Shown here: piece after piece, positions 1 to 64,000 of the stretch
Layout of the letters: the number at the start of each line of letters is the position of its first letter
Position numbering within the stretch: position 1 is the stretch's first letter
Assembly (NCBI RefSeq): GCF_003574315.2
Contig: NZ_AP025739.1
Coordinates: forward strand, 6,200,001-6,264,000
Length of the DNA stretch: 64,000 nt
From: Capsulimonas corticalis
GTDB lineage: Bacteria > Armatimonadota > Armatimonadia > Armatimonadales > Capsulimonadaceae
Direction: 5' to 3'
Translations under genes and position numbers: made by a program
Notes under the pieces: generated by a model
The model's database searches: none
What the model was told of the DNA's origin: nothing
Seen by the model: only the letters and a program-made list of their open reading frames with translations

Positions 1-269
1 TTGGCGAGCACCTGGGGCGACGTGCAGTCCAAGGAGACATCGGTGATCATGGCGAAGAACTCGTGCTGCGCGCCGTCGATGACGACGAACTTGCCCGCGC
101 GGATGTCCTCAACCGAATGATCCCCGGTCAGCTTGATCTGGATGCCAGCCTGAAGACTGCCGCGCACGACCGTGCCCATCGCCACGCGCTGGCGCGGGCC
201 GGGGGACAGCGAGCCGGCGTCGGACAAACTCAGCGCGCCGCGCGCGCCGTTCTTTTGGTTGAATGCCAT
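1..269 (-). CDS. HerA-like ATPase, N-terminal HAS-barrel part (cut by window edge)
   Basis: Only the first 89 or so codons are inside the window; the gene runs off the left edge. The translation begins MAFNQKNGARG and contains GTVVRGSL, SVEDIRAGKFVVI and FFAMITDVSLDCTSP. This pattern matches the N-terminal HAS-barrel of HerA/FtsK-like ATP-binding proteins, in which a small beta-barrel precedes a P-loop motor that acts on DNA; that is from memory of the family. No Walker motif is visible because the rest is missing. The ATG at 267-269 has no clear ribosome-binding site, and an in-frame GTG lies 12 nt upstream, so the exact start is open. Confidence 0.6.
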   Translation of the reverse strand, partial: MAFNQKNGARGALSLSDAGSLSPGPRQRVAMGTVVRGSLQAGIQIKLTGDHSVEDIRAGKFVVIDGAQHEFFAMITDVSLDCTSPQVLA

Positions 270-296
270 GGGTAAAATCACGATCCCGGAAATAAA

Positions 297-335
297 CGCA
301 GCCTGACAGAAGCATAGAGCTTCCGTCAGGCGGTT
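297..335 (-). terminator. Hairpin terminator after the DUF1559 gene
   Basis: Inverted repeat GCCTGACAGAAGC (301-313) and GCTTCCGTCAGGC (319-331) with one mismatch. It lies downstream of the minus-strand DUF1559 gene; the following bases are only moderately T-rich, so efficiency is uncertain. Confidence 0.45.
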
Positions 336-402
336 TGTTTCAGAGATATTCGTGATGGCGACCCAAAATTCCTGTCAGGATTTCTGGGCCGGGCGTGAGA
401 TC

Positions 403-1293
403 TTACTTCGTGCTGAAGGTCACCGCAAACTGGCTGCCGGCGGTTCCAGCCGACATTCCGTTGTTCGATCCGCAGTCGGCGACGTTAGGCGTTCCGTTCT
501 GGTTGCAGTCTTCCGCCGTGGCGACCGAGCCTCCGGAAACCGAGGAGCCTTTATACCACTTGACATGACCGTCGGCCAGCAAGTAATTCGAGCCGTCCGT
601 ATGCAGCCCGGTTTTAGAGTCAAATCCATATCCGCCGCCGTTTCGATTCACTTGAGCGGAGCAATCGAGGCCGCCGAGACATCCCGTTCGCATATGGCCG
701 CCTTGGCTGAAGTTGCCGATAAACGGATAGACCGCGGCGTCGAATGGTCCGTTCGTCACGGCGGAAACGACACCGTTGGCGCCGCCAAATTCGGGGCTGT
801 TTGTGATCGGGCCGTAAATCCCGGTAATTTCACAAAGCAGTACGGTCTTGGCGGGCGAGCTGAGCGACGCCAGTGACTGCCCGCTATGCGGATCGGTGGG
901 GCTGCCGCTTCCGTCGGTCCGAAGGAAGTTCAGGTTACCGGCGTACGAAACGGTGTAGGACACGACGCCGGCGCCGCTGACTTGCCCCGCCTGGGGATCG
1001 TCGGGGCATTTGAATACGCCCGTGCTTTTGACATACGGATAGACCGTTCCTGCCCAGCCCTGTCCTAACGACCCCGTGCCAGTGGGATAATTCTCATCGT
1101 TGTCCTGCGTGTACTGCATAATCCCCAAGCCGATTTGCTTGAGGTTCGAGGCGCAAGAGATTTGACGCGCCTTCTCACGCGCTTTCGCAAAGACGGGGAA
1201 CAGAATCGCAGCAAGTATTGCAATGATAGCGATAACGACGAGCAGCTCGATCAGAGTAAAGCCGGATGCGCGCTTGGACTGAACGTTGGACAT
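403..1293 (-). CDS. DUF1559-type prepilin-like protein
   Basis: A 296-residue protein with a type IV pilin-like N-terminus. The prepilin peptidase site is Gly11-Phe12, with the conserved Glu at position 5 of the mature form (Glu16), followed by a hydrophobic helix and the [10 protein letters not shown] segment. The C-terminal LADGHVKWY motif is the usual end of this class (H-X9-DG type). Such pseudopilin-like proteins occur in large families in Planctomycetota and Armatimonadota and are thought to be surface or secretion-system components; their actual role is poorly known. It is a single gene with its own consensus promoter about 70 nt upstream and a hairpin downstream. Confidence 0.88.
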
Positions 1294-1359
1294 AATAATC
1301 TCCTCTTACGACAACCGTAAAACTCCAAATAAAAACCAAAATAAAACCACCGCCAATCA

Positions 1360-1388
1360 ATATTAGCACGAAACATGGACGCTGTCAA
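1360..1388 (-). promoter_or_regulatory. Sigma-70 promoter of the DUF1559 gene
   Basis: On the minus strand: -35 TTGACA (1383-1388), 17-nt spacer, -10 TAATAT (1360-1365), about 70 nt before the ATG at 1293. Confidence 0.7.
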
Positions 1389-1462
1389 GCATAAATGCGA
1401 TAACGATTCATCCAAACAAAATCCAAATAACGGCGTCTCACTTGAGAGCCGGGTTCAGAATA

Positions 1463-2620
1463 TTACGGGCGCCGCCGTTTGGCGCCCAGCGTCTCTCTCA
1501 GTTTCGACGCCCGGGCCTGGATTAACTGTGCGCCGAGCAGCGCGTCGAGTGCGGCGAGCGGGTGCTGGCCATCGACCGCGAGCATGGTCGCCCCGCTGTC
1601 GGTGAGATAAGGGTTGTCGCCGATGTCGAGCAGAAAGGCGCGCTGATCTTTGGGCCTGGCGCGCCGATACGAGGCGAAGCCTTCCGTGAGCGCCGTCCGC
1701 GCCCGCCCACTGAAGGGGACAATGATCCAGATATTCGTAGAAGTGGAAGAAGCGGCCCGCAGCGAGGTCAGCAGACTTGAGACATCCCCAGCCGCCGGTC
1801 CCCGGTTTTCGCCCATATTGACGAAGATGTCGTCCGGGATGGGAGAAAGCTTGCCGGATACGAGACGGGAATGTGTGGAGTCAAAGGACTGCCAGAACGT
1901 CATCAGCCCCGGCGTGTGGCTGTCCGCCGCGCCGCTGTCCCACGAGGCGCCGCCGTAGGCGACCACACCGTACTCGGCGCCCAGCGCCGCCGCGATGGGC
2001 TGGACGTAGCCGACGGTCGCGTCCTGTGTCTCCGTCGCGTTGGTAACGCCATCCTTGAAGTTCGCGACGGTGTTATCGCCGTTGGTGATCGAGTCGCCGT
2101 AGAAAAGAGCGGCATGCGGCTGGAGGGCGTCGGCGCCCGAGGGCGCGCACACGACGGCGCCGTCGTCCAGGGTGAAACCGGTGATACGCACCACATTGAC
2201 CGGTGTCCAGAAGTCCAGAAACACGTACCCGGCCACCAGCTGCATCCGGAGCGTATGCGGCCCGCCTGACAGCCCAGCGGCGCACGAAATGCTTGTGGTC
2301 GTGGGCGTCAGCTGCGTCGTCACGGGCGCTTTGCCGTCCACCGAGTAGCGGAGGATCGGGTACTGAGCGACGGGAACGGGGGCCTGTGTCTCGGGCGAGA
2401 CGTCAAGATTGACGGCGAGGCTTGTCCCGGTGAAGCCCATCTTGAGGTACGCGCCGGGGTTAGGCGACTGGGCGCATGCCGCGACGCTTTGACACCAGTT
2501 GTAGGGACTGTAAGCGATGTGGGAGTCCGTCGCGGAGACCAAAGTCGCCGCGCGGCCGTCCATCGCGGAGCCCAGCAGCACGCACAGTCCGAGCCAGAGT
2601 CGAGTGGATCGTCTTCGCAT
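1463..2620 (-). CDS. Exported SGNH/GDSL-family esterase
   Basis: A 385-residue protein with a signal peptide (about residues 1-24) and a hydrolase domain of the SGNH fold, the family of lipases and carbohydrate esterases that remove acyl groups. Visible motifs are block I FYGDSIT with the nucleophile Ser177, a VNMGEN segment in the block III position, and block V DGQHP with Asp350 and His353. The N-terminal 150 residues look like the beta-sandwich that often precedes such domains in carbohydrate esterases. It starts 17 nt after the stop of the upstream Tat-exported gene, and a GGAG overlaps that stop, so the two are probably co-transcribed and may act on the same polysaccharide. The substrate cannot be told from sequence. 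Confidence 0.8.
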   Translation of the reverse strand: MRRRSTRLWLGLCVLLGSAMDGRAATLVSATDSHIAYSPYNWCQSVAACAQSPNPGAYLKMGFTGTSLAVNLDVSPETQAPVPVAQYPILRYSVDGKAPVTTQLTPTTTSISCAAGLSGGPHTLRMQLVAGYVFLDFWTPVNVVRITGFTLDDGAVVCAPSGADALQPHAALFYGDSITNGDNTVANFKDGVTNATETQDATVGYVQPIAAALGAEYGVVAYGGASWDSGAADSHTPGLMTFWQSFDSTHSRLVSGKLSPIPDDIFVNMGENRGPAAGDVSSLLTSLRAASSTSTNIWIIVPFSGRARTALTEGFASYRRARPKDQRAFLLDIGDNPYLTDSGATMLAVDGQHPLAALDALLGAQLIQARASKLRETLGAKRRRP

Positions 2621-2637
2621 TCGTCGCGTACTCCGCG

Positions 2638-4617
2638 CTATTTCTGCGCCATCAGCAGCCGCAGAGGGCCGGATTTACCGGCGATGATATTCGCGCCCTT
2701 GTCCGTCTTCGAAGCCACGCCGTTCGCGACGGACATTGCGTAATCGAAGTCCTGGAAGCGATAGCTCAGACGCTTCTCGGTCACGTCCTTGAGCGCGCTG
2801 CGACTTGGGTCCCATTCAAAGATCAACCCAAGGCGGGTATTCGCCGGCCCGCCGGCGACGCTGAGTTCGATCTCGCGTTCATGGAAGACGGCGATCAGCG
2901 CTCCGCCTCCCGCCAGCGGAACTTCGGTTCTCAGCGTCGAGCCCGTTTCGGTGACGACCGGCAGACCGTCCATGGTGAGCGGAGTCTGGGCGCCGTCCGC
3001 GCCGACCAGGACAAACCGCCCCATCGCGCGCGGCCCGCCGCGATTGGCCCGGGCGTCGTCACTGCTCCAATGGTAGCCGTCGAGCACCGCCAGCAGACGC
3101 TGCTCGATACCGTGCTGTTTCACGGTCTCTGTCAGGAAGGGCTGTGGGAAGTTGTCGTTGTAGACGTGCAGATCGCGCAGGAAGAACTGGTCGCCGCGAA
3201 AGTGCAGGTTCGCGCGCAGCTCCTTGCTCTGATACCAGACGGTCCGCTCGGGCGCGCGATCGAGAACGCCGTAAACGGCGCTGGTAATGACGAGCTTGCC
3301 GGGCGTTTCTCCCGGCCCCGGGATCTGGATCGTGTCCAGCTCCGCCGCCGTTTGACTGTGAGCGACGCCGCCGAGCGTGTAGCGAACGCGTAGATACTTG
3401 TGGGTATTGCCGGCGGGATCTCCCACAAGATCGTTGCTCGCCGTGACGTGAAGCGTGTCGTTCTGAACGAGATCCGTCACGACGGCGGTGGCGTCGCGCT
3501 GCAAGTCCTTGGAGGCCGCTCCGCCAAACGGGTCGTCCAGCATGACCTGCGCCTGGGCCGGCGTGGATTTGAAGGCGCGCTTGAACCGGCGGCCGGTTTC
3601 GCCCATCGTCTCGACGACCACCCCCCCGGCGTCCCGCACCCGCGCCAGCTTGTCCATCTGCATGGGAAACGCTTGCTTCATTTCGTCCCAGCCGAAGCTA
3701 TTCTCCTGACCGAGCTGCGCGTAGCCAAACGCCTGCGTCGGCTGGCGCGCGATCATATCAAGGAAGGTGTCGACAAACTTTTCGGACCGGCCAGTCCCCC
3801 AGACGGGCTCCATCGTGTCGGGATAGGGAATCGTGTTGTCGTAGTAATAGACCGGGTCCTGCCCCAGAAGACGGAACATCGGTGTGGAGATCTGGTTCTT
3901 GGCCTCCACGGCGGGGCTCCAGGCGTTTCGCCGATTGGGATAGTAACCAGCGATCGGACAGCCCCAGATGGTGAAGCCGTCAGTCGCCAGCTGATCGCGG
4001 CAATTGCCGAACGCGTCGATGTGATATTTGTCGGACAGATGCGCCGCGGAGATGGCGTCCATGTTCCAGGAGGCGATCGATTTGACGTCCGTTCCAAAGA
4101 CGCACTTGAAGGTCGCCACGGCGGTATCTGCGAGCTTGCGCCGCTCCTCCGCCGTGTAGCCGATGGAGTACGCGACGGGGACATGATAATCCCATTCCCA
4201 GTCCGGCCTCCCGCGCCACGCCACGCCGGCGTCGTCGCAGATTTTTCGGTTCATCTCGAACCAAACGCCGACCTCATGATCGGCCGGCATTTCCGCCTTC
4301 AAAAACTCCACGAACGGTCCTTCGACCAGCGCATCGTATTGCAGCAGCCAGGTCGCCGGAAATTTGTGCGCCTTGATCAGCGCCATCTGTTCGCGCACCG
4401 GCGTCATCAAATCCATCGGATTGCGCGGCTCCTCCGCGCGGATAAAGTTCATGATATTGATCGCGCGGTAAGGTTTTGTTGTCGAAGCCGCCTCGGCGGA
4501 CGTTATGGATACAGGCAAGATGGAAGCGATAATCATCGTTTTGAGAGCGCCCGCCACGACATCTCGGCGGGTGAACAAATTCGGGGCGCTGCGGGAGGAT
4601 TCGGTGGACATAGACAT
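2638..4617 (-). CDS. Tat-exported protein, possible carbohydrate-active enzyme
   Basis: About 659 residues. The N-terminus carries a twin-arginine motif (TRRDVV) followed by a hydrophobic stretch, so export by Tat is likely. The first half has an ATWLLQYDAL strand and an EVGVWFEMN strand resembling the barrel of polysaccharide deacetylases or related glycoside hydrolases; the second half is beta-rich. No family is firmly recognised and no catalytic set can be named. The ATG at 4617 has GGGGA five bases upstream; an upstream TTG at 4659 lacks comparable support. It is the first gene of a likely two-gene unit with the SGNH esterase. Confidence 0.65.
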   Translation of the reverse strand: MSMSTESSRSAPNLFTRRDVVAGALKTMIIASILPVSITSAEAASTTKPYRAINIMNFIRAEEPRNPMDLMTPVREQMALIKAHKFPATWLLQYDALVEGPFVEFLKAEMPADHEVGVWFEMNRKICDDAGVAWRGRPDWEWDYHVPVAYSIGYTAEERRKLADTAVATFKCVFGTDVKSIASWNMDAISAAHLSDKYHIDAFGNCRDQLATDGFTIWGCPIAGYYPNRRNAWSPAVEAKNQISTPMFRLLGQDPVYYYDNTIPYPDTMEPVWGTGRSEKFVDTFLDMIARQPTQAFGYAQLGQENSFGWDEMKQAFPMQMDKLARVRDAGGVVVETMGETGRRFKRAFKSTPAQAQVMLDDPFGGAASKDLQRDATAVVTDLVQNDTLHVTASNDLVGDPAGNTHKYLRVRYTLGGVAHSQTAAELDTIQIPGPGETPGKLVITSAVYGVLDRAPERTVWYQSKELRANLHFRGDQFFLRDLHVYNDNFPQPFLTETVKQHGIEQRLLAVLDGYHWSSDDARANRGGPRAMGRFVLVGADGAQTPLTMDGLPVVTETGSTLRTEVPLAGGGALIAVFHEREIELSVAGGPANTRLGLIFEWDPSRSALKDVTEKRLSYRFQDFDYAMSVANGVASKTDKGANIIAGKSGPLRLLMAQK

Positions 4618-4659
4618 GCTTCCCCGTATGGATTTATTCTGGATTTCATCCTTTCTCAA

Positions 4660-5014
4660 TCATATCATTCCCAAGGACGAATGTCAAGATGGCCATCGCG
4701 CATGCGGTTTGGATTTGGAGGGATACGCTTCAGCGGAAGAGAAAAGTCCGGACCCTATTCAGATATGTTTTTTCGCCGCGCTGGAAATCCGGCAGGAAGG
4801 CTCTTACCCAAAGCGGCGCGGATTCTTAGTGGACCGGGAGCTCTGGAGCCGGGAGATTGGACGGTTGGGCGCGCCATTCACCACGCTATCGGCTGGTTCG
4901 ATCACGACAACGCCGAAGCCCCGCTCCCGGAAATACCGCAAGGCGAAGGCGACGAAACAGGCGCGGCGCCCCTCGCGGACGGGAGGATGGGGACGTGGAC
5001 ACGCCGAAGTCATG
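4660..5014. other. Intergenic stretch without a convincing gene
   Basis: About 350 bases between the Tat-exported gene and the sigA terminator. An 83-codon minus-strand frame (4804-5055) runs into the terminator hairpin and has no recognisable domain, so it was not called. The part next to 4618 probably holds the promoter of the Tat gene, but no good -35/-10 pair is obvious. Confidence 0.5.
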
Positions 5015-5052
5015 AAAAAACGCCCCCGCCGATTGCTCGGCGGGGGCGTTTC
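5015..5052 (-). terminator. Rho-independent terminator of sigA
   Basis: GC-rich stem CGCCCCCGCCGA / TCGGCGGGGGCG with a TTGC loop. On the minus strand it is followed by six T residues, 16 nt after the sigA stop. Confidence 0.85.
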
Positions 5053-5067
5053 CAATCTTATTCCAAA

Positions 5068-6159
5068 CTAAGCCCGGATGTCGACCGGTCCCATGCGGCG
5101 CAGTTTCTTCAGCGCGCGCAGCTCGATCTGGCGGACGCGCTCGCGGGTGACCTGGAAGCGCTGGCCGACCTCTTCGAGCGTGTGGGCGTAGCCATCGTCC
5201 AGGCCGAAGCGCATACGGACGACGTCACGCTCACGCGGGGTGAGCTTGTCCAGAACGGCGTCGAGCTGTTCGCGGCGGATCAGATTCACGGCCGCATCCG
5301 ACGGCGACTGGTTCGCGTTGCTCTGGATGAAGTCCGCGAGCTGCGCCGAGTCTTTCTCGCCGACCGGAGTCTCCAGCGACAAGGGCTCGCTGGCGATGCG
5401 CATGATCTCGTTCACGCGCTCGACCGGGACTTCCATCTCGGCCGCCAGCTCTTCCTGAGTTGGTTCGCGGGACAGCTGCTGACGCAGCAGGCCCGAAGTG
5501 CGAACCAGCTTGTGGATCGTCTCGGCGACATAGACCGGAATACGGATCGTGCGGCCCTGGTTGATGACGGCGCGCGCGATCGCCCGGCGGATCCACCAGG
5601 TCGCATAGGTGCTAAATCGGAAGCCCTTGTTGTAGTCGAACTTCTCCACGGCGCGGATCAGTCCGATGTTGCCTTCCTGAATCAAGTCGGCCAGGCTGAT
5701 GCCCGGCACGGAGTAACGACGCGCGATGCTCACAACCAGTCGTAAATTCGCTTCGGTCAGGATATCCTTGGCGCGCTGATCGCCTTCGGCGACGCGGCGG
5801 GCCAGGTCCATCTCTTCGGCGGCGCTGAGGAGCTTGGTGCTCTTCGTCTTGCGCATCCACATCTGAAGCGATTCATCGCGAGAATTCTCTTCGACCGGAG
5901 GATAGACCGACTGCGGCTTTTCGTCCTCAGTGTCCTCATCCTCAACCTCGTCGTCCGCGACGCCGGCGTCGAGCAGCGGCGCTCCGCCATCGTCTTCGCC
6001 GGACGCGGCGAGGCTCAAGAAGCGAACGGCATCGGGATCATCCAACGCGCCCGCCGCTTCATCCGCCGGAAATACGCTCCGCTCATCATGATCGACACTC
6101 ACTGATCGAGGCGCCCGCGCCGCGTTTGGTTTATCCATCAAAGCTGTGCTATTCGCCAT
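5068..6159 (-). CDS. sigA: RNA polymerase sigma factor, RpoD/SigA family
   Basis: Primary-type sigma-70 factor of 363 residues. After an acidic N-terminal linker of about 110 residues it has region 1.2, region 2 with the promoter -10 helix FSTYATWWIRRAI, region 3 and region 4.2 with the -35 reading helix (TLEEVGQRF, RERVRQIELRALKKLR). It lacks a long region 1.1/non-conserved insert, as in many small SigA proteins. The consensus promoters elsewhere in this window fit such a factor. Start: ATG 6159 preceded by AAGGGGAAGG, better than the ATG six codons upstream. It is a single gene with a strong terminator and a long AT-rich leader. Whether it is the principal or a group 2 sigma is not certain without the rest of the genome. 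Confidence 0.95.
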   Translation of the reverse strand: MANSTALMDKPNAARAPRSVSVDHDERSVFPADEAAGALDDPDAVRFLSLAASGEDDGGAPLLDAGVADDEVEDEDTEDEKPQSVYPPVEENSRDESLQMWMRKTKSTKLLSAAEEMDLARRVAEGDQRAKDILTEANLRLVVSIARRYSVPGISLADLIQEGNIGLIRAVEKFDYNKGFRFSTYATWWIRRAIARAVINQGRTIRIPVYVAETIHKLVRTSGLLRQQLSREPTQEELAAEMEVPVERVNEIMRIASEPLSLETPVGEKDSAQLADFIQSNANQSPSDAAVNLIRREQLDAVLDKLTPRERDVVRMRFGLDDGYAHTLEEVGQRFQVTRERVRQIELRALKKLRRMGPVDIRA

Positions 6160-6424
6160 TGCCTTCCCCTTTATCATAAATCACGCCACCCTCTCATATA
6201 ACCACGTTCACATACGTCGCGGTTCCACCGTGGGGCTAACTCACATCTTCGTGCTGAAACATTGAACCATTATTCACAAAGTCGTAAAGGCGCAAAAAAA
6301 ACGCCTTCCGCCTCTTATACGCAAACAAGTTACTAATTGTCTCAAATTTTCACTTAAAACGCTGTAACTTCAATTACATTTATATAAAATTTATCAATAT
6401 TTTACGGATTCTACGCAAGACCCT

Positions 6425-6453
6425 ACCATATACCCACTCGTGGAACGAGTCAA
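6425..6453 (-). promoter_or_regulatory. Possible sigma-70 promoter for sigA
   Basis: Minus strand: TTGACT (6448-6453), 17-nt spacer, TATGGT (6425-6430). It would give a leader of about 260 nt before the sigA start. The leader (6160-6420) is strikingly AT-rich compared with the neighbourhood and holds no gene. Confidence 0.4.
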
Positions 6454-6519
6454 CCTGATTATTTTACGGCAATCCGAGGGGGAATCGTTCCATGAAATTC
6501 GCGATGATGCGACCAAACT

Positions 6520-7539
6520 CTATTTTGTTTGCGGAACGCTATTGGGATGACGGGCGGACCATTGCACCAAAAGCTCGACCAAACGGCTATCCCACTGCTT
6601 GCCGGCGCCAGCCTGGAGCGTCGCGAGGGCTTTGGCGGGAGACAGCGCCGGGCGGTATGGACGGTTGGACAGCATGGCGTCAAAGGCGTCCGCAATCGCA
6701 ACGATCCGGGCGCCCAGCGGGATCTCTTCGCCGGCTAAACCGTCGGGATAGCCTTTGCCGTCGATCCGCTCGTGGTGATGCCGGATGATCGGCAGCAGCG
6801 CCGCCGTGGAGCGCAGGGGAGAAATGATCTGTTCGCCGAGCGCGACATGGCCCTGCATCCATTTCTGCTCTTCGTCGTCCAATGCGCCGGGCTTGTTAAG
6901 GATTCGGTCCGGGACGCCGATCTTGCCGATGTCGCGTAGCATGGCCGCCTGGCGCAGCACGCGCATGGCTTCGTCGGCGAGGCCCAGCTCGCTCCCAATC
7001 GCCAGCGCAAAGATCACAACCCGCTCGGTATGCGCCTCATGGTCGCCGCCCTCGCGGGCTTCGACGGCGCGGCTGAGGGAGTAGATCACGTCCTCGACTT
7101 CGTCGAGCTGATCGTTGAGGGATTTGATTCGGATCAGCGAGCGCACCCGCGCCAGCAGCTCGACTCGATTGAACGGCTTGACGATAAAGTCGTCCGCGCC
7201 GGCCTCGATCCCCTGCACCCGCTCCTGGGTGCCGGCGTGCGCCGTCACCATCACGACCGGAATACGGCGCGTGCGCGGCTCGGATTTCAGCGTCCGGCAA
7301 AGAGAGTAGCCGTCGGCGCCCGGCAGAAACGTGCTGAGGAGCATCAGATCGGGGCGATCGCGACGCGCGACGCCGAGGCCTTCCTCAGCGTCCCCCGCCA
7401 TAAGGACATTGTAGTCGTTCCCCCGCCGCAGGATCGCGTCGATCAGCGTCCGGCTCATCGGCTCATGATCCACCACAAGCACCCGCGGACGCGCGGTCAG
7501 AGATTCGACATAGTTTTGATTGGACAGTGCAGTCGCCAT
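6520..7539 (-). CDS. Degenerate response-regulator receiver fused to HD-GYP domain
   Basis: About 339 residues: a receiver domain (about 15-135) and an HD-GYP domain (about 145-330), the arrangement of c-di-GMP phosphodiesterases. Both active sites are altered. In the receiver, the expected phospho-acceptor Asp is Ser69 (LLSTFLPGADG) and the usual DD pair is DH (24-25), although Lys121 (VKPF) is kept. In the HD-GYP part the HD pair is Arg-Asp (202-203, MLRDIGKIGVPD), while HHH (254-256) and GYP (263-265) remain. It may therefore be a non-phosphorylated, catalytically weak or inactive protein that binds partners or nucleotide. Start: ATG 7539 just before the receiver; upstream in-frame starts at 7611 (ATG) and 7644 (TTG) are possible and none has a good ribosome-binding site. 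Confidence 0.88.
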   Translation of the reverse strand: MATALSNQNYVESLTARPRVLVVDHEPMSRTLIDAILRRGNDYNVLMAGDAEEGLGVARRDRPDLMLLSTFLPGADGYSLCRTLKSEPRTRRIPVVMVTAHAGTQERVQGIEAGADDFIVKPFNRVELLARVRSLIRIKSLNDQLDEVEDVIYSLSRAVEAREGGDHEAHTERVVIFALAIGSELGLADEAMRVLRQAAMLRDIGKIGVPDRILNKPGALDDEEQKWMQGHVALGEQIISPLRSTAALLPIIRHHHERIDGKGYPDGLAGEEIPLGARIVAIADAFDAMLSNRPYRPALSPAKALATLQAGAGKQWDSRLVELLVQWSARHPNSVPQTK

Positions 7540-7661
7540 ACCGCAATTATCGGGGGCGTGAGTTTCGATCCTACCTGTTAAGGTTTGGAGGATGTGGTTT
7601 TTCGGAGCCATGCAAATATACGGGAATTTGCATCGTGTGGGCAATCAGACGTAAGGATACT

Positions 7662-8411
7662 CTATGGATATCTAATCTTCCAATACGTTAGTATGGATGA
7701 AAACATTGTTGTCAAGCCGCCGTCATACTCATTATAAACGATATGCTTTTCAGAACCAGGCTTCAGCCCCTGCAAGCTAATCCGAGACGACATATTCCCA
7801 TTGATTTCTCGGTCGTCATAGTCAAAACAATAGTCCTCTCCATCCACTCGAAAAATCGTCTTCTTCTGAGAAATATTGTTCGTCATTAAATCCTGCTGTC
7901 TCACCAGGCGCCAGCCCTTTTTTGCGTCAAATCCATTATCCTTCCAATTAGAAGAAGCAAGAATATGCCTAGCAGAATCCTCGTTGGCGGCAATGAACCC
8001 AGAACCATCCCACATTAGCGGTGTATGATAGCCGAGATACATGTTTTTCCCATCACAATAAAGCGCTGCATCGTGGCTTTTATATTCATACATTTTCAGC
8101 TTGTCATTTGACAGATGATACACAAGTGTGTCGTCACGATCACATTGAAGTGGATACATTAATATTGGAATAAAGCCGGAAGGAACAATTAAAACAAGCG
8201 GGAGTGCAGTGGCCCAATGACAAACATTTGCAACAACAAACAATTCGTTTCCGTGCTGCACGACAGAGATGTCGGACAGGGTCGTTTTAGCCGGGCAGAG
8301 AGGCCAAAGAAGAGTTAAAACAAAAGCGCCTTTCAGAAGAGAAGAGAGTTTTCGATCGTGCTGCCTGACGAATCGTCTGAGTTTTCTTTTATTGCTGAGG
8401 TTCTTATACAT
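7662..8411 (-). CDS. Hypothetical protein with N-terminal membrane segment
   Basis: 249 residues, not recognised. A very basic N-terminus is followed by a hydrophobic helix (about 27-40), so it is either membrane-anchored or exported. The rest is rich in Tyr, Asp and Asn with short beta-like strands. Its start overlaps the end of the upstream dehydrogenase gene by 8 nt, implying translational coupling. Base composition is noticeably more AT-rich than its neighbours, with codons such as AAA, ATA and TTA, which hints at recent acquisition or weak selection. No domain can be named. Confidence 0.6.
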   Translation of the reverse strand: MYKNLSNKRKLRRFVRQHDRKLSSLLKGAFVLTLLWPLCPAKTTLSDISVVQHGNELFVVANVCHWATALPLVLIVPSGFIPILMYPLQCDRDDTLVYHLSNDKLKMYEYKSHDAALYCDGKNMYLGYHTPLMWDGSGFIAANEDSARHILASSNWKDNGFDAKKGWRLVRQQDLMTNNISQKKTIFRVDGEDYCFDYDDREINGNMSSRISLQGLKPGSEKHIVYNEYDGGLTTMFSSILTYWKIRYP

Positions 8412-9426
8412 TGATCACCCGTCCTAGACGCGCCGATTCATACGCCGCCGCCAGTAGCCGAGTCACCTGGACGCCGTGTTCGGGCGAGCCGAGCGGGCCG
8501 TGGCCGGTGTCAAAGCCGTCTAGCCAGTCGGAGACGGGGGTGGCGATGTCGGGAAGGTTGCTTTCGGGCAGGGTTTCGTCGCCCTGCTCCGTGCGCCAGA
8601 CGATCTGGTAAGGGAGACCGGTGGCGATAGCTGTTCCCTGGGAGCCATCGTAGGTCGAGCGGATGCGGCGAGTTTGGTAGGCGCTGTCGGCGACGGCGGT
8701 GATGGTGGCGAGCAGGTTGCCTTCGAGACGGACGAGGAGGACGGCGCGCATGTCGTCGGGGGTCGTGTCCATCAGAGCGCTCACTGCGAGCGGGGCGCGG
8801 CCGGTCACCCAGAGCAGCTCGCTGAACAGGTGGCCGCCGCCGTCCATGAGGTTGCCGCCGCCGTTCGCGGCGGGGTCGGCGCGGAAGAGCGTGGGGCGCA
8901 CGACACCGGGCATCGTCTCGGGCATCGGCGCTTTGCCGAACACGGCGGCGGCGGAGACGCTGATTCGGATATCGACACTTTCCAGGTCCCCCACCCGGCC
9001 GGCGGCGATTCCCGCGCGCAGCGCGTTCGTGTGGCGCCAGTACGGCGGGTTGAACGCCACCACGAGCGAGCGGCCGAGCAGATGCGCGAGGTCCGCCAGC
9101 TCCTTCGCCTCCTCGCCGCTCAGCGCCATCGGCTTTTCCATCAGCACGTGCAGGCCGCACTCTAATGCAGCCTTCGCCTGCGCGTAGTGCTGGTCATGCG
9201 GCGTCGCGATCAGCACGCCGTCCAGCGCGGCGTCGTTCAGCATCGCTTCCCAATTCGTATATCGGTCGGGAATGTGGAAGTGATCGGCGAACGTGGCGAG
9301 CGCTTCGGGATCGCGGCGGCAGGCGGCGACGACCCGCGCGCGTGGATCCGACTGCAAGGCCGGCAGGTGCCGGCGCGACGCGAACGCGCCCGCGCCGAGG
9401 ACGCCGATTCGATAGGCTTCGGGCAT
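8404..9426 (-). CDS. Gfo/Idh/MocA-family oxidoreductase
   Basis: 340 residues. The N-terminal Rossmann fold starts with IGVLGAGAFASRRHLPAL, the NAD(P)-binding glycine motif, and EKP at 97-99 supplies the conserved catalytic-site lysine of the family. A C-terminal alpha/beta substrate domain follows. Members oxidise or reduce sugars and inositols at a hydroxyl; the particular substrate is unknown. Start ATG 9426 is preceded by GTGAGG at suitable spacing; the GTG at 9441 is part of that site. The orphan gene 7662-8411 overlaps its 3' end. Confidence 0.88.
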   Translation of the reverse strand: MPEAYRIGVLGAGAFASRRHLPALQSDPRARVVAACRRDPEALATFADHFHIPDRYTNWEAMLNDAALDGVLIATPHDQHYAQAKAALECGLHVLMEKPMALSGEEAKELADLAHLLGRSLVVAFNPPYWRHTNALRAGIAAGRVGDLESVDIRISVSAAAVFGKAPMPETMPGVVRPTLFRADPAANGGGNLMDGGGHLFSELLWVTGRAPLAVSALMDTTPDDMRAVLLVRLEGNLLATITAVADSAYQTRRIRSTYDGSQGTAIATGLPYQIVWRTEQGDETLPESNLPDIATPVSDWLDGFDTGHGPLGSPEHGVQVTRLLAAAYESARLGRVINV

Positions 9427-9567
9427 AGGAAAGAACCTCACAGAACAGAGCTGGCGAAATGAACTTTCGGGCGCGGCCGGTCGTCAACGCAAAGGCGGCG
9501 AAGGAGCCGCAAGGAACCTGAAACAAAACGCCTGTGTTGTTATCATACCCTATAGAAATAGGAGGCG

Positions 9568-11613
9568 ATGCGGCTTTCATCTTTTGCGGAGCGGCTCGCG
9601 GATCCGCCCCAGCGCCCCTATTCACATCGACCGAAAACGGAGTACTCCTCGGTGTCCCCATTTTTGCAATCTCGTCATCACACATTGCTGCTTGGCTGCC
9701 TCGCGGGAATCGCCGCCGCGCCCGTCCACGGGCAATCGGCGCCTCCGGCGGCGCCGCCGCCAAAACCCGCCGCCATCATGCTTCAGCACCCTGCCTCCCT
9801 GCTGACCCAGCATAACAACAATGCGCGGACCGGGGCGAATCTGACCGAGATCGCGCTCAATACGGACAACGTCAACGTGGATCACTTCGGCAAGCTGTTC
9901 GCGCGCGATGTGGACGGGCAGGTCTACGCCCAGCCGCTGTATGTCCCGAACGTCAAGATGCCGGGCCATGGGGTCCGCAACGTTCTCTTTGTGGCGACCG
10001 AGCACAACAGCGTCTACGCCTACGACGCCGACGATCCAGCGGCGAAGGCTCCTTTTTGGACCGTCAACTTCGGACCGTCCGTCCCCGCCTCCGAGATCTA
10101 TATCACGCAGTGGACGGACATGAACGAAGAGATCGGCATCACGAGCACCCCGGTGATCGATCCCGCCTCGGGGACCATCTATGTCGAAGCAAAGACCAAG
10201 GAAAACGGCAAGTATTTCCAGCGCCTGCACGCCCTGTCGATCTCGACCGGTGCCGAAAAGACCGGCAGCCCGGCGCTGATCACCGCGACCGTGCCCGGCA
10301 AGGGCTACGACGCCGTGGACGGCAAGATTACCTTTGCTCCCTTCCTGCAATTGCAGCGCCCCGGTTTGCTGCTTTTGAAGGGTGTAGTTTACATCGGTTT
10401 TGGCGCCCATGCGGACCGCGATCCGTTCCACGGCTGGATCATGGCGTACGATGCGGCGACGCTGAAGCAGGTTACCGCCCTTTGCCTCACTCCTGACGGC
10501 GGGCAGGGATCCATCTGGCAGGCAGGTCAGGGGCTGGCGGCCGATGAAGCAGGATCGATCTACGCCGTGACCGGCAACGGGACCGCCGACGCTCAGACCG
10601 GCGGGCGTGACTACGGCACCAGCATCCTCAAGCTCCAGCCCACAAAAGACGGGCTGACGGTCACCGATTGGTTCACCCCCAGCGATTTCGAGGTCCTGAA
10701 CGCCTCCGACACCGATCTAGGCTCCTCCGGTCCCCTGCTCGTGCCGGGAACCGATCTGCTGATCAGCGGCGGTAAATCGGGCGTCGCCTACACAACCCGG
10801 CGCAGCAACCTTGGGCACTTCGCCAAGGACGACTCTCAGATGATCCAGCGGTTCCAGATGGGCGTGGGTCACATTCATGGATCGCCGATCTACTATGACG
10901 ATCCCAAAAATGGGCCGACCGTATACACATGGAGCGAGGACGATCACCTCAAGGCGTTTGCCCTGAAGGATAACAAGCTGACCACTTCGCCCATTTCCCA
11001 ATCTCCCGATCCGGTTCCGCCCGGCATGCCCGGAGGCTTCCTGACGATCTCCGCAACCGCCAAAACGCCCGCGTCCGGAATCGTCTGGGCCAGCCGTCCC
11101 TTGAATGACAACGCCAACTGGAGAACCGTCGACGGTTTGCTGGAGGCGTTCGACGCCTCCGATCTCACGCACAAGATCTGGGACTCGCAAATGAACGCCG
11201 CGCGCGATGGCGGGCATAAGTTCGCGAAGTTCTGCCCGCCCACCGTGGCGAACGGCAAAGTCTATCTGGCGACCTTCTCCAAGCAAATCGTCGCTTTTGG
11301 CCTGCTGCCGGGAGCGACCCCGAAAGTCGCAACGCTCGCCGTGGCTAAAGGCCCAGCGCCCGATACGATGACCGGAACGGTGACGCTCGCCACCGCCGCT
11401 CCCAAGGGAGGCGCCGTGGTGACGCTCGCCAGCAGCGACGCCGCCATCGCCCAGGCGCCCGCCGCCGTGCTCGCCCCCGCCGGCGCGACCACGGTCACGT
11501 TCCCCGTCACTCTCTCCGCGCCGACCTCCAAACCGCGCCTGGCGACCATCACCGCCAGCAGCGACGGCGCCGCCGTGACCGCGACCATCAAAAACCCCGC
11601 CCGCAAAGCGTAA
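9568..11613 (+). CDS. Secreted PQQ-like beta-propeller protein with C-terminal Ig-like domain
   Basis: Up to 681 residues. A hydrophobic signal segment lies at about 39-55. The main body carries repeats typical of pyrroloquinoline-quinone-type propellers (LLTQHNNNARTGAN, NVLFVATEHNSVYAYDAD, GTIYVEAKTK), but a dehydrogenase active site is not evident, so it may be structural or binding. The last 100 residues form an alternating Thr/Val/Ala domain of the Ig/invasin-like kind, suggesting surface attachment. Start is uncertain: ATG 9568 has AGGAGG only 2 nt upstream, while an in-frame GTG at 9652 gives a cleaner signal peptide. It stands alone, ended by a strong hairpin shared with the convergent tRNA-Leu. 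Confidence 0.78.
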   Translation: MRLSSFAERLADPPQRPYSHRPKTEYSSVSPFLQSRHHTLLLGCLAGIAAAPVHGQSAPPAAPPPKPAAIMLQHPASLLTQHNNNARTGANLTEIALNTDNVNVDHFGKLFARDVDGQVYAQPLYVPNVKMPGHGVRNVLFVATEHNSVYAYDADDPAAKAPFWTVNFGPSVPASEIYITQWTDMNEEIGITSTPVIDPASGTIYVEAKTKENGKYFQRLHALSISTGAEKTGSPALITATVPGKGYDAVDGKITFAPFLQLQRPGLLLLKGVVYIGFGAHADRDPFHGWIMAYDAATLKQVTALCLTPDGGQGSIWQAGQGLAADEAGSIYAVTGNGTADAQTGGRDYGTSILKLQPTKDGLTVTDWFTPSDFEVLNASDTDLGSSGPLLVPGTDLLISGGKSGVAYTTRRSNLGHFAKDDSQMIQRFQMGVGHIHGSPIYYDDPKNGPTVYTWSEDDHLKAFALKDNKLTTSPISQSPDPVPPGMPGGFLTISATAKTPASGIVWASRPLNDNANWRTVDGLLEAFDASDLTHKIWDSQMNAARDGGHKFAKFCPPTVANGKVYLATFSKQIVAFGLLPGATPKVATLAVAKGPAPDTMTGTVTLATAAPKGGAVVTLASSDAAIAQAPAAVLAPAGATTVTFPVTLSAPTSKPRLATITASSDGAAVTATIKNPARKA

Positions 11614-11632
11614 GCAATTGCCGAGCGGCAAA

Positions 11633-11668
11633 GAAAAAAGCGACAACCATATTGGTTGTCGCTTTTTT
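11633..11668 (+). terminator. Bidirectional terminator between propeller gene and tRNA-Leu
   Basis: Perfect stem AAAAAAGCGACAACC / GGTTGTCGCTTTTTT with an ATATT loop. A-run and T-run on either side let it work for both converging transcripts. Confidence 0.85.
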
Positions 11669-11673
11669 CAATT

Positions 11674-11759
11674 TGGTGCCGAAGGGGGGACTCGAACCCC
11701 CACGAGGTTGCCCCCAAAGGTTTTTGAGACCTCCGCGTCTACCGTTCCGCCACTTCGGC
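11674..11759 (-). tRNA. tRNA-Leu (anticodon CAA)
   Basis: 86 nt with encoded CCA. Acceptor GCCGAAG pairs with CTTCGGC, the T-arm is GGGG-TTCGAGT-CCCC, and a long variable arm is present, as in class II tRNAs. The anticodon loop CTCAAAA gives anticodon CAA, reading UUG. Confidence 0.95.
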
Positions 11760-11788
11760 AAGTGGATGCTGACGAGCTGGGCAGGCTT

Positions 11789-11818
11789 ATTATATCAGAA
11801 GCGTGAGATTAATGTCAA
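11789..11818 (-). promoter_or_regulatory. Sigma-70 promoter of tRNA-Leu
   Basis: Minus strand TTGACA (11813-11818), 18-nt spacer, TATAAT (11789-11794), about 30 nt before the tRNA. Confidence 0.85.
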
Positions 11819-12058
11819 CGGGTAGAGCGGCGTATCCCCATCCCACAAATAGCGAAAGACCTTCCGAGCGGCCATCCAGTGGGCTCTCGCGAAGGTCTCC
11901 CGGCGCCGGCGAATTTCTCTGCGAAACTCCGGCGGGGAATACACCGATCTGAAACGCGCGATCCGAGACTTTACGGACCGCATCTTGCGCTTCAGGAGAA
12001 CAGCGGACATAACTGGCCCGCTTCGGTTCTTCCCACTTTGTGGTAGTCGTCTGTTCAC
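11795..12058 (-). CDS. Possible small basic protein (weak)
   Basis: A GTG-started frame of 87 codons, or 71 from the ATG at 12010, encoding a very Arg-rich peptide (EFRREIRRRRETFARAHW). Codon third positions are mostly G or C as in real genes here. Against it: no clear ribosome-binding site, no known family, and its 3' end overlaps the tRNA-Leu promoter. A competing frame covers the same bases. It may be a real small gene or chance. Confidence 0.3.
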   Translation of the reverse strand: MNRRLPQSGKNRSGPVMSAVLLKRKMRSVKSRIARFRSVYSPPEFRREIRRRRETFARAHWMAARKVFRYLWDGDTPLYPLTLISRF

Positions 12059-12200
12059 GTCTTTGTGAACATCCTACATCATTATAACGCATTATTACGG
12101 GAATTCGTTCCCGAACATCTGTTGCCATAAAATTATTTTATAGCGCTAGCGTCATGACATAAATATACCCATGACCGGGAATATCCAAACAGGCGGCGGC

Positions 12201-15056
12201 TTAGATATTTTCTCCGTAGAACAGGCGTAAACCGAGGGCGCGCACTTGCTGCATTCGCATTTGTGTCGCCGCCGGCATCGGCTCGAAAGTATCGGATCCA
12301 ACGCCTCTCCTTAAATACAGACGATTGCGAAGCTGCGTAAGTTCCTTGTAAGCGGCGTCCAGAACTTCCCAATCGGCCTGCTGGATCTTTGCGTCATCAC
12401 GCAGGGCCAGCAGGGCGTCCAGCGTGCTGGTTTTGCGCAGGCGCGGCTTCTTCGGCCCAAAGCGAAGCTGGAGAAGCTGGGCGATCCATTCGATGTCGGT
12501 CATGCCGCCAGGCGAGAGCTTGAGGTTGTTCGCGCTCTGCGTCCGCTCTTTCTCGATTCGACGCTTCATCGCACGGATCTCTTCAATCTGTGTATCTCCC
12601 AAAGGCGAGCCGTAGACGAAGCCGGCGGCAAGGGCCGCGAATTCGGCGCCCAGGCTCGCATCCCCCGCCGCCGGGCGGGATTTCAGCAGCGCCTGGCGCT
12701 CCCATGTGGCGGCCGAATCGGCGTAATATCGGCGATAGGTCGCTAGGTCGAGCACCAGCTGGCCTTTGCGGCCGTCGGGGCGCAGGCGGGCGTCCAGCTC
12801 GAATCGAATTCCGTAGCGGGCGATATCATCACGCAGGATCTGCTGGAGACGTTCGGCGACTTTGGCGGCGGGGACAAGCACATCGGAATCCGCGAGATAA
12901 AGCACGTCCAGATCGGATGCGTACCCGAGCTCACGGCCGCCCAGCTTGCCCATGCCGATCACGGCGAAGCGCCCTTCAAAGCCCAGCTCCGCGCGCGCCA
13001 TCGCCAGCGCCGATTCCAGCGCGCGCTCGGCGATCGTCGTCAGCTCGGCCATCGTTCCCCCCACATCGTGGATCTCCCAGATGTCGCGCGCGCCGCAGAG
13101 GAGGCGGGCGCGCAGCACGGAAGTCGCCAGCGCTTTGGGCGTCGCGGGAAGTTTTGCGGGCGGCGGCGAGGGACTGTCCATCACCTCCTCGTCCGCAAGA
13201 AGATCGAGGAACTCCAGATGCTGAAGTAAGAGCTGCCAGACCGCCGGGCCTTCGGCGGCAAGACGGCAGAGGCGCGGCAACAGGGTGTCGCTCTCGGCCA
13301 GGGTTTGGAAGAGCGCCGAGCGCGAAGGGACTTCGCGCGCCAGGTTGTCCAGGCCGAGGAGCGCGCTGTCCGGATCGGACGTCTCGCCAGCGGCGCGCAG
13401 CAGCCTGCCGCTGATGGCGGCGAAGGAGTCCGTGGAGTCCGGGGCCATGCCCCCATATTCCGACCCTTCGATGCTTTGCCGCAGGATCCGCATCGCCGCG
13501 TCGAAGTTCGCAAATCCCAGACGCGTCAGTTCTTCCCGCAAGTGCGCGGTCGCCGCCGGATCGTCGGGGGCGAGCACCCAGGCGGCGATCTCATCCTTTG
13601 GTTTGGACGTTTCCTCCACGCCGTAAAACAGACGGGTGAACAGCGCGTGGACGCGCTGTGTGTGGCGGCGATAATCTTCGTGGAACTCCGTCCCGTCGAT
13701 GTATCCCAAACGACGCCCGAACTTATCGAGCTCATGCGGATCGCGCGGAATATTGCGGATCGGCAGTTCGTCCATGATCTGTAGGCGGTGCTCCGCGGTG
13801 CGCAGAAACGCGTAGGACTCCGCCAGCATGTCATGCTCATCGCGTGTGATAAAACCGGCGTGGGCCAGACGGTCCAGCGCTTCCAGGGAATTTCCGGTGC
13901 GAAGCTGTTCGTTCTTGCCGCCCGCCACGAGCTGCATGAGCTGGACGGCGAATTCGACATCACGAATACCGCCAAATCCCTCTTTGACATTCACATCCGC
14001 ATCGCCGCTGCGCTCGGCCTTTTCTTCAATCCGGCGCTTGTTGGACCGAATGCTTGCGACAAAGCTCTCTTCCACCCGCGACGGATAAACGAAGTCCAGC
14101 GCCATCCCGACGAATGCGCCCCCCACGGTGACATCCCCGGCCACGCCGCGCGCTTTCAGAAGCGCCTGCCGCTCCCACGGCTCCGCCCAGGATTCGTAGT
14201 AGGCGCGGCACGATTCCACCGAGCGCGACAGCGCCCCGAAGCGACCTTCGGGGCGCAGGCGCAGATCGACACGGAATACAAAGCCGGCGTCGGTCACGCG
14301 CGCCATCGTGTCGCGCACCGCTTCGGCGAACTTCATGGGCTGGAATCCCGGGCGCTCTTCGTGAACGAAGATCAAATCGATATCGGAGGAGTAGTTCAGC
14401 TCGCGTCCCCCCAGTTTGCCCATGGCGATCACGGCGAAGGGCGGGTCGGGGATCCCCGCCTCCTCCGCGCAGATCTCTACAGCCATGCGCACGCAGGCGT
14501 CCGCGAAGTCGCTGATCGCCCGCGCCGTCCTCGCCATATCCGCGTAGCCCAGGATGTCGCGCGCGCCGATTCGCAGCACCTCCAGCGGCTTGAACCGCCG
14601 CAGCGCGTCTCGCTTGGCGTTGGGAGTGCGCGCCACCGCCGTGCGGCGCGTCAGGTCCTCCCACAGCGCATCCAGGTCCCTCTCACGGTCGCGCATGCGC
14701 GGGTTGGTCAGAACCTCCACATACTCAGGATTGCTGATAATCAAATTGGCGAAGAACTGCGAGGCGGCGAACACCGTCGTCAGGATCCGAGCCGCCTCGG
14801 GATCGCTCGCGATCATCGCATACGCCGAATAGCGGCTGCCGCTCACATCCGCCCAGCGCGCCAGATTGCCGAGCGCGCGGTCCGGATCCGCGCACGCCTC
14901 CAGCGCGCGAACGACCACGCGCAGAAACGCCTCAAAGAGCGCATCCGGCACGTTGTGTCCCGCGAACTCCTGAAGCACATAACACGCATGCGCCGGATCT
15001 TCAAATCCCATCGGGGCCAGCGCCTCGGGGGTCAAGTCGGAATATCGTTCGATCAT
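12201..15056 (-). CDS. glnE: Glutamine synthetase adenylyltransferase/adenylyl-removing enzyme
   Basis: 951 residues, the normal length for GlnE, which attaches AMP to glutamine synthetase and removes it in response to nitrogen status. The two-fold architecture is visible: an N-terminal nucleotidyltransferase core with GGRELNYSSDIDLIFVHE and a C-terminal core with GGRELGYASDLDVLYLAD, each with the G-x-x-x-D-x-D metal-binding pattern, each followed by the helical GlnE accessory segment. Start is ATG 15056, one base after the stop of the TetR gene, so translation is probably coupled. No glnA or glnB is in the window. The pairing with a TetR regulator is unusual for this gene and is inferred only from adjacency. 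Confidence 0.96.
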   Translation of the reverse strand: MIERYSDLTPEALAPMGFEDPAHACYVLQEFAGHNVPDALFEAFLRVVVRALEACADPDRALGNLARWADVSGSRYSAYAMIASDPEAARILTTVFAASQFFANLIISNPEYVEVLTNPRMRDRERDLDALWEDLTRRTAVARTPNAKRDALRRFKPLEVLRIGARDILGYADMARTARAISDFADACVRMAVEICAEEAGIPDPPFAVIAMGKLGGRELNYSSDIDLIFVHEERPGFQPMKFAEAVRDTMARVTDAGFVFRVDLRLRPEGRFGALSRSVESCRAYYESWAEPWERQALLKARGVAGDVTVGGAFVGMALDFVYPSRVEESFVASIRSNKRRIEEKAERSGDADVNVKEGFGGIRDVEFAVQLMQLVAGGKNEQLRTGNSLEALDRLAHAGFITRDEHDMLAESYAFLRTAEHRLQIMDELPIRNIPRDPHELDKFGRRLGYIDGTEFHEDYRRHTQRVHALFTRLFYGVEETSKPKDEIAAWVLAPDDPAATAHLREELTRLGFANFDAAMRILRQSIEGSEYGGMAPDSTDSFAAISGRLLRAAGETSDPDSALLGLDNLAREVPSRSALFQTLAESDTLLPRLCRLAAEGPAVWQLLLQHLEFLDLLADEEVMDSPSPPPAKLPATPKALATSVLRARLLCGARDIWEIHDVGGTMAELTTIAERALESALAMARAELGFEGRFAVIGMGKLGGRELGYASDLDVLYLADSDVLVPAAKVAERLQQILRDDIARYGIRFELDARLRPDGRKGQLVLDLATYRRYYADSAATWERQALLKSRPAAGDASLGAEFAALAAGFVYGSPLGDTQIEEIRAMKRRIEKERTQSANNLKLSPGGMTDIEWIAQLLQLRFGPKKPRLRKTSTLDALLALRDDAKIQQADWEVLDAAYKELTQLRNRLYLRRGVGSDTFEPMPAATQMRMQQVRALGLRLFYGENI

Positions 15057-15057
15057 A

Positions 15058-15777
15058 TCAGACTTTACCCATCGGACCGAACATCGGGCCGATGATCTTG
15101 ACCAGCCGCGCAAGCTGCTTTCCGGCCAGCGGAAGGCGCAGCGCAGGCCGCAGCTTGGCGAGCAAGTCGCGGCCGAAGGCGAGCAGTTCATGGGTAGTGC
15201 GCTGGCCCGGCGTGCGGTCCTGAAGCCAGAACAGGAGAAACGCGAGATAACCGGCGTAGAACGCCGTCGCCAGTTCGTCGGCCTGTTTGGGCTTCGGCGC
15301 GTCGCTGGCTTCCATGATGACCTTCCGAAAAACACCCCACACCTGCGCGCGCAGCTCCTGAAGGTTGTCGCCGAGCACCGCCAGCTCCGAGTCCGGAATC
15401 AATGCGACGCCGAACAGCGTCCCCAGCGCTTCCCGGAACGGCGCCAGGCGCGCCATATCGCCCTCCAGAGCGGCCGCGTACCGCTCCGCGATGGTCGCCG
15501 AGGGCGACAGCGAGGCCACCTGCTCCTCCAGCTCCTGCGCGCAGCGCGCGTACAGCGCCACCACCATTTCTTCCTTGCGCGAAAAGTAGCGATAGGTCAG
15601 CCCCAGCGAACATCCCGCCGCCGCCGCGATATCGCGCATGGTAGCCGCATGGTAGCCCTTTTCATGGAACAGCGCCAGAGCCGTCTCCAGAATATGCTTA
15701 CGCGTCTGCTCGCCCTTAGGCGTCAGCGGGGCCTGCTCCCCCTTCGGGCCTATCTCCGTTGTGATTTGAGTCGTCAT
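15058..15777 (-). CDS. TetR-family transcriptional regulator
   Basis: 239 residues. N-terminal helix-turn-helix of TetR type at about 20-65 (TRKHILETALALFHEKGYHA, AAAGCSLGLTYRYFSRKEE), then a helical ligand-binding domain. Start ATG 15777 is preceded by AGGAT; an upstream ATG at 15861 falls inside the operator and is unlikely. Two palindromes TGAACNNGTTCA lie between this gene and the divergent membrane gene, which points to autoregulation and control of that neighbour. glnE follows by one base, so its transcription may also depend on this repressor. Confidence 0.9.
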   Translation of the reverse strand: MTTQITTEIGPKGEQAPLTPKGEQTRKHILETALALFHEKGYHAATMRDIAAAAGCSLGLTYRYFSRKEEMVVALYARCAQELEEQVASLSPSATIAERYAAALEGDMARLAPFREALGTLFGVALIPDSELAVLGDNLQELRAQVWGVFRKVIMEASDAPKPKQADELATAFYAGYLAFLLFWLQDRTPGQRTTHELLAFGRDLLAKLRPALRLPLAGKQLARLVKIIGPMFGPMGKV

Positions 15778-15848
15778 TTCGATCCTATCTAAGGTTTCGC
15801 CTGATAACGATAGCATACCACGTTCGGCAAGCTCTGCAAAATATATTT

Positions 15849-15860
15849 TGAACACGTTCA
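15849..15860. promoter_or_regulatory. Operator palindrome 1 (putative TetR site)
   Basis: TGAACACGTTCA: five-base arms around two central bases. It shares TGAAC-NN-GTTCA with the second site 48 nt away, in the divergent promoter region of the TetR and membrane genes. Confidence 0.6.
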
Positions 15861-15907
15861 CTTTTTACGTTATAAACAGGGAGCCGCGTGGTATATTAAT
15901 AACAGAA

Positions 15908-15921
15908 GTGAACAAGTTCAC
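15908..15921. promoter_or_regulatory. Operator palindrome 2 (putative TetR site)
   Basis: GTGAACAAGTTCAC: six-base arms around AA. It lies just after the extended -10-like TGGTATATT and 27 nt before the start of the membrane gene, a position where a bound repressor would block transcription. Confidence 0.65.
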
Positions 15922-15948
15922 TAAATCGAAATGACGGAGGACAAAGCG

Positions 15949-16329
15949 ATGATTATCGTCACCACGTATCTGACTTACCTGGCAATCAGCATTGGGCTCA
16001 CAGCATGGGTCGCGCAGACCCTGCACAAGAACGGACGCATCTTTCTCGTCGATGTCTTTCACGGCAACGAGCCACTGGCGGACTCGGTAAACCACCTGCT
16101 GGTGGTCGGCTTCTATCTCATCAATCTCGGCTTCGTCAGCCTGTCGCTGAAGCTGGGTTACGAAGTCACCACGGCCCAGGGCAGCATCGAAGCGCTGTCG
16201 AGCAAGATCGGAATGGTGCTTCTCGTCCTCGGCGGCATGCACTTCTTCAACCTGGCGATCTTCAGCAAGATGCGCCACGGAGCGATCGGAACGAAGAACG
16301 CCGGCCCGTACACGCATCCGAACTACTGA
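15949..16329 (+). CDS. Small integral membrane protein under TetR control
   Basis: 126 residues with three hydrophobic helices (about 1-20, 45-65, 85-105) and a short polar C-terminus ending HPNY. No family is named with confidence. GGAGG lies eight bases before ATG 15949; an ATG six codons upstream is less well placed. It is divergent from the TetR regulator and its promoter is flanked by the two operators, so it is probably the main target, perhaps induced by a membrane-active compound. A hairpin terminator follows directly. Confidence 0.75.
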   Translation: MIIVTTYLTYLAISIGLTAWVAQTLHKNGRIFLVDVFHGNEPLADSVNHLLVVGFYLINLGFVSLSLKLGYEVTTAQGSIEALSSKIGMVLLVLGGMHFFNLAIFSKMRHGAIGTKNAGPYTHPNY

Positions 16330-16358
16330 GTTGAAGAGAATTGATAGCGACGCCCACG

Positions 16359-16398
16359 CCTCCCGCGAGCAATGATGCTAACGCGGGAGGTAATTTTT
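16359..16398 (+). terminator. Hairpin terminator after the membrane gene
   Basis: Stem CCTCCCGCG (16359-16367) / CGCGGGAGG (16382-16390) followed by TAATTTTT. Confidence 0.75.
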
Positions 16399-16413
16399 GA
16401 GGATTGACAACGA

Positions 16414-16698
16414 ATGAACGATAGCACCCAATACACGAAAGAGTCCAACATGGATTTTGACGTTCACAATGACGCCGCAAACCTGGCGTCCGCGTCGAAA
16501 ATCCTGAATGTCATTTGCTTCGTTTTCGTGCTCATCGGCGTCCCTGCAACATTCTGTTGGCTCGGTGTTATCGCGCCTTTCGTCGCATTTCCAGTGCTTA
16601 TCGTTTCGAAGTCCAGAGTGGCGAAAGAGCTGGCTATCAGCGCTCTGCTAGCGATTATCGGAGACTTTATAATCTTCAGCGCGTTCGGAGGGAAGTAG
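16414..16698 (+). CDS. Small membrane protein (first of a pair)
   Basis: 94 residues with a polar N-terminus and three predicted hydrophobic stretches (about 30-50, 50-65, 74-92). Not recognised. GAGGA stands upstream of ATG 16414; an alternative ATG at 16450 would give an 82-residue form. The stop is two bases before the ATG of the next gene, so the two are coupled. Confidence 0.6.
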   Translation: MNDSTQYTKESNMDFDVHNDAANLASASKILNVICFVFVLIGVPATFCWLGVIAPFVAFPVLIVSKSRVAKELAISALLAIIGDFIIFSAFGGK

Positions 16699-16700
16699 AA

Positions 16701-17000
16701 ATGGATACGCGGCAATATATCGCTTCCAGGGAAATTGAAGGGGACATGCAAGAAAATCTCGATGATTTCCGTCCCGAAGAATGGCTGGCGGACACATGTT
16801 TTGGGATCGCATGCTTTTGCGGCTCCATCACCGTATCGCTGGCGACGCACTACATGGCGGCCTTCTTGATCGTTCTCGTCTCCCTGCCGCTGATCACCGC
16901 GCCCAGGTCTCAGATGTGCAGAGCGATCGGCGCGGGCGCGTTAGTAGGGGTCGCCTCGCTATTTTTAATCGGGTTACTTTCGACTTCGTTCCCTCACTGA
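16701..17000 (+). CDS. Small membrane protein (second of a pair)
   Basis: 99 residues: an acidic N-terminal 30 residues, then two hydrophobic segments (about 34-68 and 75-95) with two cysteines in the first (IACFCG). No family recognised. GGAGGGAAG, which is part of the previous gene, serves as ribosome-binding site. It converges on the GGDEF/HD-GYP gene with only 8 nt between the stop codons. Confidence 0.6.
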   Translation: MDTRQYIASREIEGDMQENLDDFRPEEWLADTCFGIACFCGSITVSLATHYMAAFLIVLVSLPLITAPRSQMCRAIGAGALVGVASLFLIGLLSTSFPH

Positions 17001-17008
17001 AGACGGCC

Positions 17009-19234
17009 TTACGCCGCTTGCGCGAGGTCTTCGCCGGCAAGGCGGACGCTGAGGAAGGCGGCGACGCATTCGGGGTCCCATTGCTCCCCTGCCCCGCTGC
17101 GCAGGATTTCCAGGGCGTGCATCGGGTCCATGCCCTTGCGGTATGGGCGGTCGGTGGTCATGGCGCTGTAGGCGTCGGCGACGGCCATGACGCGGGCCAT
17201 GGGCGGGATGTTCAGGCCGGCGAGCGCGGCGGGATATCCCGATCCGTTCCAGCATTCGTGGTGGTGGCGCACGGCGTCCAGCGTGGGATGCAGGGCGGGA
17301 ATGGCGCCGACGATGATGGCGCCGAGCGTGGGATGCTCCTGAATGATCGTAATCTCTTCTTCCGTCAGCTTACCGGGCTTGCGCAGGATGGAATCGGGGA
17401 CGCCGATCTTGCCGACGTCGTGCAGAAGCGCGGCGACGCGCAGTACGTGCTTTTCTTCGGAGGACCAGCCGAGCTGTTCGGCGATCTCCAGACAATACAG
17501 CATCACGTCTTCCGAGTGATGGCGCGTGTAGCGATCCTTGTTGTCCACCGCGCTGACCAGGCCGTAAAGCATCGAGAAGCCGCTGACCGATTCGGCGAGC
17601 GACGCCCGCAGCAGATCGACGCCGTTGTCGCGCCCGCCGGTCTTCGCCCGGTGCAGGCGCTCCGTCGCCATCTCCAGCGTCAGCACACGCGTGGCGGCTT
17701 CGTCCGGGAACAGCGCCACTCCGGCGGAGACGCTGAGCGGGACGGCGCTCTCCGAGCCCGGCGGCTCATAGCTGATCTCTTCCAGGCGCTGGGTAAGGCG
17801 GGCGCGCAGCGACGCCACATCCTCGGCGCAGGCGCCGGGCATCAGGACAACGAACTCGTCGCCGCCGAAGCGGGCCATGCAGTCGTAGTAGCGAGTCGCG
17901 GCCCGCAGGGCGTCGGCGACACGCAGCAGCAATTCGTCGCCGACCTGATAGCCGTAGACTTCGTTGAAGAACCGGAAGTTGTCCAGATCGATGACAACGA
18001 CGGCGAGGGAATAGTTATCCTCCAGCGCGCGCGTCGCTTCATCGTCGAAACGCTTTTGGAAGGCGCGATGGTTGAGCAGGCCCGTCAGCGGGTCCAAATC
18101 CTGTTTGGCGAGCGCTTCGGCGAGCATCCGCTCACGCTCCACCTCCACTGCCCGGCGCTCGGTGATGTCCTGAATCGTTCCCTCGTAAAAGAGCACACGG
18201 CCTTCGGAATCGCGTACGCAGCGCGCATTCTCGGAAATCCACAGCGGCTCGCCATCCTTACGGCGCACCTGCGAGTCGAACTGGCTGACGCTGCCCCACG
18301 ATTCGATCAGCGCCAAGAACTCGCCGCGCCGGGTCGGATTGTGATAGATATCCCGGCCGACGTGATCGACAGACTCCATCAATTCGTCCGGGCTGTCATA
18401 CCCCAGGATCGCCGCCATGGAGGGATTGGCGCTGAGGATACGCCCGCCCATGGTGGTTTGGTAGATGCCTTCGACGGCGTTTTCGATAATACTGCGGTAA
18501 CGGACTTCGACTTTGACGCTTTCGGTGATGTCTGTACAGACACAGATCGCGCCGATGACCCGCCCCTCTTCGTCGAACTCCGGGCTGAACTGCGAGTCGA
18601 AGTAGATATCGCCCACATGCGTCGTTTCCCGGATTCTCTTGCCGGAAAGCGCGCGGTGCATGACGTCGATAATTTGCGGGTCGTCGCGATAAAGTTCGAA
18701 GACCGATCGGCCGACGACTTCGCCGGGGGTCAGTCCCAGAGAATTCAAAGCCTGGCCTTCCGAGAGCGTGATCACGCCTTTGGCGTCGACGGCGAACAGA
18801 ACCAGCGGAGCGCTGGTGAGGATGGCGTGCATCCGCCGCTGGCTTTCCTGTAAGTGGTTCTCGGATTCGCGCCGCTCCTCCACTTCGCGCCGCATCGCCT
18901 CGGTGGCGGCCGCGAGATCCTGTGTTCGCTCTTCGACAATCCCCTCCAGGCATTCGCAGGAGCGGCGCAAAGCCTCCTCGGCCCACTTGCGCGCTTCTTC
19001 CTCCTGCTGCATGCGCCGGCGCATCCGTTCGGAGAACGCCGACAGATAGGACGCGACGCCGCCGGCGATCGCTCCGACCAGCACAATGGAAATGACATCG
19101 GTCCGCCAATGAGACGGCCCGAGCAGCAGAAGGTTTTCGACAGTTTCGTAGGTCGCGGCGCACGCCGCCGCGATCAGGCCGATTTTGAGGGCGCGGGATC
19201 GCGGCGATGCGGTTTTCTGCTGTGAATGGATCAT
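17009..19234 (-). CDS. PAS-PAS-GGDEF-HD-GYP cyclic di-GMP turnover protein
   Basis: 741 residues: two N-terminal membrane helices (about 17-35, 47-65), a coiled coil, two PAS sensor domains (about 135-245, 250-365), a GGDEF diguanylate cyclase domain (about 385-545) and an HD-GYP phosphodiesterase domain (about 555-735). The cyclase motif RFGGDEF is intact and is preceded at the right distance by RYYD, the inhibitory I-site (RxxD). The hydrolase motifs LLHDVGKIGVPD, HHHE and GSGYP are also intact. One protein can thus both make and break c-di-GMP. The ATG overlaps the NERD gene stop by 4 nt, so both are read from one mRNA that begins with a c-di-GMP riboswitch. Confidence 0.95.
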   Translation of the reverse strand: MIHSQQKTASPRSRALKIGLIAAACAATYETVENLLLLGPSHWRTDVISIVLVGAIAGGVASYLSAFSERMRRRMQQEEEARKWAEEALRRSCECLEGIVEERTQDLAAATEAMRREVEERRESENHLQESQRRMHAILTSAPLVLFAVDAKGVITLSEGQALNSLGLTPGEVVGRSVFELYRDDPQIIDVMHRALSGKRIRETTHVGDIYFDSQFSPEFDEEGRVIGAICVCTDITESVKVEVRYRSIIENAVEGIYQTTMGGRILSANPSMAAILGYDSPDELMESVDHVGRDIYHNPTRRGEFLALIESWGSVSQFDSQVRRKDGEPLWISENARCVRDSEGRVLFYEGTIQDITERRAVEVERERMLAEALAKQDLDPLTGLLNHRAFQKRFDDEATRALEDNYSLAVVVIDLDNFRFFNEVYGYQVGDELLLRVADALRAATRYYDCMARFGGDEFVVLMPGACAEDVASLRARLTQRLEEISYEPPGSESAVPLSVSAGVALFPDEAATRVLTLEMATERLHRAKTGGRDNGVDLLRASLAESVSGFSMLYGLVSAVDNKDRYTRHHSEDVMLYCLEIAEQLGWSSEEKHVLRVAALLHDVGKIGVPDSILRKPGKLTEEEITIIQEHPTLGAIIVGAIPALHPTLDAVRHHHECWNGSGYPAALAGLNIPPMARVMAVADAYSAMTTDRPYRKGMDPMHALEILRSGAGEQWDPECVAAFLSVRLAGEDLAQAA

Positions 19235-20028
19235 GATGGGACACCTGGGAGAGTGGGATTTGGAGCGTGCGCTCCCAGCGGCGCAATCGCTTCACCCGCA
19301 TTCGAAATTGAGGGACCGAACAGTTTTTCAAGCTCCAAAGTATTCAAGCCGCCGGATGGCGCGGAAAGCTTCTGAACGTGCTCCAGGAGCCCCGACAAAC
19401 GCACCATCGGAATCGTGGGATGCACGCAGTCCAGTTTGAGAGTGTCCGGAAACACGACGACGCCATGGACCGGCGCTTCCATATCGCAATCCACCAGATA
19501 GTGCTGGACCGCCTTGCGGTTGCGTTTCAATTGTTTCGAGACACTGCTGCGCATCGGCTGGCGCACACCGTCGTCGTGCAGGCGGAACCAGGCGTCGCCG
19601 TGGCAGGTATAGTGACCGGTGTAAGTTTTGACCTCGACCACCAGAACGCCGAAGGGACCGATCACGAGCAGATCGGCGTCGCCCTGGTGCGTGCCGGGAA
19701 CGACAAAATTGGCGACGCAGGAGTAGCCGTCCGGCAGCGATTTGAGCGTCGTCAGCGCCGTCTCCTCGCCTTCCGCGCCGCGCAGATAACGATTGTAGTT
19801 ACGCATGGCCTTGACGCCGATGTTGACGCCGCCCAGCGCGAGGAAAGCGGCCGCCGCGAATCCGTAGCCGCCAAAATGCGCCGCCTCGGACCAGAGGAGC
19901 ACACCGCCGCCGACTCCCGCCACCGCGAGGGTTCCTTCAATACGCATGACCTTGTCCGCGTACCGCGCATGCCGAATCACTTTCATATGATCTATTGTCG
20001 GCAGGATGATTGCCTTGCTCCAGATCAT
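19231..20028 (-). CDS. NERD-domain (nuclease-related) membrane protein
   Basis: 265 residues. Two hydrophobic helices (about 33-48, 55-72) precede a NERD domain (about 85-200), a PD-(D/E)xK nuclease-like fold. The expected acidic and basic residues are present: Glu89 region, Asp117 and Asp119 (HQGDADLLV), Glu132 and Lys134 (VVEVKTY). NERD proteins are mostly uncharacterised; DNA or RNA processing is presumed. It is the first gene after the c-di-GMP riboswitch and overlaps the cyclase/hydrolase gene by ATGA, so its output should respond to c-di-GMP. Start ATG 20028 has a short GGA site; ATG 19986 is possible. Confidence 0.85.
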   Translation of the reverse strand: MIWSKAIILPTIDHMKVIRHARYADKVMRIEGTLAVAGVGGGVLLWSEAAHFGGYGFAAAAFLALGGVNIGVKAMRNYNRYLRGAEGEETALTTLKSLPDGYSCVANFVVPGTHQGDADLLVIGPFGVLVVEVKTYTGHYTCHGDAWFRLHDDGVRQPMRSSVSKQLKRNRKAVQHYLVDCDMEAPVHGVVVFPDTLKLDCVHPTIPMVRLSGLLEHVQKLSAPSGGLNTLELEKLFGPSISNAGEAIAPLGAHAPNPTLPGVPS

Positions 20029-20070
20029 TTTTCCATGAAGCGAGCAGGTGTTAACAGGGAATCTGAAACG

Positions 20071-20115
20071 TACAAAACGCCCGAGCCTCTTCCTAGAAGA
20101 GACCGGGCGTTTTGT
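20071..20115 (-). terminator. Terminator hairpin in the riboswitch expression platform
   Basis: Long stem: minus strand ACAAAACGCCCG pairs with CGGGCGTTTTGT, and inner CTCTTC with GAAGAG. It lies directly after the c-di-GMP-I aptamer and before the NERD start, so it is the likely switch element. Confidence 0.8.
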
Positions 20116-20127
20116 AATCTATAGCAC

Positions 20128-20242
20128 GCACTCGCACTTTCGGAAACGTGGCTGCCATTCCGGGTCCGCCATCGGCGGTCCGGTTTCAGGCCCATGCGCT
20201 TTGCGTCCTCCCCTTTCGGAGAGTTTGCCTTTGTCGAGCAGC
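20128..20242 (-). ncRNA. Cyclic di-GMP-I (GEMM-I) riboswitch aptamer
   Basis: On the minus strand the conserved GEMM-I segments appear in order: AAAGGCAAAC, a stem capped by a GAAA tetraloop (CTCTCC-GAAA-GGGGAG), GACGCAAAGC, GGGCCTGAAAC, then ATGGCAGCCACGTTTCC. The closing stem is GCTCG with CGAG near the ends. These blocks match the Vc2-type fold in which the tetraloop docks in a receptor and c-di-GMP sits at the three-way junction. A terminator hairpin follows, then the NERD and GGDEF/HD-GYP genes. Direction of control (on or off) cannot be read with certainty. Confidence 0.9.
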
Positions 20243-20265
20243 GATCGGTGGGTTATGGTGATATC

Positions 20266-20271
20266 ATTATA
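20266..20271 (-). promoter_or_regulatory. -10 element ahead of the riboswitch
   Basis: Minus-strand TATAAT about 25-30 nt before the aptamer; no good -35 is seen. Confidence 0.5.
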
Positions 20272-20312
20272 GGAGTTTCACCGGGATTTCTTTACCTGTC
20301 ATTCCTACGGAG

Positions 20313-21353
20313 TTACGCGTAAGGTCCGACTCTGGCCTTTTTATAGATCATATTGAGCAGATTGACCGCATGGCGCGCGCCTTCGGCTGAGACCTGCGGA
20401 GAGCGTCCCTCCCGCACGGCCAGCACGAAGTCGCGAATATTGCCGTAGTGGCCGTCGCCCACCAGCGCCGCCGGATCCTTGGATGTGTTCGACTGCGGCG
20501 CTTCGCCGCCGCTCAGGTCGCCAAAGTCGTCCTCGTACGGATCCCTGGTCGTGAAGTGCGCCAAATGATCGCCCACCAGCATCGCGCTGCCCTTGGTTCC
20601 GCTCACGTCGATGCGCTCCGGGAAGCCGTCGTAGGCCAGGGTCGTCATGGTGATCGTCCCCAGCGCGCCGTTCTGGAAGCGCACGGTCGCGACGCCCAAA
20701 GTCTCAGCCTCGATCGTTCGATGGAAGCCGGGCGTCAACGTCGCCGAGATCACTTCCTCCACCGGTCCGGCCAGCCATTGGACTTTGTCGAGGCTGTGAA
20801 TGCCTTGATTGGAAAAGACACCCGCGTCCAGCGCCCACGTCCCGCGCCAATCGCCGCTGTCGTAGTACTCCTGGCTGCGATACCACTTGGTTTCGGCGCA
20901 GGCGAGCACGATCTCCCCGAATGCGCCGGATTCCACGGCCCGCTTCACCTTACGCGCTGCCGGAGAGAACCGCTCCTGGAAGACGCCCCCATAAGTCACG
21001 CCCGCCGCCTTCGCCGCCGCGATTGCTTCGTCCACCGCATCGATCCACACGTCCAGCGGCTTTTCGGACAGAATATGCTTGCCCGCGCGCGCAGCCTGCG
21101 CCGCCATCGGCCCATGCAGACCGCTCGGCGTGCAGAGCGTCACCGAATCGATGTCCGGACTGGCGATCATCTCTTCAAACGATCCAAAGACTTTGCCGCC
21201 GTACTTGCCGACAAACTCCTCCGCCCGGCCGGGAGCAGCATCCGTCGCCCCCACAAGCCGCGCAAGCCCTTCTTCTTCTAGACGCCGCAGCGCATCCCCA
21301 TGTGTCCCTGAGATCACGCCGCAGCCCACGACGCCCACGCGCAAAAGTTCCAT
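20313..21353 (-). CDS. Gfo/Idh/MocA-family oxidoreductase
   Basis: 346 residues with the dinucleotide motif VGVVGCGVISGTHGDAL at the N-terminus and EKP at 97-99, followed by the C-terminal domain containing GIHSLDKVQWL, where the family usually carries a conserved His and Asp. It is a sugar or polyol dehydrogenase of unknown specificity. It lies 139 nt downstream of the GH29 fucosidase gene in the same direction, so it may process the released sugar; that is inference. It is not closely similar to the other dehydrogenase in the window (8404-9426). Confidence 0.88.
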   Translation of the reverse strand: MELLRVGVVGCGVISGTHGDALRRLEEEGLARLVGATDAAPGRAEEFVGKYGGKVFGSFEEMIASPDIDSVTLCTPSGLHGPMAAQAARAGKHILSEKPLDVWIDAVDEAIAAAKAAGVTYGGVFQERFSPAARKVKRAVESGAFGEIVLACAETKWYRSQEYYDSGDWRGTWALDAGVFSNQGIHSLDKVQWLAGPVEEVISATLTPGFHRTIEAETLGVATVRFQNGALGTITMTTLAYDGFPERIDVSGTKGSAMLVGDHLAHFTTRDPYEDDFGDLSGGEAPQSNTSKDPAALVGDGHYGNIRDFVLAVREGRSPQVSAEGARHAVNLLNMIYKKARVGPYA

Positions 21354-21492
21354 AATCGCACTCCCTGCCTGGTAATTCTCGCGCCTATCACAAACGCTGA
21401 GCCACTGTTAGCCGACAAAGGCTCGTTGTCCTGCGCGAATGTTGGGCAGGCCTCATTCCCCGGAGGAATAGAGACTAATACGGAAATAGGGA

Positions 21493-23547
21493 TTATCGCT
21501 TTTTGAGCGCCAGCGCCGCGAGATTGATCGCCTTCCAAGACGCCGGGTCCGCAGGGCGCACGATCACCGTATAATCTCCCGCCTTCTCGATGTTCAGCGG
21601 CCCGCCGGTCACCTCGGCGTACTTGTCCCAATCTCCCGTGATGGGAGCGGCCATGGAAACGACGCTTCCGATTCCGGAGACGACGAGAAAGTGCGCGCCT
21701 TCGAGGGAGGAGGTCTTTGTGGTGATGTCATATGCGCCGGGCGTGTCGAAATGCACGCGCCAGGAGGCGGAGTCGGTGGCGTTGTCCCAGTAGCCGATGT
21801 TGGGGGTGGCGCCTTCCTGCGCCTGCATATTGCCGCTCAGCGCGGCGCTGCTCGGGGTGAGAGTGATGGAGCCGTCGGCGGCAGGGCTTACCAACGGCGT
21901 GGTGTCCGTGTAGGGGACGGGCTTCAGGCCGTCGCCCCGGATCTGGAGCGTGTACACATAGTCGCACGGCTTCCGGTCGGGGAGCGTCACCGCGAGGCCA
22001 TCGCCGGTTTGCGCCCATGTGATTTTGCCGGAATGCCCGAGCAGCCGCACATCGCGGATCTTGCCGGAGGCAGATGCGAGAGATCGGACGACGAGTTTGC
22101 CGTCCGTGGGCCAGGCCATGGCGTGGGCGTACAGCACGCCGCGCTTCTGCATAAACCGGAAGTCGCGCGATGTATACCGGCGATTGCTCTCGTTAAACCC
22201 CTGCGCGTGAACCGCCGGACCGGCGCTGGCCGGTCCTTCGCCAAAGATATCCCAGGGGCGAGTCCCATAAATCCCTTCGCCGCTGACCTTGATCCAGCGG
22301 CTGAAGTCCGCCAGAAACGCCAGTTCGTCCGGATCCGGCGTCCCGCTGCCCGGAAGCGGAATATTGAGCATCAGGTTGCCGTTTTTGCTGACGATGTCCA
22401 CCAGCATGTGCGCGACCTGATCGGGCGTCTTATAACCGTGGTTGTTGTAGAGGCCGATGTCGTAGTGCCAGTTGCCGATGCAGGTGTCCGTCTGGAACGG
22501 CTCCGGCTCGATGCGATTGCTGACGCCGCGCTCCAAGTCCATCACAAGACACTTTTGCTGCTGGGCATTGAGAATCTTGCCGTTCACGACGGCTTCCAGC
22601 TTACCGCCGCGCCGCTGCATATTGGTATTGTAGAAATGCGCGGCGATCCTCAGGCCAACATCGCTGATGGGATAGAACGGAAGCACGGTGTCGTCGAAAT
22701 ACACCTGGTCGGGGTGATATTTGTCAATCAGTTCGATGGTGCGCTTGTAGAATTTTTCGATATACGCGGCGCTGGGCAGGTCGCCATGTCCGTCATTTTT
22801 CCAATCCCACTCCAGCCCCATCGGAGCGTGCGCCTGCGCGTACAGGTCCTGTGGATCGTAGCCATCCCACCACAGGCCCTTGCCGTCCGATTTTGTCAGA
22901 TGGCCGTCATAGGGAACGCCGGCCAGCGGACCGGCTTTGTCCGCGCCCTGCGAGGTTTCATAAAAGGTCCAGGCGTGCGCCGCGTGGACGCTCACACTGA
23001 AGCGCAGTCCCGCCGCCCGCGCGGCTTTTTCCCAGCCACCGACCAGATCCTTCTTCGGGCCGAGCGCCACGCTGTTCCAGGGCTGATAGCTCGACGCGTA
23101 ATTGTCAAAGTTATCGTGGTGGTTCGCGAGGCACATGAAGTATTTGGCGCCGGCCGCTTTGTAGAGCGACATCAGATGCTCCGGATCCCAGGATTCGGCT
23201 TTCCAATCGTGGATGACCTCTTTAAAGCCGGCCTTGGAAGGATGCCCATAGGTTTCGCATTGGTATTTGTAATCGTGGCTGCCTTCTTCATACATCCCGC
23301 GCGCGTACCAATCGCCCTGTCCTGGCTGGCACTGCGGCCCCCAGTGCGCCCAGATACCGAACTTGGCGTCCCGGAACCAGTCGGGGCACTGGTATTGCTC
23401 CAGCGATTCCCAGGTGGGCTGGAACTTGTCCAAATCACGATTCGAGGAGTTCTTGGCGTAGACCGGGTTCCGGCCTGGATCCCAGAGCGCGAGGCCGGCG
23501 GCGGCGAAGGCGCTGGTCTTGAGGAATTTGCGGCGCGAGAGTGACAT
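21493..23547 (-). CDS. Exported alpha-L-fucosidase (GH29)
   Basis: 684 residues. The N-terminus SRRKFLKTSAFAAAGLAL is a Tat signal. The catalytic barrel begins with WFRDAKFGIWAHWGPQ, the GH29 hallmark, and includes GAKYFMCLANHHDNFDNY and a VYFDD strand end that probably carries the nucleophile. After about residue 430 come beta-rich modules, the last ending in a carbohydrate-binding-like domain. GH29 enzymes cleave alpha-L-fucose from glycans outside the cytoplasm. Position next to a Gfo/Idh/MocA gene fits sugar use. The acid/base residue is not identifiable by eye. Confidence 0.88.
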   Translation of the reverse strand: MSLSRRKFLKTSAFAAAGLALWDPGRNPVYAKNSSNRDLDKFQPTWESLEQYQCPDWFRDAKFGIWAHWGPQCQPGQGDWYARGMYEEGSHDYKYQCETYGHPSKAGFKEVIHDWKAESWDPEHLMSLYKAAGAKYFMCLANHHDNFDNYASSYQPWNSVALGPKKDLVGGWEKAARAAGLRFSVSVHAAHAWTFYETSQGADKAGPLAGVPYDGHLTKSDGKGLWWDGYDPQDLYAQAHAPMGLEWDWKNDGHGDLPSAAYIEKFYKRTIELIDKYHPDQVYFDDTVLPFYPISDVGLRIAAHFYNTNMQRRGGKLEAVVNGKILNAQQQKCLVMDLERGVSNRIEPEPFQTDTCIGNWHYDIGLYNNHGYKTPDQVAHMLVDIVSKNGNLMLNIPLPGSGTPDPDELAFLADFSRWIKVSGEGIYGTRPWDIFGEGPASAGPAVHAQGFNESNRRYTSRDFRFMQKRGVLYAHAMAWPTDGKLVVRSLASASGKIRDVRLLGHSGKITWAQTGDGLAVTLPDRKPCDYVYTLQIRGDGLKPVPYTDTTPLVSPAADGSITLTPSSAALSGNMQAQEGATPNIGYWDNATDSASWRVHFDTPGAYDITTKTSSLEGAHFLVVSGIGSVVSMAAPITGDWDKYAEVTGGPLNIEKAGDYTVIVRPADPASWKAINLAALALKKR

Positions 23548-23717
23548 ACAAGGATCCTTTCCAAATCAGCCTGATAGGTTGCAACGACGACATTCCAAAC
23601 ACAGGTGACTGAGGGGCGCGGAAATATGTGTCATTCTACAGGAATTCGACGGTTCGGGGTATGGGGAAAGCCGCCGAGTTTATGGACTTTTCCGCATCTC
23701 CGAAGAACGAACAGGGT

Positions 23718-23758
23718 CAAAAAGCCGAAAACCCCGCACAAAGCGCGGGGTTTTCGGC
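23718..23758 (-). terminator. Terminator of the der operon
   Basis: Stem GCCGAAAACCCCGC / GCGGGGTTTTCGGC with a short loop, followed on the minus strand by TTTTT. Confidence 0.85.
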
Positions 23759-23767
23759 ATGAGAGAT

Positions 23768-24217
23768 CTACGCGCCGGAGCGCAGCTCTTCGTATTTTTC
23801 TAAGAACTTGTCCACCTCGGGGGCCAGGACTTCATCGACGTTCCAGGACATCTGGATAGTCTGCATTTTGCTCTCAATGCCTTTGAGCTGCAACTGCACG
23901 CCGCCGGATTCGTTGCGCGTGATCTCCACGTCCTGAACCGGACGCGGGCGGCTCAGCGTAAAGCCGATCTTGCCGAAGATACGACCGAAGGCCCAGCCCA
24001 GGCCGATCAATGCGAGGCCGAGAAGCAGCAGACCGGAGCCGAGGCCAATGCCCAGCGTCTGCGAGCGGCGCAGGGCGGCTTCTTCCAGCTCCGCCATCTT
24101 GTCGCGCAAAGGCTCGCTGGGTTCGATTTGAAATGAGCCGTCATCGCTGAGGATCAGGGCCCCATGCTCCTGCGGCGACAGCACGCTCTTGAAACGCATC
24201 CTTGCAACTTCCGTCAC
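23768..24217 (-). CDS. Membrane protein of unknown function next to der
   Basis: 149 residues, one or two membrane helices (about 55-78) between an N-terminal region with an acidic helix and a C-terminal soluble part. Not recognised. A GTG start at 24217, preceded by AAGGGA, lies two bases after the der stop, so the genes are co-transcribed; an in-frame ATG at 24199 is an alternative. A terminator follows. Confidence 0.7.
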   Translation of the reverse strand: MTEVARMRFKSVLSPQEHGALILSDDGSFQIEPSEPLRDKMAELEEAALRRSQTLGIGLGSGLLLLGLALIGLGWAFGRIFGKIGFTLSRPRPVQDVEITRNESGGVQLQLKGIESKMQTIQMSWNVDEVLAPEVDKFLEKYEELRSGA

Positions 24218-24219
24218 GG

Positions 24220-25590
24220 TTAATGATCCCTTTCCTTGTCCGCCGCCTTGCGCACCTCGATCTGCAGAGGCGTTCCTTCAAAGGCGTACGTCTTGCGGAT
24301 CTGATTTTCCAGATAGCGCTTGTAGGAGAAGTGCATCAGCTCGGGATCGTTCACGAACAGAACGATCTTGGGAGGCTTAACCGTCGGCATGGTGGCGTAG
24401 TAGATCTTGAGCTGCTTGCCGTGATCCAGGTAGGGATGCGCGTCGGACGCATCGCGCAGCAGGCGGTTGAGTTCGCCCGTCGGGATCCGCATCGCGTGGT
24501 TCTCGGCGGCGTCGAGCGCCGTCTCCACGGCGGCGGTCACGCCCTTGCCGGTCGTGGCGCTGGTGAAGGCGAGCGCGGCGTAGGCCATGAAGTTCATGCC
24601 GTCGCGCATTTCCTCACTGAAGATCTTCATCGGGTTCTGGCCCGGCATCTCTTCCAGGACATCCTGGCGGCCGAGATCCCACTTGTTGACGACAATAACC
24701 GCCGCTCGGCCGCGCTCGTGGGCGAAGCCGCCGACGCGCTTATCACCGTCGGTGAGTCCGTCGTTGGAATCGATCACCAGCATGACGACATCGGCGCGGT
24801 CGATGGCGCGCAGGGCGCGCAGCACCGTATAGTATTCGACGCTTCCCTGAACTTTGCCGGCGCGCCGGATGCCCGCCGTATCGATAAAGACCAGTTCCCG
24901 GCCATTGAAGTTAAACGTGGTGTCGATGGAGTCGCGCGTGGTGCCGGCGACCGGGGAAACGATCACGCGCTGTTCGCCTAGGATCGCATTCAGCAGCGAC
25001 GACTTGCCGACATTCGGGCGGCCGATGATGGCGATCTTGATCCGCTCATCCTCGATCTCTTCGGCTTTGTCCTTATCTTCCGCTGGGAAGTGGCCCACGA
25101 TGGCGTCGAGCGCATCGCCCAGACCACGTCCGCTCAGCGCGGAGACAGGAAAGACTTCCGAAAAGCCCAGGGAGTAGACTTCCGGGACATTGCGATACTC
25201 TTGATCGCCATTGTCCACTTTATTCGCGATCACCACGAGCGGCTTGGGAGAACGGCGCAGCGCGTTGGCGAGCTCGATATCGTCGGCGGTGACTCCAGTG
25301 GTGGTGTCGATGACGAAGACGACGACATCGGCCTCCTCCATCGCGATCTCCGCCTGGCCGCGGATCTGCGCCTTGAGCGGATCCGTTTCGAACATCTGAA
25401 TACCGCCGGTGTCGATCAGCGTGTACTCTCGTCCGAGCCACTCGCCGTCGGCGTACAGACGGTCGCGGGTAATGCCGGGCGTATCCTCAACAATGGCGAT
25501 ACGCTTACCGACGAGACGATTAAAAAGGGTGGATTTGCCGACGTTTGGACGTCCGACAATTGCGACCAGAGGTCGATCAGAAACGCTCAC
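24220..25590 (-). CDS. der: Ribosome assembly GTPase Der (EngA)
   Basis: 456 residues with two tandem GTPase domains and a C-terminal KH-like domain, the arrangement unique to Der, which helps mature the 50S subunit. First G domain: GRPNVGKST, DTPGITRD, NKVD; second: GRPNVGKSS, PVAGTTRDS, NKWD. GTG 25590 is preceded by GAAGGAG with seven bases between; the frame stays open 12 codons further up but without a better site. A sigma-70-like promoter sits about 70 nt upstream. The small membrane gene follows in the operon. Confidence 0.96.
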   Translation of the reverse strand: MSVSDRPLVAIVGRPNVGKSTLFNRLVGKRIAIVEDTPGITRDRLYADGEWLGREYTLIDTGGIQMFETDPLKAQIRGQAEIAMEEADVVVFVIDTTTGVTADDIELANALRRSPKPLVVIANKVDNGDQEYRNVPEVYSLGFSEVFPVSALSGRGLGDALDAIVGHFPAEDKDKAEEIEDERIKIAIIGRPNVGKSSLLNAILGEQRVIVSPVAGTTRDSIDTTFNFNGRELVFIDTAGIRRAGKVQGSVEYYTVLRALRAIDRADVVMLVIDSNDGLTDGDKRVGGFAHERGRAAVIVVNKWDLGRQDVLEEMPGQNPMKIFSEEMRDGMNFMAYAALAFTSATTGKGVTAAVETALDAAENHAMRIPTGELNRLLRDASDAHPYLDHGKQLKIYYATMPTVKPPKIVLFVNDPELMHFSYKRYLENQIRKTYAFEGTPLQIEVRKAADKERDH

Positions 25591-25655
25591 AGTGAAACTC
25601 CTTCGAAGCGGCCGAGGCGACGGCATGACGGCGCCGGGCTTCGAAAACTCGCCTT

Positions 25656-25685
25656 AGTTTAGCACATGGTAAGCTGCAAAGTCAA
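25656..25685 (-). promoter_or_regulatory. Sigma-70 promoter of der
   Basis: Minus strand TTGACT (25680-25685), 18-nt spacer, TAAACT (25656-25661). Confidence 0.6.
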
Positions 25686-25741
25686 CGGAGGGAGGGGGGC
25701 GGCGAGGCGCAAAGGTATCGACAACTATCAACAATGCGATA

Positions 25742-26383
25742 TCAACCTCCCCCAGAATCGATCCACATCTCGATCATTTGAAAGAATCGCTCACAATGCG
25801 CCGCTTTGCTTCTGACGAGCATAGGATCGACCAAGCCAATGAGCGCAAACCCATGCTTTGTTTTATGGTATTGCCCCTTTTTCTCCGAATGCGCGGTGGC
25901 GTCTTTCAGCGCCGAGAACAAACGGACTTTATCAATCGTTTCCACATCATTGGTCGCCGGAATGAGCTTCTCGCGAAACCCTTTACCATAAAACTTACGC
26001 AGCGCATTCAGATCTGCGGCAATCCACGTCTCCATGGACTGAACCATCAAGTGACATTGATCGTCCGAGACGCCGGCAGGCTGTTCCCACCGATCCCCCG
26101 CCCGCTCGCTCAGATGCTTCCATGGCGAGATGTTTTGCTTGACGCTTGCTTCCGCGTCAACGAGAAGAAAATTGAGGATGTCGGGGTCATTTTGCCGAAG
26201 CGCGGTTTGGAACATATCAAAGGCGTCATTGCGCGATCCACAGGCGACAATTCCATAACGAAGCCGTTTACTCTGCGCCAGCGTCCGCAACGAGCGTGTG
26301 AATTCTCCAAATCCTTTGCGTAATTCCGAACGCGTCGCATGGGAATCTCCCCCGCCTTCGACGTAAATCTTGATCTCCTTCAC
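25742..26383 (-). CDS. DUF4276-type, TOPRIM-like protein paired with AAA ATPase
   Basis: 213 residues. It starts with GTG 26383 behind CGGAGG and overlaps the ATPase stop by GTGA. The N-terminal strand KIYVEGGGDS has the conserved Glu9 and the strand NFLLVDAEAS has Asp76 and Glu78, a spacing like the acidic residues of TOPRIM nuclease/primase folds; the family resemblance is to DUF4276, from memory. RloB and DUF4435 proteins with such folds are effectors of two-gene defence systems (AbiL, PARIS) in which an ATPase senses phage. This role is inferred here, not shown. The C-terminal half is helical. Confidence 0.78.
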   Translation of the reverse strand: MKEIKIYVEGGGDSHATRSELRKGFGEFTRSLRTLAQSKRLRYGIVACGSRNDAFDMFQTALRQNDPDILNFLLVDAEASVKQNISPWKHLSERAGDRWEQPAGVSDDQCHLMVQSMETWIAADLNALRKFYGKGFREKLIPATNDVETIDKVRLFSALKDATAHSEKKGQYHKTKHGFALIGLVDPMLVRSKAAHCERFFQMIEMWIDSGGG

Positions 26384-27612
26384 CAGCGCGTGCCTCCGAT
26401 TTCGCCTCGAAGCCACAGGTCCCCCAGCGAATAGTTCTCCAGCCACACATCCAGCTTGTCTTTTTCCAGACGCCGAAGAACGCTGCCCTGATCGGTCCGT
26501 TCGCAAACAACAACCGCCTCGGGAATATCTCCCAGCTTCGATATGAGCAGATCCGAATGCGTCGTCACGACGAGCTGAGTTCGCGACGAAGCCTCAATCA
26601 GCATTTCCGCAATCGTCGGAATGACATCCGGGTGCAGCCCAAGTTCCGGTTCTTCAATGCAAATGAGCGGCGGAGGCGTTGGATGATAAAGAATGACAAG
26701 AAGACACAGAAAGCGAAGCGTACCGTCCGATAGCCGGCCAGCGGGAATAGGCTCGCGCATCCCTCGCTCACGGATATAGGTTTGCACCGTGCCGCCTTCG
26801 ATCTTGGCGGTGATGTCCTCAATATCCCCGTAGACAGTCTTCATTTTCTCAATAACTTTATCCATCGCGCCTTGATAGGCTAAATTATTGACAATAAGAC
26901 TCAGGTTCCGACCGCTTTCCTCCAAGAAATCATTTGGTAAGTCTGAGCGTTGGGGCCATCGGATTGAATTTGGCCCCTCCATGACAAAGTTTCTATAAAT
27001 TTTGATCGCTTTATATCGAGCGGCCAGAAAGTTTAGTTCCGGATACAAGTCAGGGTCGGTGCGCTGTGCGAGAACAGAGGCGTCAGACTGCAATCCGGTG
27101 AGGGATTGTCGTTTCCATGAAAATATTCGGTCCAACTGCGCCGAAACCGCTACGCTTCCCTGCGTCCGATCGATATCTGGTACGTAAGCCACTGGATTCT
27201 GCTGATTATATTGATAAAAAAACTCAGGCTGTTCGCGAGAGGATGCAATATCCACAGGCTCAATCGTTTCATCAACAATTTGAATCTTCTGATTGCTAGG
27301 CGCGACAGTAAATTTATGGAGAACGTTTATTCCGGATTCGTGATGATAAGCGCTACAAATAACCGTAGCAGGCGCAGGCGTAAAGGAGCCTTTGTAACTA
27401 TACTCAGCCATGCCGCCGCCCTCATAGATACGCCCCGCAATATTGCCTGCTGTCGCACGCAACAACTCAATCGCTTCAATGAAATTGGATTTCCCAGACG
27501 CATTCGGGCCGATGAGCACATTGAGAGGCTGGAGGTCGATCTTTTCGGAGTTCGGGCCGTAAGAAAGCAGGTTTTTCAGGTGCAGGGAAGTGAGAAATCG
27601 CTGGCCGTCCAT
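26380..27612 (-). CDS. AAA/ABC-type ATPase of a putative two-gene defence pair
   Basis: 410 residues. Walker A GPNASGKS at 35-42, a signature-like LSDGT at 294-298, Walker B ICIEEPELGLHPD at 318-329 and the switch His352 (TTHSDLL). This is the SMC/RecF-like AAA_21 or OLD-type ATPase fold with a long middle insert (about 60-285) that probably senses or binds a partner. No TOPRIM domain is fused; the separate downstream DUF4276 gene may supply it. ATG 27612 has AGGAG eight bases upstream. The pair is flanked by unrelated housekeeping genes, with no mobile element seen. Confidence 0.85.
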   Translation of the reverse strand: MDGQRFLTSLHLKNLLSYGPNSEKIDLQPLNVLIGPNASGKSNFIEAIELLRATAGNIAGRIYEGGGMAEYSYKGSFTPAPATVICSAYHHESGINVLHKFTVAPSNQKIQIVDETIEPVDIASSREQPEFFYQYNQQNPVAYVPDIDRTQGSVAVSAQLDRIFSWKRQSLTGLQSDASVLAQRTDPDLYPELNFLAARYKAIKIYRNFVMEGPNSIRWPQRSDLPNDFLEESGRNLSLIVNNLAYQGAMDKVIEKMKTVYGDIEDITAKIEGGTVQTYIRERGMREPIPAGRLSDGTLRFLCLLVILYHPTPPPLICIEEPELGLHPDVIPTIAEMLIEASSRTQLVVTTHSDLLISKLGDIPEAVVVCERTDQGSVLRRLEKDKLDVWLENYSLGDLWLRGEIGGTRW

Positions 27613-27682
27613 TTGGTGGCGCTCCTGTAAAACAGATGCCTACATAATACCTGCTCTCTTTGGCTTCCTTTACAGACACAAA

Positions 27683-27720
27683 CAAATACAGCCCGAAGAT
27701 ACAAATATCTTCGGGCTGTA
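27683..27720 (-). terminator. Terminator of the fasciclin gene
   Basis: Perfect 14-bp stem TACAGCCCGAAGAT / ATCTTCGGGCTGTA, followed by TTTG on the minus strand. Confidence 0.8.
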
Positions 27721-27749
27721 CTGTCGTGATGTTTTCGGCGTCTCGGCGA

Positions 27750-28322
27750 TTAGCCGGGGAGCAGGACGGTGTCGATGACGTGGATGACGCCGTTGGACTG
27801 CATAACGTCGGCGATGGTGACGTGGGCGATATCGCCCTTCTCGTCCTTGACGTCAATGCCCTTGCCGTGCTTCATGAATGTGAGCTCGTCGCCCTGTACG
27901 GTTTTGAGCGTCGCCACGCCGTTGCCGGCTTTGATCAGGCCCATGAGTTTGGAGGCGGTGTACGTTCCGGAAACCACATGGTAGGTCAGAACGGCGGTCA
28001 GCTTGTCTTTGTTCTCGGGCTTCAGAAGCGTATCGACCGTGCCGGCCGGGAGCTTGTCGAACGCGGCGTTGGTTGGGGCGAAGACGGTGAACGGTCCCGC
28101 GCTGGCGAGCGTGTCGACGAGGCCGGCGGCCTTCACGGCGGCGACCAGCGTGGTGTGGTCCTTGGAATTGACGGCGTTTTCCACGATGTTCTTCGTGGGG
28201 TACATCGCCGCGCCGCCAACCATCTTGGTGTGCATCTTATGCGCGGCGACGCCGGGAAGGGTCGAGGCGGTCGCAAGCGAGCAAGCGGCGATGGTCAGAG
28301 TAGCGATTTTTCCGAGTTTCAT
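27750..28322 (-). CDS. Secreted fasciclin (FAS1) domain protein
   Basis: 190 residues with a signal peptide (about 1-27) and one FAS1 domain (about 45-190). Typical motifs are FTVFAPTNAAFDKLP and a VLTYHVV strand; the end GVIHVIDTVLLPG is the usual H2 box. FAS1 proteins are adhesive, extracytoplasmic modules. It is a single gene with its own terminator. Confidence 0.95.
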   Translation of the reverse strand: MKLGKIATLTIAACSLATASTLPGVAAHKMHTKMVGGAAMYPTKNIVENAVNSKDHTTLVAAVKAAGLVDTLASAGPFTVFAPTNAAFDKLPAGTVDTLLKPENKDKLTAVLTYHVVSGTYTASKLMGLIKAGNGVATLKTVQGDELTFMKHGKGIDVKDEKGDIAHVTIADVMQSNGVIHVIDTVLLPG

Positions 28323-28485
28323 TGTGCGTATCTTTCTAGGTTGAACGTATTAGCGACCAATGCGATCTTAGACATATGTCGCGATCGCCGTTCGGTATTT
28401 CTAGTCTACCGAGCTTACGGCGGCAATTGTTCGGCATTCGATTGACGATAGGTTACAAACGTTTGTGGCGTGAAAAAAGAGGTCG

Positions 28486-28494
28486 TGGTACAAT
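28486..28494 (+). promoter_or_regulatory. Extended -10 promoter of the ankyrin gene
   Basis: TGGTACAAT, a TG-N extended -10, about 67 nt before the ATG; the -35 is poor. Nothing else is seen in the 238-nt gap 28323-28560. Confidence 0.4.
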
Positions 28495-28560
28495 GAAGCG
28501 AAGAGACGTCCAGACATGCGCAATACGCATCGTCCGTGTTCGAAACGAGGAAATTTATTG

Positions 28561-29334
28561 ATGTTACGCAACAACATCCGAACGATCGCCGGCGCGTTCT
28601 GCCTGCTGGCGGCGACCGGCGCAATCGGCGCGCACGCAACGCCTGACCGCACGACGCTGGAGCGCGCCATGATCAAGGCGATCAGCGATGGCGACTCGCC
28701 GGCGATTGAATCCTTGATCAAGCTGGGGGCGAACGCCGACGCCCACGATCAGCAGGATCACACAATGCTGATGCTCGCGGAGATCCAGAACCAGCAGACG
28801 GCCGCGCTGACGCTCATCGCGCACGGCGCGAATATCAACGCAAAGACCAAAAGCGGGTTGACCGTGCTGATGGTGACCGCCCTGGAAGGAAGCCCGGAGG
28901 GCGTCAAGACGCTGCTGGCGAAGGGCGCTAACCTCGACGCCAAGACCAAGGACGGCAACACGGCGCTGATGGCGGCCGCGCACCGCGATCATATTGAGAA
29001 CATCCAGGCGCTGATCGACGGCGGCGCCAACGTCAACGACCGCAATAAGCAGGGCGAGACTCCGCTGATGTGGATGGCGGAGCGAGGCGATTCCAACGGG
29101 GCACTGCTGCTGCTGGAAAAGAAAGCCAATCCGAACGCGCAGGACGCCGATGGCGACAACGCGCTCGTCCGCGCCGTCGAGTCCGGCAGTGTCGAGACCG
29201 TCAAGGTTCTTCTCAGCCACGGCGCCAATCCGAACCTGGACCCCGGCATGGGCCACACCCCGCTCGAAACCGCGATCATGGCGCACAGCGACACGATCAC
29301 GCAGATCCTGAAAGACGCCGGCGCGGCGCGCTAA
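28561..29334 (+). CDS. Secreted ankyrin-repeat protein
   Basis: 257 residues: signal peptide (about 1-25) and about seven ankyrin repeats, recognised by G-A-N-(A/L/V)-(D/N) turns and T-x-L-M-(A/W) helices such as GNTALMAAAHRDH and GETPLMWMAERGD. Ankyrin repeats bind other proteins; the signal peptide places it outside the cytoplasm. ATG 28561 is preceded by GAGGA; an in-frame ATG at 28516 is upstream of any site. A strong hairpin follows. Confidence 0.92.
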   Translation: MLRNNIRTIAGAFCLLAATGAIGAHATPDRTTLERAMIKAISDGDSPAIESLIKLGANADAHDQQDHTMLMLAEIQNQQTAALTLIAHGANINAKTKSGLTVLMVTALEGSPEGVKTLLAKGANLDAKTKDGNTALMAAAHRDHIENIQALIDGGANVNDRNKQGETPLMWMAERGDSNGALLLLEKKANPNAQDADGDNALVRAVESGSVETVKVLLSHGANPNLDPGMGHTPLETAIMAHSDTITQILKDAGAAR

Positions 29335-29375
29335 CGACCGGGCCTCTGAAAAAAATCCGCTCCGCTTCAAACAAA

Positions 29376-29415
29376 AAGAAGCCGCTCCCTATTTCTAGGA
29401 AGCGGCTTCTTTATT
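29376..29415 (+). terminator. Bidirectional terminator, ankyrin gene and tRNA-Arg 1
   Basis: Stem AAGAAGCCGCT / AGCGGCTTCTT with T-rich flanks in both directions; it lies directly 3' of both converging genes. Confidence 0.8.
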
Positions 29416-29417
29416 TG

Positions 29418-29494
29418 TGGTGCGCCCGGCAGGACTCGAACCTGCGGCCTATTGCTCCGCAAGCAATCGCTCTAATCCACTGAGCTACGAGCGC
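29418..29494 (-). tRNA. tRNA-Arg copy 1 (anticodon GCG as read)
   Basis: 77 nt with encoded CCA. Acceptor GCGCTCG pairs with CGGGCGC, anticodon stem ATTGC/GCAAT, loop TTGCGGA giving GCG, T-arm GCAGG-TTCGAGT-CCTGC. Identical to copy 2. Confidence 0.93.
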
Positions 29495-29507
29495 ATGACC
29501 GGGGTTT

Positions 29508-29536
29508 ATTATACCGGGGGGTGAATCGAATGTCAA
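29508..29536 (-). promoter_or_regulatory. Consensus promoter of tRNA-Arg copy 1
   Basis: Minus strand TTGACA (29531-29536), 17-nt spacer, TATAAT (29508-29513). Confidence 0.88.
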
Positions 29537-29564
29537 GGGGCCGTGCTGGCGATCGGTCGAACGC

Positions 29565-29607
29565 AAAATAAAAGAGGCCGTTCCTCATCTCTGAGAAACG
29601 GCCTCTC
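29565..29607 (-). terminator. Terminator of tRNA-Arg copy 2
   Basis: Stem GAGGCCGTT / AACGGCCTC followed on the minus strand by CTTTTATTTT. Confidence 0.8.
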
Positions 29608-29613
29608 TATCAG

Positions 29614-29690
29614 TGGTGCGCCCGGCAGGACTCGAACCTGCGGCCTATTGCTCCGCAAGCAATCGCTCTAATCCACTGAGCTACGAGCGC
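29614..29690 (-). tRNA. tRNA-Arg copy 2 (anticodon GCG as read)
   Basis: Base-for-base the same 77 nt as copy 1, including CCA, with its own promoter and terminator. Confidence 0.93.
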
Positions 29691-29702
29691 TCAACGGGGT
29701 GT

Positions 29703-29731
29703 ATTATACCGGGAGGAGAATCGATTGTCAA
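29703..29731 (-). promoter_or_regulatory. Consensus promoter of tRNA-Arg copy 2
   Basis: Minus strand TTGACA (29726-29731), 17-nt spacer, TATAAT (29703-29708); the spacer differs at only a few bases from copy 1. Confidence 0.88.
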
Positions 29732-29808
29732 GGGACCATCCAATTTATATTTCGCGCGGCGCCCGGGCATAAAATTTCAGTCCTATCGCGAAAAAGAATC
29801 GCAGATCG

Positions 29809-29837
29809 TTGACATCGGTGACTTGGGGCGTCATAAT
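29809..29837 (+). promoter_or_regulatory. Sigma-70 promoter of the feo cluster
   Basis: TTGACA (29809-29814), 17-nt spacer, CATAAT (29832-29837). Downstream in the leader is a small hairpin (TCTCCGAC / GTCGGAGA). No clear Fur or DtxR box was identified. Confidence 0.65.
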
Positions 29838-29919
29838 GAAATCATCAATCTCCGACAAAGCAGGTCGGAGACACGTTTCATCGGATACAGCAAGACGCTG
29901 TGATAAAGGGATGGCTGAT

Positions 29920-30315
29920 ATGCCGACCACGACGACATCGACGACCGATCAGGATAATTTCTTCGCCGCCTTCAACCGCTGGCGCGGCGCCCGCGAGGAA
30001 TCGCGGCGCGCGGCCATTGAAAGCAGCTATCTGCGCTTTGGCGCTCCGGATGAGACCGGGCACATTGCGATGCCCCTTTCCGCGATGCACCCTGGCGACT
30101 ACGGCCACGTCATTTCCCTGGACGGCGACGCCGCCGTGCGCCAGCATCTTCAGGAAATGGGATTCACCGCCGGAACCCAGATCGAGTTTGTCCGCTCCGC
30201 GCCGCTGCGCGACCCCATCACGGTGCTGATCCGCGGCTACCAGCTTTCGCTGCGCCGCCGCGAAGCCGACGCCATTTTGGTCCGCCGCTGTCCGCCGGCA
30301 TTTGAGGGCGAGTAG
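29920..30315 (+). CDS. feoA: Ferrous iron transport protein A
   Basis: 131 residues. The C-terminal 75 residues form the SH3-like FeoA domain (MHPGDYGHVISLDGD, HLQEMGFTAGTQIEFVRSAP, RGYQLSLRRREAD). FeoA assists the FeoB iron channel. The N-terminal 50 residues are an Arg/Glu-rich extension. ATG 29920 has AAAGGG nine bases upstream; the ATG at 29911 is too near it. It is the first gene of the iron cluster, 17 nt before feoB. Confidence 0.92.
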   Translation: MPTTTTSTTDQDNFFAAFNRWRGAREESRRAAIESSYLRFGAPDETGHIAMPLSAMHPGDYGHVISLDGDAAVRQHLQEMGFTAGTQIEFVRSAPLRDPITVLIRGYQLSLRRREADAILVRRCPPAFEGE

Positions 30316-30332
30316 TCCTTCAGAGGTAATGC

Positions 30333-32471
30333 ATGTCCACCTCTCCCCTGCCGGCGGCTGGCTCCGTTTCTGACGGAGCCGCCGCCGCGCCTCTTTACGC
30401 CTTGGTCGGAAACCCCAATTGCGGCAAGACCACCGTCTTCAACGCCCTCACCGGCCTGCGGCAAAAAGTCGGCAACTATCCCGGAGTCACCGTCGAGAAG
30501 AAGGAAGGCCGCGTGCGGCTGCCCGATGGCGGCTCGGCCGCGCTGATCGATCTTCCCGGTCTGTACTCCCTGACGCCGCGCTCTCCCGACGAGGCCATCG
30601 CCCGTGACGTCCTGCTGGGACACCAATCGGATGTCGCGCAGCCGAACGGCGTGATCCATGTGCTGGACGCCGCCAATATCGAGCGCAATCTTTATTTGAC
30701 CTCGCAGCTGCTGGAGCTGGGCCTACCGATGGTGGTCGTGCTGACGATGACCGATGTCGCCGCCCGCATGCAGCATGAGATCGACCCCGCCGTGCTCGGC
30801 AAGCTGTTCGGCGTGCCGATCGTCACCGTGCTTGCGTCCGAAAAACTCGGGCTCGACGCCCTGCGTGAAGCCATCGCGCATCTGCGAGAGACTCCCGCGC
30901 CCGCGCAGCGCATCTGGACATTACCCAAGCCGGTGGAAGACGAGATCGACGAGCTCTCGCTCATGCTTCAGCATGACGCGGGACTCGGGGCGCGTCAAAG
31001 CGCCGTCGAGGCGGTCAGTCTTTTGATGCAGGATAAGCCGCGCCCCGAGGAGATCGGACGCTGGCCGAAATCCGTGCTGGATCACGTCCAGGCCGACAAG
31101 GCGAACCTGCTCGCGCAGGGCGTCGACTTCTCCAGCACATTGATCGAGTCGCGCTACGAATGGGTCCGCAAGATCTGCGCGCAGGCCGTCAAAAAGCCGG
31201 GCAAAGCGGTCGCAAATCTCACGGACAAGCTTGATAAGATCCTGACGCACAAGTTCTGGGGCTACGTGATCTTCTTCGGCGTGATGTCGCTCGTGTTTCA
31301 AGCGATCTTCAGCTGGGCGGCCGTGCCGATGGACTGGATTGCGCAAGGAGTCGCCGCGCTCAGCAGCTTCATTACCGCCCATATGCCGGCGGGGCCATTG
31401 CAGGACCTGATCGTCAACGGCGTTATCGCCGGCGTCGGCACCACGGTCACGTTCCTGCCGCAGATCCTGCTGCTGTTCTTCTTTATCGCGCTTCTGGAAG
31501 ACACGGGATATATGGCGCGCGCCGCGTTTCTCATGGACAAGATCATGTCCAAGGTGGGACTGCACGGCAAGTCGTTCATCCCCCTGCTCTCGTCGTTCGC
31601 CTGCGCCATTCCCGGCATCATGGCGACGCGCACGATCGATGATCGTAAGTCGCGCCTTGTCACGATCCTGGTCGCGCCGCTGATGTCATGTTCGGCGCGT
31701 ATTCCCGTTTACACGCTGATGATCGCCGCGTTCATTCCCAACAAGCGCGTCCTCGGGATCTTCACGCTGCCGGGCTTGACGATGATCGCCATGTACTTCC
31801 TGGGCATGGTCGCCGCGTTCGGCATGGCGTGGCTCTTCAAGAAGACGCTGCTGCGCGGGCCGTCGCCCGTCTTCTTTCTGGAGATGCCGCCATACCACAA
31901 GCCCAGCGCGCGCACCGTCATTATGACGATGCTAGAGCGCGCCTATCTGTTCCTGCGCCGCGCCGGCACGGTCATTCTCACCGTGAGCATCGTGCTCTGG
32001 TTCCTGACGTCGTACCCGCAGGCCGCGCCGAACACGCCTCCGCAGCAGCAAATGGCGCAGTCGTACGCCGGCCGGGCCGGACACGTGATCGAGCCGCTGA
32101 TCCGGCCGCTGGGCTTCGACTGGCGCATCGGCGTCAGCCTGGTCTCCTCGTTTGTCGCCCGCGAAGTGTTCGTCAGCTCCATGGGTACGATCTATAGTGT
32201 CGGCGACAAAAACAGCGACGTCGAGCAGATCTCCGGATCGCTGGAGAAGAAGCTGCGCGCCGACCCGTACTTCACGCCGCTGATCGCGGTCTGCGTGATG
32301 GTTTTTTATGTACTGGCGATGCAATGCATGTCCACCATCGCCGTTGTGAAGCGCGAGACCAACGGCTGGACTTGGCCGCTGTTTATGACGGGGTATATGA
32401 CGGCCCTCGCCTGGGTAACGACGTTTATTGTCTTCCAGGTGGGCATGGCCCTGCATTGGGGACTGCGATAG
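30333..32471 (+). CDS. feoB: Ferrous iron transporter FeoB
   Basis: 712 residues: an N-terminal GTPase domain (G1 GNPNCGKTT at 26-34, G3 DLPG at 73-76), a helical insert, and a membrane domain with about eight helices carrying two Gate motifs. It imports Fe(II) across the inner membrane. One oddity: the G4 box reads TMTD (138-141) where FeoB normally has N-x-x-D, which may change guanine recognition. Downstream genes 32493-33405 are close and in the same direction, so the transporter and its accessories form one operon. Confidence 0.96.
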   Translation: MSTSPLPAAGSVSDGAAAAPLYALVGNPNCGKTTVFNALTGLRQKVGNYPGVTVEKKEGRVRLPDGGSAALIDLPGLYSLTPRSPDEAIARDVLLGHQSDVAQPNGVIHVLDAANIERNLYLTSQLLELGLPMVVVLTMTDVAARMQHEIDPAVLGKLFGVPIVTVLASEKLGLDALREAIAHLRETPAPAQRIWTLPKPVEDEIDELSLMLQHDAGLGARQSAVEAVSLLMQDKPRPEEIGRWPKSVLDHVQADKANLLAQGVDFSSTLIESRYEWVRKICAQAVKKPGKAVANLTDKLDKILTHKFWGYVIFFGVMSLVFQAIFSWAAVPMDWIAQGVAALSSFITAHMPAGPLQDLIVNGVIAGVGTTVTFLPQILLLFFFIALLEDTGYMARAAFLMDKIMSKVGLHGKSFIPLLSSFACAIPGIMATRTIDDRKSRLVTILVAPLMSCSARIPVYTLMIAAFIPNKRVLGIFTLPGLTMIAMYFLGMVAAFGMAWLFKKTLLRGPSPVFFLEMPPYHKPSARTVIMTMLERAYLFLRRAGTVILTVSIVLWFLTSYPQAAPNTPPQQQMAQSYAGRAGHVIEPLIRPLGFDWRIGVSLVSSFVAREVFVSSMGTIYSVGDKNSDVEQISGSLEKKLRADPYFTPLIAVCVMVFYVLAMQCMSTIAVVKRETNGWTWPLFMTGYMTALAWVTTFIVFQVGMALHWGLR

Positions 32472-32492
32472 CGCATTCCGGAGAAGACGCTT

Positions 32493-33152
32493 ATGATCGC
32501 CGCCGCGCCGATCGACCGCGCATCCGATATCCGTCTCGCCATCCGGCTCACATATCTTACGCTGGGCTGGATGACGATCGAAGGCGCGGCCTCCCTGATC
32601 CTGGGCCTGCATTCGCATAGTCTGCTGCTGGAGGGCTTCGGCCTGGACAGCGCCGTTGAGCTGATCAGCGCCGGCGTTCTCCTCTGGCGCCTGCGCGTCG
32701 AGCAGGGGGGCCAAGCGAGCGAATCTGAAATCGAATCGGTCGAGCACAAAGCCGCCGGAATCATGGGCCGGCTTCTTTACTTTCTCGCCGCCTATATCGT
32801 ACTCCAATCGGCCTACGGCCTCTTTGTCGCGCACGCCCGCACGGACACGCATGAAAGCGTCTGGGGCATCGCGATCGGCGTGATCGCCAAAGTGGGTATG
32901 CCGATCCTGGCGGGGTATAAACTCAAAGTGGCCGCGCGCCTGGGATCGCGCGCGCTGCGGGCGGACGCCATGGAGGCGATCACCTGCGGCTACCTCAGCG
33001 TCGTGCTGATCGTCGGCCTCATCGCCACCCGCCTTTTCGGCTGGTGGTGGCTCGACAGTATCGCAGCCCTGGCGCTGATTCCGCTGCTGATCAAAGAAGG
33101 ACGCGCCGCACTGAACGGCGGATGTGACTGCTGTTCCGGCGCTGAGGAGTAA
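32493..33152 (+). CDS. CDF-like cation transporter membrane domain
   Basis: 219 residues with five or six membrane helices. Two segments, LDSAVELISAG and RADAMEAITCGYLSVV, sit where cation diffusion facilitators place their metal-site helices, and WWWLDSIAAL resembles helix VI. The cytoplasmic C-terminal domain of CDF proteins is absent and is replaced by a short Cys-rich tail (GGCDCCSGAEE). It could move or bind a divalent metal. It sits 22 nt after feoB and four before the FeoB-associated gene, suggesting a link to iron homeostasis; that role is inferred. Confidence 0.75.
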   Translation: MIAAAPIDRASDIRLAIRLTYLTLGWMTIEGAASLILGLHSHSLLLEGFGLDSAVELISAGVLLWRLRVEQGGQASESEIESVEHKAAGIMGRLLYFLAAYIVLQSAYGLFVAHARTDTHESVWGIAIGVIAKVGMPILAGYKLKVAARLGSRALRADAMEAITCGYLSVVLIVGLIATRLFGWWWLDSIAALALIPLLIKEGRAALNGGCDCCSGAEE

Positions 33153-33156
33153 TACC

Positions 33157-33405
33157 ATGCACATCGATGGGCAGACAATCGCCGCGTTCGCCATCGTCGG
33201 CGTCGCAGCCGTGATTGTGGGAAAACGGATTTTGGGACAGCTGCTTGCGTTTCGCAGCACGCCCGGTCAAAGCGGCGAAGGCTGCCCGGGCTGCGGCGGA
33301 TGCGGGAACGCCGGAAAAATCAAGCAGGAGGACCGTAAGCCTCAGTTGATTCAGCTGCAAACGCGGCCGCCCGCGCACCTTCGTCGGCCGCCTTCACAGT
33401 CATGA
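33157..33405 (+). CDS. FeoB-associated Cys-rich membrane protein
   Basis: 82 residues: one N-terminal membrane helix (about 6-24) and a cysteine cluster GCPGCGGCG, the hallmark of the small FeoB-associated family (FeoC-like position). It probably aids FeoB or senses metal. ATG 33157 has GAGGAG upstream, which is also the end of the previous gene; an in-frame ATG at 33124 lies inside that gene. The stop overlaps the next ATG. Confidence 0.88.
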   Translation: MHIDGQTIAAFAIVGVAAVIVGKRILGQLLAFRSTPGQSGEGCPGCGGCGNAGKIKQEDRKPQLIQLQTRPPAHLRRPPSQS

Positions 33406-33806
33406 CGAATTATCGATTTCTTCTCCGCGCCGCCGGCGTCCTCGTTCTCGCCGGCTGCGCCAAGCCGCCTTCCCCTGCCCCGTCGACAATACCCGCCGCC
33501 GCGACAAGCAGTTCGCCGATCAGCCTCACCATTTCTCCCACGCCGATACGACAATTGGACAGCTCTGTTTTTACCGTCACAGCCAATGACGGCCAGGGCA
33601 AACCTTTGGGCGGCGCGGCCGTCACGGTGAATCTGACCATGCCGTCGATGGAGATGCCGAAAAACGAGATCGTCTGCCAGGAGACAAAGCCCGGCGAGTA
33701 CACCGGCAAAGGGCGTTTTACGATGTCCGGCGACTGGCGGGCGCATGTGACGGTCAAAAGCGCCGGCCGAATGCGCGAGCAAAACGTTCCGCTGACGGTA
33801 AAATAA
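33402..33806 (+). CDS. YtkA/FixH-like lipoprotein
   Basis: 134 residues. The lipobox LAGC (17-20) gives a lipid-anchored outer-surface protein. After a Pro/Ser linker comes a small beta-sandwich of the YtkA-like type (FTVTANDGQGKPLGGAAVTV, MEMPKNE, MSGDWRAHVTV). Related domains occur next to copper and cytochrome oxidase assembly genes. It overlaps the Cys-rich gene by 4 nt and is followed five bases later by the SafE-like gene. Confidence 0.8.
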   Translation: MTNYRFLLRAAGVLVLAGCAKPPSPAPSTIPAAATSSSPISLTISPTPIRQLDSSVFTVTANDGQGKPLGGAAVTVNLTMPSMEMPKNEIVCQETKPGEYTGKGRFTMSGDWRAHVTVKSAGRMREQNVPLTVK

Positions 33807-33810
33807 CGCT

Positions 33811-34512
33811 ATGAACCCCACGCACGCCATTCCCTGGCTCGTCTTTTCCTGGGGCCTAGCCGGCGGATTCACCCACTGCATCGGCATGTGCGGCGTCTTT
33901 GTCGCCGCTTACTCCGGCCTCTCTTCCCAGGGCTCCGCGCGCCGCTTCGTCCATCCCGAACGCCACGTACTGTTCCACGGTGGGCGCATGCTCTCCCTGG
34001 TCACCCTGGGAGCGATCGGCGGTCTCGTTGGCGACATCACGCACCAGTGGGCGTTCGCGCAGGGGGCGATCAGCCTCGTCGCCGGAGTCTTGCTCGTCGG
34101 TCTCGCTCTTGGCTTCGCCGGAATTATTCCGTGGATGCGTATCCCCGAACCCGACGTCCTGGGTGCGGGCGGCGGCTTCGGCCGTAAGCTGTTCGTGCGC
34201 GTCCTGAAGTCTCAGAACGTATGGAAGCCATTGATGATCGGCCTCTTCGTTGGCCTGCTCCCCTGCGGCCTCACCTACCAAGCCCTGCTGCTCGGCGCGC
34301 TTTCCCAGGGCCCCGCCCAGGGCGCGCTCACGATGGCCCTCTTCTGCCTCGGCACCATCCCCGGCCTGCTCACCCTCGGCCTGTTCGGCAACGCCATCTT
34401 CGGCGGCCTCCTCACACGCCCAAACTTCCGACTCGGCATGGCCCGCATCTCGTCGGCGCTCATGGCGGCGATGGGCGTCGCCTTTTTAATGCGCGGCTGG
34501 AGCCAGTTTTAA
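33811..34512 (+). CDS. SafE/UreH_2-type membrane protein
   Basis: 233 residues with six hydrophobic helices. GGFTHCIGMCG and LLPCGLTYQAL, each with conserved Cys, mark the sulfite-exporter TauE/SafE-like UreH_2 family, related to the DsbD core and often found with FixH/YtkA genes in cytochrome oxidase copper insertion. Here it ends the feo operon. The Cys motifs suggest metal handling or electron relay across the membrane; substrate unknown. Confidence 0.85.
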   Translation: MNPTHAIPWLVFSWGLAGGFTHCIGMCGVFVAAYSGLSSQGSARRFVHPERHVLFHGGRMLSLVTLGAIGGLVGDITHQWAFAQGAISLVAGVLLVGLALGFAGIIPWMRIPEPDVLGAGGGFGRKLFVRVLKSQNVWKPLMIGLFVGLLPCGLTYQALLLGALSQGPAQGALTMALFCLGTIPGLLTLGLFGNAIFGGLLTRPNFRLGMARISSALMAAMGVAFLMRGWSQF

Positions 34513-34592
34513 GCGCTCACAGAAAACCCTCCACGGCGCTTCGCACACAGTCGCGTAAAACTCTTCTCAACGAATGGAACTTTCTCTATCAC

Positions 34593-34619
34593 TTGTTTGC
34601 TCCTGCAAGTGGCAAACAA
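34593..34619. promoter_or_regulatory. Inverted repeat upstream of the Met/His-rich gene
   Basis: TTGTTTGC (34593-34600) and GCAAACAA (34612-34619), perfect eight-base arms around 11 bases, 39 nt before the start. No T-run follows, so a regulator site is more likely than a terminator. Confidence 0.4.
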
Positions 34620-34657
34620 ATTTCACCTGCCGACCAGACACCTTGGAGGACCTTTCC

Positions 34658-34927
34658 ATGAACAACAAGATCGCCGCAATTGCGGCCGCCGCACTCGCAA
34701 TCGTTGCAATTCAGCCTGTCTTCGCCGCCGATAAGATGATGGATAAAAAGATGAGCGATCATAAGATGAGCCATAAAATGAAGGGCCATCATATGATGGG
34801 ACACAAGATGTCCGATCACAAGATGATGGATCATAAAATGGCGGACCATAAGATGATGGACAAAAAAATGGGCGGCGAGAAGATGGACCACATGGGTGGC
34901 GATAAGAAAATGGACGGCAAGATGTAG
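34658..34927 (+). CDS. Exported Met/His/Lys-rich repeat protein
   Basis: 89 residues. A signal peptide (1-24) is followed by a mature part of 65 residues that contains 18 Met, 9 His, 16 Lys and 10 Asp and no Cys. The repeat unit is roughly (M)-x-D-H-K-M. Such Met/His patterns are known in copper- and silver-binding periplasmic proteins, so metal binding or buffering is the likely function; this is inference. GGAGG is eight bases before ATG 34658. It lies just downstream of the iron cluster but has its own leader with an inverted repeat and its own terminator. Confidence 0.82.
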   Translation: MNNKIAAIAAAALAIVAIQPVFAADKMMDKKMSDHKMSHKMKGHHMMGHKMSDHKMMDHKMADHKMMDKKMGGEKMDHMGGDKKMDGKM

Positions 34928-34944
34928 TCCTTTTTGAGGATGCG

Positions 34945-34982
34945 ATGGGGGCGGACGCATTGCGTCCGCCCCCGTCTTTTTG
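34945..34982 (+). terminator. Terminator of the Met/His-rich gene
   Basis: Stem GGGGGCGGACGCA / TGCGTCCGCCCCC followed by GTCTTTTT. Confidence 0.88.
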
Positions 34983-35028
34983 GGAAAAGAGGTATACTAA
35001 GGCCTATCAGCAGGAGGAATTGCAGTCT

Positions 35029-35577
35029 TTGAAACCATCCACGCTCACATCCGAGCAGAAGCGGGACATTATTGTCGCCGCCGCCGAAGACAAAAAAGCG
35101 AACTATATGACGGAGATCGATCTGCGCGGCAAGACGCTGATCGCCGACTTCTTCATCATCTGTTCGGGAACGTCTAACATCCATATCCGATCCATCTCGG
35201 ACGGCGTTATCGAATCCATGGAAGAGCATGGCATTCGGGCGCATCGCACGGAAGGCTATTCCGAGGCGACCTGGATCGTCGTCGACTACGGCGATGTGAT
35301 CCTTCACGTCATGTCCGAAGATGAGCGCGATCGCTATAAGCTTGAGAAACTCTGGACCCGCGAAGTCGTCGCCGACTCCACAGGCGCCACCATTCTGCCT
35401 ATCTCCGCCGCACTGCCCGATGACGAGCACGCCGGCTTGACGCTTGATGAAGATGACGAAGATACGGACGAAGAAGACGGCGACGAAGATCTGGACGGCG
35501 ATGACGAAGACGATCAAGCCGAACTGACCGCGCTCGACTCGGACGAAGAGGACCACAAGGATGGCGCCCGCGCCTAA
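35029..35577 (+). CDS. rsfS: Ribosomal silencing factor RsfS with acidic tail
   Basis: 182 residues. The first 115 match RsfS/RsfA (LRGKTLIADFFIICSGTSN, EGYSEATWIVVDYGDVILHV, YKLEKLW), which binds L14 and keeps subunits apart in starvation. The last 55 residues, 29 of them Asp or Glu, form an acidic tail that the family normally lacks. The TTG start at 35029 follows AGGAGG; an in-frame ATG at 34945 lies within the preceding terminator, so it is excluded. A -10-like TATACT stands at about 34993. The stop region overlaps the next gene by 17 nt. Confidence 0.9.
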   Translation: MKPSTLTSEQKRDIIVAAAEDKKANYMTEIDLRGKTLIADFFIICSGTSNIHIRSISDGVIESMEEHGIRAHRTEGYSEATWIVVDYGDVILHVMSEDERDRYKLEKLWTREVVADSTGATILPISAALPDDEHAGLTLDEDDEDTDEEDGDEDLDGDDEDDQAELTALDSDEEDHKDGARA

Positions 35578-36295
35578 CGACGACATCAGCGTGGAGCCCG
35601 TCTCCGGCGACTCCTCGGCGCCCTCGGACGCCTCGTCCCCTCTCTCAAATCCGGACACAGGTTCGGCGGTCGAACCCGCCGCGCCGCTGTCACGCGTTGC
35701 GATCGAGCAAAAGCTGACCGCCGCCGGCGTCAACCTGCGGCGTGGACGCGCCGACGAAGCGCGCCGCGATGTCGACGAGGTTCTGGCGGCTCAGCCCCGC
35801 TACGCGCCGGCGCATGAGATTCTGGGCGATGTGGAAGCGCATCTGGGACGGTACGCCGAGGCGTGCGCGGCTTACCGCGCCGCGCTGAAGCTGGAGCCGG
35901 GACGACCGACCGCCGAGCTGAAGCTGGGGCGCACGGCCCTGCGCGCCACCGAAGCGATGGGCGGTTTTCAAACCCTGTCCGAAACGCGCGGCGCGCCGCG
36001 CGCAGGCAAGGGCGTCGCCGGGTTCGCTTCGGCGGTGCTGCCCGGCCTCGGCCAGATCATGCGGGGCGCTTACGTCAAAGGCGCGGTCATGCTGGGCGTC
36101 TACTGCCTGTCGAATTTTCTGATTCTCTGCCTGCCGGAAACCAAGGATATGCTGCGTGATGTCAGCGGCCTTCTCGCGCCCAACCACAGTTCGGGCGGAG
36201 GGGCGCAGATCGGCGGTCTGTTCTGGTTTCTCTCGTTTGTCTCAACCATCGATTGGCTTTACGCCGTGATCGATGTGGCGCTCGCAAAAGACTGA
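35561..36295 (+). CDS. TPR-containing membrane protein
   Basis: 244 residues. A disordered N-terminus (about 1-42) rich in Ser, Pro and acidic residues, two TPR-like repeats (about 45-125) and a C-terminal membrane region with two to three helices (about 148-240). Glycine-rich VLPGLGQIMRGAYVKGAVML resembles small membrane assembly domains of the TM2/DUF5683 kind. Function unknown. It starts within the rsfS reading frame, so it is translationally coupled to it. Confidence 0.75.
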   Translation: MAPAPNDDISVEPVSGDSSAPSDASSPLSNPDTGSAVEPAAPLSRVAIEQKLTAAGVNLRRGRADEARRDVDEVLAAQPRYAPAHEILGDVEAHLGRYAEACAAYRAALKLEPGRPTAELKLGRTALRATEAMGGFQTLSETRGAPRAGKGVAGFASAVLPGLGQIMRGAYVKGAVMLGVYCLSNFLILCLPETKDMLRDVSGLLAPNHSSGGGAQIGGLFWFLSFVSTIDWLYAVIDVALAKD

Positions 36296-36395
36296 AACAA
36301 ACACCCCAATCCTTTCTCTAAAGAAGCGTCACCCGTTTTGCGCGCAGCACAGCGAACGACCGATTACCCTCAGCAACAGGAGCTTGTCTATAGTG

Positions 36396-37229
36396 ATGCA
36401 GAAAAACACACGCCGCGCGATGGCCGGATGGATTCTCGCGGCGACGGCGGCGCTCGCGGGATGCGGCGGCTCCAGCGGAACAAAACCATCGGGGCATATT
36501 CGCGCCGTGGATGTCGCGACGAATACCGTGGACCCCTCGAATAACAACGACGACGGCAGCGTTCTGGTCAATGGCGCCAGCAGCACTATCGAATCCCACT
36601 ACGGCGTCGCATCGCCGTATCTTTATGTGGAAGCAGGCAACTCCAGTTTCCAGGGAACGGCAACGACGCTGGCTCTTCCGTCTTACAGCGTGACCACGAA
36701 CGGAGCGACGACGACCACCGCCGCCACCGCCCCGCTGACCACGAAGAACCTTTCCGACGGCCAAGTTTATACGGCTTACCTGATCGGTCGCCGAGATGTG
36801 GCGAACCCGCTCAACGCCGACTTCTCGGATTTGGATAACCTTCACTTCCTGAACGTCATCGTGCTGCAGGATAACCAGGCGGCGCCGCCGTCCGGCGATG
36901 CGAATGTCCGCGTGCTCGTCGCCGGCCCAGACGTACCCGCAGTTGATATCCACGTCGACAATTCCGTTCCCTCGGCGCTGACGAACCTCAAGTACGATCC
37001 CGCCGGCACGGCCACCAGCGATGTGAACGTTCCCGCCGGCGCGGCGACCTTCAGCGTCAACGCCACCGGGACCAGCAACGTGATCGTTCCCACCCAAACG
37101 CTCACACTCGTTGCCGGCAAATCGTATACGCTCGTCGTCACCGAACCCACCGGCGCGGCCGTGACGGGCGTTACTCCCGCCACCCCGCCCGTTGTGACAA
37201 CCTACGGCCTGGCGCTGGTTCCGAACTAG
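36396..37229 (+). CDS. DUF4397-type lipoprotein, copy 1
   Basis: 277 residues. The lipobox LAGC precedes a GGSS linker. Two repeats of beta-rich Ig-like sequence follow (IRAVDVATNTVD, VRVLVAGPDVPAVDIHVDN), the DUF4397 pattern of cell-surface proteins. CAGGAG lies 13 nt before ATG 36396, with a GTG immediately upstream as an alternative. It is followed by a terminator and then a paralogue. Confidence 0.8.
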   Translation: MQKNTRRAMAGWILAATAALAGCGGSSGTKPSGHIRAVDVATNTVDPSNNNDDGSVLVNGASSTIESHYGVASPYLYVEAGNSSFQGTATTLALPSYSVTTNGATTTTAATAPLTTKNLSDGQVYTAYLIGRRDVANPLNADFSDLDNLHFLNVIVLQDNQAAPPSGDANVRVLVAGPDVPAVDIHVDNSVPSALTNLKYDPAGTATSDVNVPAGAATFSVNATGTSNVIVPTQTLTLVAGKSYTLVVTEPTGAAVTGVTPATPPVVTTYGLALVPN

Positions 37230-37238
37230 AACAAACAA

Positions 37239-37284
37239 GCCGGCGTCCTGGCTCCAATCTACGGAATCAGGACGCCGGCGTTTC
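37239..37284 (+). terminator. Terminator between the two DUF4397 genes
   Basis: Stem GCCGGCGTCCTG / CAGGACGCCGGC with a 17-nt loop, followed by GTTTC. Confidence 0.75.
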
Positions 37285-37335
37285 TGTGACAGGCGCGATA
37301 ATTTTAAAGACCATTAAGGAGCCTGTCAAAAAGCA

Positions 37336-38205
37336 ATGCGGAAAATTATTTGCACCGCAATTTCCGGAATGATTTGCACTTCAGCGGCGCTGTCGGGGTG
37401 CGGCGGCAGTTCAGAGAATTCCTCCCCAAGTGCGCAAATCCGAGCGGTTGATGTTGCCGTCAACACCGTGGACTCGACGAAAAATAATCAAGATACTGGT
37501 TCGGTTCTTATCAACGGGGCTAATATAGGCTCTGGGCAATACGGAGTCCCAACAGAGTATCGGCCATTTCCGACTGAGCATGTGCAATTTCAGGCGAAAA
37601 CAACACTTCCTCTTCCCGTGAAACAAACAGCAGGGAGCGACATAGCGACGACAATTACACCGATTGTCAGCACTATGAATTTAACGCCAGGGCAGCGTTA
37701 TACAGCATTCCTGACGGGACAGCGAGATATTATCGATCCTTCCGGCCAAATATACGATGGTCCCGCTGTGGATTACTTCAGTTTTCTGAACATCTTTGTG
37801 CTGGCGGATGACCAACCGGCGCCGCCGCCAGGACAAGCCACGGTGCGAGTGCTCGTCGCCGGCGCCATGGGCGTCGTCAATGTTGCTGTTAACGGCTCAG
37901 TTCCCGTAGCATTTCAAAATCTGTATTACAGCACTCCTAATGTCCCTTATCCAGGCGGGTTCTCCCCGCCTGCTGGGACGGCCTCTGTATCCAGCAATAT
38001 CTTTCTCGGCGCAGGAACCGTGTCCATACAAGTTGACGACTTAATTTCGAATCAGCCGATCATTCCGACAACTCCAATCACACTGGCCGCTGGCGCAAAA
38101 TACACGCTTGTCGTTACCAAGCCAACCTCGGCTCCGTATATCAATAATTCCCCGGTAGTGCCGCCAGTCACGACGACGTACGCGTTAAAATTGGTTAAAA
38201 ATTAA
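37336..38205 (+). CDS. DUF4397-type lipoprotein, copy 2
   Basis: 289 residues, a diverged paralogue of the upstream gene: lipobox SGCG, IRAVDVAVNTVD, VRVLVAGAMGVVNVAVNG and the shared C-terminal TLVVTKPT-TTYALKLV pattern. It is clearly less GC-rich than copy 1, with many AT-ending codons, so the pair either diverged long ago or one was acquired. No own promoter was found. Confidence 0.78.
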   Translation: MRKIICTAISGMICTSAALSGCGGSSENSSPSAQIRAVDVAVNTVDSTKNNQDTGSVLINGANIGSGQYGVPTEYRPFPTEHVQFQAKTTLPLPVKQTAGSDIATTITPIVSTMNLTPGQRYTAFLTGQRDIIDPSGQIYDGPAVDYFSFLNIFVLADDQPAPPPGQATVRVLVAGAMGVVNVAVNGSVPVAFQNLYYSTPNVPYPGGFSPPAGTASVSSNIFLGAGTVSIQVDDLISNQPIIPTTPITLAAGAKYTLVVTKPTSAPYINNSPVVPPVTTTYALKLVKN

Positions 38206-38269
38206 CGGACGCCTAATGTTACAACGCTGCTTCTCAAATTCTGGAAAAGAGCGTGATGAGCTTTCTGCA

Positions 38270-41377
<3,108 letters not shown>

Positions 41378-41534
41378 CAAATTCCACGCTCGATTTAAGG
41401 AAGAAACACGAGCGTCCTATTTTGAATTCTCGGGTTATCTCTGCCCGCTCCTCAGGGAAAACGCCCATATGCAAAGGAATGTGAGAAAACGAAAAATTCT
41501 GGGAACACTTTTTGAGAGAAAACCGTTAAGAGTA

Positions 41535-41563
41535 TTGACAGCAAGACACTCAAGAGATATAAT
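41535..41563 (+). promoter_or_regulatory. Consensus sigma-70 promoter of dnaK
   Basis: TTGACA (41535-41540), 17-nt spacer, TATAAT (41558-41563), 57 nt before the start. No CIRCE element (TTAGCACTC-N9-GAGTGCTAA) is present. Confidence 0.9.
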
Positions 41564-41617
41564 AAACCCGTTACAAGATTTTACAGTGGCGGGATCAGAT
41601 AGAGGAGGCGGAATTAG

Positions 41618-43462
<1,845 letters not shown>

Positions 43463-43470
43463 GGGACGGA

Positions 43471-43606
43471 GCCCTCACCCCCCCCGGCCCCCTCTCCCAA
43501 TTCTGGGAGAGGGGGAGTCAGAGTTTTTGAGTTTTTGGATCATTGATCCAAATCTTAACCCTCGCCCAGAATTGGGAGAGGGTGGCCCGAAGGGCCGGGT
43601 GAGGGC
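43471..43606. repeat. Palindromic intergenic repeat, copy A
   Basis: About 136 bp between dnaK and hsp20. The ends are near-inverse: GCCCTCACCC at the left and GGGTGAGGGC at the right. Inside are CCCTCTCCCAATTCTGGGAGAGGG, split here as CCCTCTCCC and GGGAGAGGG arms, a TTGGATCATTGATCCAA core and a second arm pair with GGCCCGAAGGGCC. The same plan occurs at copies B-E. Confidence 0.85.
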
Positions 43607-43650
43607 CGCCTAATTATCATCACCAAAACACATCAGAGGAGAGATTAACC

Positions 43651-44100
43651 ATGGCCAACATCGTTCGTTTCGACCCCTTTGAAGATTTGAATCGTCTTCA
43701 GCGCGAAGTCAATCGCTTGTTTGAAGACAATTCGCGCAGCGGCCGAGGAACGGAAACCGCAGCGGCTCGCACCTGGGCGCCGTCGGTCGATATTCTGGAG
43801 GATGGGAACGAGATCGTCGTTATCGCCGATCTGCCGGGCCTTCGCCAGGAAGATATCGACATCGAGCTGACCGGAGAGACGCTCACGATCAAGGGCGAGC
43901 GCAAGTTTGAGGATACGCAGCGCAAGGACCGTTATGTCCGAGTCGAACGCTCGTATGGAACGTTCCAGCGCTCCTTCACCATCGTCGCGCCAGTCCAGCA
44001 CGATGGCGTGAAGGCGTCTTACAAAGACGGGATCCTGGAAGTGCATCTGCCGAAGTCCGAGGAAACCAAACCAAAGAAGGTTCAGGTCTCTGCGGGATAA
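43651..44100 (+). CDS. Hsp20/alpha-crystallin small heat shock protein
   Basis: 149 residues, the usual size. The alpha-crystallin domain (about 45-140) contains VVIADLPGLRQEDIDIEL, GERKFE, VERSYGTFQRSF and KDGILEVHLPK. It holds unfolding proteins in a foldable state and so fits beside dnaK. GAGGAGAG precedes the ATG at 43651. A strong terminator follows. Confidence 0.95.
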   Translation: MANIVRFDPFEDLNRLQREVNRLFEDNSRSGRGTETAAARTWAPSVDILEDGNEIVVIADLPGLRQEDIDIELTGETLTIKGERKFEDTQRKDRYVRVERSYGTFQRSFTIVAPVQHDGVKASYKDGILEVHLPKSEETKPKKVQVSAG

Positions 44101-44125
44101 GCGGCGAGCCATCCTCACGCAAGGG

Positions 44126-44157
44126 AGCCGGGGCGCAGCGCGCCCCGGCTTTTTTTG
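44126..44157 (+). terminator. Terminator of hsp20
   Basis: Stem AGCCGGGGCGC / GCGCCCCGGCT with seven T residues. Confidence 0.9.
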
Positions 44158-44199
44158 CGCCGCAGCGGCTGACGGCCGCCCAATCCGCCGATCCGGGGA

Positions 44200-44231
44200 T
44201 TGACTTGCGAATAGGAATATGTCACTATAAT
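44200..44231 (+). promoter_or_regulatory. Possible promoter region of the desaturase gene
   Basis: TTGACT (44200-44205) and TATAAT (44226-44231) with a long 20-nt spacer; a second TATAAT is at 44319-44324. The whole 311-nt gap 44158-44469 has no gene; its 3' half (44340-44460) has several short complementary segments that may fold, but no known RNA family was recognised. Confidence 0.4.
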
Positions 44232-44469
44232 TTCCGACAGTGTTCATCGGAGATTCGGGATTTCCGAGCTGATTTCCGCCGCCAAACGCCGAAATGGGTG
44301 AAATGCCGCGAAATCGGATATAATCTTTCATCCATTCATAGCAATCTGAAAAGATTTTTGCGCAAACCGGAAGTGCGGCCTTGGCATACAAACGCTCTTC
44401 ATGCAGCGCCGTAAGCGACGATGGCATGGACCGCTGCCGCAAAACCAAAGGACTAAGTAGAATTCACCC

Positions 44470-45588
44470 ATGACGGTCATCCCCCCCTTGAGCAATGGCA
44501 ATCTCCGCGAGGCGGTTCTTCCGCCCGATATGCTAACCGACGCGCCCCTCAACTGCCCCGTAACGCTGCTGAGCAGCGAGGAGCGTCACCGCCTGATCGA
44601 GCGTGCGTTTCTGGGCCTGTACCGCTGGTATGTGGACCGCTCGCAGCGGCTGCGCAACTGGAACCCGGACACCTCGTTCGCATGGCGGGATATGCGCACG
44701 GATCACACCGAAGACGTCGTACAGCTGATCGAAGGATACTTCGCCGTCGAGCAATACGCCCCGGATTACACCAGCGAGATCCTGCGCGTCGTCCGCCGCT
44801 CCAACGGCCGCTCCAACTTCCAGCTTCGCTGGGGCGCCGAGGAAGAGCGACACGGCGACACCTGGGAAAACGCCCTGCTCTTTTCGCGCGGGCGCACTCC
44901 GGCGCAGATCGAGCATTACAAGTGGCAGCTGCGCGTAAACAACTGGACGCTCCCGTGGGATGATGCGCTGCACATGCTGGTCTACACGGTGTTCCAGGAG
45001 CGGGCCACGCAGGTCAACTACCTGAAGTTCGCCGAGATCGCCCGGGGCGAGTCCGATACGCCCGCCTTCGCCGGCGCTCCAGACCCCGTCCTGGCCCGCG
45101 CCTGCTCGATGCTCGCCGTGGACGAAGCCGCCCACTACGCCTTCTTCCTCGAAGGCGCGCGCCTGTTTCTCTATTACTTCCCGGAAGAGACCCTCGGAGC
45201 GATCCACGACGTCATCACGCACTTCGCGATGCCGGCGCAGGACATCATCCCGAACTGGCCGGTGGTCGCCGAGACGATCTACCGCGCCGGCACTTATGGG
45301 CCGCGCATCTTCCAGCGCGACGTAATCGCCCCGGTCCTTGAGAACCTGACTGTCGCCGGCCGCAAGGCCCTGGACTCCGGCCTCAAGCACGCCCGCGCGA
45401 TCCCCGATCCTAATGGCAACATGCGTCTGACAGCCCTCTGGGACACCTTTGACGCCGGCGAAGCCGAGCGCAACGTCATCCGCCTACACGACAAAATCAC
45501 CGACTTCGAAGGCAGCATGGGCCGCGCCGAAATCGATCCCTTTCTGTTCCAATCGAATCCGGACTGGCAGGCGAAGACGAAAGAGTAG
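44470..45588 (+). CDS. Acyl-ACP desaturase-like di-iron protein
   Basis: 372 residues of the stearoyl-ACP desaturase (ferritin-like) family, which puts a double bond into acyl chains on ACP. Di-iron ligands are visible: an early TEDVVQLIEGYFAVEQ helix, EERH at 125-128 (ExxH), FQERATQ around Glu177 and DEAAH at 218-222. In bacteria such enzymes tune membrane fluidity or make special lipids. The upstream leader is long (about 140-240 nt from the likely starts). A short GC hairpin (45598-45619) follows. The electron donor is not nearby. Confidence 0.9.
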   Translation: MTVIPPLSNGNLREAVLPPDMLTDAPLNCPVTLLSSEERHRLIERAFLGLYRWYVDRSQRLRNWNPDTSFAWRDMRTDHTEDVVQLIEGYFAVEQYAPDYTSEILRVVRRSNGRSNFQLRWGAEEERHGDTWENALLFSRGRTPAQIEHYKWQLRVNNWTLPWDDALHMLVYTVFQERATQVNYLKFAEIARGESDTPAFAGAPDPVLARACSMLAVDEAAHYAFFLEGARLFLYYFPEETLGAIHDVITHFAMPAQDIIPNWPVVAETIYRAGTYGPRIFQRDVIAPVLENLTVAGRKALDSGLKHARAIPDPNGNMRLTALWDTFDAGEAERNVIRLHDKITDFEGSMGRAEIDPFLFQSNPDWQAKTKE

Positions 45589-45597
45589 CGACCCACT

Positions 45598-45619
45598 CCC
45601 CCGCGCAAAAGCGCGGGGG
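45598..45619 (+). terminator. Weak hairpin after the desaturase gene
   Basis: CCCCGCGC / GCGCGGGG stem with an AAAA loop, but no T-run follows, so its termination role is uncertain. Confidence 0.4.
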
Positions 45620-45658
45620 AATAGGCCCTGAAAGCGCGCTTCAAATCCTCTCCCCCTA

Positions 45659-45687
45659 TTGACACCCTCGCGAATAGATGCTACAAT
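45659..45687 (+). promoter_or_regulatory. Sigma-70 promoter of the marR-wrbA unit
   Basis: TTGACA (45659-45664), 17-nt spacer, TACAAT (45682-45687). Confidence 0.8.
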
Positions 45688-45696
45688 CCAATATCG

Positions 45697-45708
45697 CTTA
45701 ATATTAAG
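45697..45708. promoter_or_regulatory. Operator palindrome (putative MarR site)
   Basis: CTTAATATTAAG, a perfect 12-bp AT-rich palindrome just after the -10 and 23 nt before the MarR start, the typical position and type of MarR operator. Confidence 0.6.
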
Positions 45709-45730
45709 TGACTGAGATTTAAGCAATACC

Positions 45731-46180
45731 ATGAGAAAATTTGAACCGAACGCCAACGAACGGCTGGCTCTGGGAACTCTAGTGAAGCTGGCGCGCGCCG
45801 AGGAATCGGTGTCGAGTAAATTGCGTGGCGGGATTCTGAACGCCGGCCTCACGGAAAGCCAGTTCGGTGTTTTGGAGGTCCTGTATTTTAAGGGACCGCT
45901 GTGCCAGCGCGCCATTGGCGAGAAGATTTTGAAGACCAGCGGCAACATTACCATGGTCATCGATAACCTGGAGAAGCGCCAGCTGGTGCGCCGAGAGCGC
46001 AGCCAGGAAGATAGGCGTCATGTGACGATCTATCTCACGGAGCAGGGCGAAGCGCTGATCCATGAGATCTTTCCGGGACACGCCGCCGAGGTCCGCAGCA
46101 TTATGCAGGTTTTGACGGAAGACGAACAGCGCGAACTTGGACGTCTTTGCCGCAAACTCGGCAAACAAGAACCCGATTAA
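45731..46180 (+). CDS. MarR-family transcriptional regulator
   Basis: 149 residues with a winged helix-turn-helix at about 50-110 (LTESQFGVLEVLYFKGPLCQ, ITMVIDNLEKRQLVRRERSQEDRRHV), typical of MarR. The palindrome in its promoter suggests it represses itself and the quinone oxidoreductase 95 nt downstream. MarR proteins of this arrangement often sense quinones or oxidants through ligand or Cys chemistry; this one has a single Cys near the dimerisation end and one in the HTH region. Confidence 0.92.
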   Translation: MRKFEPNANERLALGTLVKLARAEESVSSKLRGGILNAGLTESQFGVLEVLYFKGPLCQRAIGEKILKTSGNITMVIDNLEKRQLVRRERSQEDRRHVTIYLTEQGEALIHEIFPGHAAEVRSIMQVLTEDEQRELGRLCRKLGKQEPD

Positions 46181-46275
46181 AATGGGTACGTTATCACTCA
46201 ACATTCACTGAACGAACGCAATATCAACGAAGATTAATAGAATGTCCGATTGCCAGACAACGAAAGGTCACCACC

Positions 46276-46902
46276 ATGAGCCAAGTCAAAGTCCTGATCG
46301 CCTTTTATTCCCGCACGGGAACCACTGAGAAGCTCGCGGAAGCGATTGCGGAAGGCGCGCGCAGCGAAGGCGCGGAAGTCATCCTGCGCCGCGCTCGTGA
46401 AGTCGCTCCGCGCGAAGTGATGGAGAGTGTCGCCGGCTGGGCGGAAAGCGCCGATCGTCAGAACGCGCTCTACGAAGCGCCGACGCCGGACGACGCCGCG
46501 AACGCCGACGCAATCATCCTCGGCACCCCTACCCGCTTCGGCAGCCCGACCTCCGAGATCAAAGCGTATATCGACTCCCTCGGCGGCCTCTGGTTCCAGG
46601 GCAAGCTCGTCGGCAAGGCGGGCGGCGTCTTCACCTCGACCTCGACCACGCACGGCGGCAATGAAACGACGATCCTTTCGCTCTATCCCCCGCTGGCGCA
46701 TCTGGGCCTTATCATCGTCCCGCTTGGCTACAGCGATCCCGCGCTTTTCGCCGCCGGCACGCCTTACGGCGCATCGTCCGTATCCGGCCAGAACGCCGAC
46801 CCGCCGACCGAGCAGGACCTCGCCGTGGCGCGCCACCAGGGCAAGCGCACCGCACAAGTCGCAAAGGCGCTCAAAGCCGCCGGAGAGACGCAGACAGCGT
46901 AA
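46276..46902 (+). CDS. wrbA: WrbA-type NAD(P)H:quinone oxidoreductase
   Basis: 208 residues with a flavodoxin-like fold: FYSRTGTTEKLAEAI binds the FMN phosphate, GTPTRFGSPTSEIKAYID and TSTSTTHGGNETT are the hallmark flavin loops of WrbA. It reduces quinones by two electrons, avoiding semiquinone radicals. AAAGG lies nine bases before ATG 46276. MarR upstream, with the operator, suggests induction by quinone or oxidative stress. A repeat element (copy B) follows. Confidence 0.93.
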   Translation: MSQVKVLIAFYSRTGTTEKLAEAIAEGARSEGAEVILRRAREVAPREVMESVAGWAESADRQNALYEAPTPDDAANADAIILGTPTRFGSPTSEIKAYIDSLGGLWFQGKLVGKAGGVFTSTSTTHGGNETTILSLYPPLAHLGLIIVPLGYSDPALFAAGTPYGASSVSGQNADPPTEQDLAVARHQGKRTAQVAKALKAAGETQTA

Positions 46903-46909
46903 GTTAATG

Positions 46910-47051
46910 GCCCTCACCCGGCCCTTCGGGCCACCCTCTCCCAAAGGTCTGGGCGAGGGTTAAGATTTGGATCAAAGATCCAAAAGATCTTAACTTAAAA
47001 CTCTGACTCCCCCTCTCCCAGAATTGGGAGAGGGGGCCGGGGGGTGAGGGC
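46910..47051. repeat. Palindromic intergenic repeat, copy B
   Basis: About 142 bp between wrbA and the YceI gene, in the opposite orientation to copy A: it opens with the GGCCCTTCGGGCC arm, then the GGATCAAAGATCC core, and ends with CCCCCTCTCCCAGAATTGGG and GGGGTGAGGGC. Confidence 0.85.
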
Positions 47052-47079
47052 TCCATCCTCATCGCAAGGAGACACACAC

Positions 47080-47751
47080 ATGAAAACAACCAAAAAGAAT
47101 ATCCAATGGGCGAGTACGGCCGCGCTGACGGCGCTGAGCCTGGGATTGATGGTCAACGCCGCGACGCATACGCAGGCGCAGGCTCCGGCGCCCGATCCTA
47201 AGATCATCGGCACGGCGGCGCCGATTGCGGGATCGTGGAGCGTGGATCCCGCGCACACGAATATCAACTTCGCCGTGAAGCATATGGGGCTGAGTATTGT
47301 GCGCGGACGCTTCGACGATATTGCCGGGACGGTTGTCGCGGATCCGGATCATCTGGATAAGTCGTCAGTGCAGTTTACGATTCAAGCCACGAGCATCGAC
47401 ACCAACGTCAAAATGCGCGATGACGATCTGCGCAGCCCGACGTATTTCGACGTCGCGAAGTACCCGACGATCACGTTTCAGAGCACCCGCATCGAAAAGA
47501 AGAAGCACGATTATGTCGCGTACGGCGACCTGACGATCCATGGCGTCACCAAACAAGTCGCGCTCCCGTTCACGGTCTCCGGGCCGATCCACGATCCCTT
47601 CGGCGGCGTCCGCTTCGGCCTGCTGACCGGAATCCACCTGAGCCGGCTGGATTACGGCGTCGGCGGCGGCGACAAGTTCTCCACCGGCGTACTGGCGATT
47701 GGCGACGACATCGATGTGACGATCAGCCTGGAGGCGGTCCCGGCGAAGTAG
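47080..47751 (+). CDS. Secreted YceI-family protein
   Basis: 223 residues: a signal peptide (about 1-33), then a YceI lipocalin-like beta-barrel (WSVDPAHTNINFAVKHMG, GRFDDIAGTV, YPTITFQSTRIE, GDLTIHGVTKQV). These bind isoprenoid lipids such as quinone precursors in the periplasm. AAGGAG is eight bases before ATG 47080. The neighbourhood with a quinone oxidoreductase fits a quinone-linked role, by inference. Confidence 0.93.
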   Translation: MKTTKKNIQWASTAALTALSLGLMVNAATHTQAQAPAPDPKIIGTAAPIAGSWSVDPAHTNINFAVKHMGLSIVRGRFDDIAGTVVADPDHLDKSSVQFTIQATSIDTNVKMRDDDLRSPTYFDVAKYPTITFQSTRIEKKKHDYVAYGDLTIHGVTKQVALPFTVSGPIHDPFGGVRFGLLTGIHLSRLDYGVGGGDKFSTGVLAIGDDIDVTISLEAVPAK

Positions 47752-47767
47752 GGGCGCTCTCGAATCA

Positions 47768-47885
47768 AGAAACCCCCGGCCCCCACTGGAGGAGGAAACC
47801 ATAGGATCGGAGACGTGAGGAAGATTAATCTTTCACACGCCAACAAATCTATGGTTTGCTCCTCCGATGGGGGCCGGGGGCTTCT
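47768..47885. repeat. Second type of long palindromic intergenic element
   Basis: About 118 bp between the convergent YceI and LEA-like genes. The arms of about 37 bp (47768-47804 and 47849-47885) are near-perfect inverse copies: AGAAACCCCCGGCCCCCA at the left and TGGGGGCCGGGGGCTTCT at the right, each with a GGAGGAG and an AAACCATAG part. It can fold into a very long hairpin and may end both transcripts. It differs in sequence from copies A-E. Confidence 0.8.
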
Positions 47886-47891
47886 CGACTC

Positions 47892-49133
47892 TTAGATCGC
47901 GTTTGCGGGCGATTGGTCCGCGTCCGGGCTGTCGGCGGGGATCTCGCCGGAGTTATTCGGCGCGGTCTGTTCGGCGTTGTCACCACCGGCCACCAGTCCC
48001 TGGTTCTTCGCTTCTTCCTTTACCGTGTTCACGGCTTCGGTCGCGACGGCCTTGACCTTGCTGGTCAGGTCCTCGGTGAACTCATGGGCAGCGTCCATCG
48101 CCTTATCCATCAGCTCGTCGTGCTTCTGCCCCATCACGCGGTTTTCCACGTTCGATTCGGGAATGAGCAGACCGACGATGGCGCCGATCACCAGGGCGAT
48201 GCCGCCGGCGACCAGCGGGTTCTTTTGAACCATGCCCTCAATCGCCTGGATCGCGGTGAGGCTTCCCGATTTGGCCTGGTCGGTCAATTGTCCGAGCTTG
48301 CCGGGCTCACTGTCCGCAGAGCGTTCGGGGCGCGCGCTGCGGTAGAGCCAGGCGGCGCTCAAGATCGTCAGCGCCAGCTCGATCGGGCTGCTCTTGGCGA
48401 CGCCGAGGGCGGCCGTTCCCACACGCTTCGCCTGATCCTTGCCGGTCGATCCCACTTTTTGCGCGGCGTCGGTGACGGCCGAGGTTGCACTCTGCGCCGC
48501 ATTGGTCACCGCCGAAGAGGCGGTGTGCGCGACATTGGTGACTGCGGAGGACGCGGTATGCGCGACATTCGATCCTGCGGACTTCACACTCTCCAGAACG
48601 CCGCTGGTCATTGATTTCGCGCCTTCCACGGCGTTGCCGCCGACTTCCTTGATGCTGCCCACGGCGCTGCCGCCGGCGTCTTTCACTTTATCCACCGCGC
48701 TGCTCGCGGTATCTTTGATCGCCTTGCTGACGTCCGGAATCGGCGCCGGCCCCGGGGTGGAGCGGGAATTCCAGATCAGCCAGCCGATACCGGCGGCGGC
48801 GGTCGCGGCGGCCACGGCCGCGTTGTCCTTCACGAACCCGGCGCCGGAGTTGAAGGCGCGCATGATCGCGGGCGGCTCACTCTCGTCGGCCGCTGGAGCA
48901 TCGTCGCCGGCAGGTCGGTTCCGCGTGCTGGAGCGAACCTCATCGTCCGCGTCCAGTGGGACGCCATCGCGACCGTTAGGGATTTCGTTGACATGAGGGC
49001 TGATCGGCGTCTCCGAGCCGTCGACGACCCGAACGACGGTCTCATGCAGAGCGTTCAATTCTTCTTCCCACTCGTCGCTGGTGGTGTGCTGTACCGGCTC
49101 ATGCCATCCTGGCTCAATATTACGTTTGCTCAT
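47892..49133 (-). CDS. Alanine-rich LEA-like repeat protein
   Basis: 413 residues. Acidic disordered N-terminus (about 1-85), a hydrophobic helix (about 100-115), then a long low-complexity region (about 128-240) of Ala, Ser, Thr, Val, Asp and Lys with repeats such as VAHTASSAVTN (twice, tandem), typical of amphipathic LEA-type helices. Two more hydrophobic helices (about 248-265, 305-325) and an acidic tail follow. It is possibly a membrane-linked desiccation or stress protein. It forms a unit with the smaller gene 49179-49643 upstream. Confidence 0.72.
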   Translation of the reverse strand: MSKRNIEPGWHEPVQHTTSDEWEEELNALHETVVRVVDGSETPISPHVNEIPNGRDGVPLDADDEVRSSTRNRPAGDDAPAADESEPPAIMRAFNSGAGFVKDNAAVAAATAAAGIGWLIWNSRSTPGPAPIPDVSKAIKDTASSAVDKVKDAGGSAVGSIKEVGGNAVEGAKSMTSGVLESVKSAGSNVAHTASSAVTNVAHTASSAVTNAAQSATSAVTDAAQKVGSTGKDQAKRVGTAALGVAKSSPIELALTILSAAWLYRSARPERSADSEPGKLGQLTDQAKSGSLTAIQAIEGMVQKNPLVAGGIALVIGAIVGLLIPESNVENRVMGQKHDELMDKAMDAAHEFTEDLTSKVKAVATEAVNTVKEEAKNQGLVAGGDNAEQTAPNNSGEIPADSPDADQSPANAI

Positions 49134-49178
49134 CGTTCCAATCCTCCTGATTTCGGCTTTCGCCGCTCCATGTAAAAC

Positions 49179-49643
49179 TTAACGTCCGGCGCTCGGCTGC
49201 CCGGTTCCCGAACTCTTCAGGAAGCGCGCGGCCAGCAGGCCGGCCACGGCGGCGGCTCCCAGATACAGGCCAGGGCTGCGCCGCGCGAACGCTTCGGTGT
49301 CCGCGACGATCTGCTCCACTTGCTTGTCCTTGAGCGCTCCCGAGAACTCCGTGATCGACGCGGCGGCCTTGTCAGCGTACTCGCCCACAAACGGCGTGCC
49401 ATGCTCCTTGAGCTGATCGCTTGCCGATTGGATCGCTTGCGCCGTCGCCAGCAGATGATCGGCGACATTGTCCTTCTGGCCGGTGAGCTGCGTCTTTACC
49501 GTCCCGCGCGCGTTGTCCGCGACACTGCTGGCCGCATGCTGCCCCTGCTCCACAATTTCCTTCGCCTTGCTTCGAACTTTCGTCTTCGCCTGCTCCACCG
49601 CTTCGCCGAGGTCGGCGGCGGTTGTATTTGTCTCGGTCGCCAT
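49179..49643 (-). CDS. LEA-like protein with C-terminal membrane helix
   Basis: 154 residues: a long helical, Ala/Lys/Glu/Gln-rich segment (AVEQAKTKVRSKAKEIVEQG and similar) like group 3 LEA or phasin-type proteins, and a C-terminal hydrophobic helix (about 125-142, YLGAAAVAGLLAARFL). It lies 45 nt upstream of the larger LEA-like gene, same strand. It may protect membranes in drying or osmotic stress; that is inference. Confidence 0.7.
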   Translation of the reverse strand: MATETNTTAADLGEAVEQAKTKVRSKAKEIVEQGQHAASSVADNARGTVKTQLTGQKDNVADHLLATAQAIQSASDQLKEHGTPFVGEYADKAAASITEFSGALKDKQVEQIVADTEAFARRSPGLYLGAAAVAGLLAARFLKSSGTGQPSAGR

Positions 49644-49772
49644 TTGCTTGCCCCCTATATTTCCCGTGCTGTTTACGGAATGATCGCTGCTGCTGTGAGA
49701 CCGCTGTGGAAGCGATGCTCATATTGGCGTATCTACCCGTGAACGCTCGGTAATAAAACAAGGCCAAGAATC

Positions 49773-49807
49773 AAAAAAGCCCCCCGCCAAGTGGCGGGGG
49801 GCTTTTT
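49773..49807 (-). terminator. Terminator of the ribosomal protein operon
   Basis: Stem AAAAAGCCCCCCGCC / GGCGGGGGGCTTTTT with an AAGT loop, 18 nt after the rplL stop; the minus strand ends in T residues. Confidence 0.92.
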
Positions 49808-49825
49808 CGCAGCTTTGGGAAAAGC

Positions 49826-50206
49826 TTAGGCAGGCTTGATTTCGACGCTGGCGCCTTCGGCGGTCAGCTTGGCCTTCAGGGCCTCGGCGTCTTCCTTGTT
49901 CAGGCCTTCCTTGACGGCCAGAGGAGCGCCTTCGACCAGGTCCTTGGCTTCCTTCAGTCCCAGGCTCGTCGCTTCGCGAACGGCCTTGATGACGTTGATC
50001 TTCTTCTCGCCGGCGGCGGTCAGAATGACGTTGAAGGAGGTCGGCTCTTCCTTCACTTCGGCCGGAGCGGCGCCGCCGCCGCCACCCGGGGCGACGGGAG
50101 CGGCGGCGGTGACGCCGAAGACTTCCTGAAGCTCCTTGACGAACTCGCTGAGCTCGAGGACGGTCATGCCTTTAATGGTTTCCAACAATGCGGCTGTATC
50201 TGCCAT
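49826..50206 (-). CDS. rplL: 50S ribosomal protein L7/L12
   Basis: 126 residues: N-terminal dimerisation helices, an Ala/Gly/Pro hinge (about 37-52) and the compact C-terminal domain ([33 protein letters not shown]) that recruits translation factors. It forms the ribosomal stalk with L10, whose gene is 52 nt upstream. It is followed by the operon terminator. Confidence 0.98.
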
Positions 50207-50258
50207 GTTACTAATTCTCCTGAATGTGTTTTTTAAATCGTTCTAACGTGTCGAAAAC

Positions 50259-50813
50259 TTAAGCAGCGGCTTCCGCGCCCTGCTTGTCCGCGACTGCCTG
50301 AAGCGTGAAGACGAAGTTCGCCAGAATGCCGTTGAGCGTTCCCACGAGACCGGAGACCGGTCCGTTCAGGGAGCCCAGCATCTGAGAGATGAGGACTTCG
50401 CGCGATGGGATCTTGGAAAGCGCGTCGACCTGAGCCGCGTTGTACACGGTTCCGTCCACGACGCCGCCCTTGAGCGAGATCGCCTTGTGATCCTTGACGA
50501 AGTCAACGATGACCTTGGTCACCGCGATCGGGTCGCCTTTGGCGAAGCCAATGGCGGTCGGGCCGGCCAGGTACTCGCCCATCTGATCCACGGGAAGCAG
50601 ATCGGCGGCGGCGAGCTTGAACAAGGTGTTCTTGACGACGCGGAATTCTCCGTCGACGGCGCGAAGCTTCTTGCGCAGATCGGTCAGTTCGGCCACGGAC
50701 AGGCCGCGGTAGTCCGTCATGATCGCCGCGCTGATGCCGCCGACGAGCTCACGAAGCTCACCGACAACCTCAACCTTTGCGGCGGACGCTTCGATTACAT
50801 ATTCTGTTGCCAT
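50259..50813 (-). CDS. rplJ: 50S ribosomal protein L10
   Basis: 184 residues. The RNA-binding N-terminal domain has TDYRGLSVAELTDLRKKLR and VVKNTLFKLA; the C-terminal helix is the anchor for L7/L12 dimers. ATG 50813 follows GGGGG; an ATG at 50894 is within the leader hairpin and is excluded. The L10 leader RNA upstream allows L10(L12) to repress its own operon. Confidence 0.97.
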   Translation of the reverse strand: MATEYVIEASAAKVEVVGELRELVGGISAAIMTDYRGLSVAELTDLRKKLRAVDGEFRVVKNTLFKLAAADLLPVDQMGEYLAGPTAIGFAKGDPIAVTKVIVDFVKDHKAISLKGGVVDGTVYNAAQVDALSKIPSREVLISQMLGSLNGPVSGLVGTLNGILANFVFTLQAVADKQGAEAAA

Positions 50814-50842
50814 AATTGATTCACCCCCCAACTTGGCGAAAT

Positions 50843-50993
50843 AAAAACGCCCTGGAGCTGCCGTAGACAAGGAGGCAAACTCCAGGGCGCACATGGCGCA
50901 CGCTCTCGGCGCGCACCTTTTTGCATTCCTGAACCTCGGCTGGCGGACTTGACGTCCATTAACACCCTTGCGGGACCGGCTGTCTACGGCGAA
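50843..50993 (-). ncRNA. Ribosomal protein L10 leader RNA
   Basis: On the minus strand the leader begins near GCCGTAGACAGCCGG and ends with an attenuator hairpin CGCCCTGGAGTTTGCC / CTCCAGGGCG (50849-50889) followed by TTTTT just before rplJ. The loop again holds TGTCTACGGCAG, complementary to the 5' part (CCGTAGACA), so two alternative pairings are possible. This is the known arrangement in which L10(L12)4 shifts the balance to termination. Confidence 0.85.
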
Positions 50994-51041
50994 ACTGTAT
51001 TTGATTGTCGTTATTCTACCCGAAACGGGCGGAAAAATCGA

Positions 51042-51776
51042 TTATTTGACGAGAACGACGGTTTGAGCGCGCAGCGGATCAATGGTGACGCTCGGTCCCA
51101 TCGTCGTGGAGACGGAGACTTTGCGCAGGTAGCGGCCCTTGGACGAAGTCGGCTTGGCCTTCACCAGCGCGTCGACCAGAGCGGCGAAGTTCTCGCTCAG
51201 CTGCTCGGTGGTGAACGACGCCTTGCCGATCGGCGCATGGATGATACCGGCCTTGTCGACGCGGTATTCGATGCGGGTGGCCTTCTTGATATCATTGACG
51301 GCCTGTCCGATGTTCGGGGAGACGGTGCCGGCCTTCGGGTTCGGCATCTTCTGCTTGAAGGTGGCGCCGAGGCGACCGACCTGGCCCATCATATCGGGGG
51401 TCGCCAGGATCAGGTCGTACTGCTTCCAGTCCAGCTGGTCCTTCTGGACCTGCTCGATCAGCTCTTCCGCGCCCACCAGGTCTGCGCCGGCGGCTTCGGC
51501 GTCGGCCGCCTTCTGGCCCTTGGCGAATACCAGGACCTTGCGGCTCTTGCCGGTGCCATGCGGCAGCGTGGTGACGCCGCGAACCATCTGGTCGCCGTGG
51601 CGAGGATCGACGCCCAGGTTAATGGCGGCGTCAACGGTCTCGTCAAACTTCGTGTTGGCGATGCTCTTGACGAGCTCGATGGCGGCGGTCGGTTCCAGCA
51701 GATCGTCCGGATTGACCTTCTTGGCCAATTCCTGGAATCGCTTGCTGATGACTTTCTTGCGGTCTTGCTTTCTCAA
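51042..51776 (-). CDS. rplA: 50S ribosomal protein L1
   Basis: 244 residues: HGDQMVRGVTTLPHGTGK and KNQ-type L1 core segments with the C-terminal SSKGRYLRKVSVSTTMGPSVTID. L1 binds 23S rRNA and its own mRNA. The start is uncertain: TTG 51776 behind GGAG gives MRKQDRKKVISKR, which fits the family length, and codons before it look less coding; ATG 51842 behind CGGAGCGG would add 22 residues. It lies between rplK and the L10 leader. Confidence 0.95.
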   Translation of the reverse strand: MRKQDRKKVISKRFQELAKKVNPDDLLEPTAAIELVKSIANTKFDETVDAAINLGVDPRHGDQMVRGVTTLPHGTGKSRKVLVFAKGQKAADAEAAGADLVGAEELIEQVQKDQLDWKQYDLILATPDMMGQVGRLGATFKQKMPNPKAGTVSPNIGQAVNDIKKATRIEYRVDKAGIIHAPIGKASFTTEQLSENFAALVDALVKAKPTSSKGRYLRKVSVSTTMGPSVTIDPLRAQTVVLVK

Positions 51777-51863
51777 TGGTCTGTCTCCAGTGGTCAAACG
51801 GGGTTCGATCCCCTCCCACTCAGGTCTGGAAAGGCTCACCATGAGCCGCTCCGTTTGTAATGC

Positions 51864-52289
51864 TTAAGGAATGATGTCGATGCCCATCGAGCGGGCGGTG
51901 CCGGCGATGATCTTCTTCGCGGCTTCGATATCGTTCGCGTTCAGGTCCGGGGTCTTGGTCTCGGCGATCGTGCGGAGCTGCTCCTGCGTGATCTTCGCGA
52001 CCTTGGTCTTGTTGGGCGTGCCGCTTCCGCTCGGGATTCCGGCGGCCTTCTTCAGAAGGTCGGCGGCGGGCGGGGTCTTGGTCACAAAGGTGAAGCTGCG
52101 ATCTTCGTAGATCGTGATTTCCACCGGAACGATCGAGCCGATCATCGGGGCGGTTTTCTCATTGTAGCCCTTGATGAACTCCATCATGTTGATGCCGTAG
52201 CCGCCGAGCGCGGGGCCGACGGGCGGCGCGGGGGTCGCTTTTCCCGCGTTGATCTGGAGCTTGACAACTCCGACGACTTTCTTTGCCAT
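51864..52289 (-). CDS. rplK: 50S ribosomal protein L11
   Basis: 141 residues, the standard length. [17 protein letters not shown] and the C-terminal GTARSMGID are typical of L11, which forms the GTPase-associated centre. It precedes rplA. A 132-bp palindromic repeat (copy C) separates it from nusG. Confidence 0.98.
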
Positions 52290-52338
52290 GTTACTGTGTC
52301 CTCTGTGCTAACTTACGACTGCGGTGACTGCTTTTCGA

Positions 52339-52470
52339 GCCCTCACCCGGCCCTTCGGGCCACCCTCTCCCAATTCTAGGAGCGGGTTAAGATTTGGATC
52401 AATGATCCAAAAACTCAAAAACTCTGACTCCCCCTCTCCCAGAATTGGAAGAGGGGCGGCGGGTGAGGGC
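52339..52470. repeat. Palindromic intergenic repeat, copy C
   Basis: About 132 bp in the nusG-rplK gap, in the same orientation as copy B, with several base changes (CAATTCTAGGAGCGGG on the left side). It lies inside what is normally one operon. Confidence 0.85.
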
Positions 52471-52474
52471 CTTC

Positions 52475-53005
52475 CTACGAAATCTTTTCGATCTGGCTGA
52501 ATTCCAGCTCGACGGGCGTATCGCGTCCGAAAATCGAGATCAGAACCTTGACCTTGTCCTTGGGCGCGTTGATCTCCTGGATCGATCCGGTGAAGTCCGC
52601 GAACGGACCGGACATCACGCGAACGGCCTGACCAAGCGACCATGCGGGACGGATCAGCGGCCGTGTCTCGGACTCGGCGAGCGCGCTGCGGATGGCCGCG
52701 ATCTCGCTGTTCTTCACCGGGGTCGGCTTGGCGTCGCCGACAAATCCAATGACGCCCGTGGTGCTCTTGACGAGGTACCAGGTGTTGTCATCCAGGATCA
52801 TCTCAATAAAGACATATCCCGGGAAGACCTTTCGATCGATCTCGCTCTTTTTTCCGGCGCGGACACGGGTCTCTTTTTCCGTCGGGACCAGGATCTCGTA
52901 GACCTTGCCCTTCAGGCCCATCGTATCGGCGCGGCGCTCGATGTTGGTCTTAACCTTCTTCTCGTGTCCGGAGTACGTGTGGACGGCGTACCAGTGCTTC
53001 AGCAT
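52475..53005 (-). CDS. nusG: Transcription termination/antitermination factor NusG
   Basis: 176 residues: NGN domain (WYAVHTYSGHEKKVKTNIE, FPGYVFIEM) and KOW domain (GQAVRVMSGPFADFTGSIQE). It contacts RNA polymerase and links it to Rho or the ribosome. secE is 49 nt upstream. The palindromic repeat copy C begins five bases after the stop. Confidence 0.97.
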   Translation of the reverse strand: MLKHWYAVHTYSGHEKKVKTNIERRADTMGLKGKVYEILVPTEKETRVRAGKKSEIDRKVFPGYVFIEMILDDNTWYLVKSTTGVIGFVGDAKPTPVKNSEIAAIRSALAESETRPLIRPAWSLGQAVRVMSGPFADFTGSIQEINAPKDKVKVLISIFGRDTPVELEFSQIEKIS

Positions 53006-53054
53006 AACGTCTCTTTACTTCCTCAGGCTCTCGTATGGCGCCGGACAAACTGTA

Positions 53055-53369
53055 CTATCGCGATGCGCCGGTAAACAGCGGGTTCAGAACCAGGGTCAGC
53101 ACGGCGTCGAGCGCCCCCACCCAGATCGCCACCGCGAACACCAGCGCCAAAACCACCGTGGTGGATTTGATCAGCACTTCGCGTGTCGGCCAGGAGGTCT
53201 TTTGCAGCTCGATCCAGGCTTCCTGGAAGAACTGCTGGGGACTGACCGGCTTCCGGCTCGCCATCGCGGCGGCGCGCTTTTTCGCGTCGGCGATGGTGGG
53301 GTTAGTCGACGCGACAGGCTTTTTCGGCCCACTCGGCGTCGGCTGGTTCTTGTTCGGTGTATCCGCCAT
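53055..53369 (-). CDS. secE: Preprotein translocase subunit SecE
   Basis: 104 residues: a Pro/Lys-rich N-terminal extension (about 1-45), the conserved amphipathic part FFQEAWIELQKTSWPTREVL and one membrane helix (about 70-90). It stabilises SecY. GAGGACGG precedes the ATG. rpmG and a tRNA-Trp, common neighbours of secE, are absent here. Confidence 0.96.
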   Translation of the reverse strand: MADTPNKNQPTPSGPKKPVASTNPTIADAKKRAAAMASRKPVSPQQFFQEAWIELQKTSWPTREVLIKSTTVVLALVFAVAIWVGALDAVLTLVLNPLFTGASR

Positions 53370-53416
53370 TTGAGAAACCGTCCTCGCATGCCCTCGGGCC
53401 GTCTTCGGCCGTCAGG

Positions 53417-53449
53417 CAAAAAAATGAACAGGGGGTGCGCCCCTGTTCG
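53417..53449 (-). terminator. Terminator between the CDF gene and secE
   Basis: Stem GAACAGGGG / CCCCTGTTC with seven T residues on the minus strand; it ends the CDF transcript before secE. Confidence 0.88.
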
Positions 53450-53494
53450 TCATCTGGGAGATAATTTAGCATATCCAAGACGGCTTTGTCAAGT

Positions 53495-54436
53495 TTATGG
53501 GGATTTATTTTCCATGGCGTGATACGCTTTCTGATGCGCGACCTCGTCTTCGTAAGGCTCCATATGGATGATCGGATGCAGATTCGGCAGCGCGTCGCGC
53601 ATCTGATCTTCGAGATCTTCGGTCAGACGATGCGCTTCGACAAATGTGTGCGTATCGGCGATCATGACATGGACGTCGGCGTGGCGGTGCGAGCCCGACT
53701 TGCGCGTACGCAGCTTATGGAAGTCCAGCACTTCTTTATTCGAGCGCAGTACGTTCTCCAGGATCGCCACTTCCGTCGGCGGCAGCACGCGGTCCGAAAG
53801 CGTGAACACGGCGTCCCGCGCGAGCGAGTAACCGACATAAAGGATCAGGAAGGCGACCCCAAGGGCCGCCAGCGAGTCCCACTGCGCAAATCCGGTCAGA
53901 CGCACCAGCGCCAGCCCGGCGACGACTCCGATCGAGGTCACCACGTCAGTCTTCAAATGATGCCCGTCCGCCGTCAGCGCCGGCGAGTCGAGATCGCGGC
54001 CGCGACGAAGCAGATACTGAGAAACCGTGAAGTTCACCACGGCGCTCACGGCCATCGTTCCCAGCGCCCAGTTGAGATGCTGAAGCGGCTGAGGGCGGAT
54101 CAATTGGCGAACGGCTTGCCAGATGGCGTAGCATCCGCCGGTCAGGATCAGAGTCGCCGTGGCGATGCCCGAAAGGTTTTCGATCTTGCCGTGGCCGTAC
54201 GCATGCGTTTCGTCCGGAGGCTCGTCCGAGACCCGTACGGAGAGATAAACGATCAGCGAACCGACCAAGTCCGCGCCGGAATTGACGATCTCCGCCAGCA
54301 CGCCGACGCTTCCGGTCAGCGCGCCGACAACGATCTTCATGAGCAGCAGACCGGTGTTGGAGGCGACGGCCCATCGCGCCGCATCGCGCTTGCCCTTGGC
54401 GACGTCGCTTGGGTTGTTGGAAATCGTTGAAGTCAT
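53495..54436 (-). CDS. Cation diffusion facilitator transporter
   Basis: 313 residues. Six membrane helices (about 20-215) with the metal-site motifs NSGADLVGS (helix II) and HHLKTDVVTS (helix V), then a cytoplasmic metal-sensing domain (about 220-300, HRHADVHVMI). It exports a divalent ion such as Zn, Fe or Mn in exchange for protons. It is a full-length member, unlike the shortened CDF-like protein of the feo cluster. Confidence 0.93.
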   Translation of the reverse strand: MTSTISNNPSDVAKGKRDAARWAVASNTGLLLMKIVVGALTGSVGVLAEIVNSGADLVGSLIVYLSVRVSDEPPDETHAYGHGKIENLSGIATATLILTGGCYAIWQAVRQLIRPQPLQHLNWALGTMAVSAVVNFTVSQYLLRRGRDLDSPALTADGHHLKTDVVTSIGVVAGLALVRLTGFAQWDSLAALGVAFLILYVGYSLARDAVFTLSDRVLPPTEVAILENVLRSNKEVLDFHKLRTRKSGSHRHADVHVMIADTHTFVEAHRLTEDLEDQMRDALPNLHPIIHMEPYEDEVAHQKAYHAMENKSP

Positions 54437-54469
54437 GGGTCGAGCTCGGAAGCGGAAAATCCTTGGGAT

Positions 54470-55702
54470 TTATTTCTTGCTGGGAATCAGCGACGTCTTC
54501 GTCGCCGGACTATTATAGCCGACAAGCTCCATATATGCGCTCCCAAACACAGGAACGCGCGTCCCATTCTCCAGCCGCCGGGCGCCGCTGACCGCGCAGC
54601 TTCCCTCCCAAATGCTTCCCCCGGGCCCTAAAATCGGGATCTCCTGGGCCTGGATGTCTCCCTGGATCTTCAGATGCAGCTTCTGCTCCGGAAAGTCCAC
54701 CGTCCACGCCGTGGGATATTTCACTCCCGTCGCCGGGCTCACCCAGGATGACGCCGGATCCGGTTTGAACGCGATCTTCTTCGTCACGATCTGTCGGCCG
54801 TTGTGATCGATAAAGGTCGCTAGCGGGAAGAAGATCTTGCCCGTCGCCAGATCCCGCTGACGCCAGAACAAGATATCCGTACCATCGGTCAGCTGTACGC
54901 CCCACCAATCCCATCCATCGTTCTGCGCTACCCAGGAGTTCCCCCACTGGTGATCCATCCATCCCTGCCCCGCCGTGATCTTCTCCGCGCCCGCTCCGGT
55001 ATCCATCGTTCCCGCCACGCCGCAGCGCGTCAGCGAGAAGTAATACATATCCGTCGGCGTGCGCAGTCCCGTTTCGCCCTTGCCGCCCACCGCCATCGCC
55101 GGCCGCTGCGCCGACAGCGTCAGATCGATCTTGTCCGAACCGCCGGCATTGAGCGTCACATGCACCGACGTGTTGTCGTCCGAAACCGAGCTCAGCGTAT
55201 TGTCCTTCCCGTACTCCAGGCGAAACGGCTTCGTCTGCGCCACCGCCGGCGACGGGATCTGAATATGCGGCGCCGGCAGACGCCCCGCGCCCAGCGCCTT
55301 CATCATCGCGACCGCCGACTTATCCTTGGGATGCGCCAGCGCCAGCAGCGGCGCGACCTGCTTCAGATACATCGTCATATTCGTATCGGCCAGCGAATAC
55401 GCCCGCTGCGTCTTGCGGTCCAAGTCCGTCACCGAATAGATCAAATAGTGCGCGCGCGGCTGCGGCGACACCCCATCCAGAATCGACACTCCGTTCCCAA
55501 ACCGAAAAAACGACCCCACCAGCGCCAAACGCCGCCCCTTCTCTGTCGTCACATGCGCGTTCACATACCACCACTCCACATTCACCTGTGAATGCGGCGC
55601 GATGGGAAACGGCGCGGCCTTTGGAGCCGCTGTCGCGGGGGCGACGGTCACGACCGGCGCCGCCAGGAGGCAGGCGGCAAGCATCCAAGATTTCAGTCGC
55701 AT
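54470..55702 (-). CDS. Exported CrtC/AttH-like lipocalin-fold protein
   Basis: 410 residues: a signal peptide (about 1-26), then two lipocalin-like halves. VEWWYVNAHVTTEKGRRLALVGSFFRF and YYFSLTRCGVAG, WMDHQWGNSW and WDWWGVQLTDG are the hallmarks of the AttH/carotenoid 1,2-hydratase family. Catalysis is not certain; many members are of unknown substrate. The ATG at 55702 is chosen because the signal peptide begins there; further in-frame starts up to 55816 would run into the terminator. Confidence 0.85.
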   Translation of the reverse strand: MRLKSWMLAACLLAAPVVTVAPATAAPKAAPFPIAPHSQVNVEWWYVNAHVTTEKGRRLALVGSFFRFGNGVSILDGVSPQPRAHYLIYSVTDLDRKTQRAYSLADTNMTMYLKQVAPLLALAHPKDKSAVAMMKALGAGRLPAPHIQIPSPAVAQTKPFRLEYGKDNTLSSVSDDNTSVHVTLNAGGSDKIDLTLSAQRPAMAVGGKGETGLRTPTDMYYFSLTRCGVAGTMDTGAGAEKITAGQGWMDHQWGNSWVAQNDGWDWWGVQLTDGTDILFWRQRDLATGKIFFPLATFIDHNGRQIVTKKIAFKPDPASSWVSPATGVKYPTAWTVDFPEQKLHLKIQGDIQAQEIPILGPGGSIWEGSCAVSGARRLENGTRVPVFGSAYMELVGYNSPATKTSLIPSKK

Positions 55703-55814
55703 GAGAGAATCGTACTTTCTAAATGACAGAAACGAGCTATATAGTGAGATTATACCCAGCAGTCGAGATGGCGCTATGAGATGACGCCAAAGAGGTTTCG
55801 CGTCACTCACAAAC

Positions 55815-55848
55815 ACAAAAAAGCGGGCGCCGGTAGCCGGCGCCCGCC
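55815..55848 (-). terminator. Terminator of the small membrane gene 55885-56037
   Basis: Stem GCGGGCGCCGG / CCGGCGCCCGC with a three-base loop and TTTTTT on the minus strand. Confidence 0.88.
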
Positions 55849-55884
55849 GATATTTTGTTTTTTATGGAATGCCGGTCGTACGGA

Positions 55885-56037
55885 CTATACCGTGCGGCGG
55901 CCCGTAATCAGGTTGTAGACGAACATGATGACGGCGATCACGAGGATCAAGTGGATCAGAGATCCGCCGACATGCAGCAGGAAGCTAATCAGCCAGATGG
56001 CGACGAGAATGCTAGCGATTGTGTAAATCAAGCCCAT
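55885..56037 (-). CDS. Lmo0937-family small membrane protein
   Basis: 50 residues, mostly hydrophobic: two membrane helices (about 3-20, 26-42) around LLHVGGSLIHLILVIAV, ending NLITGRRTV. This is the Lmo0937/DUF5670 pattern, common in stress-related small proteins. AGGAGAT is seven bases before ATG 56037. A strong terminator follows. Such short genes are easily missed. Confidence 0.85.
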   Translation of the reverse strand: MGLIYTIASILVAIWLISFLLHVGGSLIHLILVIAVIMFVYNLITGRRTV

Positions 56038-56188
56038 GGATTTATCTCCTAATTGTGTAAAACGTTCATCCTTGACGGCTATCCATCATTGATGAGTATT
56101 TACCCGGCAAGCATGGGCGGGAAACATGGGATGGAATTTATTTTGCGTAGGTCAGAACAAAGTCGATAAGAGAGAGTTAGGTAAAAAA

Positions 56189-56965
56189 ATGGGAGAACAA
56201 ATGGAGATATTAGAATTGCTGGATTGGGAGCGACGGATGGTGGTTTATCCGGGCGTGACCCGGTTTTCAGAAGAAGGCGTGATTAAGGATCTTTACGAAG
56301 ACGGGAAAAGCGGCGAGATCGTTTACTCCTCCTGCACCGAGGGTGAAGTCGATTCCATGATTCGCCGGCAAATCCTGGCCGCGCAACGTGGGCGCTATGA
56401 TCTGGAATGGAAAGTGTATGGACACGATCAACCCCACTGCCTGGGAGAACGCCTGACGGCGGCGGGGTTTGAAGCGGGCGCACGGGAGAAGTTTATGGTT
56501 TTTCTCGCAAGCGAAAACGCGCTGAGCCATTTAGGAGTTTGCGACGACGATATTCGTAAGGTGACGAACGCGGCGGATCTCGGAGATTATCGGAGCATTC
56601 TGGAGGAAGTTCGCGGCGAGAGCTGCGACAAGGAGATGACGCAATATGGAGTTATGCTGGACAGTCACCCAAATTATATGAGTATTTATGTCGCTTATGT
56701 GGAGGGAGAGCCAGCCGCCTGTGGACGCGTCTATTTTCACGAGGACAGCAAGTTTGCGGCGCTCTATGGCGGAAACACGCGGGAGCGATTTCGGGGCCGG
56801 GGATTGTTCACTCGCGTGGTTGCGGCGCGTATTCGGGAAGCGCTCAGCCGGGGAGTGAGGAATGTTTGTGTCGATGCGCTGCCGACATCCGAGCCGATCC
56901 TGAGAAAGCGCGGATTTGAAATCCTGACCAGCACGCAGCCGTTTTTCTTTACGGCGACAGAATGA
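56189..56965 (+). CDS. GNAT-family N-acetyltransferase
   Basis: 258 residues. The C-terminal part (about 130-255) carries the acetyl-CoA site RFRGRGLFTRVV within YGGNTRERFRGRG and VDALPTSEPILRKRGFE. The N-terminal half is possibly a second, degenerate GNAT fold. The substrate is unknown. The codon use is more A-rich at the 5' end. Start: ATG 56189 with AGG nine bases before; ATG 56126 and 56201 are possible. Confidence 0.82.
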   Translation: MGEQMEILELLDWERRMVVYPGVTRFSEEGVIKDLYEDGKSGEIVYSSCTEGEVDSMIRRQILAAQRGRYDLEWKVYGHDQPHCLGERLTAAGFEAGAREKFMVFLASENALSHLGVCDDDIRKVTNAADLGDYRSILEEVRGESCDKEMTQYGVMLDSHPNYMSIYVAYVEGEPAACGRVYFHEDSKFAALYGGNTRERFRGRGLFTRVVAARIREALSRGVRNVCVDALPTSEPILRKRGFEILTSTQPFFFTATE

Positions 56966-57024
56966 ACCCGGCAGCCGCTTGCGCCTTGACACCTTCCTCT
57001 CTTTCGGGCTATCATAAAGGCTCC

Positions 57025-57786
57025 ATGCGGATACTAGTGACTAACGACGATGGCGTGCAGGCGGATGGGATCTTTGCTCTCAAAACCGCGCTTGCGCGGG
57101 AGAATGATGTGACTGTCGCGGCGCCCGAGCGGCAGCAGAGCGCGACGGGGCATGCGATCACCCTGCACAAACCGCTGCGCTTGACCGCGACCAAGATGCG
57201 CGACGGCGGCTCGGCCTGGATGTCCAACGGCACTCCTTCCGACTGCGCCACGCTCGGATTGCTCGAAGCGATGGGCGGATCGGCCGATATGGTCGTGTCC
57301 GGCATCAACCATGGTCCGAACCTGGGCTGGGATGTCCATTACTCTGGAACCGTCTCCGCCGCGATTGAAGCAACCGTGATGGGCGCGCCCTCCTTCGCCG
57401 TCTCCGTCGCCACCTTTGAGGCGGAGGTGCACTGGGACGCCGCCGCGAACTTTGCCGCCAAACTCGCCCATTGGCTCACGCGCCATCCCCTTCCGCCGAA
57501 CACGATTTTAAACGTCAATGTCCCCAACTTGCCCGAGCGCGAGATCCGCGGGGTCGCCGTGACCACGCAGGGCCGCCGGCAGTATGTCGACCGGATCGAG
57601 AAACGGATGGACCCAATCGGGCGTCCGTATTACTGGCTCGGCGGATCGCTGGCCGAGGAGGCGCTTGGCGCAGAGGCGGGGACGGACGTGCGGGCGGTGG
57701 CGGACGGATGGATCTCCGTGACGCCGATCCACCTCGACATGACCGCCTACTCCCTGATGCCGATGCTGCAGGATCTGACCGCCTAG
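57025..57786 (+). CDS. surE: 5'/3'-nucleotidase SurE
   Basis: 253 residues: MRILVTNDDGVQADG with the Asp-Asp metal ligands, SNGTPSDC and SGINHGPNLGWDVHYSGTVSAA are all standard. SurE removes phosphate from nucleoside monophosphates and short polyphosphate, mostly in stationary phase. ATG 57025 starts at the conserved MRILVTNDDG; an in-frame ATG at 56962 is too early. Next is aspartate kinase, 107 nt downstream. Confidence 0.97.
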   Translation: MRILVTNDDGVQADGIFALKTALARENDVTVAAPERQQSATGHAITLHKPLRLTATKMRDGGSAWMSNGTPSDCATLGLLEAMGGSADMVVSGINHGPNLGWDVHYSGTVSAAIEATVMGAPSFAVSVATFEAEVHWDAAANFAAKLAHWLTRHPLPPNTILNVNVPNLPEREIRGVAVTTQGRRQYVDRIEKRMDPIGRPYYWLGGSLAEEALGAEAGTDVRAVADGWISVTPIHLDMTAYSLMPMLQDLTA

Positions 57787-57893
57787 CTAGCCGTCAGGTC
57801 CGATAACCCTCCAGCGCCATCGTCACCCAAGTTTTGACAACAGCCGTTAGCAAAACCTTGACAATGACCGTCCAAGGTCCCGAGAGAACATTC

Positions 57894-59264
57894 ATGACAG
57901 ACGCAAATCAGGCGCCGCAAGACGCGCACGAAAGAACAGACAATCGCCCAATCGTCGCCAAGTTCGGCGGCTCCTCCGTCGCGGACGCCGGCCAGGTCCG
58001 CAAAATCGCCGCCATCGTGCGCGCCAACCCCGCCCGGCGCTACGTCGTGGTGTCCGCCCCCGGCAAACGCAGCGGCAGCGATAAGAAAATCACCGATCTC
58101 CTCTACCTTTGCCATTCATTGGGAGAACAGGGCCTCGACGCTTCCGCCCCATTCGCGGTCATCAAAGACCGGTATCTAGGTCTCGCCGAGGAGCTTGGCG
58201 TGCCGGGCGCCTGGGAGTGGCTGCGCGATATCCAGCAGCACATCGCGGATGGCGCGGACAAAGACTGGGTCGCCTCGCGCGGCGAATATCTGAGCGCGCG
58301 CATCATCGCGGCTTATTTGGACGCGGAGTTCGTGGACGCGATTGAAGGCATCAGCTTCGGCGCCGATGGGCGCCTGCACGGCGCCGAAACTTACACACGG
58401 ATGGGTTCGCGCCTCGGCGCGGTGCCCAAAGACAAAGTCGCCGTCATCCCCGGCTTTTACGGCCAGGATGTCAAGGGGCGGATTCGCTGCTTCTCGCGCG
58501 GCGGATCGGATGTCACCGGCGCGATCGTCGCCCGCGCCGTCCACGCCTCGGTCTACGAAAACTGGACCGATGTCTCCGGCATGCTGATGGCCGATCCGCG
58601 CCTCGTCCCCAACCCCAAGCCGATCCAAGAGATTACCTACCGCGAACAGCGCGAACTGTCCTATATGGGCGCCACCGTGCTTCATGACGAAGCGGTCTTC
58701 CCGGTGCGTGAGGCGGGCATCCCGATCCATATCAAGAACACAAACCAGCCGGAAGACGACGGCACGCGCATCGTCACCACGCGCGACTCGGCGAACACGG
58801 CGATCGTCGGCATCGCCGGCCGGCGCGGCTTCACGATCATCCTCACCGAGAAGGCGATGATGAACCAGGAGCGCGGCTATGGACGCAAAGTGCTGGAGAT
58901 TCTGGAAGCCAATGGCATCTCCTACGAGCACTCCCCCACCAGCATCGATACGCTTTCGGTGATCGTGACTGATGAAGAGCTGAACGGCAAGGAGTCCGAG
59001 GTCGTCACGGAGATCCGCCGGATCGTCCAGCCGGACCGCATCGAAGTGGAGCGAGACATCGCAATGCTGGCGATTGTCGGGCAGGGCATGGTGCACCGAA
59101 TCGGCATCGCGGCGAAGGTCTTCATGGCGCTGGCGAGCGCGGAGGTCAATATCCGCCTGATCAACCAGGGGTCCAGCGAGCTGAACATTATCATCGGCGT
59201 CTCGGATTCGGATTACGAGCGGGCTTTGCGCGCGATCTACGACGTCTTCGCCGAGGAATCATGA
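57894..59264 (+). CDS. lysC: Aspartate kinase
   Basis: 456 residues. The amino-acid kinase core starts VAKFGGSSVADAGQV and includes FSRGGSDVTGA; two ACT domains follow (about 310-455, IVGIAGRRGFTIILTEKAM and MLAIVGQGMVHRIGIA, INQGSSELNIIIGV) that bind regulatory lysine or threonine. It catalyses the first step to Lys, Met and Thr. ATG 57894 is behind GAGAG; earlier in-frame starts at 57834 and 57864 are less likely. It overlaps the SDR gene by ATGA. Confidence 0.95.
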   Translation: MTDANQAPQDAHERTDNRPIVAKFGGSSVADAGQVRKIAAIVRANPARRYVVVSAPGKRSGSDKKITDLLYLCHSLGEQGLDASAPFAVIKDRYLGLAEELGVPGAWEWLRDIQQHIADGADKDWVASRGEYLSARIIAAYLDAEFVDAIEGISFGADGRLHGAETYTRMGSRLGAVPKDKVAVIPGFYGQDVKGRIRCFSRGGSDVTGAIVARAVHASVYENWTDVSGMLMADPRLVPNPKPIQEITYREQRELSYMGATVLHDEAVFPVREAGIPIHIKNTNQPEDDGTRIVTTRDSANTAIVGIAGRRGFTIILTEKAMMNQERGYGRKVLEILEANGISYEHSPTSIDTLSVIVTDEELNGKESEVVTEIRRIVQPDRIEVERDIAMLAIVGQGMVHRIGIAAKVFMALASAEVNIRLINQGSSELNIIIGVSDSDYERALRAIYDVFAEES

Positions 59265-60010
59265 ACGACAACCCGCCCGCTTCCATCGTTGTGGGCGCCA
59301 GCAGCGGCATCGGCCGATCACTTGCGCTCGCGCTGGCGCGAGATCGTCAGCGCGTCGCCTTGATCGGTCGCCATCAAGAGTCGCTGGACCGCGTGGCCGG
59401 AGAAGTCCGCGCGTTCGGCGGCGAAGCGCTGGTCGCGGTTTCGGACGTCCGCGAGCCGGAGACGATCGAGCACGCGCTGGAGGCGATCGCCGCCCAGTGG
59501 CCGCAGCCGCAGACGGTTTATCTTTCCTCGGGCATCGCTCTTCCCGTCGATTTGGAGTACTTTCACGCCGGCCCATTAGAGCAGATCGTCCAGACCAACC
59601 TGCTCGGAGTGGCGCACTGGCTGGAGGCGCTGCACCCACGCCTGCGCGGCACGGGCTCCACGGTCGTGGTGATCAGCAGTCTGAGCGCCGACCGCGCCTT
59701 CCCCGGCGGCGGCGCGGCTTACTCCGCCAGCAAAGCCGCCGTTTCCCAGCTCTGCGACGGTCTGCGCGCCCCCTGGTCCCGCCAGGGCGTCCGCCTCGTC
59801 ACCGTCTCGCCCGGCTTTATCCGCACGCCGATGACCGACGGCATGGCCTCCCTGCCGTTAGTGATGGAGCCGGAAGACGCCGCCAAAGTCATACTTCGCG
59901 GCGTGGCGAACGGGAAGACCATCATCCGCTTCCCAACCGCCGCCGCCGTGACGATGGGTTTAGTAAGACTGCTGCCGGCGGTAATTCTGGATAAGTTTTA
60001 CCGGCCGTAG
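59261..60010 (+). CDS. Short-chain dehydrogenase/reductase
   Basis: 249 residues. The NAD(P) motif GASSGIGRSLAL at the N-terminus and the catalytic YSASK pair (with Ser in ISSLSAD before it) are intact. The C-terminal end is hydrophobic. The start overlaps the lysC stop by 4 nt, so the two are co-translated, though no metabolic link is obvious. A palindromic repeat follows. Confidence 0.93.
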   Translation: MNDNPPASIVVGASSGIGRSLALALARDRQRVALIGRHQESLDRVAGEVRAFGGEALVAVSDVREPETIEHALEAIAAQWPQPQTVYLSSGIALPVDLEYFHAGPLEQIVQTNLLGVAHWLEALHPRLRGTGSTVVVISSLSADRAFPGGGAAYSASKAAVSQLCDGLRAPWSRQGVRLVTVSPGFIRTPMTDGMASLPLVMEPEDAAKVILRGVANGKTIIRFPTAAAVTMGLVRLLPAVILDKFYRP

Positions 60011-60014
60011 GGAG

Positions 60015-60161
60015 GCCCTCACCCCCCGGCCTCCTCTCCCAATTCTGGGAGAGGGGGAGTCAGAGTTTTAGTGATAAGATCTTTTGGATCAAAGATCCAA
60101 ATCTTACTCCTAACCCTCTCCTAAGATTGAGAGAGGGTGGCCCGAAGGGCCGGGTGAGGGC
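60015..60161. repeat. Palindromic intergenic repeat, copy D
   Basis: About 147 bp after the SDR gene, in the orientation of copy A. It has the GCCCTCACCCC end, CTCTCCCAATTCTGGGAGAG, the TTTGGATCAAAGATCCAAA core and the GGCCCGAAGGGCC arm with GGGTGAGGGC at the end. Confidence 0.85.
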
Positions 60162-60251
60162 CTTTCTTCGCTCCATGCAACTTTTCACCTCGAAATCTCG
60201 TCTAACTAGCCATACTCCAGAAGACCGCAGTAGAAAAAGAGGATTGTTCTC

Positions 60252-61007
60252 ATGCAGTTTCGCCGTACCCATTTCCATTCCGCGCTGATCGCCGTAAGCG
60301 TCGCCGTTCTCGCGCCGGTCGCGCACGCGGATCAGAAGATCGTCGCCACCACGACCGTGGACGGTCCCCAGCTTCGCGTCATGATGACGCAGATGTCTCC
60401 CGATCAGCGCGCCGCTATGAGCAAATACGGCATGGGCGGGCCGATCAACAGCACCGCATATGTCAGCGGCAAGAAGATTCGGACGGATACGAACGGCTCG
60501 TCCGTCCTGCTCGATTCCGTCGCCAAGACCCTGACGACGCTGAGCCGCGAAAGCCACACATACACAACGCGTCCATACGATCCCGCGAAAGCCCAGGCGG
60601 CCAGCGCCGGAACTTCCGCGACGATCACTCCGGCCGGCGACAGCAAGAAACTTCTGGGGCATGTCGCTCGTCACTACAAGCTGACGATCACGACCACGTC
60701 CGGCCCGATGGCCGGCACGCCGATCCATGGCGAGGTGTGGGCGGCCCCAGATCTCCCGCAGCCTCCCAGCCTGCCGATGCCGGGACCGGCCGGCGTACTC
60801 CAGAGCCAGCTCAAAAAGATCAAAGGCTTTCCGCTGCTCACGGTCATCGCGATCCCCAACAGTCCCACCGGACCGATCACCGTCAAAACGGTGATCAACT
60901 CCGTGTCCAGCGCGACGCTGCCCGCCTCGACCTTCGCCATTCCGGCGGGCTATAAGAAAAGCGCGCCCGGTGCCGGCGTCGGCATGCCGGGAATGCCCGG
61001 CATGTAG
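60252..61007 (+). CDS. Secreted protein of unknown function (DUF4412-like)
   Basis: 251 residues: signal peptide (about 1-27), then a beta-rich domain (about 40-230). It may be of the DUF4412 kind, an outer-membrane-linked lipid or sterol-binding-like fold, but this is only a guess from the alternating strands. The C-terminus is Pro/Gly/Met-rich and ends GMPGMPGM. ATG 60252 has an AGAGGA site. Copies D and E of the repeat flank the gene on both sides. Confidence 0.65.
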   Translation: MQFRRTHFHSALIAVSVAVLAPVAHADQKIVATTTVDGPQLRVMMTQMSPDQRAAMSKYGMGGPINSTAYVSGKKIRTDTNGSSVLLDSVAKTLTTLSRESHTYTTRPYDPAKAQAASAGTSATITPAGDSKKLLGHVARHYKLTITTTSGPMAGTPIHGEVWAAPDLPQPPSLPMPGPAGVLQSQLKKIKGFPLLTVIAIPNSPTGPITVKTVINSVSSATLPASTFAIPAGYKKSAPGAGVGMPGMPGM

Positions 61008-61124
61008 GCCCTCACCCCCCGGCCCCCTCTCCCAAAATTGGGAGAGGGGGAGTCAGAGGGAGTGAGAGTTTAAGTCATAAGACCTTTTGGATCTTTGATC
61101 CAAATTTTGAGCCCTCACCCAAAT
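61008..61124. repeat. Palindromic intergenic repeat, copy E (altered right end)
   Basis: About 117 bp after the secreted gene. The left half matches copy A (GCCCTCACCCCCC, CTCTCCCAAAATTGGGAGAG), and the GGATCTTTGATCC core is present, but the right arm with GGCCCGAAGGGCC is missing and the element ends with GCCCTCACCC in direct orientation. Confidence 0.75.
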
Positions 61125-61218
61125 ACCGGTTTTTCCGTTCTCCTCTCTCGTTTCTCCCAGCCCGCTCCGATAGTGAATTCAGATAGCGATTTTTGCGTTC
61201 ACTTTCAAAGGAGCCCCC

Positions 61219-62016
61219 ATGACACTCGGACTGCCGTCACTTGACTGGCGGCGCATGCGCGCCGCTGCGTTTGCCTGCGCGTGCGTCGCCCTCCTGGCGC
61301 GGTCCGCCGACGCCGCCAGTCCGAACATGGATGCGGCGGTCAGTTTGTGCGCGATGAGCGACTCTGGAGCGTCGGCGACGGCGCCGGCGGGATGGACGCT
61401 GACCGCGAACGCATCGGGCGAGAATATCCATCTGCGCAGCGCCGACGGACTGGCCGGCGCGGAGTGGGGCCTCGCGTCCTTGGTCGATCCGGTCCATGAC
61501 GATCGCGGCGACGGCGACACGGACGCCGATGTCGAAGCAAAAACGTTACTGGCTCGATCCCTGCGCGCCTTGGGCGACAGCGCCGCGCCCATGACCGAGG
61601 CGGCGCGCAGTTACTCCAGTTACGTCACCGGCTGCCCGTTTGAAACGCCCACGCATCGCGGCGTCGTCTTTTATCATCAGTATCAGTGGGACGAAAACCA
61701 GAGCGTTGTTTCGTATTACATCGCCTGGACGGACAAAGACCGCTGGAGCGCCTCGGGGTTTGTCGCCGCCAACGTCGCCCTCTCCATTCGCGCATCGCTG
61801 CGGCCCTGCCCGCACAATCCGTTCTGGGCGGAAGGCAAGCAGGAGGAAGCCGAAGAGGGCCTGCAACTCGCTCGCGAGGCGTACAACCACAATACGCATG
61901 TCGTGTGTCTTCTCTCAAAAACGCCGGACCATGCGTATATGCTCACGATCGATAACAAACGGAAGCCGCTGTGTCAGAAGAGCGGCGGACCTCAAATCGC
62001 CATGAGCAGCGAATAG
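61219..62016 (+). CDS. Secreted protein of unknown function
   Basis: 265 residues with a signal peptide (about 1-32). The mature part has four or so Cys and Trp-rich strands (VVFYHQYQWDENQ, YYIAWTDKDRW) and ends in a hydrophilic tail. No family recognised. AAAGGAG is five to six bases before ATG 61219. A GC hairpin (62053-62079) is downstream but has no T-run. Confidence 0.65.
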   Translation: MTLGLPSLDWRRMRAAAFACACVALLARSADAASPNMDAAVSLCAMSDSGASATAPAGWTLTANASGENIHLRSADGLAGAEWGLASLVDPVHDDRGDGDTDADVEAKTLLARSLRALGDSAAPMTEAARSYSSYVTGCPFETPTHRGVVFYHQYQWDENQSVVSYYIAWTDKDRWSASGFVAANVALSIRASLRPCPHNPFWAEGKQEEAEEGLQLAREAYNHNTHVVCLLSKTPDHAYMLTIDNKRKPLCQKSGGPQIAMSSE

Positions 62017-62170
62017 CGCGCCGCTCCCGTAAGAAATTATTCGCCCCGCAGCCGCGCTGACGGCCATATCGTCAGCGCGCGTACTCCTACCCTTCAAGCA
62101 GCCATCATTTTCGCCGCAGTAATATGTAAATTCCTTATTGACGTATAATTACTATGAAAGTCGGGTAATT

Positions 62171-62199
62171 TTGAGGAATAATACTTGTTAAGTTAAGAT
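62171..62199 (+). promoter_or_regulatory. Possible promoter of the PP2C phosphatase gene
   Basis: TTGAGG (62171-62176), 17-nt spacer, TAAGAT (62194-62199), in an AT-rich stretch (62110-62200). Confidence 0.45.
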
Positions 62200-62264
62200 C
62201 GGCGCGTCCCCATCTTACCGCAACGCGCAACGATGGAGAAGGACGTGAAAAACGTTCGTAGATA

Positions 62265-63989
62265 ATGCCTTTACTTGAAGACGCAAATGGTTATGACTGC
62301 CTGATTGGCGGCGGGGAAATGGGCGCGCGGATGCGCGCGCTGGATTGGTCGACAACTCCGATAGGGCCGGTTCGTGATTGGCCGCAAAGCCTGCGCACGG
62401 CGGTCAGCATCTGCCTCGGCTCGGGGCACCCGATCGAGATCTGGTGGGGTCCCGAATACGTCCGATTCTACAATGACGCTTATCGGCCCATTCTCGGCTC
62501 GCGGAAACATCCGCAGTTTCTCGGCAGACCGGGCCGGGAGTGCTGGTCGGAAATCTGGGATGAGATCAGTCCGATGCTGGACGGCGTCCGCGAAACAGGC
62601 GTCGCGACGTATTCCGAGAACTTCCCGCTCATGGTCGTCCGCGACGGATATGTCGAGGAAACATACTTTACCTTTTCCTACGGGCCGCTTCGCGACGAAT
62701 CCGGCGGCGTCGGCGGCATCTTCTGCGCCTGCCGGGAGACCACCGGCGAAGTGCTGCGCGCGCGCCGGCATGGAACGCTGCGCGAATTGACGGTCCATGC
62801 GCCTTCGGCTCAGGACGCTATCGAAGCCAGTCTTCAGGTGCTCACGAATAATCCCGCCGATATTCCCTTTGCTCTTGTGTATTTGATGGACAACGAGCGT
62901 CGCGCGCGGCTCGCCGGCTCGGCCTGGGCGCTTCCTGGCTCGTCCGCCGCCCCGAAGATCATCGACTTGCTTGAGGAATCGGCGAAGACATGGCCGATCG
63001 CGCAGGCGATGTCCGGCCCCCTTCTCGTCGAAAACCTGTCGGAACGTTTTGAATCCCTGCCGGCTTCCATGTGGCCGGAGAGTCCGCGCTCGGCGCTGAT
63101 CCAGCCGATCGCCGTCGCCGGGGACGGATCGCTGCATGGCTTTGTGATTATCGGCGTCAACCCCCGTCATGAGCTGGACGCCGACTATCAAGAGTTTTTG
63201 GCAATGGCGGTGCGCCATATCGGCGCCGCGATCGAAGCGGGCCGGCTCCAGCAGCGCGAGCACGCCATCGCCACGCAGCTTCAGGCAGCCCTGCAGCCGG
63301 AGCTTCCCGGATCCACTCCCGGACTGCGCCTTGCCGACCATTATCACCCGGCGCTGAACGAAGCCGAAATCGGGGGCGATTTTTACGACGTGTTTTCCAC
63401 CGATAAAGGCGTGACCTATCTGGTCGTGGGCGATCTGTCCGGAAAAGGTCTCGCGGCGGCCTCGCAAGTCGCGACCGTGCGCAATATGCTGCGGTTTGCC
63501 CTGTATAACGGGGCGACAACGGCGAACGCCATCTCGACGCTCAACGACACCATCGCCGACCACAACCTGCTGACGGGGTTCGCCACGCTGTTCGTGGGGC
63601 AGTACGACGCCGGCGCGCGCCGGCTCACCTATGTGAACTGCGGTCAAGAGCCGGGCCTTCTGCGGCGCGCGAACCAGGGCGCGATTGAGGAGCTGGCCCC
63701 CACCGGCCCCGTGCTCGGCGCCCATTCGCAGGCGGACATCCGTGAGGTTTCCACCTCGGTTTCCGCCGGAGATACGCTGGCGATCTTCACGGACGGCCTT
63801 ACCGAGGTGGGCGTTCGGCGGACGGCCCTGCTGGGCCTCACGGGAGTCAAGGACCTGCTTGCGGCCGCGCCGCACGACGACCCGGCGGCGATCGCCGCGC
63901 GCATCATCGCCGGCGTCGAATCCTATGCGCTCGATGGCGTTCGCGACGATCAATGCTTGCTCATCGGCGTGATCGACGGCGCAAGATAA
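62265..63989 (+). CDS. PAS/GAF-regulated PP2C (SpoIIE/RsbU-type) phosphatase
   Basis: 574 residues: a PAS-like N-terminal domain (about 35-165), a GAF domain (about 175-325) and a C-terminal PP2C/SpoIIE serine phosphatase (about 345-570). The metal-binding motifs are present: GGDFYDVF, VGDLSGKGLAAA, FTDGLTEV and DDQCLLIGV. Such enzymes dephosphorylate anti-anti-sigma factors in partner-switching stress circuits. No RsbV or RsbW partner lies in this window. ATG 62265 is preceded by GAAGGACG at a long distance; ATG 62319 is an alternative. Confidence 0.92.
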   Translation: MPLLEDANGYDCLIGGGEMGARMRALDWSTTPIGPVRDWPQSLRTAVSICLGSGHPIEIWWGPEYVRFYNDAYRPILGSRKHPQFLGRPGRECWSEIWDEISPMLDGVRETGVATYSENFPLMVVRDGYVEETYFTFSYGPLRDESGGVGGIFCACRETTGEVLRARRHGTLRELTVHAPSAQDAIEASLQVLTNNPADIPFALVYLMDNERRARLAGSAWALPGSSAAPKIIDLLEESAKTWPIAQAMSGPLLVENLSERFESLPASMWPESPRSALIQPIAVAGDGSLHGFVIIGVNPRHELDADYQEFLAMAVRHIGAAIEAGRLQQREHAIATQLQAALQPELPGSTPGLRLADHYHPALNEAEIGGDFYDVFSTDKGVTYLVVGDLSGKGLAAASQVATVRNMLRFALYNGATTANAISTLNDTIADHNLLTGFATLFVGQYDAGARRLTYVNCGQEPGLLRRANQGAIEELAPTGPVLGAHSQADIREVSTSVSAGDTLAIFTDGLTEVGVRRTALLGLTGVKDLLAAAPHDDPAAIAARIIAGVESYALDGVRDDQCLLIGVIDGAR

Positions 63990-64000
63990 CCAATTCTCGG

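Follow-up and report, generated by a model that had tools for sequence, protein, structure and literature searches.

A c-di-GMP-I aptamer and terminator unit upstream of a NERD operon in Capsulimonas corticalis and its possible role as an autonomous RNA

One stand-alone c-di-GMP riboswitch RNA was found in the literature consulted: merRNA of Bdellovibrio, a predator. In Bdellovibrio bacteriovorus, merRNA is a massively expressed non-coding RNA of 445 nt that contains a c-di-GMP riboswitch (PMC3627812). It has no conserved ORF downstream and was proposed to serve as a c-di-GMP reservoir; it has been reported only from Bdellovibrio, and conservation beyond that lineage was not found (PMC3627812). 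A different arrangement is seen in Cd1, an OFF switch whose aptamer can be present together with the terminator, and whose antiterminator is formed by the terminator arm and the 3' strand of the aptamer (PMC9262584).

The window analyzed here is a 64,000-nt stretch of the single-contig, 7.65 Mb genome of C. corticalis. Its relevant features are as follows.

20266-20273, minus strand: -10 element CCTATAAT of the RNA unit (shared motif class; within the conserved block)
20124-20248 (approximate), minus strand: P1 helix around the aptamer, arms UCGC / GCGA near both ends (consensus fold)
20138-20238, minus strand: c-di-GMP-I aptamer core with canonical G20/A47/C92 (RF03167, RF01051, six-sequence structure with covariation)
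20071-20116, minus strand: terminator hairpin AAAACGCCCGG...CGGGCGTTTT, symmetric and bidirectional-looking (fold energy, conservation)
19994-20001, minus strand: second -10-like motif CCGACAAT, putative promoter of the NERD operon itself (5/5 orthologues)
19231-19986, minus strand: NERD-domain gene, 251 aa, without a Shine-Dalgarno (SD) sequence and with hydrophobic N-terminal stretches (PF08378, E 7e-19; orthologues)
17009-19234, minus strand: PAS-PAS-GGDEF-HD-GYP gene, 741 aa, overlapping NERD by ATGA (GGDEF 9.8e-34, HD_5 1.6e-39)

Likened by description, merRNA appears to be the nearest known analogue of the window RNA. The trait they would share is a c-di-GMP-I RNA with no sense gene downstream, which is seen here for a second copy of the unit, own2. 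The window RNA differs in that it is predicted from sequence and would be ~190 nt long, and NERD lies 85 nt past its terminator; one of the two copies here thus adjoins a conserved gene. Cd1 of Clostridioides difficile has the same aptamer family and contact bases, followed by an intrinsic terminator (PMC9262584, PMC6366702). In contrast to Cd1, the window copy shows no detectable pairing between the terminator arm and the aptamer 3' strand, and the gene that follows has a promoter-like motif and no SD. The c-di-GMP-I leaders of flgM and of secreted-protease genes in the phylum (Armatimonadota) share the aptamer and, in some cases, the -10 motif class. Behind these leaders the gene starts are preceded by an SD, with no -10 motif nearby, and the flgM leaders show no strong terminator.

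The aptamer and its conserved block

The preliminary description of this stretch had proposed a c-di-GMP-I aptamer, and the Rfam search agreed. In the whole-genome search the window aptamer scored 65.0 bits against RF01051 (gathering cut-off 35). The bases with known ligand-contact roles (PMC9049102) are G20 at window position 20229, A47 at 20202 and C92 at 20143, in a Vc2 numbering that is our own mapping from the RF03167 alignment. By score and contact bases, it was confirmed as a canonical c-di-GMP-I aptamer.

A cmscan of the window placed the same RNA just over the curated cut-off of RF03167, c-di-GMP-I-GGC (60.3 bits versus 59, E 9.4e-12). We take the mark of this variant to be a G replacing A47, as read from the consensus; the letters GGC presumably refer to this. 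The window aptamer does not have a G at model position 37, as the RF03167 consensus does, and carries the canonical A instead. The variant ligand site suggested by the label was therefore ruled out, since position 37 is an A and the three contacts are canonical. Judged from these bases, the best Rfam label is a narrow win by E-value and the ligand site is unchanged.

Three c-di-GMP-I aptamers were found in the genome with RF01051: the window copy, own2 (C1:2169165; L007 6166-6264, minus) and own3 (C1:1535705; L008 5705-5825). The last lies 5' of flgM (PF04316, anti-sigma-28; L008 5898-6203). A similar order, with a short MKIS/MRIS-type ORF after the aptamer, is seen again in many relatives (G002a, G004f, G005a, G006a and others). 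Relatives also carry single and tandem c-di-GMP-I aptamers 5' of predicted secreted protease-like genes, with an SD near the aptamer (L039, L041, L042, L044, L045, L050, L051, L065 and L066).

The window copy and own2 were aligned with the unit of G001, a member of the same genus and the closest relative within the genome set. Conservation begins at the -10 and ends directly past the terminator. Between the window and own2, identity is 82% in the aptamer and 76% from aptamer to terminator, and about 20% past the terminator. The -10 of the window unit is part of this conserved block, and its motif class, CCNATAAT, occurs upstream of many c-di-GMP-I RNAs across the phylum. From its position, the 5' start of the RNA would lie near 20259. 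EM motif discovery on the leaders blended the -10 with a P1-strand motif and, therefore, explicit patterns were applied instead.

Inspection of the own2 neighborhood revealed no sense gene 3' of the unit. Past its hairpin, after 27 nt, comes the 3' end of a convergent gene for a kumamolisin-type protease; the upstream neighbor of the unit is a divergent sigma-factor gene. It may be that own2 is a relic left after the loss of its gene. A further candidate orphan unit, G005b, was set aside for its SD-bearing ORF downstream.

A single consensus fold of six units holds the aptamer helices, P1 and the terminator together, with 92.1% of cells paired overall and 100% by pair counts in P1. Sixteen pairs show two-sided changes, and the covariation score was 0.33 compared to 0.17 when shuffled (0/500). 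The terminator is conserved across the six units with 6 two-sided changed pairs, and its arms pair with a probability of 0.998. A strong terminator hairpin had been described at 20071-20115, and the prediction held: the hairpin runs from 20116 to 20071 with a stability of -32.8 kcal/mol. A simple pattern scan for terminators did not flag it, probably because the U-run sits within the hairpin stem. Taken as sequence, the promoter-aptamer-terminator block is self-contained. A C-rich 5' segment, UAACCCACC (window 20241-20258, minus), precedes the aptamer and is conserved in the window, G001 and own2; it is predicted to be unpaired and is a possible seed region.

The NERD gene and its start

The full NERD ORF spans 19231-20028. 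Translation most probably begins with the ATG at 19986 rather than at 20028; the orthologues begin M(K/N)VIRHAR. Close orthologues were found in 5 of 61 genomes, namely this genome and four others of the family, and the RNA unit is directly upstream in all five. The terminator-to-ATG spacing is 85 nt in the window and 89, 45, 45 and 45 nt in the others. This strict synteny suggests that the unit and NERD are functionally linked. The orthologue of G004 (L043, G004 C397 8920-9309) is split across two frames below an intact RNA unit, from either a frameshift or an assembly error.

No SD precedes NERD in any of the five orthologues. Instead, a C[CT]NA[TC]AAT motif, of the same class as the -10 before the RNAs, starts 14-17 nt upstream of the ATG in each of them. 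The window motif CCGACAAT is the weakest match of the five, with one deviation. Resampling put the chance of this second motif at ~0.005 per sequence, a figure that is optimistic, since the five orthologues share descent and the test came after the motif had been seen. Other c-di-GMP-I-led genes in the phylum showed the opposite pattern, an SD-like stretch in 24/24 (with GGGGG included in the SD pattern list) and a -10-like motif in 0/24. In a crude genome-wide test, ATAAT at leaderless spacing was not clearly enriched (571 versus 524), and the stricter pattern TGCCNATAAT-N6-ATG had zero matches genome-wide. Elsewhere in the window, the ATG of a response-regulator/HD-GYP gene (6523-7539, minus) lies 6 nt past CCGATAAT, and this gene is probably leaderless.

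Autonomous RNA or operon leader

With moderate confidence, we favor an autonomous c-di-GMP-binding RNA of ~190 nt beside an independently started NERD operon. The promoter at 20266-20273, the short 5' segment, the P1-closed aptamer and the strong intrinsic terminator would form one transcription unit, and the RNA would end at 20071-20116 with or without ligand. The NERD-(PAS-GGDEF-HD-GYP) operon would start at a separate, likewise active promoter just 5' of the NERD ATG, and its mRNA would probably be leaderless or near-leaderless. The RNA would then not be an operon leader but a separate c-di-GMP receptor: it could serve as a buffer or sink, the role that has been proposed for merRNA, or regulate in trans in a ligand-gated manner. 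The position of the unit directly upstream of NERD in all five genomes speaks against this reading.

The main rival, which we regard as rather unlikely, is a conventional attenuating OFF riboswitch, close to the circuit of the preliminary description. The ligand-held aptamer would leave the terminator to form and switch off NERD-GGDEF/HD-GYP, and the ligand-free RNA would form an antiterminator and allow read-through. This is the commonest role for RNAs of such kind. Aptamer, terminator and gene stand in the expected order on the same strand, and the best support for an OFF switch is the strict co-occurrence of unit and NERD (5/5 genomes). The coexistence of aptamer and terminator is also known from Cd1 (PMC9262584).

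Cd1-like pairing of the aptamer strand with the terminator arm was equaled or bettered in 455/500 shuffles of the window copy and 492/500 of G001, and a broader antiterminator search of the window copy found nothing either. The signal is also missing in G002c and G006e. Pairing was borderline in own2 (44/500 shuffles) and G004c (45/500); from its sequence, the latter looks like a real antiterminator candidate and is a point in favor of the OFF switch. Other terminator-bearing leaders in the phylum gave negative results too, so the test has no demonstrated positive; the absent signal, therefore, counts weakly against attenuation. The OFF switch is further opposed by a downstream enzyme gene that is not conserved. 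The second -10-like motif, the lack of an SD before NERD and the gene-less own2 argue against it as well. Of the earlier reading, the canonical aptamer and the hairpin terminator directly upstream of NERD do stand, and some control by read-through may still occur.

A mixed system would accommodate both the strict synteny and the second promoter motif, and we think it improbable. Here, a constitutive small RNA and a NERD promoter would coexist, and rare ligand-dependent read-through would add to or interfere with the downstream promoter. The read-through mRNA would, however, have a long leader without an SD. Least probable is a relic or structural use, with the block serving mainly as an insulator or a terminator for both directions and with ligand binding of no importance. 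The symmetric hairpin and its place between convergent transcription units at own2 would suit such a use, but mere termination needs none of the contact bases, aptamer helices and compensatory changes kept across six units.

Returning to the autonomous RNA, a more specific and tentative proposal is a family-specific, duplicated, stand-alone c-di-GMP-gated trans RNA, which would buffer the pool or expose UAACCCACC to target mRNAs. This would be a second, independent merRNA-like origin, outside Bdellovibrio. If true, the two natural copies, one of them gene-less, would make the reservoir or receptor idea testable by deletion. The locus is also a warning that the order aptamer, terminator, gene is by itself no proof of cis-control.

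The enzyme gene and the proposed feedback loop

The NERD gene, the ATGA overlap, the GGDEF/HD-GYP gene and its RYYD I-site, all named in the earlier account, are present in the sequence. The enzyme has RYYD-x5-GGDEF (I-site RxxD, 5 residues before GGDEF), HDVGKIG and HHECWNGSGYP; its active-site motifs and I-site look intact. The same account had joined these parts into a closed feedback circuit at one locus, which the findings do not support. The block is self-contained, a second copy has no gene, NERD has a -10-like motif of its own and the window copy shows no Cd1-type antiterminator. In addition, G002, G006 and G004 have the unit and NERD with no GGDEF/HD-GYP gene next, so the enzyme gene is a genus-level neighbor of NERD. 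The genome encodes 51 GGDEF domains, and this enzyme is, therefore, one contributor among many to the c-di-GMP pool. Since synthetic and hydrolytic domains are combined in one enzyme, a loop would not even have a defined sign.

The HD-GYP half aligns with both PmGH (4mcw) and the 3'3'-cGAMP phosphodiesterase 5z7c, and thus sequence alone does not fix its substrate. A Hypr-type cGAMP-making enzyme was not favored on reading the sequence, with the usual Asp in GGDEF and G20 in the aptamer. The window also holds two identical tRNA genes on the minus strand (29421-29494 and 29617-29690), spaced ~120 nt apart.
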